A stretch of 64,000 nucleotides of DNA from Rugalucina vietnamica (taxonomy: Eukaryota; Mollusca; Bivalvia; Lucinida; Lucinidae), in contig OZ024880.1 of assembly GCA_964017185.1 (NCBI GenBank), forward strand, positions 48,355,337 through 48,419,336, in the 5' to 3' direction. The notes under the pieces are model-generated. The model did not search any database, was not told the DNA's origin, and saw only the letters and a program-made list of their open reading frames with translations. Position 1 is the first letter of the stretch, and each line of letters begins with the position of its first letter. Made by a program: the position numbers and the translations under genes. Of the stretch, positions 1 to 64,000 are shown piece after piece.

Positions 1-793
1 GACGTGATTTAGACCTTGTGTTTTTCATACTTCTGACCATGTGTGGTGTGCAAATTAATGAAACTTCACTTTGGGTAAAAATCAGATCATTCGTTTCGTG
101 TGTTTCTTTTGCTTTCTTCCTTTCTTTTTTTTCTATGTTACTTCCAGCAGACATTTGACGTCCGTTGGACGTCATATTGACGTCAGACTCCAACGTCATA
201 ATAACGTTGGAGTAGGTTGATTTTGAAAGTTTGTTTGTTGTCAAAACTAGACGTCAATCTGACGTGCTAAAGCCAACGTCGGTTTAACGTCTGAAAGCTG
301 ACGTCAATCTGACGTCCTAAAAACGACGTTTGAATTCATGTCATATAAATAGTTTAAGGTGTATATTTTTTCGCATTTTTGAATAACAGTGGATTCAGAA
401 GAGCAGTGGTGCACTTTTGATAGTCCCTTTCACTCCTTTGATAGAGTTTTTCAGAAATACAAACTGTTCAAGATATTAATTCAGCCTGATGTTGGTACAT
501 CTTATTTAAGCAAAATTTTATTGCTTTATGGTGCTAAAACCAATAAGACATTAGTGTGAGAAATAAGATTATTCTGAACAATGGTGAAATAAATATTAAA
601 ATATACAAATTTTATTTTCATCTTAATTGAAAGTTTGATAATTTAGTGAAAGACTTTATTTTGATTAATAGATAATCATTTTTTTTCTACATTAATTAAG
701 CATGAGGGCGAAATATGGGATTTCCCATACGAGACTCAGATATGACTTTTAAGTGGCAAGGTTGAAATTATTATTTGAATTTGATATTATATA

Positions 794-905
794 GAGGATC
801 TTACACGAGTGGTCATTTCATATGAAATTTATTAAGCGAGCCTTCAGCGAGTTTAACAAATTTCATATGAAATGACCACGAGTGTAAGACTCGTTTTATC
901 ATATG
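794..905. repeat. Hairpin near the centre of the foldback element
   Basis: A stem formed by CACGAGTGGTCATTTCATAT and its inverted copy surrounds a short AT-rich loop. It is preceded by TATATAGAGGAT, which is the reverse of the ATCCTCTATATA that ends the hairpins at 8.9-9.1 and 53.8-54.0 kb, so it probably belongs to that small MITE family. Confidence 0.6.
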
Positions 906-1107
906 ACTTCTAAAATAGGATTTTATCGCCTTCGAAGTGGACATATTTTCAATGAAAATTTACATTGTTGTTACGGACGTCGTCAATGACGTTACGTATT
1001 CCCGCAAAAGTGTTATTACACGTGTGGCCATACGATTTTTATGACATGACGTTATCCACTGGAAAACAGCGACGTCATATGATAATACATAATATGTGTA
1101 ATAAATA

Positions 1108-1358
1108 ATGTCAGTTTAAGGGCAGCTAATTCTGTCGACATATATGAAAAACAACGTCCCCAGCAGGCATCTGACGTCAACTTGATGTCGGATATTGGTT
1201 GTATTTTGGTCACGATGTCATACAACCAATAACCAACGTCCACCTGACGTCCAGTCCTGACGTCAGTGGACGTATTGATATGACGTCGAAATGACGCCGG
1301 ATTCATACGTAAGTCTAACGTCATATGTCGACAGAGTTAGCTGCCCTTGAACTGACAT
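1108..1358. mobile_element. Small inverted-repeat element nested in the foldback element
   Basis: ATGTCAGTTTAAGGGCAGCT at 1108 is mirrored near 1358 as AGCTGCCCTTGAACTGACAT, with a second matching block GTCGACAT / ATGTCGAC. Its interior starts at about 1158 with CCAGCAGGCATCTGACGTC, which closely resembles the end of the surrounding 2.2-kb element. This suggests insertion of a relative, or a derived daughter element. Confidence 0.6.
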
Positions 1359-1757
1359 AATTTCTTGCTCAAATGTAACTACATCAAATTCAAATAATAA
1401 TTTCAACATTGCCACTTTTAAAAAAGCCATATCTAGGTCTCGTATCGGAAATCACCATGCTTAATTAATTTAGAAAAAAAATAATTATTTGTTAATCAAA
1501 ATAAAGTCTTTCACTAAATTATTAAACCTTCTATTAAGACGAAAATGAAATTTGTATATTTTAATACTTATTTCACCATTTTAAATTATTGATTGTTCAC
1601 AATAGTCATATTATTTACACTAATGTCTTATTTGTTTTAGCACCATATAACAATAAAATTTGACATGAATAAGACATACCAACATCAAAGTGACTTAACA
1701 TCTTAAACATTTTGTATATCCCGATCTTAAACATTTTGTATATCCCGAAATGTTTAT

Positions 1758-1980
1758 CCAAGTACTGGTTAAGGTGGACCCAGGAACGGTGTCAAACGAA
1801 AAACAAAAACAAAAAAAAAAATCAACCTAGTACTGGTTTTTACCCAGGAACGGTATTACAAAAAGCAAACCCCGGTTTGAGCCTTCGGGTGCTCGCCGGG
1901 AAAAGCAACCTCCAAGTACTGGTTCTACCCAGGAAAGGTAACTAAAAGCAAACCCTAGTACTGGTTGGTTCCCAGGAAGA
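1758..1980 (+). repeat. Tandem repeat of AGTACTGGTT...CCCAGGAA units
   Basis: About four imperfect units share AGTACTGGTT, then CCCAGGAA, then AAAAGCAAAC, at about 1760, 1829, 1914 and 1954. The block sits in the right arm of the foldback element and is missing from the left arm, so it was inserted or expanded after the arms formed. Confidence 0.7.
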
Positions 1981-2453
1981 AAAAAACCGACTAACTCTAT
2001 CAAAGGAGTGAAAGGGAATAACAATAGTGCATCACCTCACTACTGAATCCACTTCAGGATTTCAGAATGTTAATTAAACTGCGAACAAACATTCACGATA
2101 TCGGTTTTAGCACGTCAGATTGACGTCTGTTTTTGACGTCAAACAAACTTTCAAAATCAACCTAACCCCAACGTCATTATGACGTCACATTTGAGACATC
2201 AAACCAACGTTGTTTTTCTGACGTCAGAATGACGTCTGTTTCCGACTGTTTTTGACGTCAAACAAACTTTCAAAATCAAACCTAAATCCAACGTCATTAT
2301 GACGTCGGAGTCTGACGTCTATCTGACGTCCAACTGACGTCAAATGTCTGCTGGGTAGCGACGAGAGCATACACGAGCATACCGAAACAGGTAAGCTATT
2401 GTATAACAATATCACTAAGAAAGGGGATGGGCCATACTGAATAATTACATACA

Positions 2454-3134
2454 TCAGCTGTTCGTTTTGGAAGTTCTTCTGATGCATCTAGCATTCCACA
2501 TCTGACGTGTCATTGTCGGTGTCATGTAGTGAGCCGTTACAAGAGATTTACCGTTGTAAACGCACGGATCTAATTTAGGATGACCGGGATTGAATCCTGG
2601 AAACCCTTTAAGGTGATATTCCAGTTTCTTTATACACAGCGCTACATAAACATCCTCTAAATGAAAGAATGGCACGTGCGGTGAAACCTCAAACACTTTC
2701 CGAGCTACGATCAAGCTTGTCAAATAGCCTGTTCCGGAACAAAATCCAGGATAAAACTTTCCAGGGTAGCTGTTTATTGAGGCAAACCATTTGGATTTTT
2801 GATTGCGTATAGGACCTGCCCTTTGAGCACAGTGGCCAACAATATTTGTCATCAATGTACTGAAATTCTTTCTAACGATATCTAAAACATTTGGCACATT
2901 TATATACATATCATCATCGGTTTTAAGGACAGCCTTGGTAACGCCACATTTTGTGGCGGCCCATTTGAATCCCATTATGGTTTTGTATGTTAAATTGCTA
3001 TATACATCCACAAAATCTTCTTTAATGATATCTTTAAACACACCACTTTCTTTCGCAATATCTGCTTGTAATTTTGTATCCTTTACCTCTCCAAGAAGAA
3101 AGGCATACCGTACATTGGCAGTGTTATTCTTGGT
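2454..3134 (-). pseudogene. GT31-A 3' part: beta-1,3-galactosyltransferase-like gene, catalytic half
   Basis: This is the C-terminal half of a glycosyltransferase family 31 protein, family members of which move a sugar from a UDP donor to a glycan acceptor in the Golgi. It carries the metal-binding KTDDDMYIN motif and the EDVYVALC motif of the family. The frame runs from the ATTCTTGGT duplication at 3126-3134 to the TGA at 2456-2454. It differs from GT31-B at only a handful of residues. The upstream half lies at 7352-7963, beyond an inserted LINE. The frame is unbroken apart from that insertion: 204 codons before it plus 224 after it, close to the 432 codons of GT31-B. As it stands, the gene cannot encode a normal enzyme unless the LINE is spliced out, for which I see no evidence. 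Confidence 0.88.
3126..3134. repeat. 9-bp target site duplication, left copy
   Basis: ATTCTTGGT here and at 7352-7360 flank the inserted LINE. The uninterrupted paralogue GT31-B has the sequence once, as ACCAAGAAT, at the corresponding place, which confirms it as the target duplication. Confidence 0.9.
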
Positions 3135-3180
3135 CAGGTCAGTTTATCTGCTACTGTCAGGTCAGTTTATCTGCTACTGT
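3135..3180 (+). repeat. Two perfect 23-bp tandem units at the LINE 5' end
   Basis: The unit begins CAGGTCAGTTTATCTGCTAC and is repeated exactly, starting at the first base after the target duplication. Tandem 5' monomers can act as promoter units in some LINEs. Here the role is inference. Confidence 0.85.
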
Positions 3181-4124
3181 AACATGTAATCAGTACTACC
3201 TGTTGTCATGCGGTGCAGATGGGGCTCGTTAGCCTTGGAAGGCAACTCATCTAGGAGTTAAGCTAGTTCTCTACACAAAAATCTAGCTGGGCAGGGGGAA
3301 CTCATTAGTCTTGGTTGACAGCCCTCCTAGGAGTTTACAGGTCTCTAAACAAAACCTAAGAAAGGGTAGATGGAGCTCTTCAGCTGTGGCCAGCAATTCA
3401 TCTAGGAGAAGGAAACTCCAAAATCAAACCTGTGTGTCTGGATATGCCTAGTCCAGATATGCAAAGACTGTTTCGGTAGATGGAGCGGAAGAAATCATCT
3501 GATTCAACGGTTCAGAAAGCGATACAGCAACATGTTGTGGAACATGCAGAGCGTGACAAGGCACTAAAGATGTTACGGTCATCCACTGCATCCAAACCCA
3601 ACTCCAGACGTCTTGACCTGTGTCTTGCCTCTGGGCGCAGCTGGGCGAGGACTAGAGAGTGAGGTTGACGTTGCGCACCTCTTCCTCACTATAATCCAAT
3701 TTCATAGCGCATGTCATCTTATTTCTCAACACACAAGCACTTGCATACACAACAATTTCATCACACTTGCACCCACATACCTACAAAGTCCTGTGGCGAT
3801 GGGCGAGTGGCGAAGCAGCAGGTGTAGGACACACTGGGAGCTGTAGTTGCAGACCTGCACACAGGCGGCTCAGTTCTAATGGTCGCTTTCTGTGAGGAGA
3901 AGCAGTAAGCAGAATTCGGCAGTCGGCTGAGTGACTGAGCAGACCTATTAAGGACCGCACTGCTCACCCCCGTAGCATGGGGAAGGGGCTAGAAAAGGTG
4001 CCCTAAACAATTGCCTGCTTCAAACCCCCTGGCTGGTTAACCGCGATCAGCGGGGATCCCCTTAAGCGGTCGAAATACAAAGAAAAAAGCTAGAGTAATC
4101 CCCTTACGGATTGGCGCATGGAAT

Positions 4125-7100
4125 GTGCGCACTTTAATGGATAGTGCTGGGTCAGATAGACCACAGCGTAGAACGGCCCTTGTGGGCAGAGAACTTGGGA
4201 GGTATGATATACAGATAGCTGCATTGAGTGAGACTCGGTTCGCAGATGTTGGGGAGATCAAAGAAGTTGGTGCTGGATACACCTTCTTCTGGAGTGGACG
4301 CAAAAGTGAAGAGAGGCGTGAAGCAGGAGTTGGCTTTGCCATCAAAACAGAACTTGTTGGTAAGCTGTCAGGATTGCCAAAAGGTATTAATGACCGTCTA
4401 ATGACATTGAGACTTCCTCTGTCAGGCAATAAACATGCAACTATTGTCAGTGCTTATGCACCCACAATGACCAATCCAGATGAGGTCAAGGACAAGTTCT
4501 ATGATGACCTAGACAATGTTATTTCTGCAACACCCCGCACAGACAAGCTTATCCTTCTTGGCGACTTTAATGCCAGAGTGGGTACAGACCACCAGACCTG
4601 GGAAGGAGTTATAGGTCCAGAAGGGGTTGGAAAGTGCAACAGCAATGGTCTCTTGCTTCTCAGGAAGTGTGCTGAACATGATCTTCTAATCACCAACACA
4701 GTCTTCCGTCTACCTAAAAGGAACAAAACATCCTGGATGCATCCCCGTTCCAAACACTGGCATCTCATAGACTATGTCATAGTGCGGAGAACAGACAGGC
4801 AGGATGTTAAAGTGACAAAGACTATGTGTGGTGCAGACTGCTGGACAGATCATAGACTGGTTGTCAGCAAACTCAACCTAAGAATACAGCCTGCGAGGCG
4901 ACCTCAAGGCAAGAAAGCTCCTAAGAGACTGGATGTCTCAAAGCTGAATAAAGACAGCATGAGACAAGATTTCTTAACAGACATTTGCAACCAACTGGAT
5001 GCAATGAATCTCAGTTCAGAGGACCCCGAAGAAAACTGGACAGTTTTCCATAAAACAGTTCTTTCTTCAGCTGCAAGCACCTTAGGCCATCCATCTCGCA
5101 AACATCAAGACTGGTTTGATGAGAATGATGATGAAATTCAGAGGCTTCTTGAAGAAAAGCACCGTTTGCTCAAGGCACATCAAGATGATACTAGCTCAGT
5201 ATCAAAGAAAGCAGCCTACAGCAACATTTGTAAGACAGTCCAGACCAAGCTTAGGGACATGCAAGATTCCTGGCTGAGGAAGAAAACAGAAGAAATTCAG
5301 TCTTTTGCGGATAGAAAGGACATGAAGAAATTTCATGATGCACTGAAAACCATTTATGGTCCAAAGAGTTCTGGAGCCACCACATTGCTCAGTGCAGATG
5401 GAAACACTCTTCTCACAGATAAAGAAGCTATCTTGGAAAGGTGGGCAGAACACTTCAATAGTGTGCTTAATCGACCATCAAGCATCAATCAGGATGCAAT
5501 CGACAGACTTCCACAGATAGAGTGCAATGTTCTGTTAGATGAATTTCCTACCGTTACGGAAACAAGAAAAGCAGTTCAACAACTATCATCTGGCAAAGCC
5601 CCAGGTGCAGATGCAATTCCTGCCGAAGTTTACAAGGCTGGGGGGCTACCCATGGCAGAGAAACTGACAGAGTTGTTTCACTGTATGTGGAGGAAGGAGG
5701 CTATCCCACAAGAATTTAAGGATGCATCCATAATCCACCTATACAAGCGGAAAGGAAATCCTCAAGTCTGTGACAATCACAGAGGCATCTCCCTCCTATC
5801 AATTGCTGGGAAGATACTTGCAAAAATTCTGTTAAATCGTCTGAATGCTCATCTTGATCAGACGGGACTTATCCCAGAAAGTCAATGTGGATTCAGAAAA
5901 GACAGAGGGACAATAGACATGATCTTCACAGCAAGACAGCTTCAGGAGAAATGCCAAGAACAGAATGTAGATCTATACATGACGTTTGTTGACCTCACCA
6001 AAGCTTTTGACACTGTTAGTCGTGATGGACTCTGGAAAATCATGGCCAAGTTTGGCTGTCCACCCAGATTCATAGCTATGGTGCGGCAGTTTCATGATGG
6101 CATGCAGGCACGTGTGCAAAATGATGGAGAGTTCTCTGAACCATTTGAAGTAACAAATGGGGTCAAACAAGGCTGTGTTCTGGCACCAACACTGTTCAGC
6201 ATGATGTTTTCTGCCATGCTTATGGATGCTTTTCAGGACAGTGACACTGGTTTTCCAATCAGGTACCGTTTTGATGGCAACATATTCAACCTCAGAAGGT
6301 TGCAAGCCAAAACTAAGGTCCAGACTGATGTGCTAGATGAGCTCCTCTATGCAGATGATATGGATAAGAATGCCAACACAGAGGCAAAAATGCAAAGAGC
6401 CATGGATCAAGTCTCACAGTCATGTGATAACTATGATCTCACAATCAGCACAAAAAAGACAGAGGTTGTACACCAACCAGCCCCCGGAAAACCATATAAT
6501 GAACCAACCATCACTGTGAATGGGCAAAAACTGAAAGTTGTTGACAAGTTCACCTACCTGGGAAGCACTCTCTCCAGAGCAGTGCATATTGATGATGAGA
6601 TCACTGCCAGAATTGCAAAAGCTAGTGTGGCATTCGGAAGACTCCGTGCAAATGTCTGGGAGCGAAATGGAATCAAGCTTGACACCAAGCTGAAAGTCTA
6701 CAAGGCTGTGGTACTGCCAACCCTCTTGTATGCATGTGAGACCTGGACAGTATACCAACGCCATGCAAAGAGACTTAACCATTTCCACTTAAGCTGTTTG
6801 AGAAAGTTGTTAAAAATCAAGTGGCAGGACAAGATTCCAGACACAGAGGTCCTGAGGAAAGCAGGGATGCAAAGCATGCATACAGTCTTAAAGCTAGCAC
6901 AGCTAAGATGGACTGGCCATGTTATAAGAATGCCTGATGCGCGACTTCCAAAGAAAGTTTTCTATGGAGAACTACAGGAGGGAAAGCGCTCTCAAGGTGG
7001 CCAGAAGAAACGATACAAAGACACCCTCAAAGCCTCTCTGAAGGATTTCGAAATACCAATGGGGTCCTGGGAACAGACTGCGCAGGAGCGATCAAAGTGG

Positions 7101-7316
7101 CGAGGTCTCATCAACAAAGGAGCAGCTCTCTATGAAAAGAAGAGAATCTGTGAAGCTGAACGAAAGCGAAGAGAGCGCAAAGCCAAAACAAATGTGCCAC
7201 CAGCAGACTCTATGACATTGACTTGCTCTACTTGCAACCGACAGTTTAGAGCCAGAATTGGCCTAGTCAGCCATCAAAGAACTCACCAACACACATCAGC
7301 ACTATTCAAGAAATAA
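4125..7316 (+). CDS. LINE endonuclease / reverse transcriptase polyprotein with C2H2 finger
   Basis: The open frame gives about 1063 residues. The first 230 or so form an apurinic-endonuclease-like domain, with AWNVRTL just upstream of and across the listed start, then SETRFADVGEI, LLGDFNARVG and a TDHRLV near the end. Reverse transcriptase follows, with FVDLTKAFDTVSRDGLW and the catalytic LLYADD. The last 30 residues hold one canonical zinc finger (CSTC, 12 residues, HQRTH). The listed start is a GTG. The frame is open back to 4041 without any ATG, and the first in-frame ATG is at 4137, inside the endonuclease domain. The true start must therefore be non-ATG, supplied by splicing, or lost. 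The frame shows no internal stop, so the copy may still be active or only recently inactive. Confidence 0.9.
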   Translation: MRTLMDSAGSDRPQRRTALVGRELGRYDIQIAALSETRFADVGEIKEVGAGYTFFWSGRKSEERREAGVGFAIKTELVGKLSGLPKGINDRLMTLRLPLSGNKHATIVSAYAPTMTNPDEVKDKFYDDLDNVISATPRTDKLILLGDFNARVGTDHQTWEGVIGPEGVGKCNSNGLLLLRKCAEHDLLITNTVFRLPKRNKTSWMHPRSKHWHLIDYVIVRRTDRQDVKVTKTMCGADCWTDHRLVVSKLNLRIQPARRPQGKKAPKRLDVSKLNKDSMRQDFLTDICNQLDAMNLSSEDPEENWTVFHKTVLSSAASTLGHPSRKHQDWFDENDDEIQRLLEEKHRLLKAHQDDTSSVSKKAAYSNICKTVQTKLRDMQDSWLRKKTEEIQSFADRKDMKKFHDALKTIYGPKSSGATTLLSADGNTLLTDKEAILERWAEHFNSVLNRPSSINQDAIDRLPQIECNVLLDEFPTVTETRKAVQQLSSGKAPGADAIPAEVYKAGGLPMAEKLTELFHCMWRKEAIPQEFKDASIIHLYKRKGNPQVCDNHRGISLLSIAGKILAKILLNRLNAHLDQTGLIPESQCGFRKDRGTIDMIFTARQLQEKCQEQNVDLYMTFVDLTKAFDTVSRDGLWKIMAKFGCPPRFIAMVRQFHDGMQARVQNDGEFSEPFEVTNGVKQGCVLAPTLFSMMFSAMLMDAFQDSDTGFPIRYRFDGNIFNLRRLQAKTKVQTDVLDELLYADDMDKNANTEAKMQRAMDQVSQSCDNYDLTISTKKTEVVHQPAPGKPYNEPTITVNGQKLKVVDKFTYLGSTLSRAVHIDDEITARIAKASVAFGRLRANVWERNGIKLDTKLKVYKAVVLPTLLYACETWTVYQRHAKRLNHFHLSCLRKLLKIKWQDKIPDTEVLRKAGMQSMHTVLKLAQLRWTGHVIRMPDARLPKKVFYGELQEGKRSQGGQKKRYKDTLKASLKDFEIPMGSWEQTAQERSKWRGLINKGAALYEKKRICEAERKRRERKAKTNVPPADSMTLTCSTCNRQFRARIGLVSHQRTHQHTSALFKK

Positions 7317-7351
7317 TGATGGTCTTTCTCATTAGTGAGAGACGAACTATC

Positions 7352-7360
7352 ATTCTTGGT
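7352..7360. repeat. 9-bp target site duplication, right copy
   Basis: ATTCTTGGT, identical to 3126-3134, marks the 3' boundary of the LINE. Confidence 0.9.
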
Positions 7361-7963
7361 ATGCGTCAACCATGTTTCCCTCAGTGCATTTCGTTGTTGA
7401 ATATTTTTATGGACGGTAAGAATAATGATTAGCAATTCTATTTCTGTTTGACCAGAATACTGTTTACAAATATCCGGGTTGTCTATTACATATTTGAAAT
7501 TATGATTAAAACAATTATTGCACTCATCTTTCCGTTTGTTATCTGTAGCACCATTTATTACTGGGTTTCCGAGAACGTTGTATTGCACTGTGTTTGTATT
7601 TAGTTTAGATATAATTCTTTGACCAATGTCCGATTCGGCAAAAGTGTCGTTTAGTCGTTGAACCGTAACTTTATTATTTATACGTAACGTTAAACCACCG
7701 CCATTAGAAGCACTCTCTTTCCCAACCGGCTGAATCAACAATGTTCCGTTGATAGTTCCATTTAACGTTTGATTCATCAAATTCCTGAAAGCGTTTGAAA
7801 GGTCCATTTTAACACGCATCGATACATCGATTAGTATCGATGATCTTGATGAAGAAGTCACAAAGATATCTGTTAGAACCAAGAAACCGAAAACAAAGAA
7901 TATAAATACAAGTGTCCTGAGTGGTAAATGTTTGGCGCATGACTTTTGCGTGGAAGCTGACAT
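7352..7963 (-). pseudogene. GT31-A 5' part: signal anchor, stem and start of catalytic domain
   Basis: Starting at the ATG complementary to 7963-7961 (context CAAAATG, as in GT31-B), the frame encodes a short cytosolic tail, a membrane anchor around LRTLVFIFFVFGFLVLTDIF, a stem with NGT glycosylation sites and the RNALRETW motif of family 31. It ends in the LINE at the ACCAAGAAT duplication. Within the LINE the frame would add unrelated residues and then stop. An upstream TTG-initiated extension is not supported by GT31-B. This half is more diverged from GT31-B than the 3' half is. The gene is part of an inverted duplication with GT31-B. Confidence 0.87.
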
Positions 7964-8034
7964 TTTGGTACAGGAAAACAAACATTAAGCATCGTAATTC
8001 CCAGTTATTATCACAGCTTTCTATCGCTTTATTT

Positions 8035-8268
8035 GAGCCACCTCGTGGGAAAACCAACAATGTGGTTTCCGAACAGGTCTGACACAAATCAGTCTGTACA
8101 GCTACAGAAGATGGCTAGAAGCTTGAAATTTTGGAGTTAAGTAGAGGAGGAATTGTACTATCCGAGTAGCGAAAACAAAGGCGCTGATCAGCTTCGCGGT
8201 TACCGCGAAGCTGATCTGCGCCTTTGTTTTCGCCTATGCAGATTGTTGGTTTTCCCACGAGGCGGCTC
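8035..8268. mobile_element. M1 MITE (234 bp) in the GT31-A upstream region
   Basis: Ends are GAGCCACCTCGTGGGAAAAC and GTTTTCCCACGAGGCGGCTC, with a central perfect hairpin around CAGCTTCGCGGTTACCGCGA. GT31-B lacks it at the matching point, where the shared CTCAATAAATA sequence runs on, so it inserted after the duplication. Flanks ATTT/ATAT match only partly. Confidence 0.88.
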
Positions 8269-8580
8269 ATATTTATTGAGATCTTTGCTCAAATGATAGC
8301 TCAAGGTGTTATGACTTTTATATCTTTGGAAAGAATGCAAGTAATATTTATTGCTCTATCCATAAAGCCCCGCTCAGATTTCTTCTCTTTTGTGTTGATT
8401 TTACAGCAGTGACATGACAATACTCGTTTTAATGTGATATTCATATATACATTTGCGTCGTGCAATGTAAGTACTTGGTGAATTCAGGGTTTATTTTCCG
8501 TTCACTTATTATAAGAAGGATGTTGATACATCAGTCCGTTAGATTTCAAATTATTATATTCTGTTAATGAAGGTATCACA
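8269..8580. other. Upstream block of GT31-A shared with GT31-B
   Basis: In reverse complement this stretch matches 30420-30560 upstream of GT31-B at several blocks: AAAATCAACACAAA, AGCAATAAAT, TGCATTCTTTCCAA, CTCAATAAATA. It probably contains the promoter of the ancestral gene. No TATA box stands out. Confidence 0.65.
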
Positions 8581-8639
8581 TTTTATTATATGGCAAGTGA
8601 TGAAATATAGAGAAATATGTATTAAATATAACCAATATT

Positions 8640-8703
8640 TGAAAAAGTTATATTTTCACATGTGAAAATATAAAAAAGTTATATTTTCACATGTGAAAAT
8701 ATA
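8640..8703. repeat. Short repeated palindrome ATATTTTCACATGTGAAAATAT
   Basis: The palindrome TATTTTCACATGTGAAAATA occurs twice in tandem, separated by about 15 bases. Its function is unknown. Confidence 0.7.
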
Positions 8704-8894
8704 AGATTTGGGAATACGCAAATTACGATTCCACCGTTTCATTTCTAATTTATACATAACTAAATTTTATAATCTATGCTATTGTTGACGCAATGAACGT
8801 TCACACACAATAGCGACGTAATGACGTGACGTAATGACGTCATTTAAGATTTTGACGTCATATGCTTTAGCGCACAATGTTACAATGACTACAT

Positions 8895-9085
8895 GCAATA
8901 TAATAAAAAGAAAATTCAAGTTTTTGTCGTGAATATGACTTTTATTTCATCTCGTGAAGGGAAAAATTATATATTTCATTCGTGCCTTCGGCACTCATGA
9001 AATATAAAAAATTTTCGCTTCACTCAATGAAATAAAACTCATATTCACTCCAAAAACTTGAATATCCTCTATATATTTCCGAATA
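8895..9085. mobile_element. Palindromic MITE, CTCGTG family
   Basis: Long imperfect hairpin: AATAAAAAGAAAATTCAAG on the left, CTTGAATATCCTCTATATA on the right, and matching inner arms around GTGCCTTCGGCAC. The same end sequences recur at 53.82-54.02 kb, and a related hairpin lies at 794-905. Confidence 0.7.
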
Positions 9086-9585
9086 TATTTAAGAAATGAA
9101 TTTCATTTTTCTGGTGTTCATAGCTCCATGAACATCAGAAAAATCAAACGCAATGCTTATATTTATATTCATTTCACACTATCGCTTGTTGAAAAATCAT
9201 AAAGGTGATCACGTTTACAAGCAAATAGATAATTTACACACAGTGTGTATTCAAACAGCGGAACGGCGTCGACGTTAACAACGTCCAATCATATTGGCGA
9301 AAGTCTTGTATTTTGACGTCAAGTTTGACGTCATGTTACGTCGCGTCGCACGATGTTGTTCATGGAAGTATGAACACAGATGAACATCTAATGGTTCATC
9401 TAAGGAGGTTTTAGAAAAATGTAAATATTGTTCAATGAAAGCACTAATCGCGTTTGCACTTATGTGATCTCCACTTTTGTATTCCTTGCACTGTTTCTCC
9501 ATGGATATATGAGCCGCCTTTATGAATGTAAGTAGTGATGGACTCTTAAAACATCTAAGGTTACTTATTTACGAACAAACCATCC

Positions 9586-9863
9586 ATTACGAAAACTTGC
9601 CCATGCAATGAACAGAGACTTTTTAAAGTTTAAAAATTGAAAATTTTCAGCTCAAAAATTTTGATATTTTTCTTATTTTTGCTCAAAACATAGATTGTGG
9701 GTACACGTTAGAACCGCCTCGCCGAGGCGGTTCTAACGAATACCCACAGTCGATGTATTGGAGCAAAAATAAGAAAAATAGGTATACCCCTGCATACCCC
9801 AGTGTTGCTATATAAAAGTTGGGTTCAAGGGGGTATTCATTACACGGACATGTTTTCGTGATG
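9586..9863. mobile_element. M2 MITE, full length
   Basis: Ends ATTACGAAAACTTGCCCATG and CATGTTTTCGTGAT, with the central perfect hairpin GAACCGCCTCG / CGAGGCGGTTC and the arms TTTTTCTTATTTTTGCTC and GAGCAAAAATAAGAAAAA. Confidence 0.88.
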
Positions 9864-10054
9864 AATGCAGTTTTGAACATCATATTCAATATAATTAGAA
9901 TAGTATACTCATTAGACAAAATAATTCTGTTCATAATAGTTCGTTTAGAATATCCAAAACATTTGAATGAAGCTTTAATCCTGATATTCTGCTTATCGTT
10001 TGTACGCCATATGTGAATGATATACGTCTGTTTTCCTCAGCAAACGCTGAATAC

Positions 10055-10160
10055 TCGGATTACAAGAACCGTTCAAACTCCGGCCTTGTGTTGATTCGTC
10101 GGACTCGGGTAGCAAATCAGTCATCATTATCCTAGATTGATTTTACCAGATTCAGTTAAT
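10055..10160. other. Block shared in inverse orientation with 29775-29890
   Basis: GATTTGCTACCCGAGTCCGA and neighbouring sequence (reverse strand here) reappear upstream of GT31-B. This is a key anchor of the inverted duplication. Confidence 0.85.
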
Positions 10161-10665
10161 AAGCGTCCACTGTCTAAGCTCTGTCCATTCCATGTTTTAA
10201 TATCCCGAAACGTGGTATTCGGTAACGGGGCCAAATTTCCCAGCAGTTGCACGAGGCCAGGAGCTGGCAGATTATACTAGTAATGACAGAGATAAAATCC
10301 GTTTTCTCGAATACTTTATGTCCTTAAGTTCCGTGTTGGTCGAATATTGGACAGGATGATTGATTGAATGAATGTTTCATGGACTGAATAAAACGATATG
10401 TTGCCGTAAAAATCAAGACTAACGCGTCTAGTCAAATATTTGTACAATTTGTCAATTAAAACAAACATGTACGAGAGATTTCAATGCACTTAATGAATTT
10501 ATTATTTATTGTTCTGATCTTCATCCTTGCACAATCGACTTGTAAAAATACTGACCTATGTTGTTGTTTGTTTCCTAATTGTTCGAGACGGGGGTACTGC
10601 TTACATTGTACTAGGCGGTGGTACCCTTTGCAAGACGAAACAGAAGCTTCGTAGCACCTGAAAAT

Positions 10666-11135
10666 CATCACGAAAACATGCCCATGTAATATACAAATTT
10701 TTCTTCTTAAATTGTTGTGTTCATATTTGTTTTATGTTTTGGTGTCAGAATTTTGTGCTGTTTGAACCTTATGTACGTTTTCATAGTTTTAGTTCGCGTA
10801 ACTGAGTGGCCGCCTATTGGGAAATAGCTGCTCACACGGCTTACGATGTTTTCTAAGTATAAGTACCTAATTGTCAATTTAGTTTTTCCACTGACCTCGG
10901 TTTTTAGAGCTGATTAAGCATGTTCCTGAACACTGCCTACTTGTACCGTTTCAGTAGAAAAAATTGATATTTTTCTTATTTTTGCTCAAAACATAGCGGA
11001 CTGTGAGTACCCACAATCTGTGTTTTGGGGCAAAAATAAGAAAAATAGGTAAACCCCTGCAAGCACCAGTTTTGCTATATAAAAGTGGGGTATAAGGGGG
11101 TATACATTTCACGGACATGCTTTCCTGTCGTAAAA
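10666..11135. mobile_element. M2 MITE interrupted by a Y repeat
   Basis: The left M2 end (CGAAAACATGCCCATGTAAT) stops after about 30 bases. The rest (TTGATATTTTTCTTATTTTTG to the right end ACGGACATGCTTTCCTG) resumes at about 10955. The Y repeat lies between, so Y inserted into an existing M2. Confidence 0.75.
10694..10950 (+). mobile_element. Y dispersed repeat inside M2
   Basis: About 250 bases beginning near TTGTTTTATGTTTTGGTGT and ending TGCCTACTTGTACC, with the family core GAGTGGCC...CTATTGGGAAA...GCTGCTCA. Its nested position indicates mobility. The class is unknown. Confidence 0.72.
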
Positions 11136-12009
11136 CAACAGTTGTTAAAGACATCATGTTTGGTAGTGATTCTGTATGTCATTATTTTGTTCTTCCGTTC
11201 TTTCTTTCTTCCTTTCTTTCATTCTTTCTGCTGTGACATCTTTTCATTTTGTTAAATTTGAATCGGACATGTGCGATTGTTTGGATTCTGCATGTGTAGT
11301 GTTACTAGTGATACACTGCATATGATATAAATGTAGGAAAATAAAACACAATGTGACAAAATCTACCTCAGCATATTTTGTACCAATTCTAGTGTACAAT
11401 AACATGGTCCTCTGCGTTAGAATTATTGATTACGAAGTACATGTAGCACTGAGATGCAGTAGTCACTGGTTTTTGACGGAGATGAGATCCGTTTTCTCGA
11501 TATGCTTCAGTGAATAATTTAAGTCCTTAAGTTCCGTGAGTGAGACTAACAGGATAACTGAATGAATGTTTCATGGCCTGAATAAAACGATAGCCTGTAC
11601 TAAAACTAACCACTAATACAAATAGTCAAATATTTGTACAATTTAAAAACATATACAATAGATCACAATGCTTTTGATGAATCCTATCTTAATCGATTTG
11701 TAAAAGTAACAACTCGTGTTTTTGTTTCTTATCATTAAAGGCGGAGATACTGCTTTTAATGTACAAGGCGGAGGTAATGTTATAACACTCTACAAAACGA
11801 AACAGAAGCTTCACCTGAACTATAAAACAACAGTTGTTAGAAATTCTGTTTTGTGATCATTTCTGTATGTCATTATTTTGTTCTTTTGTTCTTCTTTCAT
11901 TTATATCATTCTTTTTGCTGTGACATTTAGTTAAATTTGAATCGGTCGGGATTGTTTGAAATCTGCATGTGTAGTGTAACTGTGCGATATATAACATAAA
12001 CTTTATAAA

Positions 12010-12990
12010 TGATCCAAACCGCCAACATGGTCCAGCCGCCTACATGGTCCAAGATGTTAACGCTACCAGGAATGAACCTAACAGGTAAGACAGTAGCCTG
12101 TTAGACGTGCGTGCTTTGCATGTACAAACACTTCAATTTATGCAGAAAATAATCATTATGTAATAGTTTCTAATTAACTAACACTAAATTCTTCTAACGC
12201 GGTATAATAAAGGAAAGTAGGCATATTGCAGCATTACAAATAGGTAACAGCACTTTTACATAACATAATTTGCGTTTTTTCGATAAACGCAAAGCATTGT
12301 ATGCATATCAAGAAGTATAATTATTATTAACGAAACTTTGTTAACAACTGAGAATTTTATACGTAGTACGGCATCAGTGACAAAGTGGTATATGATAGAA
12401 TTAGGAAAATAGATCGTGAGAATTAGGAAAATAGATCGTGATAAAACCCTACCTCTGGATAGTCTACTCAAAAGTGTACATGGTCCTCTGTGTTAGAATT
12501 ATTGATCATGTTGATTATCAAATAACATTGGCTCTGTAATATTCTGGAACTATAGAATTGCACAGGTATTGGAAGGAAGCACAACGCTACTTTTTGGTTG
12601 TATGCCAGGTTCTCTACTTTCACCAGCTCATGCTCATATTAATAGAGAACACCTTTTGAAACTGTCAGGTAACATCTCAAAACATATAAACTGCTGTAAA
12701 AATATAGCATCGTCGAGATAATATTTAAGTTTTTTACGGTTATTTTAAATGCATATTTCAGCAAATTTTAATTGATTCAGTTTATATTTTGATCAGTTTG
12801 TTTTTATCATTTAAATATTCTTGAATTTTTATCATTTATTATAATCGTAAGAGTGTTGAAGTACACCAATATGTCGAAAAAGTGCAGATTATATTTTTAT
12901 TTCGGCCCTTTGAGATCAGTAAAGATATTCAGCGTGTTCAAAACACTCACGTTTAGAAACATACTTCTAAACAATGTTTAAATTATTTGG
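12010..12990. other. Outer end of the A arm of the inverted duplication; no gene seen
   Basis: 12360-12510 and 12525-12620 match 25990-26150 and 25865-25985 in reverse complement (for example CAAAAAGTAGCGTTGTGCTTC). Homology fades at about 12.62 kb. The remainder to 12990 is AT-rich without recognisable features. Confidence 0.75.
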
Positions 12991-13859
12991 GCCAATTACC
13001 CAGGGAGCCAAGCCCCGTTTTGGGTAGGACATTGACGTTTAATGTCTACAAGCAAACTTAAAGGTCCAAAGTGCCCTAAAACCCCCTTTTCTGAATTGCT
13101 GAGCGTAGCGAAGCAAGGAAGACAACGGAGATTTTCCTAAAATGTGGGATGGGACGACTTTTCAGCTCATTTTAGCGTCTGTTCAATTGAAGATAATTAC
13201 CGTTTTTGTATCCTACATGTACATCGAAGATTCTTCTTCACATCGGCGAAAATGCTTCTATGATACCTCACCCTGTGAAGAATAACGCGACTTTGTTTTC
13301 ACATTTTCAAACGTTTTCTGGAACGTTGGAGAACCATTAGGTTTTTCGACGTAAACAAACGTTGACGTCCCCGCAGTAAATGCTGGTAAAACCAAGCACC
13401 AACGTCGCCGACTTTTCAAGGTAGAATACGGCGCGCTTTTGGTTCTATCGACCATTTTCATCATAAGAAGAAGATGGCGCACCTCAACGAGAGACGGAAA
13501 ATCACCTATAACCTGGCAGAGAAGGGTCACAACGACATTGTGCTACTGACTCTTTCCGCTTTCCAAACGTGGTGACCAAATAAAATATTTCTGTTGTGAG
13601 TGCTATGGACTAATATTCTCCACACGGTGTCTCTGCTCTTTTCACCTGCCTGACCTGCAGGTAACTGACTGAGTAACTAACTAGATTGGACCTTGTGTTT
13701 TTACAGGTCTGTAACCTCTATGCCAGAAGGGCATGCAGAGACCCGGCGTATGTGCTTGCAACTGTGCAAGTCATTTATAAATGATACCGGCAAAGAATTT
13801 TCTTCAGAAAACGACTCGCCTTGTGGGGCGAGTGTTCTGATTTTTTTACTCGTCCCTTA

Positions 13860-13862
<3 letters not shown>

Positions 13863-13898
<36 letters not shown>
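13863..13898 (+). repeat. Poly(T) tract
   Basis: About 35 consecutive T. It could be an old poly(A) tail on the minus strand, but no retroelement body could be tied to it. Confidence 0.9.
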
Positions 13899-13901
<3 letters not shown>

Positions 13902-14407
13902 AGATCTTTTCTTTTTAAATCGGAATTTCCTAAGAACTACGTCATGAGTATTTAATCAACTCCCTTGCCGGTTTTCGTTTTTACGTGCTTCACGTATTGT
14001 ACCTGCTTGTGCGGCAAACCATGCGAGAGAAGAACGGATATTATTACATAAATACCCGTGTCACACGATATTAACAGCCGTTTATTAATGAAGAGAAAGT
14101 CATGCATTAATAATGCAATTCGTGCTGTCAATACATGGCTTTTACTTATGTTCGTTACCGGGCACCTCGCAAAGCACGCGCTAGTAATGAGAAACTGAAG
14201 TCTGCCCGGAACGAGCATGAAACGAAAGTTTTTACATGTATGAAAATGTGATGGGGCTTTAAAATATAGTGCCCCATATTTCTTTCGTTTCTGCACCTTA
14301 TTGCTTTCGTTTCGGCAGAATTTATGCAATAATAGCGATCAAAAATGATTTTGTCATTCATTAACATTTGCTAGATCCCGAGAGGAGTGTTGAAAACCGA
14401 GGGCGTA

Positions 14408-14409
<2 letters not shown>

Positions 14410-14450
<41 letters not shown>

Positions 14451-14623
14451 TCTGTTAGTCTTAATCGCTAGGTTAACGTTTTTCAGACATGTTGGGACGG
14501 AACCACCAATTCCAGGGCATTGTACAATGGTTAAATTTAAGCTCTTTAATCAGGGATATCATACGGCGGAGATAGGTATCGAACCCATTACCTCTCGTTA
14601 CCAATAGGCCACTGGGCTGTTCA
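14410..14623 (-). mobile_element. tRNA-derived SINE with an (AG)n tail
   Basis: On the minus strand a Pol III-like A box (GTGGCCTATTGG, complement of 14601-14612) is followed about 20 bases later by a B box, GGGTTCGATACC (complement of 14575-14586). A roughly 130-base body then leads into (AG)n at 14446-14411. Box order and spacing fit a tRNA-like SINE head. The family is not recognised. Confidence 0.65.
14411..14446 (+). repeat. (CT)n microsatellite
   Basis: About 18 CT units. It forms the tail end of the SINE-like sequence in antisense. Confidence 0.9.
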
Positions 14624-15035
14624 CACCGTATCTTTCTTATTCTACCAAACTTCGGCTTATTTGTTATGTTCTATTCCGGAACGTTATCAAATAATTTGTC
14701 TATACTGAATTAGATTGCCGGACGATCGAAACATCTCACAACATCTTGGCTGTAACATTCTGTGTTATTCATCTCAAGAAATTAACCATTTTTAGAGGTA
14801 TGGTCTTGGCAAAAAAATGAAATGCATAGTGATTTTCCAGAACGCGACATGTGATGTGTATTCGTACCTTAGAAATTAATGTCGGTTTTCAGGATTACCC
14901 CTGCTCCACTTTAGACAATGATAAATTTTACTGTCAAAAGATAAATTTTCCTAAATTTTGATCAGAATTGAAGACTCAAACCCCCCCCCCCCACACACAC
15001 ACACACCATTCAAGTTTACTCACATTTTAACATTT

Positions 15036-15237
15036 TTGGCGAAAACAAAGGCGCAGATCAGCTTCTTAGTAGCTGCGAAGCTGATCTGCGCCTTCGTTTT
15101 CGCTACTCGGATATAACAATTCCTCTCCTACTTAAATCCGAAATTTCAAGCTTCTAGCTGTCTTCTGTTACTGTGCAGTCTGGTTTGTGTCAGACCCCTT
15201 CGGAAACCACATTGTCGGTTTTCCCACGAGACGGCTC
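15036..15237. mobile_element. M1 MITE lacking its left end
   Basis: Begins at the central hairpin (GCGAAAACAAAGGCGCAGAT...) and runs through the long arm to TTTTCCCACGAGACGGCTC. The outer left 30 or so bases are absent. Confidence 0.85.
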
Positions 15238-15821
15238 ATTTGTTATAGATGTTCCTGACCCAACGATTGGATGGTGTTGTGTTATCTAACAATGCTGAAT
15301 GACGGAATGAACATGTTTCCGCAAAGGTTTCATTAAAACATTCGCGTTATTTTTTTTCACTAATTCCATTTTCTATTGTGTTCAATGGAATGCTCACAAT
15401 TAAGCGTTCAATTTTCAATGATGCAAACTTTGTTTTCAAATTTTGGGTACAAATGTAACACGGCAGTTTGCAATCACCTCATCGAGCCTTACTAAACGAT
15501 CCTGAAAGAATCAATTTGTGCTAAAACTGACTTCCAGAATCTCACAGGAGGCGCATGCCACCCAATGACCATGCTCTAAAAACCCGTATCGATTTGTTCC
15601 ACATGAAACTTTTTGTACCCAATTCTTCACTGGCAATTGCTGACCAGCATATGTCTGGTAGACCGTCTTGCATTGCAGTAAAATGCGAAAAAGATGCATA
15701 ACCGTGTTGTGTTAAAAGTTTGGCAACCTCTCTAATAAGTACAATGTTTGCTAGATTAAAACTTTTATATTGGATATATCAGGTTGAATCACTTTCAAAC
15801 AGAGAAACAGAATTATAACAG

Positions 15822-15975
15822 CAGCTGATCAGCGTCTTTGTTTTCGCTACACTGATATAATTCAATTCCTCTACTTTATAAATCCAAAATTTCCAGCCTC
15901 TAGCCGTCTTATCTGCTTGTACAGCTCGGTTTGTGTCGGGCCTGCACGGAAACCACATTGTTGGTCTTCTTATAG
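15822..15975. mobile_element. M1 MITE fragment
   Basis: Half of an M1 copy: GCTGATCAGCGTCTTTGTTT through the long arm to GAAACCACATTGTTGGTCTT. The hairpin partner and both termini are lost. Confidence 0.8.
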
Positions 15976-16021
15976 TAATTGTCCACCCACCACCACATTA
16001 CCCCGACCCCACACCCCCCCC

Positions 16022-16042
16022 AAAAAAAAATAAAATAAAAAA

Positions 16043-16073
<31 letters not shown>

Positions 16074-16076
16074 AAA
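16022..16076 (+). repeat. A-rich / (AAAT)n low-complexity tract
   Basis: An A-rich run followed by about eight AAAT repeats. Confidence 0.85.
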
Positions 16077-16199
16077 AGCGGTGTTGAGTTTTCTAATTTA
16101 GTTCTACATTAATTCCTTACATTCAAATGTCTAAAATATTTTATTTCTGGTCCATACTTACTGAAATTCATGCATGGTGTACTCGAATGTATGTTTCTT

Positions 16200-16800
16200 A
16201 AAACAGCAGTTACACGTTAGCGTATAACCCAAACGTGCGCCGGGTGTATGAAAATTCTCAACACGCTGAAGATTTTGGACGTATAAAATTTTAAGATTTG
16301 TTCCTTTAACTCGCTTTAGCAGTCACACATCAGCGCGTGACTAAGGCGTGTTCCGAACGTATAAAAATCTCTCAGTTTTGGAGTACGTTTGTCTTACGTC
16401 CCAGACACGCTAAGCACGCACTATATGCGCACAGCAAACGTTCAATGTGCGTCTCGTTTGCGCTTGGGGCACGCTACTGAAGCAAATTCAAGCAATATCT
16501 CATAAAATCGGAACGCGCATGTAGATTGCACTGACGTGCCTGAAGCATACACCAAACGCGTTCAATGCGTATTCAACACGCCTGTAACGCGCGTGGATCT
16601 TATTCGAAACGTATAAGACACATACCCTGGATATAAGGAGCCTCTAGACAAATTTTAAGCATGTTTTTTTTTAGCTCAAACGTGCACAAAACGCACACCG
16701 ACTGTTAGCGACGGTCAGCAACGCGCACAGAACGTACGTCAAACGTATCCAACTCACTCGCCACGCGTTCTGAACGTGTCTTAGACGTGCGTATGTGGAA
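16200..16800. repeat. Block saturated with ACGCG / ACGT-type short motifs
   Basis: About 600 bases of unusually CpG-rich sequence in AT-rich surroundings. They are built from degenerate words such as AACGCGTTC, GAACGTAT and AACGTGCG on both strands. It resembles the interior of the Harbinger-like element at 38.6-39.4 kb in style but uses different words. Clear terminal repeats were not found. Confidence 0.6.
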
Positions 16801-17737
16801 TTTTGCAATATTTTCAACACACTAGCAGAGGTAGTATCAATTGAATCACGCCCCTGAATAATAATAAGAAAAAGGATGAAGAAGAAACATTTTTCGTAAG
16901 ACTTCAACTGCAAATAGTCAAACCTCTACTAGAAATTGAGCTTAATTTCTATTCCTACTCCTCCCACGTCCCCACCTCCACACTGTTCATATTTAAACTT
17001 ACTTCACAACATTCCGATAGACCCAAACCTCCACTCACCTTTTTAATAGTAGAATAGTTTAATGATAGTTGCACATTTATCAGTTATTCTTACCAACAAA
17101 TTGCTCTACGTGTGGTACTTGTATTCATGGTTAGGATACACCTTGAGGTGCCCCTTACTGGGACGTTCTCTTCTTCCATTTCAAAACCGAAAGTAGATCG
17201 TCGTCACGTGCGGGTAAAACATCGTACCACGAATAATTTTTTCGTTTCTAAACCGTATTTTGTTAAAAGAATATCTAATTTGAGAAGTAAATTTTATCAA
17301 ATATTCTACATTTATTTTTATATTTTTGTTTATAAAGTTTGAATTTCATTTATTTAATTTTACGCGAATGATGACGCTTCAGTGACGTCATCACCAAATG
17401 GTTCTCCAATGCTCCTGTCAAGAACAAGGAAGTGAAAAAATGGCGAAGAAAAACGTCCAATAAAAATCACAGAATGGGGTTAGGAGGAAACCAAATATAC
17501 CAATTTGAAGAAAAATTCTTGTTTGACACGCCTACCATGATGAAAGTGAGTGATTGTAGTTTAAAACCTTTGAAAATTGCATGAATATTTTTTGACTGTT
17601 TACCCCACCCACTTTTAGCGTTGTCCTCCTTCGCTTCGCTACGCTCAGCGATACAGCAATGGGGCTTCTAGGGCACTTTGGACCTTTTATTTTGATTGTA
17701 GACATTAAACGTCAATGTCCTGTGGGTAGAGGAGGTG

Positions 17738-20700
17738 ACATCACCTGCTATAGTTGGTTTGAATACATTTTTAGTTAGGCTTTGCCATCCTATTGAAGGC
17801 GTGGGTGGACTGCTCACAATTTTTTTTTGGTGCGATGGTTAAATTACACATTGTTTCACGCTGTTTAAGCTGCCTACTTATTACAAACGTTTTCAAGATA
17901 TATTACCATATCCTTTGAGCTTCAGATCAAAAACTGCTGAATTTTCTAGTCTAGAGCAATGCTAGGAATCACAGATAAAGAAGTAATCTTATTGTATTGT
18001 TTAATTCATACTTTTGCAGCTCTTGTTTTTGTATTTATGATGTCGAATTACCCCACCCACTTACATAATAATATGGATCATGAAAGTTAGATAAATGCAT
18101 ATTGATTCGTGAGATGTTGAAGAACAAATGAATATGTGATGTACTCGTAAACATTTTACATGTATTTATGTTATTTCAGTCATTCAGTTTCTTTATAAAT
18201 CAAGTCCATGGTCAGATTACCGTTTCCTATAAAATGACAGATGTAAGTTCTCATTGTTCCATAGGCTGGATCATGCATACCTTTAAGCAAGTGGCTATGA
18301 AATACTACAATTGTATCTAGTTAAATATTCATTATTGTCATATCAATCATTTGATACCAATTTCAGCTCTCTAGGAATTTTGGTTGCTGAGATATAAACG
18401 TTTCCGTTGGTATACCCCCTCTATATTTCTGTGATTTGTATCTAATATTTTAAGTTATCATCAATATTTAAACAACAAGATAGTTATCATATTCATTTAT
18501 CTAAGCATTGGTTATGGAACATCATAATGGAAATCATTTGATGTCAATTTCAGCTCTCTATGACATTGGTTGCCGAGTTATAATGTTTTTGTTGGCATAC
18601 CCCCTCCACGTTTCTGTGATATTTCTCTAATATTCAAATTGTATCGATATTCGAAAAACAAGTAAGTCAGATGGTTAGTGTATCTTAGCACATGGTTATT
18701 GGACATAATTCTAGCAATCATTTGACACCAATTTCAGCCCTCTGGAGCATTTGGTCTTTGAGATAGTAGCAGTTTTATTGGTATACCCCCTTCGTTTGTC
18801 ATTGATTTTTCTCTTATATCTAATGTTTTCGTAAATATTGGAGCTACAAGAATGTCAGCTTGTTTATGTATCTTATTACATGGTTATAGAATATTGTCAT
18901 AGCAACTATTTGATACCAGTTTTAGCTCTCTATGGCTTTTGGTTGCTGAGATAAATATGTGTCCATTGGTATATCCCCTCTAATTTTCTGAGATTTTTAT
19001 CCAATATCTAAAATTTTCATCGATATTACAACAAAAAGAAAGTAATATTATTTATGCGTCTTATCACATGATTCTAGAACATTATTATAGCAATCATTTG
19101 AAACCCATTTCAGCTCTCTAGAGCTTTTGTTCACTTAGATATTTTCAATTTTATTTGTATAAACCGTTCATATACCAATGATTTTTCCCTTATATCTTAA
19201 GTTTTCTTAAATATTGGAGCAACAAGAAAGTCAGCTTATTTTTATATCTTATAACATGGTTATAGGATATAGTCATAGCAATTTCTTGATACCAATTTCA
19301 GCTCTCTATGGCTTTTGGTTGCTGAGATATATACGTTTCCATTGGTATACCCCCTCTATTTGTTTTAGATTTTTATCAAACATTTAAAGTTTTCATCAAT
19401 ATCCCAACAACAAGAAAGTAGTATTATTTTTGTGTCTTATCAATGATTATAGCACATTATTAAAGCAATCATTTGAAACCAATTTCCGCTCTCTAGAGCT
19501 TTAAGTCACTAAGATATTCTCAATTTTATTGGTATACCCCATAGAATTCCAATGATTTTTCTCTTATATCTTTTTAAGTTTTCTTAAATATTGAAGCAGC
19601 AAGGAATTCAGCTTATTTATATATCTTAATATATGGTTATAGAATATAGTCATAGCAGTCTTTTGATACCAATTTGTGCTCTCTATGGCTTTTGGTTGCT
19701 GATATATAAACATTTCTGTAGGTATACCCCCTCCATTTTCTGCGATGTTTCTCTAATATTTTAAGTTTTCATCACTACTCGAACAGCACGAAAGTCTTAT
19801 TCTTTATGTATCATATTTTGCTTTTGTTAAAGCAAAGCAATTATTTGTTACAAATTTCAGCTCTCTATGGCTTTTGGTTGCTGAGCAATAATTTTTTCTG
19901 CAGGTATACCTCTCCATTGTTCTGTGATTTTTCTCTAATACTGAAAGTTCTCATCAATATTTGAGCGCATAGAAAGTCAGATTATGTCTGTATTTATCAT
20001 TATTAAAGAACATTAGCATAACAATAATTTGATATAAATTTCAGATCTCTAGAATTTTTGGTTGCTGAGATATCAGCAATGTTGTTGGTATACCCCCTTC
20101 ATTTATCTGTTATTTTTCTACAATATCTGAAGATCTCTTTAATATTTGAGCATAAAGTTATCCAGCTTTTTTTATATATCTTATTACATGGTTATAGAAC
20201 ATTGTCATAGCAATCATTTGATACCATTTAAAGCTCTCTAGATCTTTTGATTGCTGATATATAATCAATTGTGCTGGTATACTCAATTTTTATGTGATTT
20301 TTCCTAATATAGAAAGATCTCATTGATATTCAAACACCAGGAAGTCAGTTCGATTTTTATATCTTATTACGTGGTTAAAAAAAACATTATCAAAACAATC
20401 ATTTGATACCTATTTCTGCTCTCTATGCCTATCAGTAGCCAAGATACATATGGTAATATAGGGGTACCACATTACTTCCTTTGTTTATTATGGGTGTGGG
20501 TGAACACACTGTGATTTTATGTGACACAAATGGGCATTAAAGTGGTCCTCTGACCAAACTGGCACCCATGAGCATTTGTTCTAACGGTGCAAGGTACGTC
20601 CTAAAGATTACCCATCCCAAACACTTCAAAACTAATGGTAATAGATTTTCCCTTTCTTTAATCTTGATTTTCAGCATTTTCATTAATATTCATGAAAATG

Positions 20701-21349
20701 CAAATGAGAATTTTTATTTAGGCCCATGGCATCAACAAATTTGTCAAATAGTACTATTGGTACAATAACAATGAGCCACAATAGTTTAGGGCTGAAATTA
20801 GTTTTTATGGGATAATGTTTTTTTAATTGTTTCTGTTTATTCATTTAAATGTTTTAATTAAAATTCATGAATATGCAAAAAAGGAATAAATAAGCAATAA
20901 AAATTGTTATAAAAATAATGATTACATCAACATTTATTGATAAAAATGTACTGATAAAAATATATTGATTCTCATAATTGCACATACATGAAATTTTTTA
21001 CATATACATTAAGTGGGTGGGGTAATTCAATGCATTAAGATGACACAATTTACTCAAATGACACATTTACAGCTTTATGCATGGCTAAGACATACTCAGC
21101 TGCAATCAGACAAGATAAAATGACATCAGGATAGTATACGATATTGAAGAAACATATAAATATGACTGTTTGTAATATATTTGTGTAGTGCATTTCAGCT
21201 GTATATAACAAATAGTACGCCTAAATACCCTCTGATTGAAGCATCACGCCAAAAAAATTTCCAGAGCAGTCCACTTAGACCTTCTTTTGGAAGGTCAGAG
21301 CTATCCAAAAAAGCATTCAAAACAACTATAGCAGGAGATGTCACCTCCA
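17738..21349. mobile_element. Inner inverted-repeat element carrying a satellite-like array
   Basis: GGAGGTGACATC..CTGCTATAGTT at 17738 is mirrored at 21320-21349 (AACTATAGCAGGAGATGTCACC). A second paired block, GTGGACTGCTC, lies at about 17805 and inverted at 21268. Between the arms are about 2.2 kb of 187-bp units and AT-rich flanks. No protein-coding capacity is visible, so it would be non-autonomous. Confidence 0.65.
18225..20460 (+). repeat. About twelve tandem 187-bp units with partial dimer periodicity
   Basis: The marker TTTCAGCTCTCT (with variants) recurs near 18365, 18551, 18733, 18922, 19110, 19298, 19486, 19673, 19857, 20040, 20230 and 20416, giving spacings of 182-190. Each unit also has GGTATACCCCCT and an ATCATTTGATACCAATTTC stretch. 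Units at 18733, 19110 and 19486 resemble each other (GAGCTTT, TCACT-AGATATT) more than their neighbours, which suggests a 376-bp higher-order repeat. Confidence 0.88.
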
Positions 21350-21631
21350 ACCTTTTTTTGCGAGATAGAGACTTTTGGCTCCCTGGGTAAATTTAGGAAT
21401 ATGTCTTTAGACTCCTCATGTAATTTCTCGAAATTGCAGCACAACAGTCTGGCGTTCGTTGCCGGTTTAAAAAGGCCTACTGACGAGGGTTCATTACCCG
21501 AAATTGCGCAATATAGTCCATACTATCTCCCTTTGAATGTTTTACTGCTTCCAAAGGATAAAACCTTTATATTTTATTAAGTAGTATTATACACAATTGA
21601 AGAATGTCATTCCTTAATTCGATAATCCTTA

Positions 21632-21859
21632 GACCTGGTTTCCACGGACACTTTTTCTCTGGCAAAGTAGGTTTGTCAAAGAAAAATATGCTCGTGTAAA
21701 CTCAATTCTGTGGTGAAGTTCCAGTGTCAAATATCTGTGACAAAGGTGAGCGAGCTAAGTAATAAAGTAATCTTTACTCTGTGTGAACGCAAACTCATTG
21801 CCTAAGTTTCTGTGACAAAAAATCTTCGTCAAAGAAACATTGTCCGTGGAAACCAGGCC
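21632..21859. mobile_element. PIF/Harbinger-like MITE, TTA target duplication
   Basis: Inverted ends GACCTGGTTTCCACGGACA and TGTCCGTGGAAACCAGGCC, directly flanked by TTA at 21629-21631 and 21860-21862. A 3-bp TWA duplication is characteristic of PIF/Harbinger. At 228 bp with no frame, it is non-autonomous. Confidence 0.82.
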
Positions 21860-22610
21860 TTATTTGGCGCGTGAATGCACGACAAAGACATTAATCAAAG
21901 TATGTGAATCCAGGTCATTCCTTGGAACAAACGTTTGCGTTACCAATCTTCTTTGTTTCATATCTCAATCATATTAGATAACAGTGTGTGGAGAAACGTA
22001 GGCGCCATGATCATGAGATCATTTGATAAATATTTTCTTATAGTCGTTGCCTCGGTAACGAGGATTGAGAGATTGAAAAGAAATAAACTAGTAAACGTGT
22101 ATATCTTATTTGAGAGATACTTGTAAGTGCTGCGCGTGTTGTCCCCAGCTTCTCGGAAATGCACATCACATCTCATTCAAGAACACATATTGAAGCTTAA
22201 TGTGTGTGGATACTTTTTATGAACATCTGTTGCCCCTATGCAAGCGAAAACTTAATAAGTGTCTTAAAATTCTTATTTTAGTGATGCGATGTTAGACCAT
22301 AATAAGTGTAAGACCAAGATAAGCTAGCAATGTACCGCCACGCCCCAACTAGTTCCACACCCGGGGTAAGTACTCGCATATGAAATGTGTATGTATGTGC
22401 CGTCCTCAGATAAAAAGAAGGGGGCTTACAGAGCATATCTAACTTAAAAAGTGGGTGCTTTCAGAGCTGATAGAACTGTAAAAGCTGTGCCTTTAGAGCT
22501 TATAGAACTGTAAAAGTTGTGCCTCTGTGCATTAAGAACAAGTGGGCACTTTAAGAGCTGATCGAAATGAAAAAGTAGATGCTAAGTTCAGAGCTGAAAA
22601 ACTGAAAAGG
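21860..22610. other. No gene recognised
   Basis: Mixed sequence. At 22430-22610 three or four loose repeats of AGAGCT-ATAGAACTGTAAAAG form a degenerate short tandem. No supported coding frame. Confidence 0.5.
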
Positions 22611-22611
22611 G

Positions 22612-22725
22612 AGGCTTTATAGCTGCTCATTCGGCTTACGTTTTTCCCACCTCGGTTTTTGGAGAGGGAATCTTTTTCTGATTGCACCTTTTCCTGATCT
22701 TTGCCTACTTGTACCTTTTTAGGAC
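22612..22725 (+). mobile_element. Y dispersed repeat, 3' fragment
   Basis: Carries GCTGCTCATTCGGCTTACG through TTTGCCTACTTGTACC. The 5' half is missing. Confidence 0.75.
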
Positions 22726-22889
22726 GTCACATACCCATACTGCCTTAATATGGGAGTACCTACCCCGGGGTTCCACAATTCGCTAGCTTTACAGTATAGT
22801 TTCAAGTTTCAAGTTTATTTGGTAATGCATTAAGCCTTTCGGCCCATGAGCATATAAACATACAAATAATTATAATACAAAAATACTAT

Positions 22890-23035
22890 AATGTTATTAA
22901 TCAAGTTATTTCGTATTGGACCAGTTACAGGTCCGAGGTTAGCTGTATTGGACCGAGGCCGGATGCCGAGGTCCAATACAGCTGACCGAGGACCTGTAAC
23001 TGGTCCAATACGAAATAACTTGATTAATGAAATTT
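22890..23035. repeat. Large perfect-looking hairpin
   Basis: CGTATTGGACCAGTTACAGG...GCTGTATTGGACC is mirrored after a GGCCGGATGCC centre, and both sides run into TTAATTAAT-like AT sequence. Degenerate copies of the inner words (GTATTAG..GAGGTC) continue to about 23350. Probably a palindromic MITE. Confidence 0.7.
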
Positions 23036-23349
23036 TTATTAATTAACTGTCAAAAGTCCATATCGGTCCATATCATCCTCTATCACAGCAAACATATCTT
23101 CCATTCTTAGCGCCCATGTCTGACATTCTTTTCAAAGATGTTGACATTATTTTTGTTTGTTCACTATTTTACTGATCGGCTGAATCGCCGCCATTGTTTT
23201 TTTCTCTCAACTCATTCAACGCGGCACGTGACCTTGCACGTGAATTTTGACCAATCAAATGTAGGAATTCCCATATAGATAGCAGGTCAATCCGTATAGA
23301 TACGAGGTCAACCGTATTAGTGCGAGGTCAGCTGTATTAGGTCGAGGTG

Positions 23350-24900
23350 AAATCCAGAATAGACTATACGAAAAAAGAAACGCCACCAGTATCACACAGA
23401 CCAAATTCTCCGTATAAGTACTATATACTAATAAGTTAATTAATAAAGGACAGTATAACAGGGCATTTCATACCATTTGGCTATCACCGTTCCTTGAGTA
23501 CGTGCATTGAGGCAGCAGGAAACAGACTATTCGGTATTATTACGTATTTTTTCTCTTGTTGTGTGGAACATAGCATTCTACATAGTATCTAGATAGCACG
23601 GTCGATTGTCGTACCGGTTTGATATATATCCTCATTTTATCCTGTATATAGACCATCCTAGGTGAAATTGTTTCGTAAAAGAACAGTTTTATCAGATGAA
23701 AAGTACAATTTCATTTGTGTACTAATATGGAAACTCACTAAAAGAGATAAAGAGATAAAATTAAAAACTTGACACTGATAGATTCAATGAAACGCTATAT
23801 ATAATTTCAATTAGATTCAATGTTTGCTTTGAAAGCTTTGTAAGGCAAACCAAATCAGGAAGCCGTCTTATCAGCTTCGTGGTATGTCGCATATCCAATA
23901 ACACTTCCCTTATCCACTGATTGTAGATATAACTGCATGTCTGGAGACATGAGGTGATCTTGCGACGTCAATGATGCGTTGTTCCTTTTAATTATTTCAT
24001 GTAATTTGGATGAGTCTAATTTCAAGTTTAGAGGCTTCAAGAGTAATTTTATGCTTTAAAATTTAATTTGCAATGAAATTACTCGAAGCAAACGAAATAG
24101 CCCCAGATGGGTTCTGCTGGGTCACATTTGGGATTATACGGTTTGGCTATGTCACCAAAAGAACGGAGAGCTTATCGTGTGGGTTAAATGAGGTGATCTG
24201 AAAATGATAAACCTACCTGTCGCAACACAATGTTATCTTGCCGTGAATGCATTATGGTCGAGGTAAGATATACCCATAACCGCAAACTTTTGTTCCGAGT
24301 ATAAAGGCTGGGGACTCACCTAGTTTGATTAATGTCTTCGGCGTGCACTCACTGGTCTAAAAAGGACTATTGCATGATGATAACATTAGGCATTCTATAA
24401 ATACTAGGTAACCCGTTTTTCGCCACATTATTGTTAAATCAGTTGGAATAGTTTTATGATGTTTTACCGTTTTCCGGGAAATGGAATTATTATTCAATGG
24501 ATAAAACTTAAACATTTATGATCAAAATATACAGAATTGTTTAAACATTGCTTAAGTATTTATTTGAGAATCAAGGAACAGTATGCTGATATGGTCTCGA
24601 CTATTCCTTATGTACATAAATAAAGATGATTAGCTATCAATTTTGATCAAAATTTATTTTAATGTTTAATTAAGAAAAATCCATACCCACGCCATACGTA
24701 CATAAATAAATTAAGCAGTCAATTTTGATGGAAATTTTCAATTATGTTCATAAAGAAAAAAGCAAAAATATGTCGTGTCATTGTGAGAACATAGGAATCA
24801 TCAATTATCTTTCCTAAATATATAATGTACGTGTATGATATGTTTCCTATAGATTATTTTTGGAAAAAAAGGCCCTATAAATATTAATGGATGAAGTGAA
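23350..24900. other. No gene recognised
   Basis: Contains AAAAAAGAAACGCCACCAGT at about 23370, similar to the ends of the mariner-like element at 44181, hence perhaps one lost end. The rest is unique AT-rich DNA without supported frames. Confidence 0.45.
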
Positions 24901-24901
24901 C

Positions 24902-25147
24902 ATCAGGAAAACATGTCCATGCAATGAATACCCACTTTAACCCCACTTTTATATACATGTAGTAAAACTGGGGTATCCGGGGTATATACCTATTTTTCTT
25001 ATTTTTGCTCCAAAACATAGATTGTGTGTACCCTCAATATATGTTTTGAGCACAAATAAGAAAAAAATCATAGCTTTTCTCCTGAAAATTTTCAATTTCT
25101 ACAACTTGGGGAGAAACCTATATATTACATGGGCTTGTTTTCGAAAT
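24902..25147. mobile_element. M2 MITE
   Basis: ATCAGGAAAACATGTCCATG to CATGGGCTTGTTTTCGAAATG. The central GAACCGCC hairpin is lost, leaving ATTGTGTGTACCCTCAATAT. Confidence 0.82.
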
Positions 25148-25280
25148 GAAGGTTTTCACTTGAGATGAATCTCCATTAAAACTAGAAACATGGACCAAGG
25201 ATATCATAGAGGGCATTTCTCGTTGTTATATGCTAAAAAGGCCTTGCAACGTACTTAAGAAATTGCAACGTACTTAAGAA

Positions 25281-25548
25281 ACTTCTGTGGTGGTTCTTTT
25301 TTGTTTTATGTCTTGGTGTTTAAATATTTTGTGCTGTTGGCGCATATGTATATTTTCATATTATTAGTTAAGTTTGCCTAACTGAGTGGCCACCTATTGG
25401 GAAAATAGCTGCTCATTCGGCTTACGATATGGTTTCATGGTATAAGTACCTGATTGTTCATTTAGTTTTTTTTTTCCCACCTCGGTTTATGGAGTGGGAA
25501 TCTTTTTCTGATTGCGCCTTTTTCTGATATTTGCCTACTTGTACCTTT
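25281..25548 (+). mobile_element. Y dispersed repeat
   Basis: Nearly complete copy from ACTTCTGTGGTGGTTCTT to TTTGCCTACTTGTACC, with the core GAGTGGCCACCTATTGGGAA. Just before it, AATTGCAACGTACTTAAGAA is duplicated in tandem. Confidence 0.8.
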
Positions 25549-25864
25549 TATCATGTATTTACAATGAAATACGTTCTTTTTACATATGCGATTCAGGCAC
25601 GATTTTCATGCCCGTTTCGTGACACAGTATCTCGAAAGCCGTATCATTTTAAAAATTGTCAAAAACTCTTAAGAAAGAGCCATATCACTCATACCACATA
25701 CCCAAGTGACCAATATCACCCCTCGGGAGGAAAAGCCGTATCACCTCATTCGGAGCCCTTGGCTCTTATTGTATTAAATTCAATAGGTAGTAGATAGGAG
25801 TGTATGAGCCACAGCATGGGAAAACCTACAATTTCTTATACATCAGTCTTCTCAATAAAAAAGA

Positions 25865-26150
25865 ACCGGTGAAAGTAGAAATCTAACCCCTGGCATACAA
25901 CCAAAAAGTAGCGTTGTGCTTCCTTCCGATACACTGTACCTGTACAATTCGATAGTTCCCAGAATATTACAGACTCAGTTCTAGTTTGTAATCAATAATT
26001 CCAACACATTGGACCATGTACACTAGAATTGTTTTGGAATATCCAGAGGTAGGTATTTATCGCATTTTCTTTCATTTTCTATCTATATCTCATAAATAAA
26101 GTAGTCCTTGTCACTGAAGCCGCATTACATATATTCTCTGTAGGTAAGTT
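25865..26150. other. Outer end of the B arm of the inverted duplication
   Basis: Reverse complement of 12360-12620: AACCAAAAAGTAGCGTTGTG, CCAGAATATTACAGA, GGACCATGTACACT, TATCCAGAGGTAGG and GTCACTGA.GCCG occur in the same order. A short M1 remnant lies just outside (25806-25837). Confidence 0.82.
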
Positions 26151-26406
26151 CACAGGCCTGTGCTGTTCATCCGCATTTTCAAAGCTTTCGCTGAGTTTAC
26201 AAGCCGTATGCCTTATTAAACCTATATGTAATCATCGTGTAAAAGGGAACAGTTTTAACAGAAACTCACAAAAAAGGATAATTTATATCATTGCCATACT
26301 ATGCATTATTTCCTGTTCACAGATTCAGCAGGGAAGTGTAATGCAGGGAGTGCTAATTTGATCATAGTTTATATAACAAGCAGTTTCTGCATTCACTGAA
26401 CTGCTA

Positions 26407-28589
26407 CAGTGAGGTTTCCGTTAGCGGTTAACTAAGGATATTTTCATTGCAATCTTTTTTCACAGACTGACTTGTCCTGTTTTATTGGTGTGTAAAAGAA
26501 GACAAACTTTTACTCTTCCAACTGCCACAGAGTAACTGTGATTAAATTAGAAACGGGGTATTTAATACTGAGTTTTGTATCCCAACTTTTACCGGAGAAT
26601 TTTCTCCCTTACCGAATCACGTGACTAACCAAGCGTTTCATGATCGTGGGGGTCGTCTCAAAATTTTTATGGACAACTATTATTACCATTTCGTTCCTCA
26701 GCAAAGTAGGAGGCACCCGACATAATCATGGGTTGTGGGATACCATTCCAAGTATCAAACACACAACCCATGGGATAAATTATACATTATTACTAGCTGT
26801 GTTTAAAAGTGACATGTATGTTGTTTGCTAAAAAGACTGCACATGAGAGTTCCTGATCATTTAATACTTAAGTAGCTGAATTGGCACCTAGAGAATAACA
26901 GGATTTTATTCTCTTTGAAATATGTATCAGTATTTATTTAAAAAGATATGGTGTTGTTGTTTTTTTATCTACATGGGCTTTTGTGTGGGACATTCCTTCT
27001 GATTGCTCAAGTGTCCTGTCATTGCTTACATTTTCTTGTTAACACTTTTTGCTGCTGCCTTGTGTCTGTCAGATTTGTTAAGCATTTTGATACCATCAGC
27101 TATCCATTGAGAAACTAAGACATGTCAGTACAATATGACTGTATGTGTTGGAAGGTTTCACAACAGAAAATGATGTGTTTTTCGTTGTTTGTTTGAGATA
27201 ATGCTTAATACCATATTCAGCATGGTCTCAGTCATGTCGGGACAATACTAAGTCTTCCTAGGTATTACCGGTACTATGATAAAGTGAATGTAAATGTGAA
27301 TGTGTCTTGCCCAAGTACACAGTTTGTTGAAGGTAAGTTTAAATTGTAACAGTGTATACTAACTAGAAAGTACCAAAAGACAAAGCAAACCTGAAAACTT
27401 AGGTAAAGTCCCATCGGGAAGGTACTACGGACATTTCCTGATACAGAGGTTGAGCCAACACACCTACTCTATATCTTAAAAAGTTCAGGTTTTGATGGAC
27501 CACTCATTCATGATTAGGAATATCACAAGAATCCACATGTAAAATACTTACAAAAAGTAGAAAAAAATGTCTGAACCAAACTATGCAGAAAATTTCATAG
27601 TATCTCCATCCCCTCCTGTGTGTCAGACTACCTTCTACATCATATTATTCAGTAAGTACTAAGCTTTGTGTCTTTCATAGCAATAACTTCTTTGGCAGAA
27701 AAAAATATATATGTTAATTTGTTAAATTGTTTTGACCAAAAACCGGCACAGAACCAACGGTTTAAACATAAATTCAACATATTTGCATTGACTGCTGGTT
27801 ACCAGTCTGAACATAATAAGTATTGTGAAAACATATAACTATATAGATTAACCCTGGCTGGAGTTATGGTTACATTTCCCAATATTCATTATGGGTATCT
27901 TTGAAACCAGCAAATAATGCAGAACTGGTGAATAGTGGTCATTGTTCTTATTATATTTAAATACAATGCACTGTAATGTATGATACTGTATATAGTGTCT
28001 ATGCATGCTATGGTAAAGGCAGACGAGTAGTATTTGCACAAGAAGACTGTTCTATTGGCTGAGGAGTGAGCTATCTACGTGCGAAATGTTCACGTAGAGA
28101 ATTGTCTCGTTTCTGGCGCAGTGTAGTCCGCAAAATATTTATGAGACAACCCCTTCCTGATGAAACCATTGTTATTCGCTAAAGGAGCATATACAGCCAG
28201 TTGTTTTGGTCCGTATGTCTCACACTGGAAAACTTACTCCCCCGTGCTTTTGTTATAGCTGTTTAAGGGAAGAATTGTCTTTCATTCCATGTATTATTTA
28301 CTTGCCAAATCGCATCGGTTTCTTCAAAACTAAGTGCACTTTCTATTTTCGCTTTCAAAACGAGGTTCATTAATGAAAACCAAAACGAGGACCATCAAGC
28401 GTTCAGCTGACCATGACCAAAGGCCCGACGGAATGTAAATAAAATTATTTTGCGAATCGATTACACAAAGAATAACAAGTATGACTGCATAATTATTAAA
28501 AGAAAATATGCCTCTGGTAAATTATAATTTGGGTATGAATTACGTGATGATTCGGTAAGGGAGCATTTTCGATAAGGGAAACCTCACTG
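26407..28589. mobile_element. 2.2-kb inverted-repeat element with TA target duplication
   Basis: CAGTGAGGTTTCC at the left and GGAAACCTCACTG at the right are each bordered by TA. Near the ends TCCCTTACCGAATCA also occurs inverted (about 26610 and 28548). A TA duplication points to Tc1/mariner or a relative, but no transposase frame is visible. It is absent from the A arm at the equivalent place. Confidence 0.62.
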
Positions 28590-28616
28590 TAGTATAAATA
28601 ATGCACTAGGTCCATT

Positions 28617-28877
28617 AATACGAAAACATGTCCATGTAATATATATAGAATTTTTATTTGGTTGTAAAAATCTAAAATTTATTAGAATTTTTTGTATATA
28701 TATTTTTCTTATTTTTGCTCAAAAACATAAATTGTGGGTACACGTTCTAACAAGTACCCACAATCTTTATTTTGGAGCAAAAATAAGAAGACATATGTAT
28801 ACCCCTGCATACCCCAGTTTTTCTATACAAAAGTGGGGTTTAATGGGGTATATATTGCACGGATATGTTTTCTGATG
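28617..28877. mobile_element. M2 MITE
   Basis: AATACGAAAACATGTCCATG to CGGATATGTTTTCTGATG. The arms are intact, and the central hairpin is shortened to GTTCTAAC. It starts 27 bases after the TA-flanked element. Confidence 0.85.
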
Positions 28878-29198
28878 CACTGTTTTACTCCTGCTCCATG
28901 AGGATAGGTGTAAAGATCTAAATTCTTCAGATGTTATGGCGATTTCACTATTGCCTTTGCTGTTTAACGTAAATGATACGATAAGCCGTGCTAACTACGT
29001 TTAAAAGAAAGAAAGAAAGAAAAGATCACCATAAAATAGAATGTCTTAAACCACTGCTATTGTATATTTTAGGTGCTATAAAGTTGCTGTTTCGTCGAGT
29101 GAAGTGTTGGTTGTATCTCCGTCAGGACCAGTAATATTATGACTGATCTATTTAGAACTGATTATGTGTGGGAGGAGTAGGGAGCAATAAAAAAAATT

Positions 29199-29432
29199 GA
29201 GCCGCCTCGTGGGAAAACCAACAATGTGGTTTCCGAACAGGTCCGACATAAACCGACCTGTACAAGCACAGAAAAGAGCTAGAAGCTTGAAATTTCGAAT
29301 TTAAGTAGGAGAGGAATTGTACTATCCGTGTAGCGAAAACAAAGACGATGATCAGCTTCGCGGTTACCGCGAAGCTGATCTGCGTCTTTGTTTTCGCCTA
29401 TGCAGATTGTTGGTTTTCCCATGAGGCGGCTC
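29199..29432. mobile_element. M1 MITE
   Basis: GAGCCGCCTCGTGGGAAAAC to TTTTCCCATGAGGCGGCTC, with hairpin CAGCTTCGCGGTTACCGCGA. Flanks AATT/AAAT. Confidence 0.88.
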
Positions 29433-30642
29433 AAATAATATTATCAAGTGCTTTAAGAGCTCTTGTACATGTTTGTTTTAACTATACCAATATTTGACTA
29501 TTTGCATTAGTCTTGATTTTTACAAGTAATCGTTTAATTCAGGCCATTCATTAATGATCGAATTTTCCAAGAAATTATCACACACCGGAACTGGGGACAT
29601 CAATTATTCATTGAAGCATATCGAGAAAACGGATCTAAGCTATGTCAAAACTGGTATAATTAGTCACCTCCAAGACACGTACAACTTGAAATTGGGCACC
29701 ATCCCCGACTGTAATGGAAAGCTAGATCGATTGACAATAGAACTATAACATGAATCAATTCAAATAGAGCACACAAATGTGGACGATTGTAATCTGAATC
29801 TGGAAAAATCAATCTTGGATAATGATAATTGATTTGCTACCCGAGTCCGATCGAATCAACACAAAGGCTGGAGTTCCAATGGTTCCTGTAAGGTACTCGG
29901 TGCATGTTTTCTGTTGATCAAAGATGTAAATTATTCACACGGGACTGACGATTCATGATTGGATGATAAACTAAGCATGCTATATAAAGTGAATATATAT
30001 TCAAACACAACTGTACATTAGGAGCTTTCGGATTCACATGACTGTTACATTCTCAAATGAGGAGAGCGATTTTATTTAAAAATGTGATGTTCATAACCAA
30101 ATTACTGTTGTAAATTTTGCTCGTAATTCAGTAACTTGAGGGTTTCACTAATCACAACGGTGCAAGAAATTAAAATAAAATGTAGTGCACTAATTGCAAT
30201 TGAATGTAAATTTAGCTATGCGAATAATGAAAGTGATTTAAAACAATATATATTAGGTAATAAAATGTGATATTTACAATAGCAAAACATGTTTTAATTA
30301 TTGGAAGTCGAATAGGATTTGTGCATCTACATCCTTATTGCTGCACTTAAACGGGAAATAAAAACTTGAAGCAATCAAGTACTTACGAAAACTGTACATA
30401 ATAGACTGTCGTGTTCATTTGAAAATCAACACAAACATGATAACTGTGAGTGAGACTTAATGGTCAAAGCAATAAATTTTGATATGCATTCTTTCCAACG
30501 ATATACTCCCGGATGATGACACTGTGGCCTATGGATGCCATTAAACAAAGACCTCAATAAATACAACAATGAAAAGTGACATTTGGATATCGTGATAATA
30601 ACAGGGTATTACGGTGTTTAATGTTCGTTTCCTCTAAACAAA
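29433..30642. other. GT31-B upstream region
   Basis: 29775-29890 and 30420-30640 match the GT31-A upstream region in inverse orientation, up to the shared sequence just before the ATG (TTAATGTTCGTTTCCT.. versus TTAATGTTTGTTTTCCT..). The promoter is presumably here. I cannot place a start site. Confidence 0.65.
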
Positions 30643-31938
30643 ATGTCAGCTACTGCGCAAACGCCATGCGCCAAACATTTACCGCTTAGAACACTGGTAT
30701 TTGTATTCTTCGTTCTTAGTTTCCTGGTGCTTGCCGATATTTTTGTGACTTCTTCATCAAGATCATCGATACTAATCGATGTTTCAATGCGTGTTAAAAC
30801 GGACCTTTCGAACGCATTCAGGAATTTGATGAATTTCGAAAGAGTTCAAACGTTAAACGGAACCATAAACGGAACATTGTTGATTCAGCCGGTTGGGAAA
30901 GAGAGTGTTTCCCCAGGTAATGGTTTTACGTTACGATTCAACAACAAAGTTACAGTAAAACGGCTTAATGACTCATCAAGTAAAAAGGATACCATCCAAA
31001 GAATTGTAACAACGGTAAATACTGCTACAATACAATATAATGTTTTAGGAAATCCAATAATAGAAGGTGCTACAGACAATAAAAGGAAGGACAAATGCAA
31101 TAATTGTTTTAATCATAACTTCAGATATGTGATAGATAATCCGGATATTTGTAAATTGCATTCTGACCAAACTGACATAGAATTGCTAATCATTATTCTT
31201 ACCGTCCATAAAAATATTCAACAACGAAATGCACTGAGGGAAACCTGGTTGACGCATACCAAGAATAACACTGCCAATGTACGATATGCTTTTCTTCTTG
31301 GAGAGGTAAAGGATACAAAATTACAAGCAGATATTGTGAAAGAAAGTGGTGTGTATAACGATATCATTAAAGAGGATTTTGTGGATGTGTATAGCAATTT
31401 AACATACAAAACCATAATGGGATTCAAATGGGCCGCCACAAAATGTGGCGTTACCAAGGCTGTCCTTAAAACCGATGACGATATGTATATAAATGTGCCA
31501 AATGTTTTAGATATCGTTAGAAAGAATTTCAGTGCATTGATGACAAATATTGTTGGCCACTGTGCTCAAAGGGCAGGTCCTATTCGTAATCAAAAATCCA
31601 AATGGTTTGCCTCAATAAATAGCTACCCTGGAAAACTTTACCCTGGATTTTGTTCCGGAACGGGCTATTTGACAAGCTTGATCGTAGCTCGGAAAGTGTT
31701 TGAGGTTTCACCACACGTGCCATTCTTTCATTTAGAGGATGTTTATGTAGCACTGTGTATAAAGAAACTGGGATATCACCTTAAAGGTTTTCCAGGATTC
31801 AATCCCGGCCATCCTAAATTAGATCCGTGCGTTTACAACGGTAAATCTCTTGTAACGGCTCACTACATGACACCGACAATGACACGTCAGATGTGGAATG
31901 CTAGATGCATCAGAAGAACTTCCGAAACGAACAGCTGA
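30643..31938 (+). CDS. GT31-B: intact beta-1,3-galactosyltransferase-like protein
   Basis: A single-exon frame of 431 residues, a normal length for family 31. Such enzymes transfer galactose or N-acetylhexosamine in beta-1,3 linkage in the Golgi. The acceptor cannot be told from sequence. Residues 16-35 (RTLVFVFFVLSFLVLADIFV) form a type II signal anchor. A stem with NGT sites at 72 and 76 follows. The catalytic domain has RNALRETW (195-202), KTDDDMYIN (276-284, metal-binding DxD type), SGTGYLTS (338-345) and EDVYVALC (365-372), with several conserved cysteines (152, 155, 170, 268). The ATG sits in CAAAATG, a context shared with GT31-A. All key motifs are present and no defect is seen. Confidence 0.92.
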   Translation: MSATAQTPCAKHLPLRTLVFVFFVLSFLVLADIFVTSSSRSSILIDVSMRVKTDLSNAFRNLMNFERVQTLNGTINGTLLIQPVGKESVSPGNGFTLRFNNKVTVKRLNDSSSKKDTIQRIVTTVNTATIQYNVLGNPIIEGATDNKRKDKCNNCFNHNFRYVIDNPDICKLHSDQTDIELLIIILTVHKNIQQRNALRETWLTHTKNNTANVRYAFLLGEVKDTKLQADIVKESGVYNDIIKEDFVDVYSNLTYKTIMGFKWAATKCGVTKAVLKTDDDMYINVPNVLDIVRKNFSALMTNIVGHCAQRAGPIRNQKSKWFASINSYPGKLYPGFCSGTGYLTSLIVARKVFEVSPHVPFFHLEDVYVALCIKKLGYHLKGFPGFNPGHPKLDPCVYNGKSLVTAHYMTPTMTRQMWNARCIRRTSETNS

Positions 31939-31980
31939 TGTTTGTAACTTGTGTTTACATTTTAATCATTTTATTTTCAA

Positions 31981-31986
31981 AATAAA
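31981..31986 (+). promoter_or_regulatory. Poly(A) signal AATAAA of GT31-B
   Basis: AATAAA lies about 43 bases after the stop codon, and an overlapping AAATAAACT follows. This is a plausible polyadenylation signal giving a very short 3' UTR. Confidence 0.6.
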
Positions 31987-32013
31987 ATAAACTCCGTGGA
32001 ATGTAGCATCAGT

Positions 32014-33408
32014 TTACGCTTTGCATAGTAAAACAGGGATGTATAAGCAGTAAAGTGTTAAAATGTCATTGACGGAGAAAAATTCCAGGATAATGGGTGT
32101 TGTAACTGTTTTTTTATCAATGCGCCAGCATGTGCGACAAATGTGCTGCACTAGACCAGTTTGCCCCAAAATATTCTTCTGGTGAGAAGCAGAGTTTACT
32201 GAGCACTTGTTATTATTGAAATCTTGGCACCACCAAACCTGGCCGGTCTTAGAACTCTCCCTACCTAATAATTTACCAAATGATTTGCTGAATAGCATGG
32301 CATTTTCTATGATAGTAGAATCAACACGCCAAGAGCTAAGACCCATTTCGATACGGCGAAACCACTCTGCATAAAATTGCAAAACGCCTTTCCAGTCATG
32401 AATATTTGTCAAATAGGCAATCTTTTTCAAAAGCCTTAACCGGCCTTTAAATTCTTTTTGTGAAATATGTTTTGATGTTAGAATTTCACATTCACCGGCT
32501 ACAAATATGTTAAACGTGAGGTCCTTAAACTGAATTTTGTGAAACAAATTCATATTGTAACACTGAGTGCGGCCAGGTTTGTGGAAACTTTACTTTATCT
32601 GATGCCTTTTTTTTGACATGCCTGATTTTTTTGATTTCTTAGAATGCTTTTTTCTAGACTTATGCTTAGAGGAAACATCCGAATCATCAGAACTATCAGA
32701 AGATGAGGAATCGCTAGAGGAAGCTTTATTCTTATGCCTTTTCTGCTTTCTAGTATTTGAAGTCTCAAACTGATTAAGAAATTCCAAAGATTCTGACGAT
32801 TCAGATGATTCAGAAGAGGATTCCTCAGTGTCAGAAACCAGCCCTAAATTAGATAAAGTTTTATGTGCTTTCATCTTGAGTTTTTCATTTTTTCTGAGAT
32901 CTGACATAACCAGTTCTTCTTTTTTCTCACCTTCTTCAGCTTCTTTGGCTTTCTTCTTGGTCGTGTCCAGTGTCTGCTTCAACCGCTCTAGTCTCTCCTG
33001 CTTCCCTTTTATCCTATTTTGATGAACCAGCTCATTAAGTTGTTCCTCAGCCTCGTGAATCGAACGCTCCATCTGATCAATACTCCTGTCTAACCGAGCC
33101 TCATCGTCCGAAAAGATCACTTTTTTCGGCGTGGAAGTGGTCGTAGAAGTTTTACCCTTCGCCGCTAAACGCTCCTGCACTTGAAGGGGTGGTGGAAGAG
33201 ATAAATCGTCTTACTCAGTGGATTTACCGTCCTTTCCTGGAGATTTTTCGCCCTTATTTCTCTCACTGCGCCTCAGATCTTTATCAGAGGCTTTCAGATC
33301 CTTATCAGAGGTTTTCTCAGCCTTTTCACCAGGCGGGCCATGATTACACAAAGAGCAGTGGGTCAAAATGTAATAAAAATAGATAACAGAATACCTGTCT
33401 ATCGTCAA
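32014..33408 (-). mobile_element. Broken gag-like fossil fragment of a retroelement (DIRS/Ngaro- or LTR-related?)
   Basis: On the minus strand, protein-like pieces show a charged coiled-coil region, a Ser/Asp-rich stretch with Lys/Arg-rich tail, and a zinc-binding-like part (WCQDF...C...H...HICRTCW). Such parts resemble first-frame proteins of mollusc and cnidarian retroelements. It is broken in about two places and no recombinase or reverse transcriptase was seen nearby. The family is uncertain and a decayed host gene is not excluded. Confidence 0.45.
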
Positions 33409-33904
33409 AATTTCCAGTTCAATAGCTACCGTTAAATTTCATTAGATAGCTATAACCAACTCCAAATCAGTCGATCGCTCAACGAATTCTCCACAAAAAC
33501 ACACTCCTAAAGTGGTAACACGTGTTTGTAAAGTTAGTAATGGAAACAGAAGAAACCCACAGCACAATGTTTTTAAACTATAGTTACGATGTAACCACTT
33601 CGCTGGCCACAAAGGATCTGACTGGGGCGCGAAATTCCAGACAAAACACGTGATACTATAACACATGATTAGAGTTAACTAATCAAAAAGTGCATAGTGC
33701 ATAAAAATACTTGACCAACGAAAAACATCGTAACATTTCAGAAATTTATAAAGCCACGCCTATAATACCAAATATGGAAAGCCTCACACGACTAATTAAT
33801 AGTTACGAAAATGTTTCATAACTACAGGATAAACTCTTGCAATTAAGATATTTTATACCTATAAGACAATAGTCTGATAAATCATGATAAAACTGAAAGT
33901 TTAA

Positions 33905-34215
33905 AACATTAAATAAAAATTAAAACAGATCCTTTAAGAGCATTGAACACATTAATGAGAGAGGGGATGGGCCATACCGCGGTATCGACTATTAAAGTCT
34001 CGTCAGTGACCCTTTAGATTTGGCAACATGGGGCCAAAGAGAATTACTAAAATTTTGTAACTTTCAACAGGATAGTCGCTACAAAGAGTAGTATTATCTA
34101 AATGGGACCAAATATATTAAACATTGGTAAAAAATGAATCTTTTAAAACCGATAATAAATTTCTGATTTCTCAGAATATCCTCGCTGATCTCAAAAGACC
34201 AAAAAGAAAATACAA
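33905..34215 (+). repeat. 310-bp direct repeat, copy 1
   Basis: Matches 34990-35300 in the same orientation through GTCTCGTCAGTGACCCTTTA, GGACCAAATATATTAAACAT and TTCTGATTTCTCAGAATAT. Non-coding. Confidence 0.82.
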
Positions 34216-34989
34216 GTTGGCTTCTTTAAAAAGAAACCAATGAAAAGGTCAGCAGCAGGTTGATACCTTTTGCTCTAGACTTCAGTGTTGTTGATTCTCT
34301 GGTTTGTCATTAATTTCGATTCCCATACGTTTCAGTTTCGTATAAATATCGTTTCTTGTTATGAACGCTTGGCCAGTGTGTGTATCTGTCACTCAAGGCA
34401 TTGACTAAAATTTCTGATGTTACAGAATCAAAGCTAATTCTAAAGAGAACACCAGAACACGATTACAATCAAATATGTCCATATGTCACAGTGTAGAAAA
34501 CCATTTGGCAGTGCAGTCAATTTGTGACAGAGTTCTGAATTTTGACTTGCAGCCACACTACCGGAAAGAGACCCATGGGTCCGATGTGATGGACTAAAAG
34601 TCAGCCGTATAGAGTTCCTATAGTTTCTGTACCCCTCATGAGGGTATCTACGATCTTAACTTAGATGCGCTAAGATAAGAAGTCGCCACGATCGAGACTG
34701 CTTGCTAGATATTTACCGCTTTTTGACAGGGAGTGTCCACAATGGATAAATTAAATTGTTTGCGGTGAACTGTCTAGTCAACATAGACGGGTTCACTAGT
34801 TTTTATTAAGCGCTTTATGTGACAAAACGCGTAATTGAGAGAGAGCAGTCGACCATGGGTACAATTTTCTTCATATTCAAAGTAAACACTGTGGAAAAGG
34901 TCCTGAGGGACATTTTCCAATAACCTGCACTATGGATGATGTACGGGGGAGACTTTTAGGGCAGTCACACGACACAATACCAGCTGCAG
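34216..34989. other. Unique spacer between direct repeats; no gene recognised
   Basis: About 770 bases without a supported frame. It might be the interior of a small element bounded by the 310-bp repeats, or simply sequence between tandem copies. Confidence 0.4.
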
Positions 34990-35300
34990 TAATAGCAAAT
35001 AAAAATTAAAACTGTGATGCTTTAAGAGCAGTGGTCACATTAATGAGAAAGGGGATGGGCCGAACCGCGGTTTCGATTATCAATGTCTCGTCAGTGACCC
35101 TTTAGATTTGGCAAAATGGAGCCAAAGAGAATTACTAAAATTTTGCAACTTTGAACAGGGAAGTCGATACAAAGACTAGTATTATCTAAATGGGACAAAA
35201 TATATTAAACATTGGTAAGAAAATGAATCTTAACCGATAATAAATTTCTGATTTCTCAGAATATGCTCGCTGATCTCAAAGGGCCAAAAACAAAATATAA
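34990..35300 (+). repeat. 310-bp direct repeat, copy 2
   Basis: Second copy, with scattered substitutions and one small deletion near 35230 relative to copy 1. Confidence 0.82.
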
Positions 35301-35507
35301 TCTGGATATACACTATGGATAAAACAGTTATATTACTAGCTATTCATATAAAAAAATATGAAATTGTATAGATACATTTTATAGGATGTTGAAGTTAAAA
35401 CGCTGGTGCATGAGGTATGTGGCGGAAACCAATGTCCAGACAGTATTCCCTCTGCATCAATAGATATGAGAATTGCAATTTAACTGACAGAAGTAACATT
35501 ATGAAAT

Positions 35508-35692
35508 AAGCCGCTGCATTGGAAAACCAACACTCTGCTTAGGCGAAAACAAAGGCGCAGATCAGCTTCGCAGTAACTGATCAGCGCCTTTGTTTTCGCT
35601 ACATGGATAGTACAATTCCTCTACTTTCTACAGCCCGGTTTGTGTAGTACCTGGTCGGAACCCAAATTGTTGGTTTTCTCACGCACAGGCTC
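35508..35692. mobile_element. M1 MITE, shortened
   Basis: Ends AAGCCGCTGCATTGGAAAAC and TTTTCTCACGCACAGGCTC, with perfect 4-bp AAAT duplications (35504-35507, 35693-35696). The hairpin loop lost one side (CAGCTTCGCAGTAACTGATC). Confidence 0.88.
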
Positions 35693-35858
35693 AAATGTAA
35701 AATACCATACGAGATTGAAACTACAACAAGCTTTTTCTTGAAAGACCTTAAAGACCACCATTCTTAATGTTTTGAGGCAGAGCGTTCCATAGTTTTGGTG
35801 CTTAGTAGCAGAAAGATCCGCTATATAAAGTTTTATTTGCTTTTGGTACATAAAGGGA

Positions 35859-36108
35859 GGTACAAGTAGGCAACGATCAGGAAAAGGCTCTATCAGAAAG
35901 AGAATCCCTATTCAAAAACAGAGATGGGAAAAAACTAAATAAACAATCAGACAAGTGTACCATGAAAACATTATATCGTAAGCCAAATGAGCAGTTGTTT
36001 TCCCAATTGGTGGCCACTCAGTTAACTAAACTTAACTAAAGATATGAAAACATACATAAGGAGCAAACACCACAAAAAGTTTTAACAATAAGAACCACCA
36101 CAGAAGTA
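35859..36108 (-). mobile_element. Y dispersed repeat, inverted copy
   Basis: Reverse-strand copy from GGTACAAGTAGGCAACGATC to AGAACCACCACAGAAGT. It continues into an inverted Z block. Confidence 0.82.
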
Positions 36109-36164
36109 TGGCATTGGACCAATCAGTAATATAAAATTACTGGAGGGCTTGAATCGATTTTTAT

Positions 36165-36425
36165 CGGTACCTAACCTCACCCTCAGCTTCTGCAGTGGTT
36201 CACAACATTTAGCCAGCTGTTCGGTCCTCGTGGTGAATCTCTAACTAGCCAACGGATCACGATAACCACCATGGTGAATCAAAAACTGAGGACTCACAGA
36301 TTGAGTAAGCTGCCCCACGATGGAGATCCCTGGGCGCCAAATAACTGTAACTTACTAACTCCGGAGCTAAAAAAAAATAAAAAAAAAAACCACCAGTTGA
36401 ACCCCGGTGGGCCAAGCAACAGACA
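36165..36425 (-). repeat. Z block (partner of Y), inverted copy
   Basis: Carries TACCTAACCTCACCCTCAGC, TGAGTAAGCTGCCC and GGTGGGCCAAGCAACAGA. The same words occur on the plus strand at 37405-37640, 37885-37980 and 38250-38575, so Z normally precedes Y. Confidence 0.78.
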
Positions 36426-36457
36426 TATGCGAATACAAACCAACTATAATGAATAGA

Positions 36458-37143
36458 TTTAAGTGAGGGCCATCATAGAGTCTGACGCCCGACCCACCGG
36501 CGTGCAATGAAAGCAGGCAGCATAGTTATCAACCATGATTGGGTTAGAAACTAAGCATGCAGACTGTCGCATAACATTTAAGTTATATCCTATACATCTG
36601 TAACGTGTAGATCTAATGATTTTTCTGAACTGAAAAGAAAAATCATTCCTTCATATAAGTTTCTGAAATTTGTTAAAATTCTGGTTCCGAAAGGCCCTCG
36701 CGGAAAAGGGTCTTTTGCCTAACATTAAATTTGGAAATCATTTCATAGTGTCTGCGATAAAATTTAGAAAAGGTCTTTCGCATGTTTTATTAGGTTTGCT
36801 AGAGTCTGCAATCATGTTGCGGACTTCAATGCGCGAAATAATTGTTTAACAATGTTTTCCTTTTTTTTTTTGTTGGGCTAAAGACCGGTTTACGCGAGGG
36901 CCTTTCAGAACCAGAATTTTATGGTGACTTGGTTTACAAATTTAAGAATCTTATAGGTAGGAAGGAATTTTCTTTCAGTTCAGAAAAATCATTACACGTT
37001 ACAGACGTGTAGGATATAACTTAAATGTTATGCGACAGTCTGCATGCTTTGTTTTAACCTAATCATGGCTGACAACTATGCTGCTTTCTTTAATTGCATG
37101 CCGGTGGGTCGGGCGTCAGACTCTATGATGACCCCTACTTAAA
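36458..37143. mobile_element. 686-bp foldback element
   Basis: TTTAAGTGAGGGCCATCATA and its inverted copy at 37143 start arms of about 250 bases that contain GTCTGACGCCCGACCCACCG, CATGCAGACTGTCGCATAAC and CTGTAACGTGTA. No frame and no clear target duplication. It sits exactly between the inverted and direct Y/Z copies. Confidence 0.82.
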
Positions 37144-37148
37144 GCTAT

Positions 37149-37383
37149 GTGGTGGATCTTATTGTTTTATGCCTTGCTGTTAGCACCTTATGTGTGTTTT
37201 CATATTTTTAGTTAAGTTTGGGTAGCTGAGTGGCCACCTATTGGGAAAATGGCTGCCCATTCGGCTTACAATATGTTTTTAGTATAAGTACGTGATTTTT
37301 AATCTATTTTTCCCCACTTCGGTTTTTGGAGTGGGAATTTCTTTCCGACTGCGCCATTTCCGGATCGTTGCCTACTTTTACTT
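37149..37383 (+). mobile_element. Y dispersed repeat
   Basis: TGGTGGATCTTATTGTTTTA to GATCGTTGCCTACTTTTAC, with the core GAGTGGCCACCTATTGGGAA. Confidence 0.8.
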
Positions 37384-37404
37384 TTTTTTCTTTTTTGTTT
37401 CTCC

Positions 37405-37640
37405 ATCGTCGGGCAGCTTACTCAATCTGTGAGTCCTGGTTTTTGATTCATCAGGATGTTTATCATGATTTATTTGTTTGTTCTTGATGATTCATTGACT
37501 AGTTAGAGATTCACCACGAGGACCGAAGAACTAACTAAATGTTGTGAACCACTGCAGAAGCTGAGGGTGAGGTTAGGTACCTGTAAAACCGGTTTAAGCC
37601 CCCCAGTTATTTTATAACTGACCGTACCAAGGCGGTACTG
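37405..37640 (+). repeat. Z block
   Basis: GGCAGCTTACTCAATCTGTG, then GAACCACTGCAGAAGCTGAG, then GTACCTGTAAAACCGGTTTA. Here no Y follows directly. Confidence 0.75.
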
Positions 37641-37884
37641 CTGTTCTGGTTCACACTTATCAAAGTTATTCCAATTACGAGTTTCATGTTGCATGACTTT
37701 GTGACCACCCGAATATAATGGCTGTTCACTTAGCCCTCTGTATTTACTTGTTCTGTCCAAGCTAGCACTGTGACCACCTAATACCTTCAATAGCTGCTCA
37801 CTCTGCTTTCCGTTATTCATGTTAAACGTTGGTATCTATGTTTAGTATTTTCTTAATATGATTTCTTATTTCTTGTTTATCACT

Positions 37885-38241
37885 GAACCACTACAGTAGC
37901 TGAGGGTGAGGTTAGGTACCTGTAAAACCGGTTTAAGCCCGCCAGTAACTTTGTGTTACTGATCGTTCCAAGTCGATACTTCTGTAGTGGTTCTTTTTGT
38001 TTTATGTCTTGGTGTTTAAATTTTTTGTGCTGTTGGCGCCTTATGTATGTTTTCATATTTTTAGTTAAGTTAAGGTAACTGAGTGGCCACCTATTGGGAA
38101 AATAGCTGCTCATTCGGCTTACGATATGTTTCATGGTATAAGTACCTGATTGTTAGTTTGGTTTTTTCCCACCTCGGTTTTTGGAGTGGGAATCTTTTTC
38201 TGATTGCGCCTTTTCCTGATCTTTGCCTACTTGTACCTTTT
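37885..38241 (+). mobile_element. Z-Y composite repeat
   Basis: The end of Z (GAACCACTACAGTAGCTGAG, CCGGTTTAAGCCCGCCAGTA) passes directly into a complete Y (CTTCTGTAGTGGTTCTTTTT to TTTGCCTACTTGTACC). This copy defines the normal joint. Confidence 0.8.
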
Positions 38242-38249
38242 TAGTTGGT

Positions 38250-39572
38250 TGGGGCCGGAGCTTCTTGTCTGTTGCTTGGCCCACCGGTGTTCAATTGGTG
38301 TGTTTCTTTTGCTCCGGAGTTAGTAAGTTATTTGGCGCTCAGGGATCTCCATCGTCGGGTAGCTTACTCAATCTGTGAGTCCTCAATTTTGATTCATCAT
38401 GGTGGTTATCATGATTTATTTGTTTGTCCTAGTTGATTCATGGACTAGTTAGAGATTCACCACTAACTAAATGTTGTGAACCACCGCAGAAGCTAGGGGT
38501 AAGGTTAGGTACCTATAAAATCGATTTAAGCCCGCCAGTAATTGTATGTTACTGATCGTTCCAAGGCGATACGTCTGTTGTGGTTCTCATTGTTTTATGT
38601 CTTCGTGTTAAAACTTTTGTGCTGTTTGCGCCTTAAGCCCCGTTTACACATTCACGATTTTTGGCTACGGTGCCGCTACGATTCGCCACGATTTAAAAAA
38701 TCGTCGTGTACCGTAGTGTACCGTGGTCGTTCGTAGTAGAACCGTGGTGAATCTTGATGAATCGTGATGATTCTGGAAACTCTACGGCAGCGCTACGGAA
38801 GTTTTAAACTGTTTAAAACATTCGTGGCGTACCGTGGCGAATCGTGGTGGTAATTGGGCGTGGCCTAATTCGTAGCGCAACCGTAGCGGAATCGTGCATA
38901 TTCGTACTGACACCGTAGCTATATTCGCGGCTATTTGTGAGAGATCGTAGCCAATCGTGGAGCTCCGTAGCGAAACCGTGGAATCTTTGACACCACGAAC
39001 TCCCACGATTCACCACGAATTGTGTACGGTTGTCCTACGAATCATCCACGGTTTCGCTACGGAGCTCCACGATTGGCCACGTCGGCTACCGCCTTGAATC
39101 GTACTAGTACCGTATCGAACCGTACAAGCACCGTGAGCATTCGTTGTGCCACCGTGGTTAATCCTCATTGACCGTAGCGTTGCCGTCATGAATCGTCATT
39201 GATTCGTAGCGATACCTTACAGACACCGTACTAATATCGTAGACATTCTTACTGGAATCGTAGTGACACTGAATATTTCCACTGTTCGCCACGATTCATC
39301 CCGGTCCACCCCGATTTTTCTGACCATGAGAAATCGGGGTGAATCGTGGTGAATCGTAGAGAAAACCGTGAATGTGTAAACGGGGCTTTATGTATGTTCT
39401 CATATTTTAATTAAGCTTTGGTAACTGAGTGGCCACATATTGGGAAAATAGCTGCTCATTCGGCTCACTTTCTGAATAAGTGCTAATTTAGTTTTTTTTT
39501 CCTACCTCGGTTTTTGGAGAGGAATTCTCTTTCTGATTGCGTCTTTTCCTGATCGTTGCCTACTTGTACTTT
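38250..39572 (+). mobile_element. Z-Y composite interrupted by a Harbinger-like element
   Basis: Z (GCTTGGCCCACCGGTGTTCA... to CCAAGGCGATACGTCTGTTG) leads into Y. Y is cut at GCGCC-TTA by the element at 38636-39387 and resumes at TTATGTATGTTCTC, ending GTTGCCTACTTGTACT. The uninterrupted sequence GCGCCTTATGTATG occurs in the Y copy at 38036-38050. Confidence 0.85.
38636..39387. mobile_element. PIF/Harbinger-like non-autonomous element, 752 bp, TTA duplication
   Basis: Inverted ends AGCCCCGTTTACACATTCAC and GTGAATGTGTAAACGGGGCT, bordered by TTA at 38633-38635 and 39388-39390. The uninterrupted Y copy has a single TTA at this site. The interior is almost entirely degenerate short words such as CGTAGCGAAACCGTGG and GAATCGTGGTGA in both orientations. 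No transposase. Confidence 0.9.
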
Positions 39573-39766
39573 CTTATGAGGATGGAATGATCAACAAGAT
39601 CAAATGCCTTACGAAACTCCAAAAATAAAGCACCAACCAAATTTCCGGAATCAATACATCTCAGCCCAGAATCAATTGATTTAATGAGCGCACTATGGCA
39701 ACTGTGTTTCTGTCGGAAACCTGACTGACCTTCGTGTAGCAGTTTATATTTACTAAAATATCCCAT
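39560..39766 (-). pseudogene. LINE reverse transcriptase fragment
   Basis: Residues GQSGFRQKHSCHSAL and FRKAFDLVDHSIL are reverse transcriptase motifs (fingers and first catalytic region). The YADD-containing part is missing because the element ends here. Part of the 39578-41470 LINE. Confidence 0.85.
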
Positions 39767-39787
39767 TAAATGTTTGTTTGTTTATAT

Positions 39788-39803
39788 GTTTTTTTTTTCT
39801 TTT

Positions 39804-39848
<45 letters not shown>
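39788..39848 (+). repeat. About 60-base poly(T) tract inside the LINE
   Basis: T-rich with two C interruptions. It lies inside the reverse transcriptase region (between PTVSK and MGYFSKYK on the minus strand), so it is an internal A-run expansion, not a terminal tail. Confidence 0.9.
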
Positions 39849-39850
<2 letters not shown>

Positions 39851-40085
39851 TTTTAGACACTGTCGGTAGGGTTGAAATAGGTCTATAGTTGCTGGGATCG
39901 GACTTATCTTCCCCTTTAAAAATAGGAAATACTGTTGCTTGTTTTAGCTATGAAGGGAAAATATCAGTGTTTATGCTTTTATTGATTTAATATTACGACT
40001 GAATGGGCAATGGCAGAGGCCGATGTTTTAAGAAGCCTGGGCCCAATGCCATCAAGACCACACGGTTGCTTTGGCGAATTCAAGT

Positions 40086-41147
40086 TTATTTAAGTAAGTT
40101 AGTTATATGAGGAATAGTGAAGAGCTTTTGAGTTGGAACCTTACTGTTTACATAGTTTGCAATACTTTTAGTGTCTATATCTGGTACATCTGTCTTATCA
40201 TTGTTTAAAATATCAGCTACTGAGGTAAAATATATATTAAGTTTGTGGGCAATATCTTTCGACTTGGTAATACGCTGATTATAAATGGTTATTTCGTCAG
40301 GTAAGGTTTTACCTAAAGTTTTTGCATCACCATTTACTGCGCGAAGGTGTACCCAGATACGTTTAGTGTCTTTGGACTTAGTTATGGACCCAGAGAAATA
40401 TCTACGTTTAACTGTACGAATAAGATGTCTAACTTTATTACGATATTGCCTATAGTCTTCCCACTGCTTTAAACGCTGGCAATTATCCCGCAGTCTTTGG
40501 TTTAGAGAAATTTCTGGCGTAAACCACTCAAGAAGGCCTTTAGCTTTGATCCGTTTAGTTTTTATGGGAGCAAGTTTATCTTTATGTTTATAAATAGTGG
40601 CCGACCAAACGTCGACGGTATTTGTGTGACTAGTCTCGAAGGTGTCAAGATCACTAGCGAGATCAGCAAGAAACTTGGTCTCATCAAAATGCTTATAATT
40701 GCGGAAAGAATTCAGTGTATGCATGTTTTTGATCAATTTGCGATTTACTTTTCGCGAGAGACAGACTGGGAAATGGTCACTTATTGATAGCTTATACACA
40801 TAGCAGTTGGAAATATTTTCCGGGTTAGACACGTAAATGAGATCAATAATAGTCGCGACAGTCTCTGTGACTCGCGTAGGTTCCGTAACTATTTGAGAAA
40901 GGTCAAACAATTGTAACGTTATCAAATGGATCCATTTATTATTGGTACACAGATTAAGATCAATGTTGAAGTCTCCCATCAAAATTAATTCTAGGCCCGT
41001 CGATTGCGTTATGGAAAGCTCTTCATCGAAGAGATCGATCCAGTAGTTTTCTGAACTGGGTGGACGATATGCTGAACATATCAGGACATGTTTACTATTC
41101 GGCAGTTCAATTTCCATACAGATAGTTTCAGTTTTTGAAAGTTTCAA
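40086..41147 (-). pseudogene. LINE endonuclease C-terminal half and linker
   Basis: 353 open codons with CSAYRPPSS, LILMGDFNIDL, IIDLIYVSNPENI and ISDHFPVCLS, which are the C-terminal motifs of APE-like LINE endonucleases, followed by a basic linker toward the reverse transcriptase. The N-terminal part lies in another frame upstream (41422-41228). Confidence 0.88.
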
Positions 41148-41227
41148 GATCAGATCTGCGTTTGCATGTCAACGTGTTTCTGAAATACAGTATGATGCCA
41201 CCGCCGCTTTTGTCCTGAGTCTCAGCT

Positions 41228-41422
41228 CTATCTTTTCCAAAAGTCAAATCCATCAATCGCTACCTGGTTGTCTAGCACAGATCGAATCATAAATGTTTCA
41301 CAGAAACCACATATGTCTGGACCACTATCACTAGCCATGAGTAAACGGACCTCATCAATTTGAACATTACAATTGCAGAAATGCAATCCTTTTGTAGAGA
41401 AGAATAAGTCATTATCTTTCAT
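41228..41422 (-). pseudogene. LINE endonuclease N-terminal fragment
   Basis: GLHFCNCNVQIDEVRLLM and PDICGFCETF match the opening strand and catalytic Glu region of LINE endonucleases. It is separated from the next part by decay around 41.2 kb. Confidence 0.8.
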
Positions 41423-41556
41423 TGACGTGGACTGTGTAATTATTGGACGACAAATACAGATTTCTGTTACATGTAGATTGGCTTAGGCTATCATTATCAA
41501 TGGAAGAGCCACTAGTGTGTCGGGATTCTTCCAGATCAGCATTTTAATGCTGTCTG

Positions 41557-41732
41557 CGCCCCATGTGCACTTTCGTAAATTTAGTAAAGTGACTACCTGT
41601 TGGGAAACTTGTATGTTCTCTTTGTATTAGTACCGGATTGTCAATCTGTTTTCCCCCATCTCGGGTTTTGGAGTGGGAATTTCTTTCTGATTGCGCCATT
41701 TCCTGACAATTGCTTACTTTTTACCTATTCAC
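41557..41732 (+). mobile_element. Y dispersed repeat, partial
   Basis: CTACCTGTTGGGAAAC to GACAATTGCTTACTTTT. Diverged and missing part of the 5' region. It lies on the far side of the decayed LINE from the Y copy at 39.4-39.57 kb. Confidence 0.72.
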
Positions 41733-41735
41733 ACT

Positions 41736-42117
41736 TAAGGCTCATACAAAGCATACAAACAGATATTCTAAGGAATACATCGAATAGAATCATTGAAATG
41801 CCTATATGATCTCCTTCTTATAACGATATTTTTTATCTAGTGACAAAAGCTAGAGAACTTTTATATAATTAGAGGTAACATGCGTGATGATTTGCATAGA
41901 AGAAAATATTCAATTAATATCGCATATAGGAGGTCTTATTAATATAATTTTATGACAAAAACGCCACACGTTTTTTATTACGTTAGGCGGCATGTATACT
42001 GATTTTTCCAAATGAAGTATTCGTCAGTGCGGCTATGTCTCGATAATGACATGGTATACATCTTTTTATGCTTCTTAGAGGATATATGGAATTACTGCTG
42101 ACAAAATACCATCTATT
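41736..42117. other. GT31-C upstream region
   Basis: AT-rich with no obvious match to the A/B upstream blocks and no repeat recognised. The promoter of GT31-C is presumably here. Confidence 0.4.
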
Positions 42118-43314
42118 ATGCCGAATTGCTCGAATAAGTTGTCAGTGAGGACGTTGGTTATTGTGTTTTTTACTCTTTGTCTCATGGTGGTGATCCATAT
42201 TTCTCTTACTACATCATTAAAGTCTTTTCTCAACATAGACGTTGCTGTGCGCATTCTCAAGAATCTTTCAAACATCAGAAAATTGTCAAAGTCCGGCACT
42301 TTAAAGGAAAACGTAAGTGACACTTTGGCTCTTCAGACTGATCGCCAATGGAATGTGTCCAACGTTGATTTACTGCCTGTTTTGGATAAAGTTTCGACCA
42401 GCCATCCACATGAAGAAGTGACCATAATGGACAATCATCATAGAAGTATAAACATAATAAAATCATCCAACAGTGCGTCAACCACGAAACGGAAAGACGA
42501 ATGCAATAATTGTTTTACACATAATTTTAAATACGTGATAGATAATACGGATATTTGCAACCTTTATTCTGGCCAAATCGAAATCGAATTGCTTATTCTC
42601 ATTCTTACCGCCCATAGCAATGTTCAACAACGAAATGCATTGAGGGAAACCTGGTTGACGCATACCAAGAATAATACTGCCAATGTACGATATGCCTTTC
42701 TTCTTGGAGAGGTAAAGGATACAAAATTAAAAGAAGATATTGCGAAAGAAAGTGGTGTGTATAACGATATCATTAAAGAAGATTTTGTGGATGTTTATAG
42801 CAATTTAACATACAAAACCATAATGGGTTTCAAATGGGCCGCCACAAAATGTGGCGTTACCAAGGCTGTCCTTAAAACAGATGATGATATGTACATAAAT
42901 GTGCCCAACGTTTTAAACATTGTTAGAAACAATTTTACTTCTTTGCAAACAAGCATAGTTGGTTCTTGTAAGAACGGTGAAGGGCCGATACGTAACCCAA
43001 CCTCAAAATGGTTCGCATCAATCAATAGTTACCCAGGAAAGCTTTATCCAGGGGTTTGCTCCGGAACAGGATACTTGACAAGTCTAAATGTAGTTAGAAA
43101 AGTGCTGGAAATTTCCCCTCAGGTGCCATTCTTTCATCTAGAGGATGTATATGTCGCGTTGTGCATTCAGAAACTAGGGTATCACGCGAAATCATTCCCA
43201 GGGTTTAACCGCCTACGTCCTGAATTAGATGCATGTTTATTCAATGGAAAATGGTTAGTGACAGCTCACAATATGACTCCGGCGATGATCAGACAGATGT
43301 GGAATGATAAATGA
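42118..43314 (+). CDS. GT31-C: beta-1,3-galactosyltransferase-like protein with MITE-made C-terminus
   Basis: Single exon, 398 residues. A hydrophobic signal anchor near residues 9-28 (VRTLVIVFFTLCLMVVIHIS) is followed by a stem only weakly related to GT31-B. The catalytic domain has RNALRETW, KTDDDMYIN, SGTGYLTS and EDVYVALC, so all core motifs are present. Bases 42620-42907 are almost identical to GT31-B while both sides are far more diverged. The stop TGA (43312-43314) takes its T from the target duplication and its GA from the first bases of an M1 MITE. GT31-B goes on about 10 residues beyond this point. The lost tail lies outside the core motifs, so activity may be retained (inference). 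Confidence 0.9.
   Translation: MPNCSNKLSVRTLVIVFFTLCLMVVIHISLTTSLKSFLNIDVAVRILKNLSNIRKLSKSGTLKENVSDTLALQTDRQWNVSNVDLLPVLDKVSTSHPHEEVTIMDNHHRSINIIKSSNSASTTKRKDECNNCFTHNFKYVIDNTDICNLYSGQIEIELLILILTAHSNVQQRNALRETWLTHTKNNTANVRYAFLLGEVKDTKLKEDIAKESGVYNDIIKEDFVDVYSNLTYKTIMGFKWAATKCGVTKAVLKTDDDMYINVPNVLNIVRNNFTSLQTSIVGSCKNGEGPIRNPTSKWFASINSYPGKLYPGVCSGTGYLTSLNVVRKVLEISPQVPFFHLEDVYVALCIQKLGYHAKSFPGFNRLRPELDACLFNGKWLVTAHNMTPAMIRQMWNDK
43309..43312. repeat. 4-bp duplication AAAT, left
   Basis: Identical AAAT at 43547-43550 on the other side of the M1 element. Confidence 0.8.
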
Positions 43315-43546
43315 GCCGTCTCATGGGAAAACCAACAATCTGCATAGGCGAAAACAAAGACGCAGATCAGCTTCGCGGTAACCGCGAAGCTGATCAGCGC
43401 CTTTGATTTCGCTACTCGGATAGTACAATTCCTCTTCTACTTAAATCCGAAATTTCAAGCTTCTAGCTCTCTTCTGTGCTTGTACAGGCCGGTTTGTGTC
43501 GCACCTGTTCGGAAAACACATTTTTGGTTTTCCCACGAGGTGGCTC
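43313..43546. mobile_element. M1 MITE that truncates GT31-C
   Basis: GAGCCGTCTCATGGGAAAAC to TTTTCCCACGAGGTGGCTC, with hairpin CAGCTTCGCGGTAACCGCGA and perfect AAAT duplications. Reading across the empty site, the gene would continue DKCILNSSKP and stop, comparable with the ARCIRRTSETNS end of GT31-B. Confidence 0.92.
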
Positions 43547-43550
43547 AAAT

Positions 43551-44180
43551 GTATTTTAAACAGTTCCAAGCCCTAAACCTGACTTACCAATATTAGTACT
43601 ATAGACACAACTAGTACTGTAGACTCAGCTACATGCACTCTAGTACTATAGACACAACATACTTCAAATTCGCTTTTTTGACCATTGTACCAGCTTTTTG
43701 AAGTAACTTCATTTGTTTGATATTTTTGATTTCGCAGTGCGTTCCTATTTTCTGCCCAATGCTGTCCCAATATAAGATTTGGTGGCTTATCTTCGTCAAG
43801 GAAGATGTCTGAGAAGACGAGTTATTCTTTTATTACACACATGCATTTTTGTGGTCATGTCTGTTTGGAAGACTCAAGGACACTCTATCTCTCGATAGAG
43901 TGTCCTTGGAAGACTGTAGAATCTTTTGAATCTTTTTCATTCATAGATGGCTGAGCTGAAATTTCGGCCAGAAACAAACTCAGACTAGCTGTTGACTGGG
44001 ACGCTAAGCCACAATAAAACAGGCAAAAGCTGTTGATATGTACCAACCTCGCCTAAGGCATTATGAGCAGGTAACATTAAAACCAATATGACCAATCTTG
44101 CTAATCAAAGCACTGACCTTGATTGCTGAATTCTTCAAATGAAAAGGTCAAATAAACTCAAAGTTGCAGTCCTAACTATA
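43551..44180. other. No gene recognised
   Basis: Short repeats of AGTACTATAGACACAACT at 43595-43650 and an inverted pair GGACACTCTATC / GATAGAGTGTCC at 43888-43910. Otherwise unremarkable. Confidence 0.5.
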
Positions 44181-45037
44181 CTGAACAAAAAAAAGAAACG
44201 CAACAATGTAGCGAACAGCCGAGCCAAGCCACAGAAACCCTGTCGGTGGAAAAGCATGCTCATCCACCAAGGGTGGTTTACTGCGCTATATACCTAACAC
44301 TTACTCTAATCACAAAGTTTCGAGTTTCTAATTTGCATATTACTACCCGCTAATATGCCGCTAATACGTTGCACCAACGTATTCTACAAGGGAGACTATC
44401 CCGTTACAAACAATAGGCCAATTTAAGGGTAAAACGTTGATAATTCCAGGTTTGTTGCTGAATGATTCCCATTCATGTGATATTAGGGTAAATCATGCAA
44501 AAAAAAATGATTTTCATTTCAATAAAAATTGAATGAGATTTTTTGTAGTCTTAAATAATGCAAAACGGGAAAGATTTGCTCTGCGCATGCGCACACTTTT
44601 GAACCTCCAAATCATCAAGAAACAATGACAGCTGCTCCCTAATTAAAATTCATGAAAAAGAAATAAAGTTCCACCACACACACGCTGGTAATTAAAACCA
44701 CCAAAATCACTATATGTAAAATTGAAAGGGGGACAATTTCAATTTGATTCATTATATTTCTTTAACATGTGAATTATCTGCCGAGTGGTACATGGTGATT
44801 TTGAGCAGATTTAAATCGTACCATTATTTTAATGCTTGCACATGTGCACTGTGTGGTTTATTACTTTCAGCATGCCCAAGGTCGGCATCCAATAACTTCG
44901 TAAATACTCATCAAAATAAAAATCGGTTTTCGGAAGCCTATCTAATGAAGAAGTAGAAAATGCAATGATTTCTGATTGTATCATAGTTTGCTCAAAATTT
45001 AGTGGAATATAAGTGTTGTGTTTCTTTTTTTGTTCAG
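44181..45037. mobile_element. Tc1/mariner-like non-autonomous element, TA(TA) duplication
   Basis: Inverted ends CTGAACAAAAAAAAGAAACG and its mirror at TGTTTCTTTTTTTGTTCAG, each bordered by TATA (44177-44180, 45038-45041). The 857-bp interior has no transposase frame. Confidence 0.82.
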
Positions 45038-45842
45038 TATACTTACTTCTACATATGTGACTCAGGGGCAAGAGCACAAATGCAAATGACTGACTAAAAT
45101 TAAGGGATAGAAATGACATAACAACAACAATAATTGGATTACCTACTTGTATATTTTCCATAGAACAACAGAAGTGCTTAGAAAATGATGTGTAAAGAGA
45201 CAGCTGATTTGATAAAATTAAAAGCACCGTAAGGATGCAACATTTTTTCATCTCAGTTTCCTAGTGAAATTTTGTATTCCCCTTCTGTCAATTACATGGT
45301 TTATTTTAGTTTTGCATGACTCAGTGTAAGCTGTGGAGACTATTAATAACAAGCTAATGTTTGCTAATTTGAGTGTTTACAAATATTTTTCAGGTTTTTC
45401 AGGAATTAAAGATCATTATAATGCCATTTTGTAAACATGTCTGTGGCAAAGGTCATTTTGGTTTCATGTTCCTTTTACTAAACAGTTAAAAAAAGACAAT
45501 GCTGGTCACAGGGAGGTGACAGTCAACAATGATTATGCGGCCACTGTAAGAGATGGAATTTGGAGCTTTAGGACCATCATACATTTCTCAAAACAAAAAG
45601 TCATAACCAAGCCACAGCCCACATCTTACACTTCATCACAAACAGTTACATTAAAACAAATACATTTAATTGACAACAGTGTAAATACAAAAAGACCATT
45701 AGAATTCTACGTAACTGAACTTGATCTTTTACAATTTGTGTTTATTTGAATATGCAACATCTTCAAAGAAGATGAAAACTGCATTCTGAACTATGATCAG
45801 TGACATCTATGCACAGCAATGGAAATGATCTAGAAATCAGAT

Positions 45843-45981
45843 GAGCCGCCGCACAAGAAAACAAACAATTTTCGTATGCAAAAACAAAGGCGCAGATCAG
45901 CTGTGCAGTAACCGCACAGCTGATCAGTGCCTTTGTTTTCGCATAGGAAAAAATCCAGTTCTCCCATGACACAGTGCATCT
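45843..45981. mobile_element. M1-related MITE, short form
   Basis: GAGCCGCCGCACAAGAAAAC, then hairpin CAGCTGTGCAGTAACCGCAC, then the short right side TCCAGTTCTCCCATGAC. The usual 120-base long arm is absent. Confidence 0.78.
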
Positions 45982-46232
45982 CATTTCTGGCTAGACCCAA
46001 CTGAGCTAGACAAGTTGTTTTATTGTCAAAAATTCCAAAGACATGATTTCTCAAAATGGAAGTAGTAGAAAAAGGACAATCTTGATTTGCTAAGAAAAAA
46101 ACCTATATCATCTGTTCATCTTCTTGTAACATTTTCTCATTTTAACAGTAACACATTTATTCATCCTCTTATTTTTCCTCTATTCACACAGTTTATTCAT
46201 ACATTATTTACTCTTCGATTCAGTGACTGAAC

Positions 46233-46502
46233 ATCATGAAAACATGTCCGTGAAATGTATACCCCCTTAAACCCCACTTTTATGTAGAAAAACTGGGGTA
46301 TGCGGGTTATACCTATTTTTCTTATTTTTGCTCCAAAATAGATTGTGGGTACACATTAGAACCGCCTTGGCACGGCGGTTCTAACGTGTACCCACAATCT
46401 ATGTTCTGAGCAAAAATAAGAAAAATTAAAAATTCCAGTGAAAATTTTTATTTTTAAGACCAAAATATTTTCTGTATAATGCATGGGCAAGTTTTCGTAA
46501 TG
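46233..46502. mobile_element. M2 MITE, full length
   Basis: ATCATGAAAACATGTCCGTG to GCATGGGCAAGTTTTCGTAATG. Central hairpin GAACCGCCTTG / CACGGCGGTTC. Confidence 0.9.
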
Positions 46503-46504
46503 AA

Positions 46505-46756
46505 TATATTCTTCACTCATAATAATTGATCCATAACTGAAACATACATTCATTCAATTTATTCACAAATTAAATTGCTCACTTAATCAAATGCTGAATA
46601 CAGAGTCTCTCACTTAACCAGAAACTTAATTTACTTTTCACTCCTTAAAACAGTAACTGAATTTATTCTCCTTTTCATTCAATCCAAGAATGAATCTATT
46701 CTCTCTGCTCATTTAATCAGTAACATCCACTCATATAATCAGTAACTCAGTATAAC
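46505..46756. other. Degenerate TTCATTCA-type short repeats
   Basis: Loose repeats of CTCACTTAATCAG / TTCATTCAATT words between two M2 copies. Confidence 0.5.
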
Positions 46757-47033
46757 ATCAGGAAAACATGTCCATGCAATGTATACCCCCTTGAACCCCA
46801 CTTTTATATAGAAAAAATGGGGTTTGCAGGGGTAGACCTATTTTTCTTATTTTTGCTCCAAAACATAGATTGTGGGTACTCGTTAGAACCGCCTCGCCGA
46901 GGCGGTTCTAACGTGTATCCACAATCTATGTTTTGAGCAAAAATAAGAAAAATATCAAAAATTTTCAGCTGAAAATTTACAATTTTTAAAGCTCAAATAA
47001 TCTCTGTTTATTGCATGGGCAAGTTTTCGTAAT
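46757..47033. mobile_element. M2 MITE, full length
   Basis: ATCAGGAAAACATGTCCATG to GCATGGGCAAGTTTTCGTAAT, with the perfect central hairpin GAACCGCCTCG / CGAGGCGGTTC. A good reference copy. Confidence 0.92.
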
Positions 47034-47222
47034 AATATTCATAACCACTATTACATCAAACTTCTACGGGAAATGATCACTAGAATAATACAGAAAACAA
47101 TTACTACTTCTAAAAGCAGCAAGAAAATAACGATTGCACATTTTCCTAATATCGTAATGGCAACACTGTGGCAAACTGTCTATAAATTTTAAGAGCTATC
47201 ATAAATGGGTCAAGTTTTAGCC

Positions 47223-47363
47223 ATCACAATAACATGTCCACATAATGTATACCCCTTATACCCCACTTTTATATAGTAGAACTGGGGTATGCAGGGGTAT
47301 ACCTATTTTTCTTATTTTTGCTCCAAAACATAGATTGTGGGTACTCGTTAGAACCGCCTCGGC
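47223..47363. mobile_element. M2 MITE, cut at the central hairpin
   Basis: The left half from ATAACATGTCCACATAATGT stops at GAACCGCCTCGG, exactly at the hairpin turn. The right half is missing. Confidence 0.85.
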
Positions 47364-47607
47364 TTAGTTTCAAATCAAAAGCTATTTTAAATACATCTAA
47401 ATTAGGATTTGTCAACATCTTTTTCTCTTAAATGCTCATTGAGCCAACTTTCAAGTACCATTACAATGCACTTAAAATTTATAGACCAGTATATCAACCA
47501 ATTATCACAATATTCAAAAGTGAACAATGAATAAATTAAAATATCCTAAAATATATACAATAACAGTGAAAGCATCATATGCATGGCTCACAGGATCTGA
47601 ACTAAAT

Positions 47608-47810
47608 GAGCCGCGAGCGAGAAAACTGGTCTTAAAGGTTTCCAAACAGGCCTGACACAAACCAATTTGTGCTGCTACAGAAGATGGCTAGAAGCTTGAA
47701 ATTTCTGATTTAGAAAGATGTGTAGCAAAAACAAAGGCGCTGATCAGCTGTGCAGTAATGGCACCTTTTTTGTTTAGGCAAAAAAATCTGGTTTTCTCAT
47801 GACGCGGCTC
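47608..47810. mobile_element. M1 MITE
   Basis: GAGCCGCGAGCGAGAAAACT to GTTTTCTCATGACGCGGCTC with perfect AAAT duplications. The central hairpin is partly deleted (CAGCTGTGCAGTAATGGCAC). Confidence 0.88.
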
Positions 47811-47859
47811 AAATGATCTGTATCAAAATAAAGTTTGCTGTAATGTTTCTGACCAGGCT

Positions 47860-48082
47860 GCAAGGTTGCAAAACTTTTTTCATGCTCAGCTCAGCTGAGA
47901 CTAAAATTTATCTTGCTCACAAATGTTGGCATTTTAACATTTATTAGCAGGGTACATTACAGGCTTTGGAGTTCTAAACCATCATTTTCAATATACATGT
48001 ATTTGGGTTATTTTGGTATTTATGAGTGGTTTAAATTTTAAGCTCAGCTGAGTTGAGCATGAAATAAGTTTTATAACCTCGG
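47860..48082. mobile_element. Palindromic MITE, TTATAACCT family
   Basis: GGTTGCAAAACTTTTTTCATGCTCAGCTCAG is mirrored by GCTCAGCTGAGTTGAGCATG..AAGTTTTATAACC. A second copy lies at 63560-63805. Confidence 0.8.
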
Positions 48083-48089
48083 GATCAGG

Positions 48090-48600
48090 TCAGACACTAG
48101 TGACATCTGTTCATCACATTATGTATATATAAAATGAAATAAATAGAGAATTCTTTTTAACATATTATGGCAACATTTGTTCTTTCATTAAATATCGAGG
48201 CAGTAAAATCACATAGCAAAACATACAGTTTTTATGAACATGATTAAAAGAAAAACTTTCAAACTGTATGTGAAAAGCATGACCTAATCGTATGTCATAT
48301 AAGCGTAAAAAAGCAGATCAATTTCTTTTACATGCACATATACTGCAATCAGTTGTATCTTATTGTGAATAAAAAAGTGAAAAAATGACTCTAGGATGTA
48401 TGTGTATATTGTCCTTTCAAACACCAGTTCTGCTATAAATCAAAATGAACCACAGCAAAAGTGACAATGCAGACAAAAACTCAAAGATAAATAGTTGTGA
48501 CAAAAAGGTTTTCAATAACCTGTCTAGGTCTCCAATCTTACAGCTTTCTGGGGCCAGATGTTCAAAATTAATGATGTCCTTAAAATTTCAAATGACAATA
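48090..48600. other. No feature recognised
   Basis: AT-rich, probably intronic to the minus-strand gene or intergenic. Confidence 0.4.
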
Positions 48601-48606
48601 TTACAA

Positions 48607-48720
48607 ATACACTGTTACTTTTGTTGATAAAATGTGAGAATCCTTTGCATTGCAAAGGATTTGAGAATCCTTTGCAAAGGATTCTCACATTTTATCAACA
48701 AAAAAATAGCAGTGTATTTG
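48607..48720. repeat. Hairpin with near-perfect 40-base arms
   Basis: ATAAAATGTGAGAATCCTTTGCA and its inverted copy, with outer pairing ACACTGTTA.TTTTGTTGAT / ATCAACAAAA..TAGCAGTGT. GGATT and CAAAG words are iterated at the centre. Confidence 0.85.
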
Positions 48721-48724
48721 CTTA

Positions 48725-49150
48725 TGTAGTCGACCTATACTTAACAAGTTGAGGTCTTAACAATGATGCTAAGCCGACAAAGTTTAAAACAATTGGCACC
48801 AGGTTGCTTTGTAAGATATGGCCCCAAGATTATGAAACTTTATTCATATTAATGTAGTATTTAGTTTACCATGTTTTACAATAAATGGTTTTGAGAAAAA
48901 CTTCCATGGCACATATTAACTATCGCAAACAACCTTAACGTTGGGAGTATATTTCACAATGGCATACTTCTGACATGAAAACCTTTCAAAAGTAGTTCTG
49001 TAGTCGACAACCAAGTAAAATACAGTAAATAGCACATCATGCATATTAATATAAAAGTCAACACTTTTCAACAACAGAAAACTTAACTAATTTAAATGCC
49101 ATATTGCATATTTAAGGTCACTTATGGTTTAACCATATATCAGTATTAGC
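48725..49150. other. No feature recognised
   Basis: AT-rich DNA without repeats I can name and without a supported frame. Confidence 0.4.
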
Positions 49151-49392
49151 ATTAGGAAAACATGTCCATGTAATGTATACCCCGTTAATATATAGTAAAA
49201 CTGGGGTTTACAGGGGTATACCTATTTTTTTATTTTGATCCAAAACATAGATTGAAGGTACTTGTTAGAACCTGTACCCACAATCTATGTTTTGAGCAAA
49301 AATAAGAAAAATATCAAAATTTTTCAACTGAAAATTTTCATTTTTTACAACTTTAAAAATCTCTGTGTACTGCATGGGCATGTTTTCGTAAT
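49151..49392. mobile_element. M2 MITE
   Basis: ATTAGGAAAACATGTCCATG to GCATGGGCATGTTTTCGTAATG. The GAACCGCC hairpin is reduced to GTTAGAAC. Confidence 0.88.
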
Positions 49393-50089
49393 GAAATATT
49401 GTAAGTTGAGCTACATCAGTCGATGACTGGCTTGTGCATTAATCACAAATTAATGTTCTGGCTGCCTACAAAACTACTAACACTTGGAAAATCACTGCCC
49501 ATGTAAAGCTGCTATACCCATGTATCAATCATCAAGACTAATAACAGAAATATGGAATACACGATGGTATGTCTGTGCAATAAATTATATAACGATGATG
49601 CATTACCAGTACTTGAAATGTATGCTGAGAAATTTTGGTTAAAGACTTAAATTTTAGCAATGCTCTAGCCGTTTGTAACCTCAGTCTACAGTCTCCGAAG
49701 TAATAGAAACTTTGACTTTGTCAAGCAGATCCCTGCTAAAATCATGACTTTGTTAGTAAAACCACAGCCACTTTTCCCTGCAGAATGTCATGCTTACATT
49801 ACACTGCACACAGACATGACTGTCCTTAAACTGTGGGGACAGTGCATAATGGAAATTCTGGCTAGTTTTCATGCCCTGCCCTGGGGCCTGCATTGTTGTG
49901 GTTACAAATAATTAATGCTTAACAAAACAAAAAAACTTGTTTTACATATGCAAAAACAGGTTTGCTCATGATGTGGCACATTAGAGGCTGCATTGTTAGT
50001 TTATCCATATATTATGACATAATCTTCAAAATAGAAATAAATACTATAAAATGACTATTTCTACCATGATGTTTTTAAATTTTTGGATG

Positions 50090-50225
50090 TATGGACTTAA
50101 AATGGTGGACAGACAGTTGGATGGTCGCTGGACCACTGCAATACTATAAGCTCACCTTAAAAGCCTGAAGCTCAGGTGAGCTAAAAACAGAGGACCACTG
50201 GTCCTGATAGGCTCACCTAAAGGAT
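50090..50225. mobile_element. End-to-end junction of two tandem-core element fragments
   Basis: GGACAGACAGTTGGATGG then TAAGCTCACC..GCTCAGGTGAGCT is the hairpin end of the family seen at 52487-54544. It is followed at once by AGAGGACCACTGGTCCTGAT, the other end of that family. The bodies are missing or very short. Confidence 0.65.
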
Positions 50226-50350
50226 GCATCTGTCCATAACAAAAAGCCCTCAGTTCAAATTTTAGACCTTGAATATTTCTCTTTAAAATTGTCCAAAATT
50301 TTAAGAAAATTATGATAGAATTTTGTTTTAATAATATGATATCACTATCT

Positions 50351-50550
50351 CAGCCACATCATGAGAAAACCAACATTTTGCATAAGAGAAAAACAAAGAC
50401 GCAGAACCGAGAAGCTGATCAGTGCCTTTGTTTTTGTTACAGGAATAGTACAATTCCTCTTCTTAAATCCGAAATTTCCAGCCTCTAGCCATTTTCTTGT
50501 GTCTGACCAGGTCGGAAACCCAAATTGTCAGTTTTCTCACGTGATGGCTC
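50351..50550. mobile_element. M1 MITE directly beyond the stop codon of the minus-strand gene
   Basis: CAGCCACATCATGAGAAAAC to TTTTCTCACGTGATGGCTC. On the minus strand it begins two bases after the TAG at 50555-50553, so the gene's 3' UTR starts in the MITE. Unlike GT31-C, the stop appears to predate the insertion. Confidence 0.82.
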
Positions 50551-50552
50551 TT

Positions 50553-50803
50553 CTATAAAACGACAGTTTCGTGATGTGATGAGGTATGAGATGACCTAGT
50601 TAATGACCCCTCGCGTGACGGCCCCTCTGACAGGTGTTTCGACTGACGAGACACAGAACTCTCGCGAGATTGATCTCCCTTGCCGACAGATCGTGATCGC
50701 TTCCGACTACGACGGAACAGTTTCTTTAAGCTTCCTCCCAGGGAACGAGACTTCTTCAGATTTGGAGTATCATCGTGACGCTGTTTATGCAGGTCAATAT
50801 CAT
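50553..50803 (-). CDS. Last coding exon of an unidentified Ser/Arg/Lys-rich protein
   Basis: A good splice acceptor (TTCTCTTTGCAG) precedes a phase-1 exon of 251 bases that encodes DDIDLHKQRHDDTP, then GGSLKKLFRRSRKRSRSVGKG, then a Ser-rich tail ending HETVVL and TAG. The basic, serine-studded composition suggests a phosphorylated, possibly membrane- or cytoskeleton-binding tail, and the final VVL could be a class II PDZ ligand (inference). Low-complexity composition prevents naming the protein. Codon use and CpG richness differ sharply from the surrounding AT-rich DNA, as expected for a real exon. Joined in phase to exons at 59398 and 62111. Confidence 0.75.
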
Positions 50804-50884
50804 CTGCAAAGAGAAAAAGGAACATTTTAGCTAAACATGTATGTATCCAGTTTTAAGTCTCTTCCAAGCTAATTTAATTCATAT

Positions 50885-51123
50885 GGACCGCATCAGGAGA
50901 AAACCGGATTTCTGCCTATGCGAAAACAAAGACACAGATCAGCTGTGCAGTATCTGTACAGCTGACCAGCGTCTTTGTTTTCACTGCTCAGATAGTACAA
51001 TAATATTCCTCCTCTACCTCTACCCAAAATTTCAAGATTCTAACTTTCTTCTGAGACTTACAGGCCGGTTTGTGTCAGAACTGTTTGGAAAACCCAAAGA
51101 CCAGTTTTCTCGTGTCACGGCTC
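50885..51123. mobile_element. M1 MITE
   Basis: GGACCGCATCAGGAGAAAAC to TTTTCTCGTGTCACGGCTC with perfect ATAT duplications. Hairpin CAGCTGTGCAGTATCTGTACAGCTG. Confidence 0.88.
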
Positions 51124-51693
51124 ATATGAGGCAGGCCAATCACAAGGTGGTGTGAAAATAGGGTAATCATGGGAAAAACCACCTGACACACCCGCAAACA
51201 GAATTTGGCAGGTGCCACATAATTATGCCCTATGCAAGGCTCCTAACATAAACACTAGCTGTGAAATTCTAAACCTTTTCTATCAACCACTACATGTATT
51301 ATAATATCAAAATTGAAACAATGAAGTTCTTACAGGGTTTATTTTATTTTCCTTATACTTGAATGTCCATTTCCTTCCCAGTGCTCCTTAATGAGCTGTT
51401 AGTTAAAAGGTCTTCTAAAATAAATGCACATAAACATTCATGGACAGCAATAAAATTTGAACATTTGTAAACAAAACAACAAGACTCAAAATTTCATTTT
51501 GATATGATAAGGTATAAACAAACAGAGCTCTCGACAGGTACAAATTATGCAAGTAATTATTATCATCAAAAAAGCTGACAGATAGATAAAAGCCACATTT
51601 GTACATGTGATGTCCTTCTTACACATTTTAAAGCATACATGTCAACTACTTAGGTGACTGGAACAGCCTACAGGTCTCATTTTAGAACATGCA
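51124..51693. other. Intronic sequence, nothing recognised
   Basis: Between two M1 copies. No repeat or coding signal identified. Confidence 0.4.
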
Positions 51694-51697
51694 ATAT

Positions 51698-51930
51698 GGG
51701 CCGACGCATCAGAAAACCAGCAATCTGCGTAGGCGAAAACAAAGGCGCAGATCAGCTTCACAGTAGCTGGCAAGCTGATCAGCGCCTTTGTTTTCCCTAT
51801 ACAGATAGTACAATTCCTCTACTTTCTAAATCCAAATTTTCAGTCTCGAACCATCTTCTGTGACTGTACAGCCCGGTTTGTGTTGGACCTGGTCGGAACC
51901 CAAATTGTTGGTTTTCTCACGCACAGGCTC
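51698..51930. mobile_element. M1 MITE
   Basis: GGGCCGACGCATCAGAAAAC to TTTTCTCACGCACAGGCTC. Flanks ATAT/ATTT. Hairpin CAGCTTCACAGTAGCTGGCA, with decayed pairing. Confidence 0.85.
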
Positions 51931-52216
51931 ATTTGGTACTATAAAAGATCAATCAAATCTGTTATTTCAGACATGACTATTTTGCTGTTTATAAATGTGT
52001 TACATATTTCTTCTAGCATTAGTTTTGCAGAATACAGGTGAATTAGTAATAAAAGCAATTTAATAATATGTATACCCAAGATTATGTTCTGAAAGCAGCC
52101 TCTTTGCCTGGCCTGCTTTGCATCAAAATAATTTTACGATAAGTTTTAACATGAATGTGATTTTAATCATGCAATGAAATCATTGAAATCTGTATAATAC
52201 CAGCATATCTGCACAC

Positions 52217-52483
52217 ATTATGAAAACATGCCCATGTAATATACAAATTTCAAAGTTGTAAAAATTGAAAATTTTCAGTAGAAAATTTTTGATATTTTTT
52301 TTATTTTTGCACGAAACATAGATTGTGGGTACACACGTTAGAACCGCCATCTCCGCAAGCTTTTAAAAAGTCAACTTGGTTCCTTACGTAAGGAACAAAG
52401 TGGACTTGCGAAGATGTAGAACCGCCTCTGCAAGGTGCTTCTAAGGAGTACCCAAAATCTATGTTTTGGAGCAAAAATAAGAA
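52217..52483. mobile_element. M2 MITE, first part (split by a tandem-core element)
   Basis: Begins ATTATGAAAACATGCCCATG and runs past an enlarged central palindrome (TTGGTTCCTTACGTAAGGAA inside the usual GAACCGCC hairpin) to GCAAAAATAAGAA. The rest is at 54545-54634. Confidence 0.85.
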
Positions 52484-52486
52484 CCA

Positions 52487-54544
52487 GAGGACCAATGGTC
52501 CTGTAAACGCTCACCCGAGACCTGCTGCATATACCAATAAATATGTTTGAATATTATGGTATTTAACTCCAGTGCAGGGGCAGATGAAGCCCTTGGCCAT
52601 TTTTTTTTTTTCAGAATCTTCAATATTCTGTCCATTTGCCAATTTCCTGCTGCCTTTTCCCTTCAAATGACATTTTAACAGTTTTCCCAATTCAAATGCA
52701 TAGGCAACCCATGTTGACCTTGCCATAAACTTGGTCAAGGTCATCACAGGGTCATGATTTATATATACATTGGAGTACTTTAGCCATCGATGCTTCACGC
52801 CAAGTTTCCTTGAAATCAGTCTATTGGCTTCAGAGAAGAAGATTTTTGATGGGTTTTTACCATATATGAGCATGGCGGCCATCTTTGTCACGTGACCTAG
52901 ATTATTTATATACACATTGACTCCCCCATTCTATAGATGCTTCACATAAAATTTGGCTTTGTTTGGCCAAGCGGTTTCAGAGGAGAAGACGTTTGAATAT
53001 TATGGAAATATACATGTATATTGCCCCGGGGTGGGGGCACATGAGCCCCGGGGGGTCCAATTTTTTTCAGAATCATTAATATTCAGTCCTACTTCCCATT
53101 TCCTGTAAGACTTTCACTTTAAATTACATTTTAAAAGTTTTCCCCATTCAAATGCATTGGTGACCTATGTTGACTTTGCCGTAAAATAGGTCAAGGTCAT
53201 CACAGGGTCATGATTTATATATACATTTAGTGCTTAAGCCATCGATGCTTCATGCCATGTTTTGTTGAAATCGGTCTACCAGTTCTGGAGAAGATTTTTG
53301 AAGGGTTTTTACCATATATGGGCATGGCGGCCATCTTGGTCATGTGACCTGGATTTTTTATATACATATTTGTTACCCCTTCTTATTGATGCTTCACATA
53401 AAATTTGGCTTTGATTGGCCAAGTGGTTTCAGAGGAGAAGACGTTTGAATATTATGGAGATATACATGTTTATTTTATACTTTACAGTGAAAACCAATGT
53501 ATATCAAAACTTGATAAAATTGGTATTTTCATTGATATGAAATTTCACTGATATCAAATCTCACTGATATCAAAAGTCACTAGTGACTGATATCAGCCTA
53601 TATCGTCACTGTAGATTTTGGATCACTTCTGACGTTTCCATTTACTTGACGTCATTAAATGTGTCTCACTTCAGAAATTCAAATGCCTATAACTCCGTTA
53701 TTTATGATCGAAAACATAAAGTATGCATATTCATTTTCTTAGTTAGAACGTAAGGAACAATGTGGTACCAAAATTATTTGTGTTTTCAAAAATTTTTAAT
53801 TTTTGCATTTTCACCGCCTGCCTTGTGAATTGGAAAATGCCCATGTATTGTATAAAATAAAAAGAAAATTTGCTTTTTTTCGGTGAATACCAAATATATT
53901 TCATCTCGTGAATTGAAAACATAAAAATTTTCACTCGTGCTACGCACTCGTGAAAATTTTGATGTTTTCAACTCACTCGATGAAATATATTTGGTATTCA
54001 CCTCAAAAAAGCAAATATCCTCTATATATTGCCCCGGGGTGGGGGCACATGAGCCCCTGGGGTCCAATTTTTTTCAGAATCATTAATATTCAGGCTGCCC
54101 ATTTCCTGCAAGACTTTCACTTTAAATGACATTTTAAAAGTTTTCCCCATTCAAATGCATTGGCGACCTATGTTGACCTTGCCTTAAATTAGGTCAAGGT
54201 CATCACAGGGTCATGATTTATATATACATTGTAGTGCTTGAGCCATTAATGCTTCATGCCAAGTTTCATTGAAATCGGTCCACCGGTTCTGAAGTAGAAG
54301 ATTTTTGAAGGGTTTTTACCATATATGGGCATGGCGGCCATCTTGGTCATGTGACCTGGATTTCTTATATACATATTGCTTCCCCCTTCCTATTGATGCT
54401 TCATGTAAAATTTGGCTTTGATTGGCCAAGCGGTTTCAGAGGAGAAGATCTTTGAAATTGTGGATGGACGGATGACAGACCGACGGACGCCGGATCATGG
54501 CCATCCGATAAGCTCATCTTGTGAGCCTAACGGCTCAGGTGAGC
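52487..54544. mobile_element. Tandem-core element A (Helitron/Helentron- or pearl-like), inserted in an M2 copy
   Basis: Because it interrupts an M2 copy, its limits are clear: CCAGAGGACCAATGGTCCTG (a short hairpin) at one end and GGCTCAGGTGAGCT (hairpin with AAGCTCATC) at the other, with an AA/TT duplicated at the joint. Inside are three 450-bp cores (52545-52990, 53000-53465, 54030-54450) sharing GGTCAAGGTCATCACAGGGT and GGGCATGGCGGCCATCTTGG. A GGACGGATGACAGACCGACG stretch precedes the hairpin. Non-coding. Confidence 0.78.
53470..54022. repeat. Insertion between cores 2 and 3, with two palindromic parts
   Basis: 53500-53625 iterates CACTGATATCAAA words. 53838-54022 is a palindromic MITE (AATAAAAAGAAAATTTGC to GCAAATATCCTCTATATA, around GTGCTACGCAC) of the same family as 8895-9085. 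Confidence 0.72.
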
Positions 54545-54634
54545 TAAAAATAGGTATACCCCTGCATACCCCATTTTACTATATTAAAATGTGGTTAAAG
54601 GGGGTATTCAATACACGGACATGCTTTCTTGATG
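54545..54634. mobile_element. M2 MITE, second part
   Basis: AAAATAGGTATACCCCTGCA to CACGGACATGCTTTCTTGATG. Together with 52217-52483 it gives one ordinary M2. Confidence 0.85.
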
Positions 54635-55139
54635 TAAGTCTTTATGGCTAATGTATTGCAAAATCTACAATTCTAAGATTAAACAAAAGCATTTGTGTAT
54701 ACATGTATGTAAGTTATGCTATATAGCTCTATCTTGTATAAATATCTGCATAATATATGTACATGTATGTTGTTGAGTTTACGCTTTCCTATATGTATAT
54801 GCTATCTAATACCCTACCTTCGTATGTAGTTAATGAGGTCTCGCTGTTTGCAATAGGGGAATGCCATTCTATGTTTGCAGCAAAAGAAAAAATAAAATTC
54901 TTACTCAATTATTGATACCTTCTTAAGAATCTGAATACTTATTGGGCATTTTTTAGTTGTAAAATAACCAATATCAAAAGAAAATGAAATATAGCTTTTA
55001 CTGAATCATTCCAAATTGTCTTTATGTAAAAATCCCAAAACATAAATTTCAAGTAAGTGTATCAAAATTACAATAAGTGAAATATTATTGTACTTATGTT
55101 ATTTTATTCCATTTCAGATCTTTATTTTCAGGCATACAC
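54635..55139. other. Intronic sequence, nothing recognised
   Basis: AT-rich with several TGTACATGTATG words only. Confidence 0.4.
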
Positions 55140-55422
55140 ATTACGAAAACACACCTATGCAATATACAGAGATTTTTAAAGCTGCATAATTTTTTTTTAT
55201 ATTTTTCTTATTTTGCTCAAAACATAGATTGCAGGTACAGGATACAACCGCCTCGGCGAGGCCGTTCTAATGAGTACCCACAATCTGTTCTAATGAGTAC
55301 CCACAATCTATGTTTTGAAGCAAAAATAAGAAAAATAGGTATAGCCCTGCAAACCCCAGTTTTTCTATATAAAGTGGGGTTTGAGGGGGTATACATTTCA
55401 TGGACATGTTTTCCTGATGTGC
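55140..55422. mobile_element. M2 MITE
   Basis: ATTACGAAAACACACCTATG to CATGGACATGTTTTCCTGATG. The stretch TCTAATGAGTACCCACAATC is duplicated in tandem near the hairpin. Confidence 0.88.
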
Positions 55423-55984
55423 AAATAAGAGAACTTTACAGGAGGTCTTGTTTATCATAAACTCTAATGTGAATTAAGTTAATGTACCTAGCATTTTCAT
55501 AGCCCATCCAGTGTTGTTTTGTGTAAAGATTTATTTGAGTCAAAAACAGTTCATAAAAGAACATGCATGTAATTAAAGTACACAATATTACTGAACAGAA
55601 CACATACAATACAATTGTATTTACCGGTACTACTCACTACTACAATACAAGCAACTGAGACAATAACATACAGAGTAAAATGATGTTACATTTTTATTTT
55701 GTTGAATAATTAGTGAATAACCCCTGTCAATTCTAGTTTCTACTATCATGACTATAGAGACTTAACATGGCCAATATTGACTACCAACTGCACACAAAAT
55801 CTCTGAAGTATTGTTAGTTTTGTATTATTGCTTCATGTATGGTCAGATCAGAATATTGCCTCCATTTTTATGGGACTTCCACCCAAAATACTGTCTTGAA
55901 AGCTCTGAAATATGAGTGATGAATGACAAACAGCATTTTTAGAAACTAAACCAACTAGAAATTGGCTGCAAGCAAGGCTTTCAG

Positions 55985-57600
55985 TATACCCCCCGCAAAA
56001 TTATCTAAGGCCAATAGCTTCCTTTAAGTCAAACATGCAAAACATTTGTCAAAAATATCTTTTCAGCATTATAATCCTTCATGAAAATCCTCCGTATGTC
56101 TGACTCATGTCTGTAAGATATTAAATAATATACTGAAAGCTCAGGGAGTAAAATTATTGTTGATTTCACTGTACACTGTTGATCATTATTTATCATGAGA
56201 AATGGTCAAAAATTGGCTATGCTAAAAAAAAAGCTGTAAATTTGTCAAAAATAAATTATTCAGCATAAGAATTATTCATGCACATCTGAAATATATCTGG
56301 AACAAGTGTGCAAAGAATTCAAATGAAACAATAAAAGCACTAGGAGGACTTTATTTCATAAAGTATGCTCTACCAGCCGTATTGTATATTAGCGATGGTT
56401 GAAAAATGTCTAAGTTGAAAAATGCTGTAAATTTGTCTAAAATTATTTTTTCACCAATAAAATTCTTTATGCACATCTTCAATATGTCTGTAACATGTCT
56501 GCAAAGTATTGAAAAGAATTACTGAAAGCCCCAGGAGGAGTTGGATTTCACAAAGTATGTACTATCAACCATAATTGAATATAAGCAGAAATGGTCAAAA
56601 TTGGCTAAGTTTAAAAAGCTGTAAATTTGTCAAAACTAAAATTTTCAGCATAAAAATTCTTCATGCACATCTTCAATATATCTGGAACAAATCTGCAAAG
56701 AATTAAAAAGAAACAATGAAAGCCCTAGGAGGAGTTGATTTCACAAAGTATGCACTTCCAACCATTATAGTATGTAAGCAATAGTAGAAAAATGGCTAAG
56801 TTAAAAAATGCTGTAAATTTGTCAAAAACTATTTTTTCAGCATTATAATTCTTCATGCACATCTTCAATATGTCTGTAACATGTCTGCAAAGTACTGAAA
56901 AGAAATACTGAAAGCCCTAGGAGGAGTTGATTTCACAAAGTATGTATGTAAGCAATAGTCGAAAAATGGCAAAGTTAAAAAATGCTGTAAATTTGTCAAA
57001 AATTATTTTTTTCAGCATTGTAATTCTTCATGCACATCTTCAATATGTCTGTAACATGTCTGCAAAGTACTGAAAAGAAACACTGAAAGCCCTAGGAGGA
57101 GTTGATTTCACAAAGTATGCACTACCAACCATTATTGAATATAAGCAATTATAGAAAATCTGCTAAGTTAAAAATGCTGTAAATTTGTCAAAAATGATTT
57201 TTTCAGCATGACAATTGTTCATGCACATCTGCAATATATCTGAAACATATCAGCAAAATATTAAAAGGAAACATTGAAAGCTGTAAGAGGAGTTGATTTC
57301 ACAAAGTATGTACTTTCAGTACTATGGCAAACATGTTATAGGAAGACTTAAAAAGTCCCATAACTCTTGCAATACTGACCCTTTGGCCCCTAAATTCATA
57401 CCACACATGTATTGTCTGATGGTGCAAGTGTGGTGAAAATTTGAAACAAATCAGGCAAAAGCTACTCAAGTTATTCAGCAAAGATGTCCAAATGTTGACG
57501 GAATGACGGAATGACGGAATCACGGAATGACGGAATCACGGAATGACGGACAGGCTGAAAACAGTATACCCCCCTAAAACTTCGTTTTGCGGGGGGTATA
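55985..57600. mobile_element. Tandem-core element B, about seven 185-bp units
   Basis: The exact inverted pair TATACCCCCCGCAAAA (55985-56000) and TTTTGCGGGGGGTATA (57585-57600) bounds the element. The right end also forms a hairpin with GTATACCCCCC at 57564. The cores recur with GCTGTAAATTTGTCAAAA near 56234, 56423, 56607, 56808, 56985 and 57177. Then come a unique 190-base segment and an (ACGGAATG)n-like tract (57496-57550). Same plan as elements A and C. Non-coding. Confidence 0.82.
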
Positions 57601-57658
57601 AATATGCTATACCGGTACATGTACAATGTACTAATATTTGGGTACTTCTTAAATATAT

Positions 57659-57891
57659 CAGCCGCGACGCCAGAAAACCGGTCTTTGGGGTTTCCGACCA
57701 GGTTTGACACAAACCGGCCTGTACAGTCTCAGAAGATGGTTAGAAGCTTGAAATCTGGGATTGAGGGAGAAGAGAAATTGTACTATCCGAGTGGTGAAAA
57801 CAAAGGCGCTGATCAGCTGTGCAGTTACTGCACAGTGATCTGCACCTTTGTTTTCCCATGGACGAAAATCGTTGTTCTCATGACGCTGCTC
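57659..57891. mobile_element. M1 MITE
   Basis: CAGCCGCGACGCCAGAAAAC to GTTCTCATGACGCTGCTC with perfect ATAT duplications. Hairpin CAGCTGTGCAGTTACTGCACAG. Confidence 0.88.
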
Positions 57892-58391
57892 ATATCGGGT
57901 TAGCAAGTGAATTGATTCTTTTCACTGAAAACTGCTATATCAAATTTGTTATATGCTAAAACAGCAAATAAAAGAAATCATTGGTTGAAAAACAATTTCA
58001 TTCAATAACTTCTACCTAAGGAAAAAGAAAAATATCTCAGATTATCTCCCTTCCATAAGAATACAAACTTTCAGCTCCACACAAAAATAGCTAGAATCAT
58101 TTTAGTTGCACTTTGTATATTAAATTTCCTTTTATCATTGAGAGAGGGATAGTAGTATCACATACATGTACATTTCTTTAAACAGGAAGGAACATGGTTT
58201 TGAAGAAAATTTAGGTGGCAAACAATGACAGACATCTTTCAAGAAGTAGCAAAATAGATCCGTTCCAGCGGTTTTCTTTCATAAAACAAACATTTGAATA
58301 AAAATTACAAGGGAGATAATCTGAAAAGCACAAAACTGGAACTGAAAACAAGACAATATCATCTGAAAACAGCATTATAATAACAATATAT
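57892..58391. other. Intronic sequence, nothing recognised
   Basis: No repeat family or exon identified between two M1 copies. Confidence 0.4.
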
Positions 58392-58625
58392 GAGCCGCGT
58401 CATGAGGAAACCAACATTTTGCATATGCCAAAACAAAGGCGCAGATCAGCTTCACGGACACCACGAAGCTGATCAGCGCCTTTGTTTTCGCTACAAGGAT
58501 AGCCCAATTCCTCTACTTTCTTAATCCAAAATTTCCAGCCTCTAGCCTTCTTCTGTGCTTGTACAGCTCGGTTTGTGTCGAACCTGTTCCGAAACCATAT
58601 TGTTGGTTTTCTCGTGTCGCGGGTC
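58392..58625. mobile_element. M1 MITE
   Basis: GAGCCGCGTCATGAGGAAAC to GTTTTCTCGTGTCGCGGGTC with perfect ATAT duplications. Hairpin CAGCTTCACGGACACCACGAAGCTG. Confidence 0.9.
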
Positions 58626-59242
58626 ATATCACTACAAGAAGCAGAAATTTTTAGCAGCCATCACACCATACTGAACAGGGCTGCAGGCTCTTACAAGACT
58701 GCTCATGATGTATCAATAATACCGGTATGTGTCATACATGTTTTTCATTTACCAAACATGCCATTCATCTTCTTTAAACATGTATTAGTTTTCCCATGTT
58801 GACCTTTCGAGGCACCATCTTAAGACCTTAAAAGTTTATCTGATGATTAAAAGCGTACAATATGGTTATTTCTGAACAGCAAGACCCAAAACATTCCTTT
58901 GAATTTAAATTTCTGGTGTATCTGTTGGGCATTCTTGAACGTCTATATCATCCAAAGAGTATCCTCCATGGTTAGAGAATATTTTCAGCCTACTGCATAA
59001 AACGTCTAAATACCCTTGCTTGGTCAATTCCAGTATTTTCTTAGTTTTTATATGGTTATAGAGTGCTAGCTGGGTGAATATTTTACTAAAAATAATGGTA
59101 TCTATTTCAAAAAGCCTTTGCTGAACTTCAGGTTAACGAAAAGAATGCCCACTATAAAAAAGACAAATCTATGTTTGCAAATATTTAAAATTCATTGTAT
59201 TATCATAAGCAGTCTTGTTTATCAACACAATGTTGACAGAAC
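58626..59242. other. Intronic sequence, nothing recognised
   Basis: No repeat family or exon identified. Confidence 0.4.
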
Positions 59243-59398
59243 CTTTTGATTGAGGTCCAAATCCCTGGTCTGGAGGTCTGAGATAGTTAGAACCTTCGCG
59301 CATAGAGCTAGTCGCTCGATCTGCACTCAGTGACCTCTTCTTAGAACGGGAAAATCTCTTCTTGATTTGCTGAGCGAATGATTTCTTTTTCTCCTTGT
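59243..59398 (-). CDS. Internal exon of the Ser/Arg/Lys-rich protein
   Basis: After the acceptor TGTTTCTACAG the exon reads DKEKKKSFAQQIKKRFSRSKKRSLSADR... and then REGSNYLRPPDQGFGPQSK in phase 1. Two donor candidates, both leaving phase 1, are AAAAG|GTTCTG (exon end 59243, 52 codons) and CGAAG|GTTCTA (exon end 59294, 35 codons). If neither is used, the frame reads on to a stop at 59169, giving an alternative C-terminus NFKYLQT. The exon is phase-symmetric (1-1), so it could be skipped without shifting frame. The composition (basic, RSxS-type serines) matches the exon at 50803. Confidence 0.65.
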
Positions 59399-59785
59399 CT
59401 GTAGAAACAGCCATATATTAAGTTGCGGCCATTTTTCCTCCAAAGTTAACATAAATTATTGAAAATGTTCATTGAAACTTTAAACAAATTGTATGACAAC
59501 AACTCACACATCTATATTACACATTATTTCAAGACAAGGGAATGAAATTAAACTAATAAAAAATCACAATATGAAAATTTCCCCACAAGAGTATGTTTCC
59601 TCTGTAATAATATTTAATGAAGGGTATCCCTAAAATATTCATTGTCCCTACTTAATGGAAATTCCAGCCCCAGAACATTTGATAAATACCCATACAGATC
59701 ATAACTTCTCTACTTCAGCCGAAAAAGCTAATCCATCTATCAATTATATCAAATGCCACCTTAATAAGGCTACAAACTTGTACCT

Positions 59786-59868
59786 TAGGAAAACTTGCCC
59801 ATGCAATGTACAGAGACTTTTTTTTTTTCAGCTGTAAAAATTGAAAATTTCATTGGATATTTTTTTTA
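59786..59868. mobile_element. M2 MITE, left end only
   Basis: TTAGGAAAACTTGCCCATGC to AAAATTGAAAATTTC. The remainder may be the fragment at 61610-61772, with everything between inserted later. Confidence 0.7.
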
Positions 59869-60179
59869 CATATTTAAAATGTATTTCCTGGTGTGTGATA
59901 ATGGTTTTTCCCAGATATTTTACAACTGTTTGAATTTATCCAAAACATTTTCTTGGTACAATTGAGCATTAAGTTTGTCGCAAAATGTGCAGCAAAATTT
60001 TTTAAAATCAGTTGACAAATAAAAAAGTTATGGTCAAAAACATTTTTGAATAGGGATTTTCTGTACAAAAATCTCATGTAAGGGAGATAAGTATTTTCAC
60101 GCAAAAATGTAAATCCTAAGTATTTTAAAATGATTGTTTGAAATCATTTTTAAACTAGAATTTGTTTTCTATGTGAAAA

Positions 60180-61340
60180 CTGATGTCTCCCCCTTTCTAC
60201 GTGCATGTCCAAAATATGCAAGCAAGAGTTATAGTTCTTGTGCATCACATATCCTGTCATTCTGTTTTATAAGTGTACCAAGTTTCATTGAAATATCTCT
60301 TATGGTTTTAGAGCGGGCACGAAATTGTATGGAAAATAATCAAAGGGAAATAACTCCAAAGATATGAAAGCAAGAGTAATGATTCTTGTGCATCACACAT
60401 TGTCTCATCATGCTTTATAAGTGTACCATGTTTCACTGAAAAATATCTAATGGTTTTTTAGTTATACAGCAGACACAAAATTGTATGAAAAATAATCAAA
60501 GGGAAATAACTCCAAAGATATGCAAGCAAGAGATATGGTTCTTTAGCATGACACATCATCTCATCATGCTTTATAAGTGTACCAAGTTTCATTGAAATAT
60601 TTCTTATGGTTTTCAAGTTATAGAGCAAACATGAAATTGTATGGAAAAATAATCAAAGGGAAATAACTCCAAAGATATGAAAGCAAGAGTTATAATTCTT
60701 GTGCATGACACATCGTCTCATCATGCTTTATAAGTGTACCAAGTTTCACTGAAATTTCTCTTACGGTTTTCAAGTTATAGAGTGGACACGAAATTGTATG
60801 GAAAATAATCAAAGGGAAATTACTCCAAAGATATGCAAGCAAGAGTTATGGTTCTTTAACATGACACATCATCTCATCGTGCTTTATAAGTGTACCAAGT
60901 TTCATTGAAATATCTCTTATGGTTTTCGAGTTATAAAGCGGACACGAAATTGTATGGAAAATAATCAAAGGTAAATAACTCATAAAATACTCAAGCCAGA
61001 GTTATGGTTCTTGTGCATGACACATCGTCTGATCATGCTTAATAAGTGTACCAAGTTTTATTGAAAAATCTTTAACGGTTTTCAAGTTATAGACCGGACA
61101 CGAAATTGTATAAAAAATAATCAAAGGGAAATAACTCCAAAAATACTCAAGCTAGAGTTATGGTTCTTGCGCATGACACATCGTCTCGTCATGGTTTACA
61201 AGTGTACCAAGTTTCATTGAAAAATCTTTAACGGTTTTCAAGTTATAGAGCCGACACGATTTGTACGGACAGACGGACGGACAGACAGACGCACGGGGAA
61301 AAACAATATGTCTCCCGACCCTGTCAGGGGGAGACATAAT
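60180..61340. mobile_element. Tandem-core element C, about seven 155-bp units
   Basis: TGATGTCTCCCCCTTT at the left is mirrored by CAGGGGGAGACATAATG at the right, and the right end forms a hairpin with ATGTCTCCCGACC. Cores share CAAAGGGAAATAACTCCAAA, CAAGAGTTATGGTTCTT and GTGTACCAAGTTTCATTGAA. A GGACAGACGGACGGACAGAC stretch (61266-61291) precedes the hairpin. Same layout as elements A and B. Non-coding. Confidence 0.8.
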
Positions 61341-61609
61341 GACACATATAACATACTTGAGGCTAAGTAAACATTTTCGAAAAGTATCAGTTTTTGCGAT
61401 CATCAATTACCTCCCTTGTCAAAGAAAAATCCCTATTCAAAATTCATTTTGGCCATTAAAACTTTATCAACTGACCGATTCTCAAAATTTCTGCAGGTCG
61501 AATTAGGACAAACTAAGAGTGAGATTTTGACATCAAAACACTTTGTCTATCGTCTTCCATACAAAAATTTTCTGCAAAAAAACAATTATCAGAGGCTAGT
61601 TTTTAGACT

Positions 61610-61772
61610 TTAATATTTTTGCTCTGGTACTCGTTAGAATGAGCTGTTCATACGCATGATCTATGTTTTGGAGCAATAATAAGAAAAATGTATACCCATG
61701 TATACCCTTGTTTTACTATATAAAAGTGGTGTTTAAGGGGTATACGATTCATGGACTTGTTTTCCTGATGAA
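61610..61772. mobile_element. M2 MITE, right part
   Basis: TATTTTTGCTC, then GTACTCGTTAGAA, then AATAAGAAAAATGTATACCC to CATGGACTTGTTTTCCTGATG. Possibly the partner of 59786-59868. Confidence 0.75.
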
Positions 61773-61783
61773 AAGTATCATCA

Positions 61784-62007
61784 TGCTTACATGTTCGTAA
61801 AATGTATAACCCCTCATACCCCACTTTTATATAGAAAAACTGGGGTTTGCATGGGTATACCTAGCTTTCTTATTTCTGAACCAAAACAAAAATTGTGGGT
61901 ACTGCCTCATCCAGTGTAAGAAATATAAAAAAAATTCCAATAAAATTTCCAATTTATACAGATGACAAAATTCTCTTAATATTGCATGGTCAAGTTTTCT
62001 TAATGAA
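61784..62007. mobile_element. M2 MITE next to a splice donor
   Basis: TACATGTTCGTAAAATGTAT to GCATGGTCAAGTTTTCTTAATG. The central hairpin is lost. Its right end lies about 7 bases inside the intron from the donor of the exon at 62111-62015. Confidence 0.8.
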
Positions 62008-62014
62008 TACCCAC

Positions 62015-62111
62015 CTTTTGGTTGTTGCTGTTGTTGATATGTTATGATGGGTGACTCTGGACTAGACATAACCGGGTAACCTTCAGTACCATCGGGAGAA
62101 CTCTCTATAGT
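62015..62111 (-). CDS. Internal exon of the Ser/Arg/Lys-rich protein
   Basis: Acceptor TTTCGTTGTAG opens a phase-0 exon of 97 bases encoding TIESSPDGTEGYPV, then MSSPESPIITYQQQQQPK. The donor AAAAG|GTGGGT leaves phase 1, which fits the exon starting at 59398 (giving ...QPK-DKEKKK). The Ser-Pro and poly-Gln content suggests a disordered linker. Earlier exons must lie beyond the right edge of the window. The protein is not identified. Confidence 0.68.
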
Positions 62112-62175
62112 CTACAACGAAAATAATTCAAACATTCATGTAACTGTGTACGTCAGACTTCTCTGGAAAATAAAT

Positions 62176-62411
62176 GAGCTGCCTCGTGGGAAAACCAACA
62201 ATGTGGTTTCCGAACAGGTCTGACACAAACCGGCCTCTGTACAAGCACAGAAAAGAGCTAGAAGCTTGAAATTTTGGATTTAAGTAGAAGAGAAATTGTA
62301 CTATCCGAGTAGCGAAAACAAAGGCGCTGATCAGCTTCGCGGTTACCACGAAACTGATCTGCGTCTTTGTTTTCGCCTATGCAGATTGTTGGTTTTCTCA
62401 TGAGGCGGCTC
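62176..62411. mobile_element. M1 MITE
   Basis: GAGCTGCCTCGTGGGAAAAC to GTTTTCTCATGAGGCGGCTC with perfect AAAT duplications. Hairpin CAGCTTCGCGGTTACCACGA. It lies 64 bases upstream of the acceptor of the exon at 62111. Confidence 0.9.
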
Positions 62412-63130
62412 AAATCACAATGTAAATCAATGGCATAGTAAATTTTGTCACCCTAACACCAAGTCATATCAACAGTATAACAGTCAAAATAAATTTGGCC
62501 ATTTTTCATGTTTCTTTTTTTTCTATAAAATAGAACAATATTTTGAAAGCAATTTCAGTTTTCTAGATGTTCATTGAATAACACTTGCATAAGTACATGT
62601 ATCATTGGTCTATTTGTTTATTTTCTACACTTGAAAAAGGCCATGAGGCTGAAACAATGTGTAAATAAATAGTAAATCCATGTACAAAGTTATTCTCTGA
62701 TTTATCCAATATAAGGATCATTATTTATTCTCTGATTTATCCAATATAAGAATCATTTATAAACCTATATGCTTTCACATGAATACAAAAACTCTTCCAG
62801 AGTCATAATTGTTTGTCACACAGTGACTATTTTAAAAATGTCTTGGTGCTATGCAAAGCAGCGTTTGAAAAAGTCTTCAGAAGTTCCTGGAAGCTCTTTT
62901 TTCTTGATATTGATGACAATGTCTGATAAAATGATGGGCTTATGACTTGAAAATAATCAAAGAATTTGAGAGACAAAGCTGATTAGAGCATAAGCAGAAA
63001 AAGTAAAAGAACTGGTTGGTTGGTTGGTTGATTGAGTGTTTTATGTGCCACTCAACAGCTAAGGTCATGTGGAGACGAGGCCTCAGTTTAATCTCTCCTA
63101 AAGACTTGAGAAGCCACAATACCTGATATA
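62412..63130. other. Intronic sequence; one LINE-tail-like phrase
   Basis: CACTTGAAAAAGGCCATGAGGCTGAAACA (62626-62654) resembles the conserved phrase seen at the ends of some invertebrate retroelements. ATTCTCTGATTTATCCAATA is duplicated in tandem at 62690-62745. (GGTT)n at 63012-63030. Confidence 0.4.
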
Positions 63131-63131
63131 T

Positions 63132-63329
63132 ACGATCCGTGATGCCAGAAAACCAGTGTACAGTCCCAGAAGAAGGTTAGAAGCTTGAAATTTTGAATAT
63201 AACAAAAGGAGGAATTGTACAATCCGTGAGGCCAAAACGAAGGTGTATCAGCTTAGCAGTTACTGCTAAGCTGATCTGCGCCTTTGCTTTCGCATAGACA
63301 AAAATCTAGTTTTCTTATGACACGGCTTA
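63132..63329. mobile_element. M1 MITE, diverged
   Basis: GATCCGTGATGCCAGAAAAC to TTTTCTTATGACACGGCTTA. Hairpin CAGCTTAGCAGTTACTGCTAAGCTG, perfectly paired although different in sequence from other copies. Confidence 0.82.
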
Positions 63330-63559
63330 GCCATTATGCCCACAGGCTTCTAAAAGTAGAGATTTTTATTTTCAAAAACAACTCTAATATGAAAATTTCA
63401 ACTTTTGGAGGTCCTGCATTTTAAACATCATGCCATTTATGTTGTAGATTGCATATTATGATATCTGGTTAGCTTAGACGATCAGACCACAGCACGTATA
63501 AGGCAAATTGAGCATTATATGTTTTTATAACCTCAAATAACCTCATACAGACGCCTAAA

Positions 63560-63805
63560 ATACTGGTCCCGAGGTTATAAAACTTTTTTCATGCTCAACT
63601 CAGCTGAGACTAAAATTTATCCTGCTCATAAATGTTAAAATGCCAACAATTGTTGGCATTTTAACATTTATCAGCAGGATAAATTACAGGCTTTGGTAAT
63701 CTAAACCTAAAATTTCAAGCAATTTTGGTTATTTCAGTAATTATGAGCACTTTAAATTTCATGCTCAGCTGAGCTGAGCTTGAAAAAAGTTTTATAACCT
63801 TGGGC
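63560..63805. mobile_element. Palindromic MITE, TTATAACCT family
   Basis: GAGGTTATAAAACTTTTTTC mirrored by AAAAAAGTTTTATAACCTTG. Inner palindrome AATGCCAACAATTGTTGGCATT. Second copy of the element at 47860-48082. Confidence 0.85.
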
Positions 63806-64000
63806 CCTGGTCAGCTCTGATTAAAAACATGCACATGATACTGAGTAAAAATCAGCAAAGCAAAAACACCGGGCGTCTTTGTTATACAATTATGATATGT
63901 CAACATCTACATAAATTATGTTAATAAGACTTTGAATAAAGATCTTTACTGTGAGATTGAGTAATTTCTAGAACTGACTTGAAACTTTGGAACTGTAGTT

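Follow-up and report, generated by a model that had tools for sequence, protein, structure and literature searches.

A transposon end and its target duplication together form the stop codon of a GT31 glycosyltransferase gene

The stop codon of GT31-C, a glycosyltransferase gene in the 64-kb window analyzed here (the whole stretch C12:48355337-48419336, from a genome of 1.09 Gb in 47 contigs), lies across the edge of a mobile element. We conclude with high confidence that a recent insertion of this element, M1, at an AAAT site made the TGA codon and cut off the tail of the encoded protein. Coordinates without a contig prefix are window positions, on the plus strand unless stated otherwise.

The GT31-C stop codon and its junction

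GT31-C is an unbroken open reading frame of 398 amino acids (42118 to 43314) that matches the Pfam domain Galactosyl_T (PF01762) at 161.8 bits, well above the cutoff of 23 (E value, 2.2e-47). By direct reading, the protein ends in RQMWNDK and the final codons are GAT AAA TGA. The TGA occupies positions 43312 to 43314. Its T (T43312) is the last base of the left AAAT copy of a target duplication (43309 to 43312), and G43313 and A43314 are the first two bases of M1, a 234-bp miniature inverted-repeat transposable element (MITE) at 43313 to 43546 (GAGCC...GGCTC), so that two of the three stop codon bases lie within M1. The right AAAT copy follows at 43547 to 43550. The original prediction that the stop consists of the T of AAAT and the GA of M1 is thus exact to the base, and with a target duplication whose last base is T and an element whose first bases are GA, the insertion itself wrote the in-frame TGA. 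The displaced old tail (43550 to 43576), now 3′ of the new stop, reads TGT ATT TTA AAC AGT TCC AAG CCC TAA (C I L N S S K P stop). This bears out the reading of the empty site as DKCILNSSKP followed by a stop, which is TAA.

M1 has the features of a MITE: it is short, present in high copy number, and without coding capacity, and it carries terminal inverted repeats and a target duplication of fixed length. Frames that enter its consensus from either edge reach at most 51 codons. The terminal inverted repeats of the GT31-C copy have 31-nt arms that are 84% complementary, the left at 43312 to 43342 and its partner at 43517 to 43547 on the minus strand, each arm as reported including one flanking base; an internal inverted repeat (43348 to 43412) has 32-nt arms that are 91% complementary. 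The 4-bp ANNT duplication is reminiscent of Sola-type elements.

The empty site in paralogs of the same genome

For the empty-site comparison we used paralogs in the same genome, where GT31-C has 76 protein matches, and a query in which the GT31-C flanks were joined after removal of M1 and one AAAT. This query ran across the join without a gap in its alignments to L012 (188 bp, 82.4% identity) and to L019 and L013 (184 bp, 81.0% each); the alignment to L017 (187 bp, 80.7%) had a single gap, located before the join. When M1 was left in place, the matches to all four broke at the element. An extra short block of 31 to 46 bp at 78 to 87% identity matched in the 3′ flank of L012, L017, and L019; the corresponding match in L013 (32 bp) was weaker. 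Since M1 has many near-identical copies elsewhere and its removal restores a gap-free alignment at the join, this arrangement is not due to chance. The claim that a MITE made the stop and cut an otherwise open tail is therefore backed by the target duplication, the element family, and the empty-site paralogs together.

These four loci are copies on chromosome 16 and are the best comparators for the GT31-C tail. Their empty sites read on for 10 residues, in L012 as DKCISNNSKSQT (ending CISNNSKSQT), in L013 as DKCASNRSKHKT (CASNRSKHKT), in L017 as DKCVSYNSKSQT (CVSYNSKSQT), and in L019 as DKCVANSFKPQT (CVANSFKPQT). At the position of the GT31-C TAA they have CAA (L012, L017, and L019) or AAA (L013) and so end two residues later. 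The loss of about eight residues put forward originally is accordingly correct for the present GT31-C sequence (8 residues) and too low by the nearest paralogs (10 residues). Because the M1 copy is young, the TAA in the displaced tail more likely predates the insertion than follows it. The paralog GT31-B (30643 to 31938; 431 amino acids), whose tail is intact (WNARCIRRTSETNS), had been proposed as the comparator. It does line up, but its tail, CIRRTSETNS, is a more distant match to the joined flanks (69.9% over 156 bp, versus 81 to 82% for the chromosome 16 copies). L017 and L019 (C16:17412662-17473522) have interrupted frames beside intact GT31 copies; they may be pseudogenes, or else an intron or insertion may break the frame.

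The T|GA junction in the M1 family

A 280-base query spanning the insertion site gave 5,936 candidate places in the genome, of which 40, including the GT31-C site, were scored and were 94 to 100% identical. In fetched DNA, an exact 4-bp target duplication flanked 40 of 50 distinct near-complete M1 copies, which had mostly been chosen for likeness to the GT31-C copy; the duplication was AAAT in 32 of those 40 and has the form ANNT in other copies, and the next-best length was 2 bp (5 of 50). All 50 had a T directly before the first base. Genome-wide, the exact 30-base 5′ end of M1 occurs 7,939 times, with a T before the GAG in 7,669 cases (96.6%) and a fit to ANNT in 7,184 (90.5%). When both ends were counted, TGA was formed across the junction in 199 of 210 distinct M1 ends in the fetched DNA. 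As the T|GA junction is family-wide, the TGA is a property of M1 and not a peculiarity of the copy in GT31-C.

Only two of these 199 TGA-bearing ends close a frame of at least 100 codons. One is GT31-C, and the other is L041, with a frame of 134 codons that is open to the edge of its stretch. When the M1 consensus preceded by AAAT was placed in a coding frame, one frame of three stopped immediately, and the others added 22, 27, 35, or 51 residues, depending on frame and orientation. The window contains about 15 M1 copies or fragments, so finding M1 close to any given gene is expected. At C1:5868883-5926297, six same-strand M1 5′ ends, each preceded by ACAT, are spaced about 10 to 16 kb apart, an arrangement that looks like a larger unit repeated in tandem.

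A mirror case among other GT31 gene ends

We examined 50 GT31 loci and placed the stop in 43; six had no protein match, and one had no stop in its stretch. The 43 include three partial or interrupted frames (L032, L017, and L019) and L120, which continues the gene of L019. In two of them, GT31-C and L022, M1 adjoins or overlaps the stop; in one more, L109, it lies 267 bp downstream of the stop. Because GT31-C was the starting case and only L022 is new, we claim no enrichment of M1 at GT31 stops.

L022 (C9:55814139-55814930, minus strand; examined stretch, C9:55812639-55816430) is the opposite case. Four of its five close sisters (L024, L025, L026, and L028) end in KY followed by TAG, and the fifth, L023, ends in KYWVRPN, with TGG in place of the TAG. 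In L022, an M1-type element follows straight after the TAT codon. It is 83% identical to M1 over 224 bases, in the opposite orientation and with A rather than C as its last base; by eye, it is bordered by ATAT on both sides, and the old TAG now lies behind it. The frame enters the element as EPVREKTNNLGSDQV and then stops, so that the stop has been displaced and 15 element-coded residues have been added. In L022, the junction T falls at the third position of a codon, so the protein is extended rather than cut. This copy is older than the M1 copy in GT31-C.

Sequence 3′ of the new stop

M1 had also been proposed to provide the 3′ untranslated region (UTR) of GT31-C. This is predicted to be so for the first 232 bases past the stop and fails for the rest, as M1 has no poly(A) hexamer: neither AATAAA nor ATTAAA was found within the GT31-C copy, and the first downstream of the stop is at 44013. 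A MITE in a 3′ UTR is reported to repress translation (PMC5338036). GT31-C likewise has a MITE in its predicted 3′ UTR, but in GT31-C the element also alters the predicted protein. In the 3′ flank, an 18-bp unit, TAGTACTATAGACACAAC, occurs three times within positions 43594 to 43658, one copy being 83% alike; this stretch is mostly a gap in the alignment with the four chromosome 16 paralogs.

If splicing removed M1 from the mRNA, the TGA would go unused. Judged by eye alone, GGTTAGT at 43253 resembles a splice donor and the CCAG that ends at 43693 an acceptor, and the two would span the element. Such a splice would nevertheless drop conserved C-terminal codons of GT31-C, both GT31-B and GT31-C are uninterrupted frames, and at the M1 borders (AAAT|GAGCC and GGCTC|AAAT) there is, again by eye, no GT-AG pair with which splicing could recreate the exact old tail. 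We consider this explanation highly improbable.

Loss of a conserved C-terminal cysteine

The first residue of the lost tail is a cysteine. Of 29 paralog loci fetched, 22 had a match that reached the site, the rest being L032, which is an N-terminal piece, and six distant members with matches that stopped short of it. The tail cysteine was found in 21 of the 22, one residue past the place of the new stop in 20 paralogs and three residues past it in L021; the sole tail without it is that of L036 (30% identity). In a 20-row alignment, it is present in all 18 rows that have letters there (GT31-C and the fragment L030 have none), and its putative former disulfide partner, Cys373 of GT31-C (codon at 43234 to 43236), is present in 19 of 19 rows, GT31-C included.

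Disulfides are reported for human B3GALT5 at Cys52-Cys146 and Cys276-Cys307 (PMC11969544) and for the catalytic domain of human B3GNT2 at Cys138-Cys235 and Cys367-Cys397, Cys397 being the final residue of the crystallized constructs (PMC7948737). GT31-B Cys396, the equivalent of GT31-C Cys373, aligns to chain position 246 of B3GALT5 structure 8zwp as counted on the alignment; with an offset of 30 this would be native Cys276, and by the same offset chain Cys116 would correspond to Cys146, a residue named in the B3GALT5 paper. Like GT31-C, B3GALT5 and B3GNT2 belong to Pfam Galactosyl_T, and by alignment their three other catalytic-domain disulfide cysteines correspond to GT31-C residues 147, 245, and 373. 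Unlike GT31-C, they have the C-terminal disulfide cysteine, which GT31-C lacks because of the insertion. The terminal cysteine lies about 4 residues past the conserved Trp in the GT31 paralogs here and presumably about 10 to 11 residues past it in the human enzymes. A structure prediction for GT31-B and three window sequences (pLDDT, 31.9; pTM, 0.17) was too low in confidence for use. Given this difference in spacing and the poor model, we infer the equivalence of the disulfides from homology; GT31-C would most likely lack the C-terminal disulfide and be left with one unpaired cysteine.

Age of the insertion and its probable consequences

The M1 copy in GT31-C differs from a consensus of 40 copies at 6 of 234 positions and from a consensus of 72 other full-length copies by 7 differences, of which 1 is private. 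The insertion is young, with one private change in 234 bases. Dating by the 6/234 distance was rejected since it overstates the age: five of those six changes, as well as the seventh seen with the 72-copy consensus, are common to other copies. The synonymous divergence of GT31-C from L010 to L013 is 0.76 to 2.5, varying with method and region; with M1 so near its consensus, the insertion is recent relative to these duplications. We also rejected the open frame as a sign of selection since the insertion. In simulations of neutral frames with substitutions only, 86%, 59%, and 37% were still open after 5, 16, and 31 changes, respectively, and an insertion this young means that the open frame of GT31-C says nothing about function.

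In the explanation that we propose, M1, a short nonautonomous DNA transposon, inserted recently at an AAAT among the final codons of a GT31 β-1,3-glycosyltransferase gene that looked intact. Translation would end at DK, at the in-frame TGA of the junction, leaving the former tail, which is 8 codons long in the present sequence and 10 by the nearest paralogs, unread, 235 further bases past the stop. The residues removed include the C-terminal cysteine that, judging from homology, closes a disulfide to the counterpart of Cys373 in human relatives. The most likely result, to which we give about an even chance, would be a truncated enzyme of lower stability, its loss being tolerated because the family is large. 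GT31-C would then be a copy with mild damage, or one at the start of decay into a pseudogene, rather than an improved enzyme.

Two other readings accept the same insertion and differ on what it means for the enzyme. The truncated protein might be fully functional, its short C terminus neutral or favored and the tail dispensable. Tail length past the site does vary among the paralogs, from 2 to 32 residues (37 with the element-coded part of L022); DDD and EDV, which we take to be the catalytic motifs, are intact; and catalytic-region dN/dS is low, at 0.07 to 0.20 by three methods against L010 to L013 and at 0.04 to 0.09 against L014, a comparison in which one method failed and dS was saturated. 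What varies so little is the cysteine at the head of the tail, however, and dN/dS reflects the long span before the insertion, with the values for L010 and L011 affected by the probable conversion tract described below. We regard full function as somewhat unlikely. It is also possible that GT31-C was already dying when M1 landed, a harmless passenger. The TAA in place of the CAA or AAA of the nearest paralogs indicates that the tail had changed by some route, and L017 and L019 are other members of the family with interrupted frames. Yet that TAA alone would cost only two residues, past the conserved cysteine, and GT31-C keeps 398 open codons, its other invariant cysteines, and its catalytic motifs, which makes prior decay unlikely.

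Relation to other element-derived protein ends

A transposable element insertion that gives a gene a new protein end or 3′ UTR is a well-known kind of event; Drosophila CHKov1, for instance, is truncated by Doc. There, as in GT31-C, a mobile element sets the protein end and gives the adjoining 3′ sequence. The same applies to a short TAF8 isoform that is reported to arise from an Alu insertion (PMC12871804). What distinguishes GT31-C is a stop split between the target duplication and the element edge, with the insertion in the coding exon itself. The GT31-C insertion is a clear example of this known kind of mutation, to which it adds a clean empty site within one genome, the loss of a conserved cysteine, a family-wide T|GA junction, and the opposite case of L022. 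In one gene family, a stop made by a transposon and its target duplication is thus resolved to the base, with empty sites in paralogs of the same genome, a clear predicted structural cost (the loss of one disulfide), and a related gene with the reverse outcome. Since T|GA is general to M1, the share of genes with M1-set ends could be counted in an annotated genome that carries M1.

A broader conjecture, which we consider improbable, is that M1 acts as a mobile stop codon. Its ANNT target and GAG...CTC ends write TGA inward from both sides in nearly every copy, and coding insertions would stop translation immediately in one of the three frames and lengthen the protein by 22 to 51 M1-coded residues in the other two. 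Present in thousands of copies, M1 would then supply this genome steadily with new protein ends, both outcomes being seen in the GT31 family (GT31-C cut, L022 extended) and some such ends perhaps being kept in working enzymes.

A probable conversion tract shared with GT31-B

GT31-C residues 170 to 262 (42625 to 42903) are nearly identical to GT31-B residues 193 to 285 (31219 to 31497), probably through gene conversion. In 30-codon windows, DNA identity between the two genes is 93 to 97% over GT31-C residues 166 to 255 and 49 to 78% before residue 150 and after residue 270. The 93 codons of the tract hold 9 synonymous and 3 nonsynonymous differing codons, versus 51 and 35 in the next 136 codons. 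The contrast in synonymous differences between the tract and the sequence after it is strong for GT31-C and GT31-B (Fisher P = 1e-9) and for GT31-C and L010, a close relative of GT31-B (P = 3.5e-5), and P lies between 0.03 and 1 in six other pairs. From about residue 301 on, GT31-C is closest to L012 and L013. GT31-C is thus a mosaic, with a probable conversion tract in common with its neighbor GT31-B about 11 kb away. Upstream of GT31-C, a 353-amino-acid frame on the minus strand (40086 to 41147) looks by eye like a retroelement endonuclease fragment.
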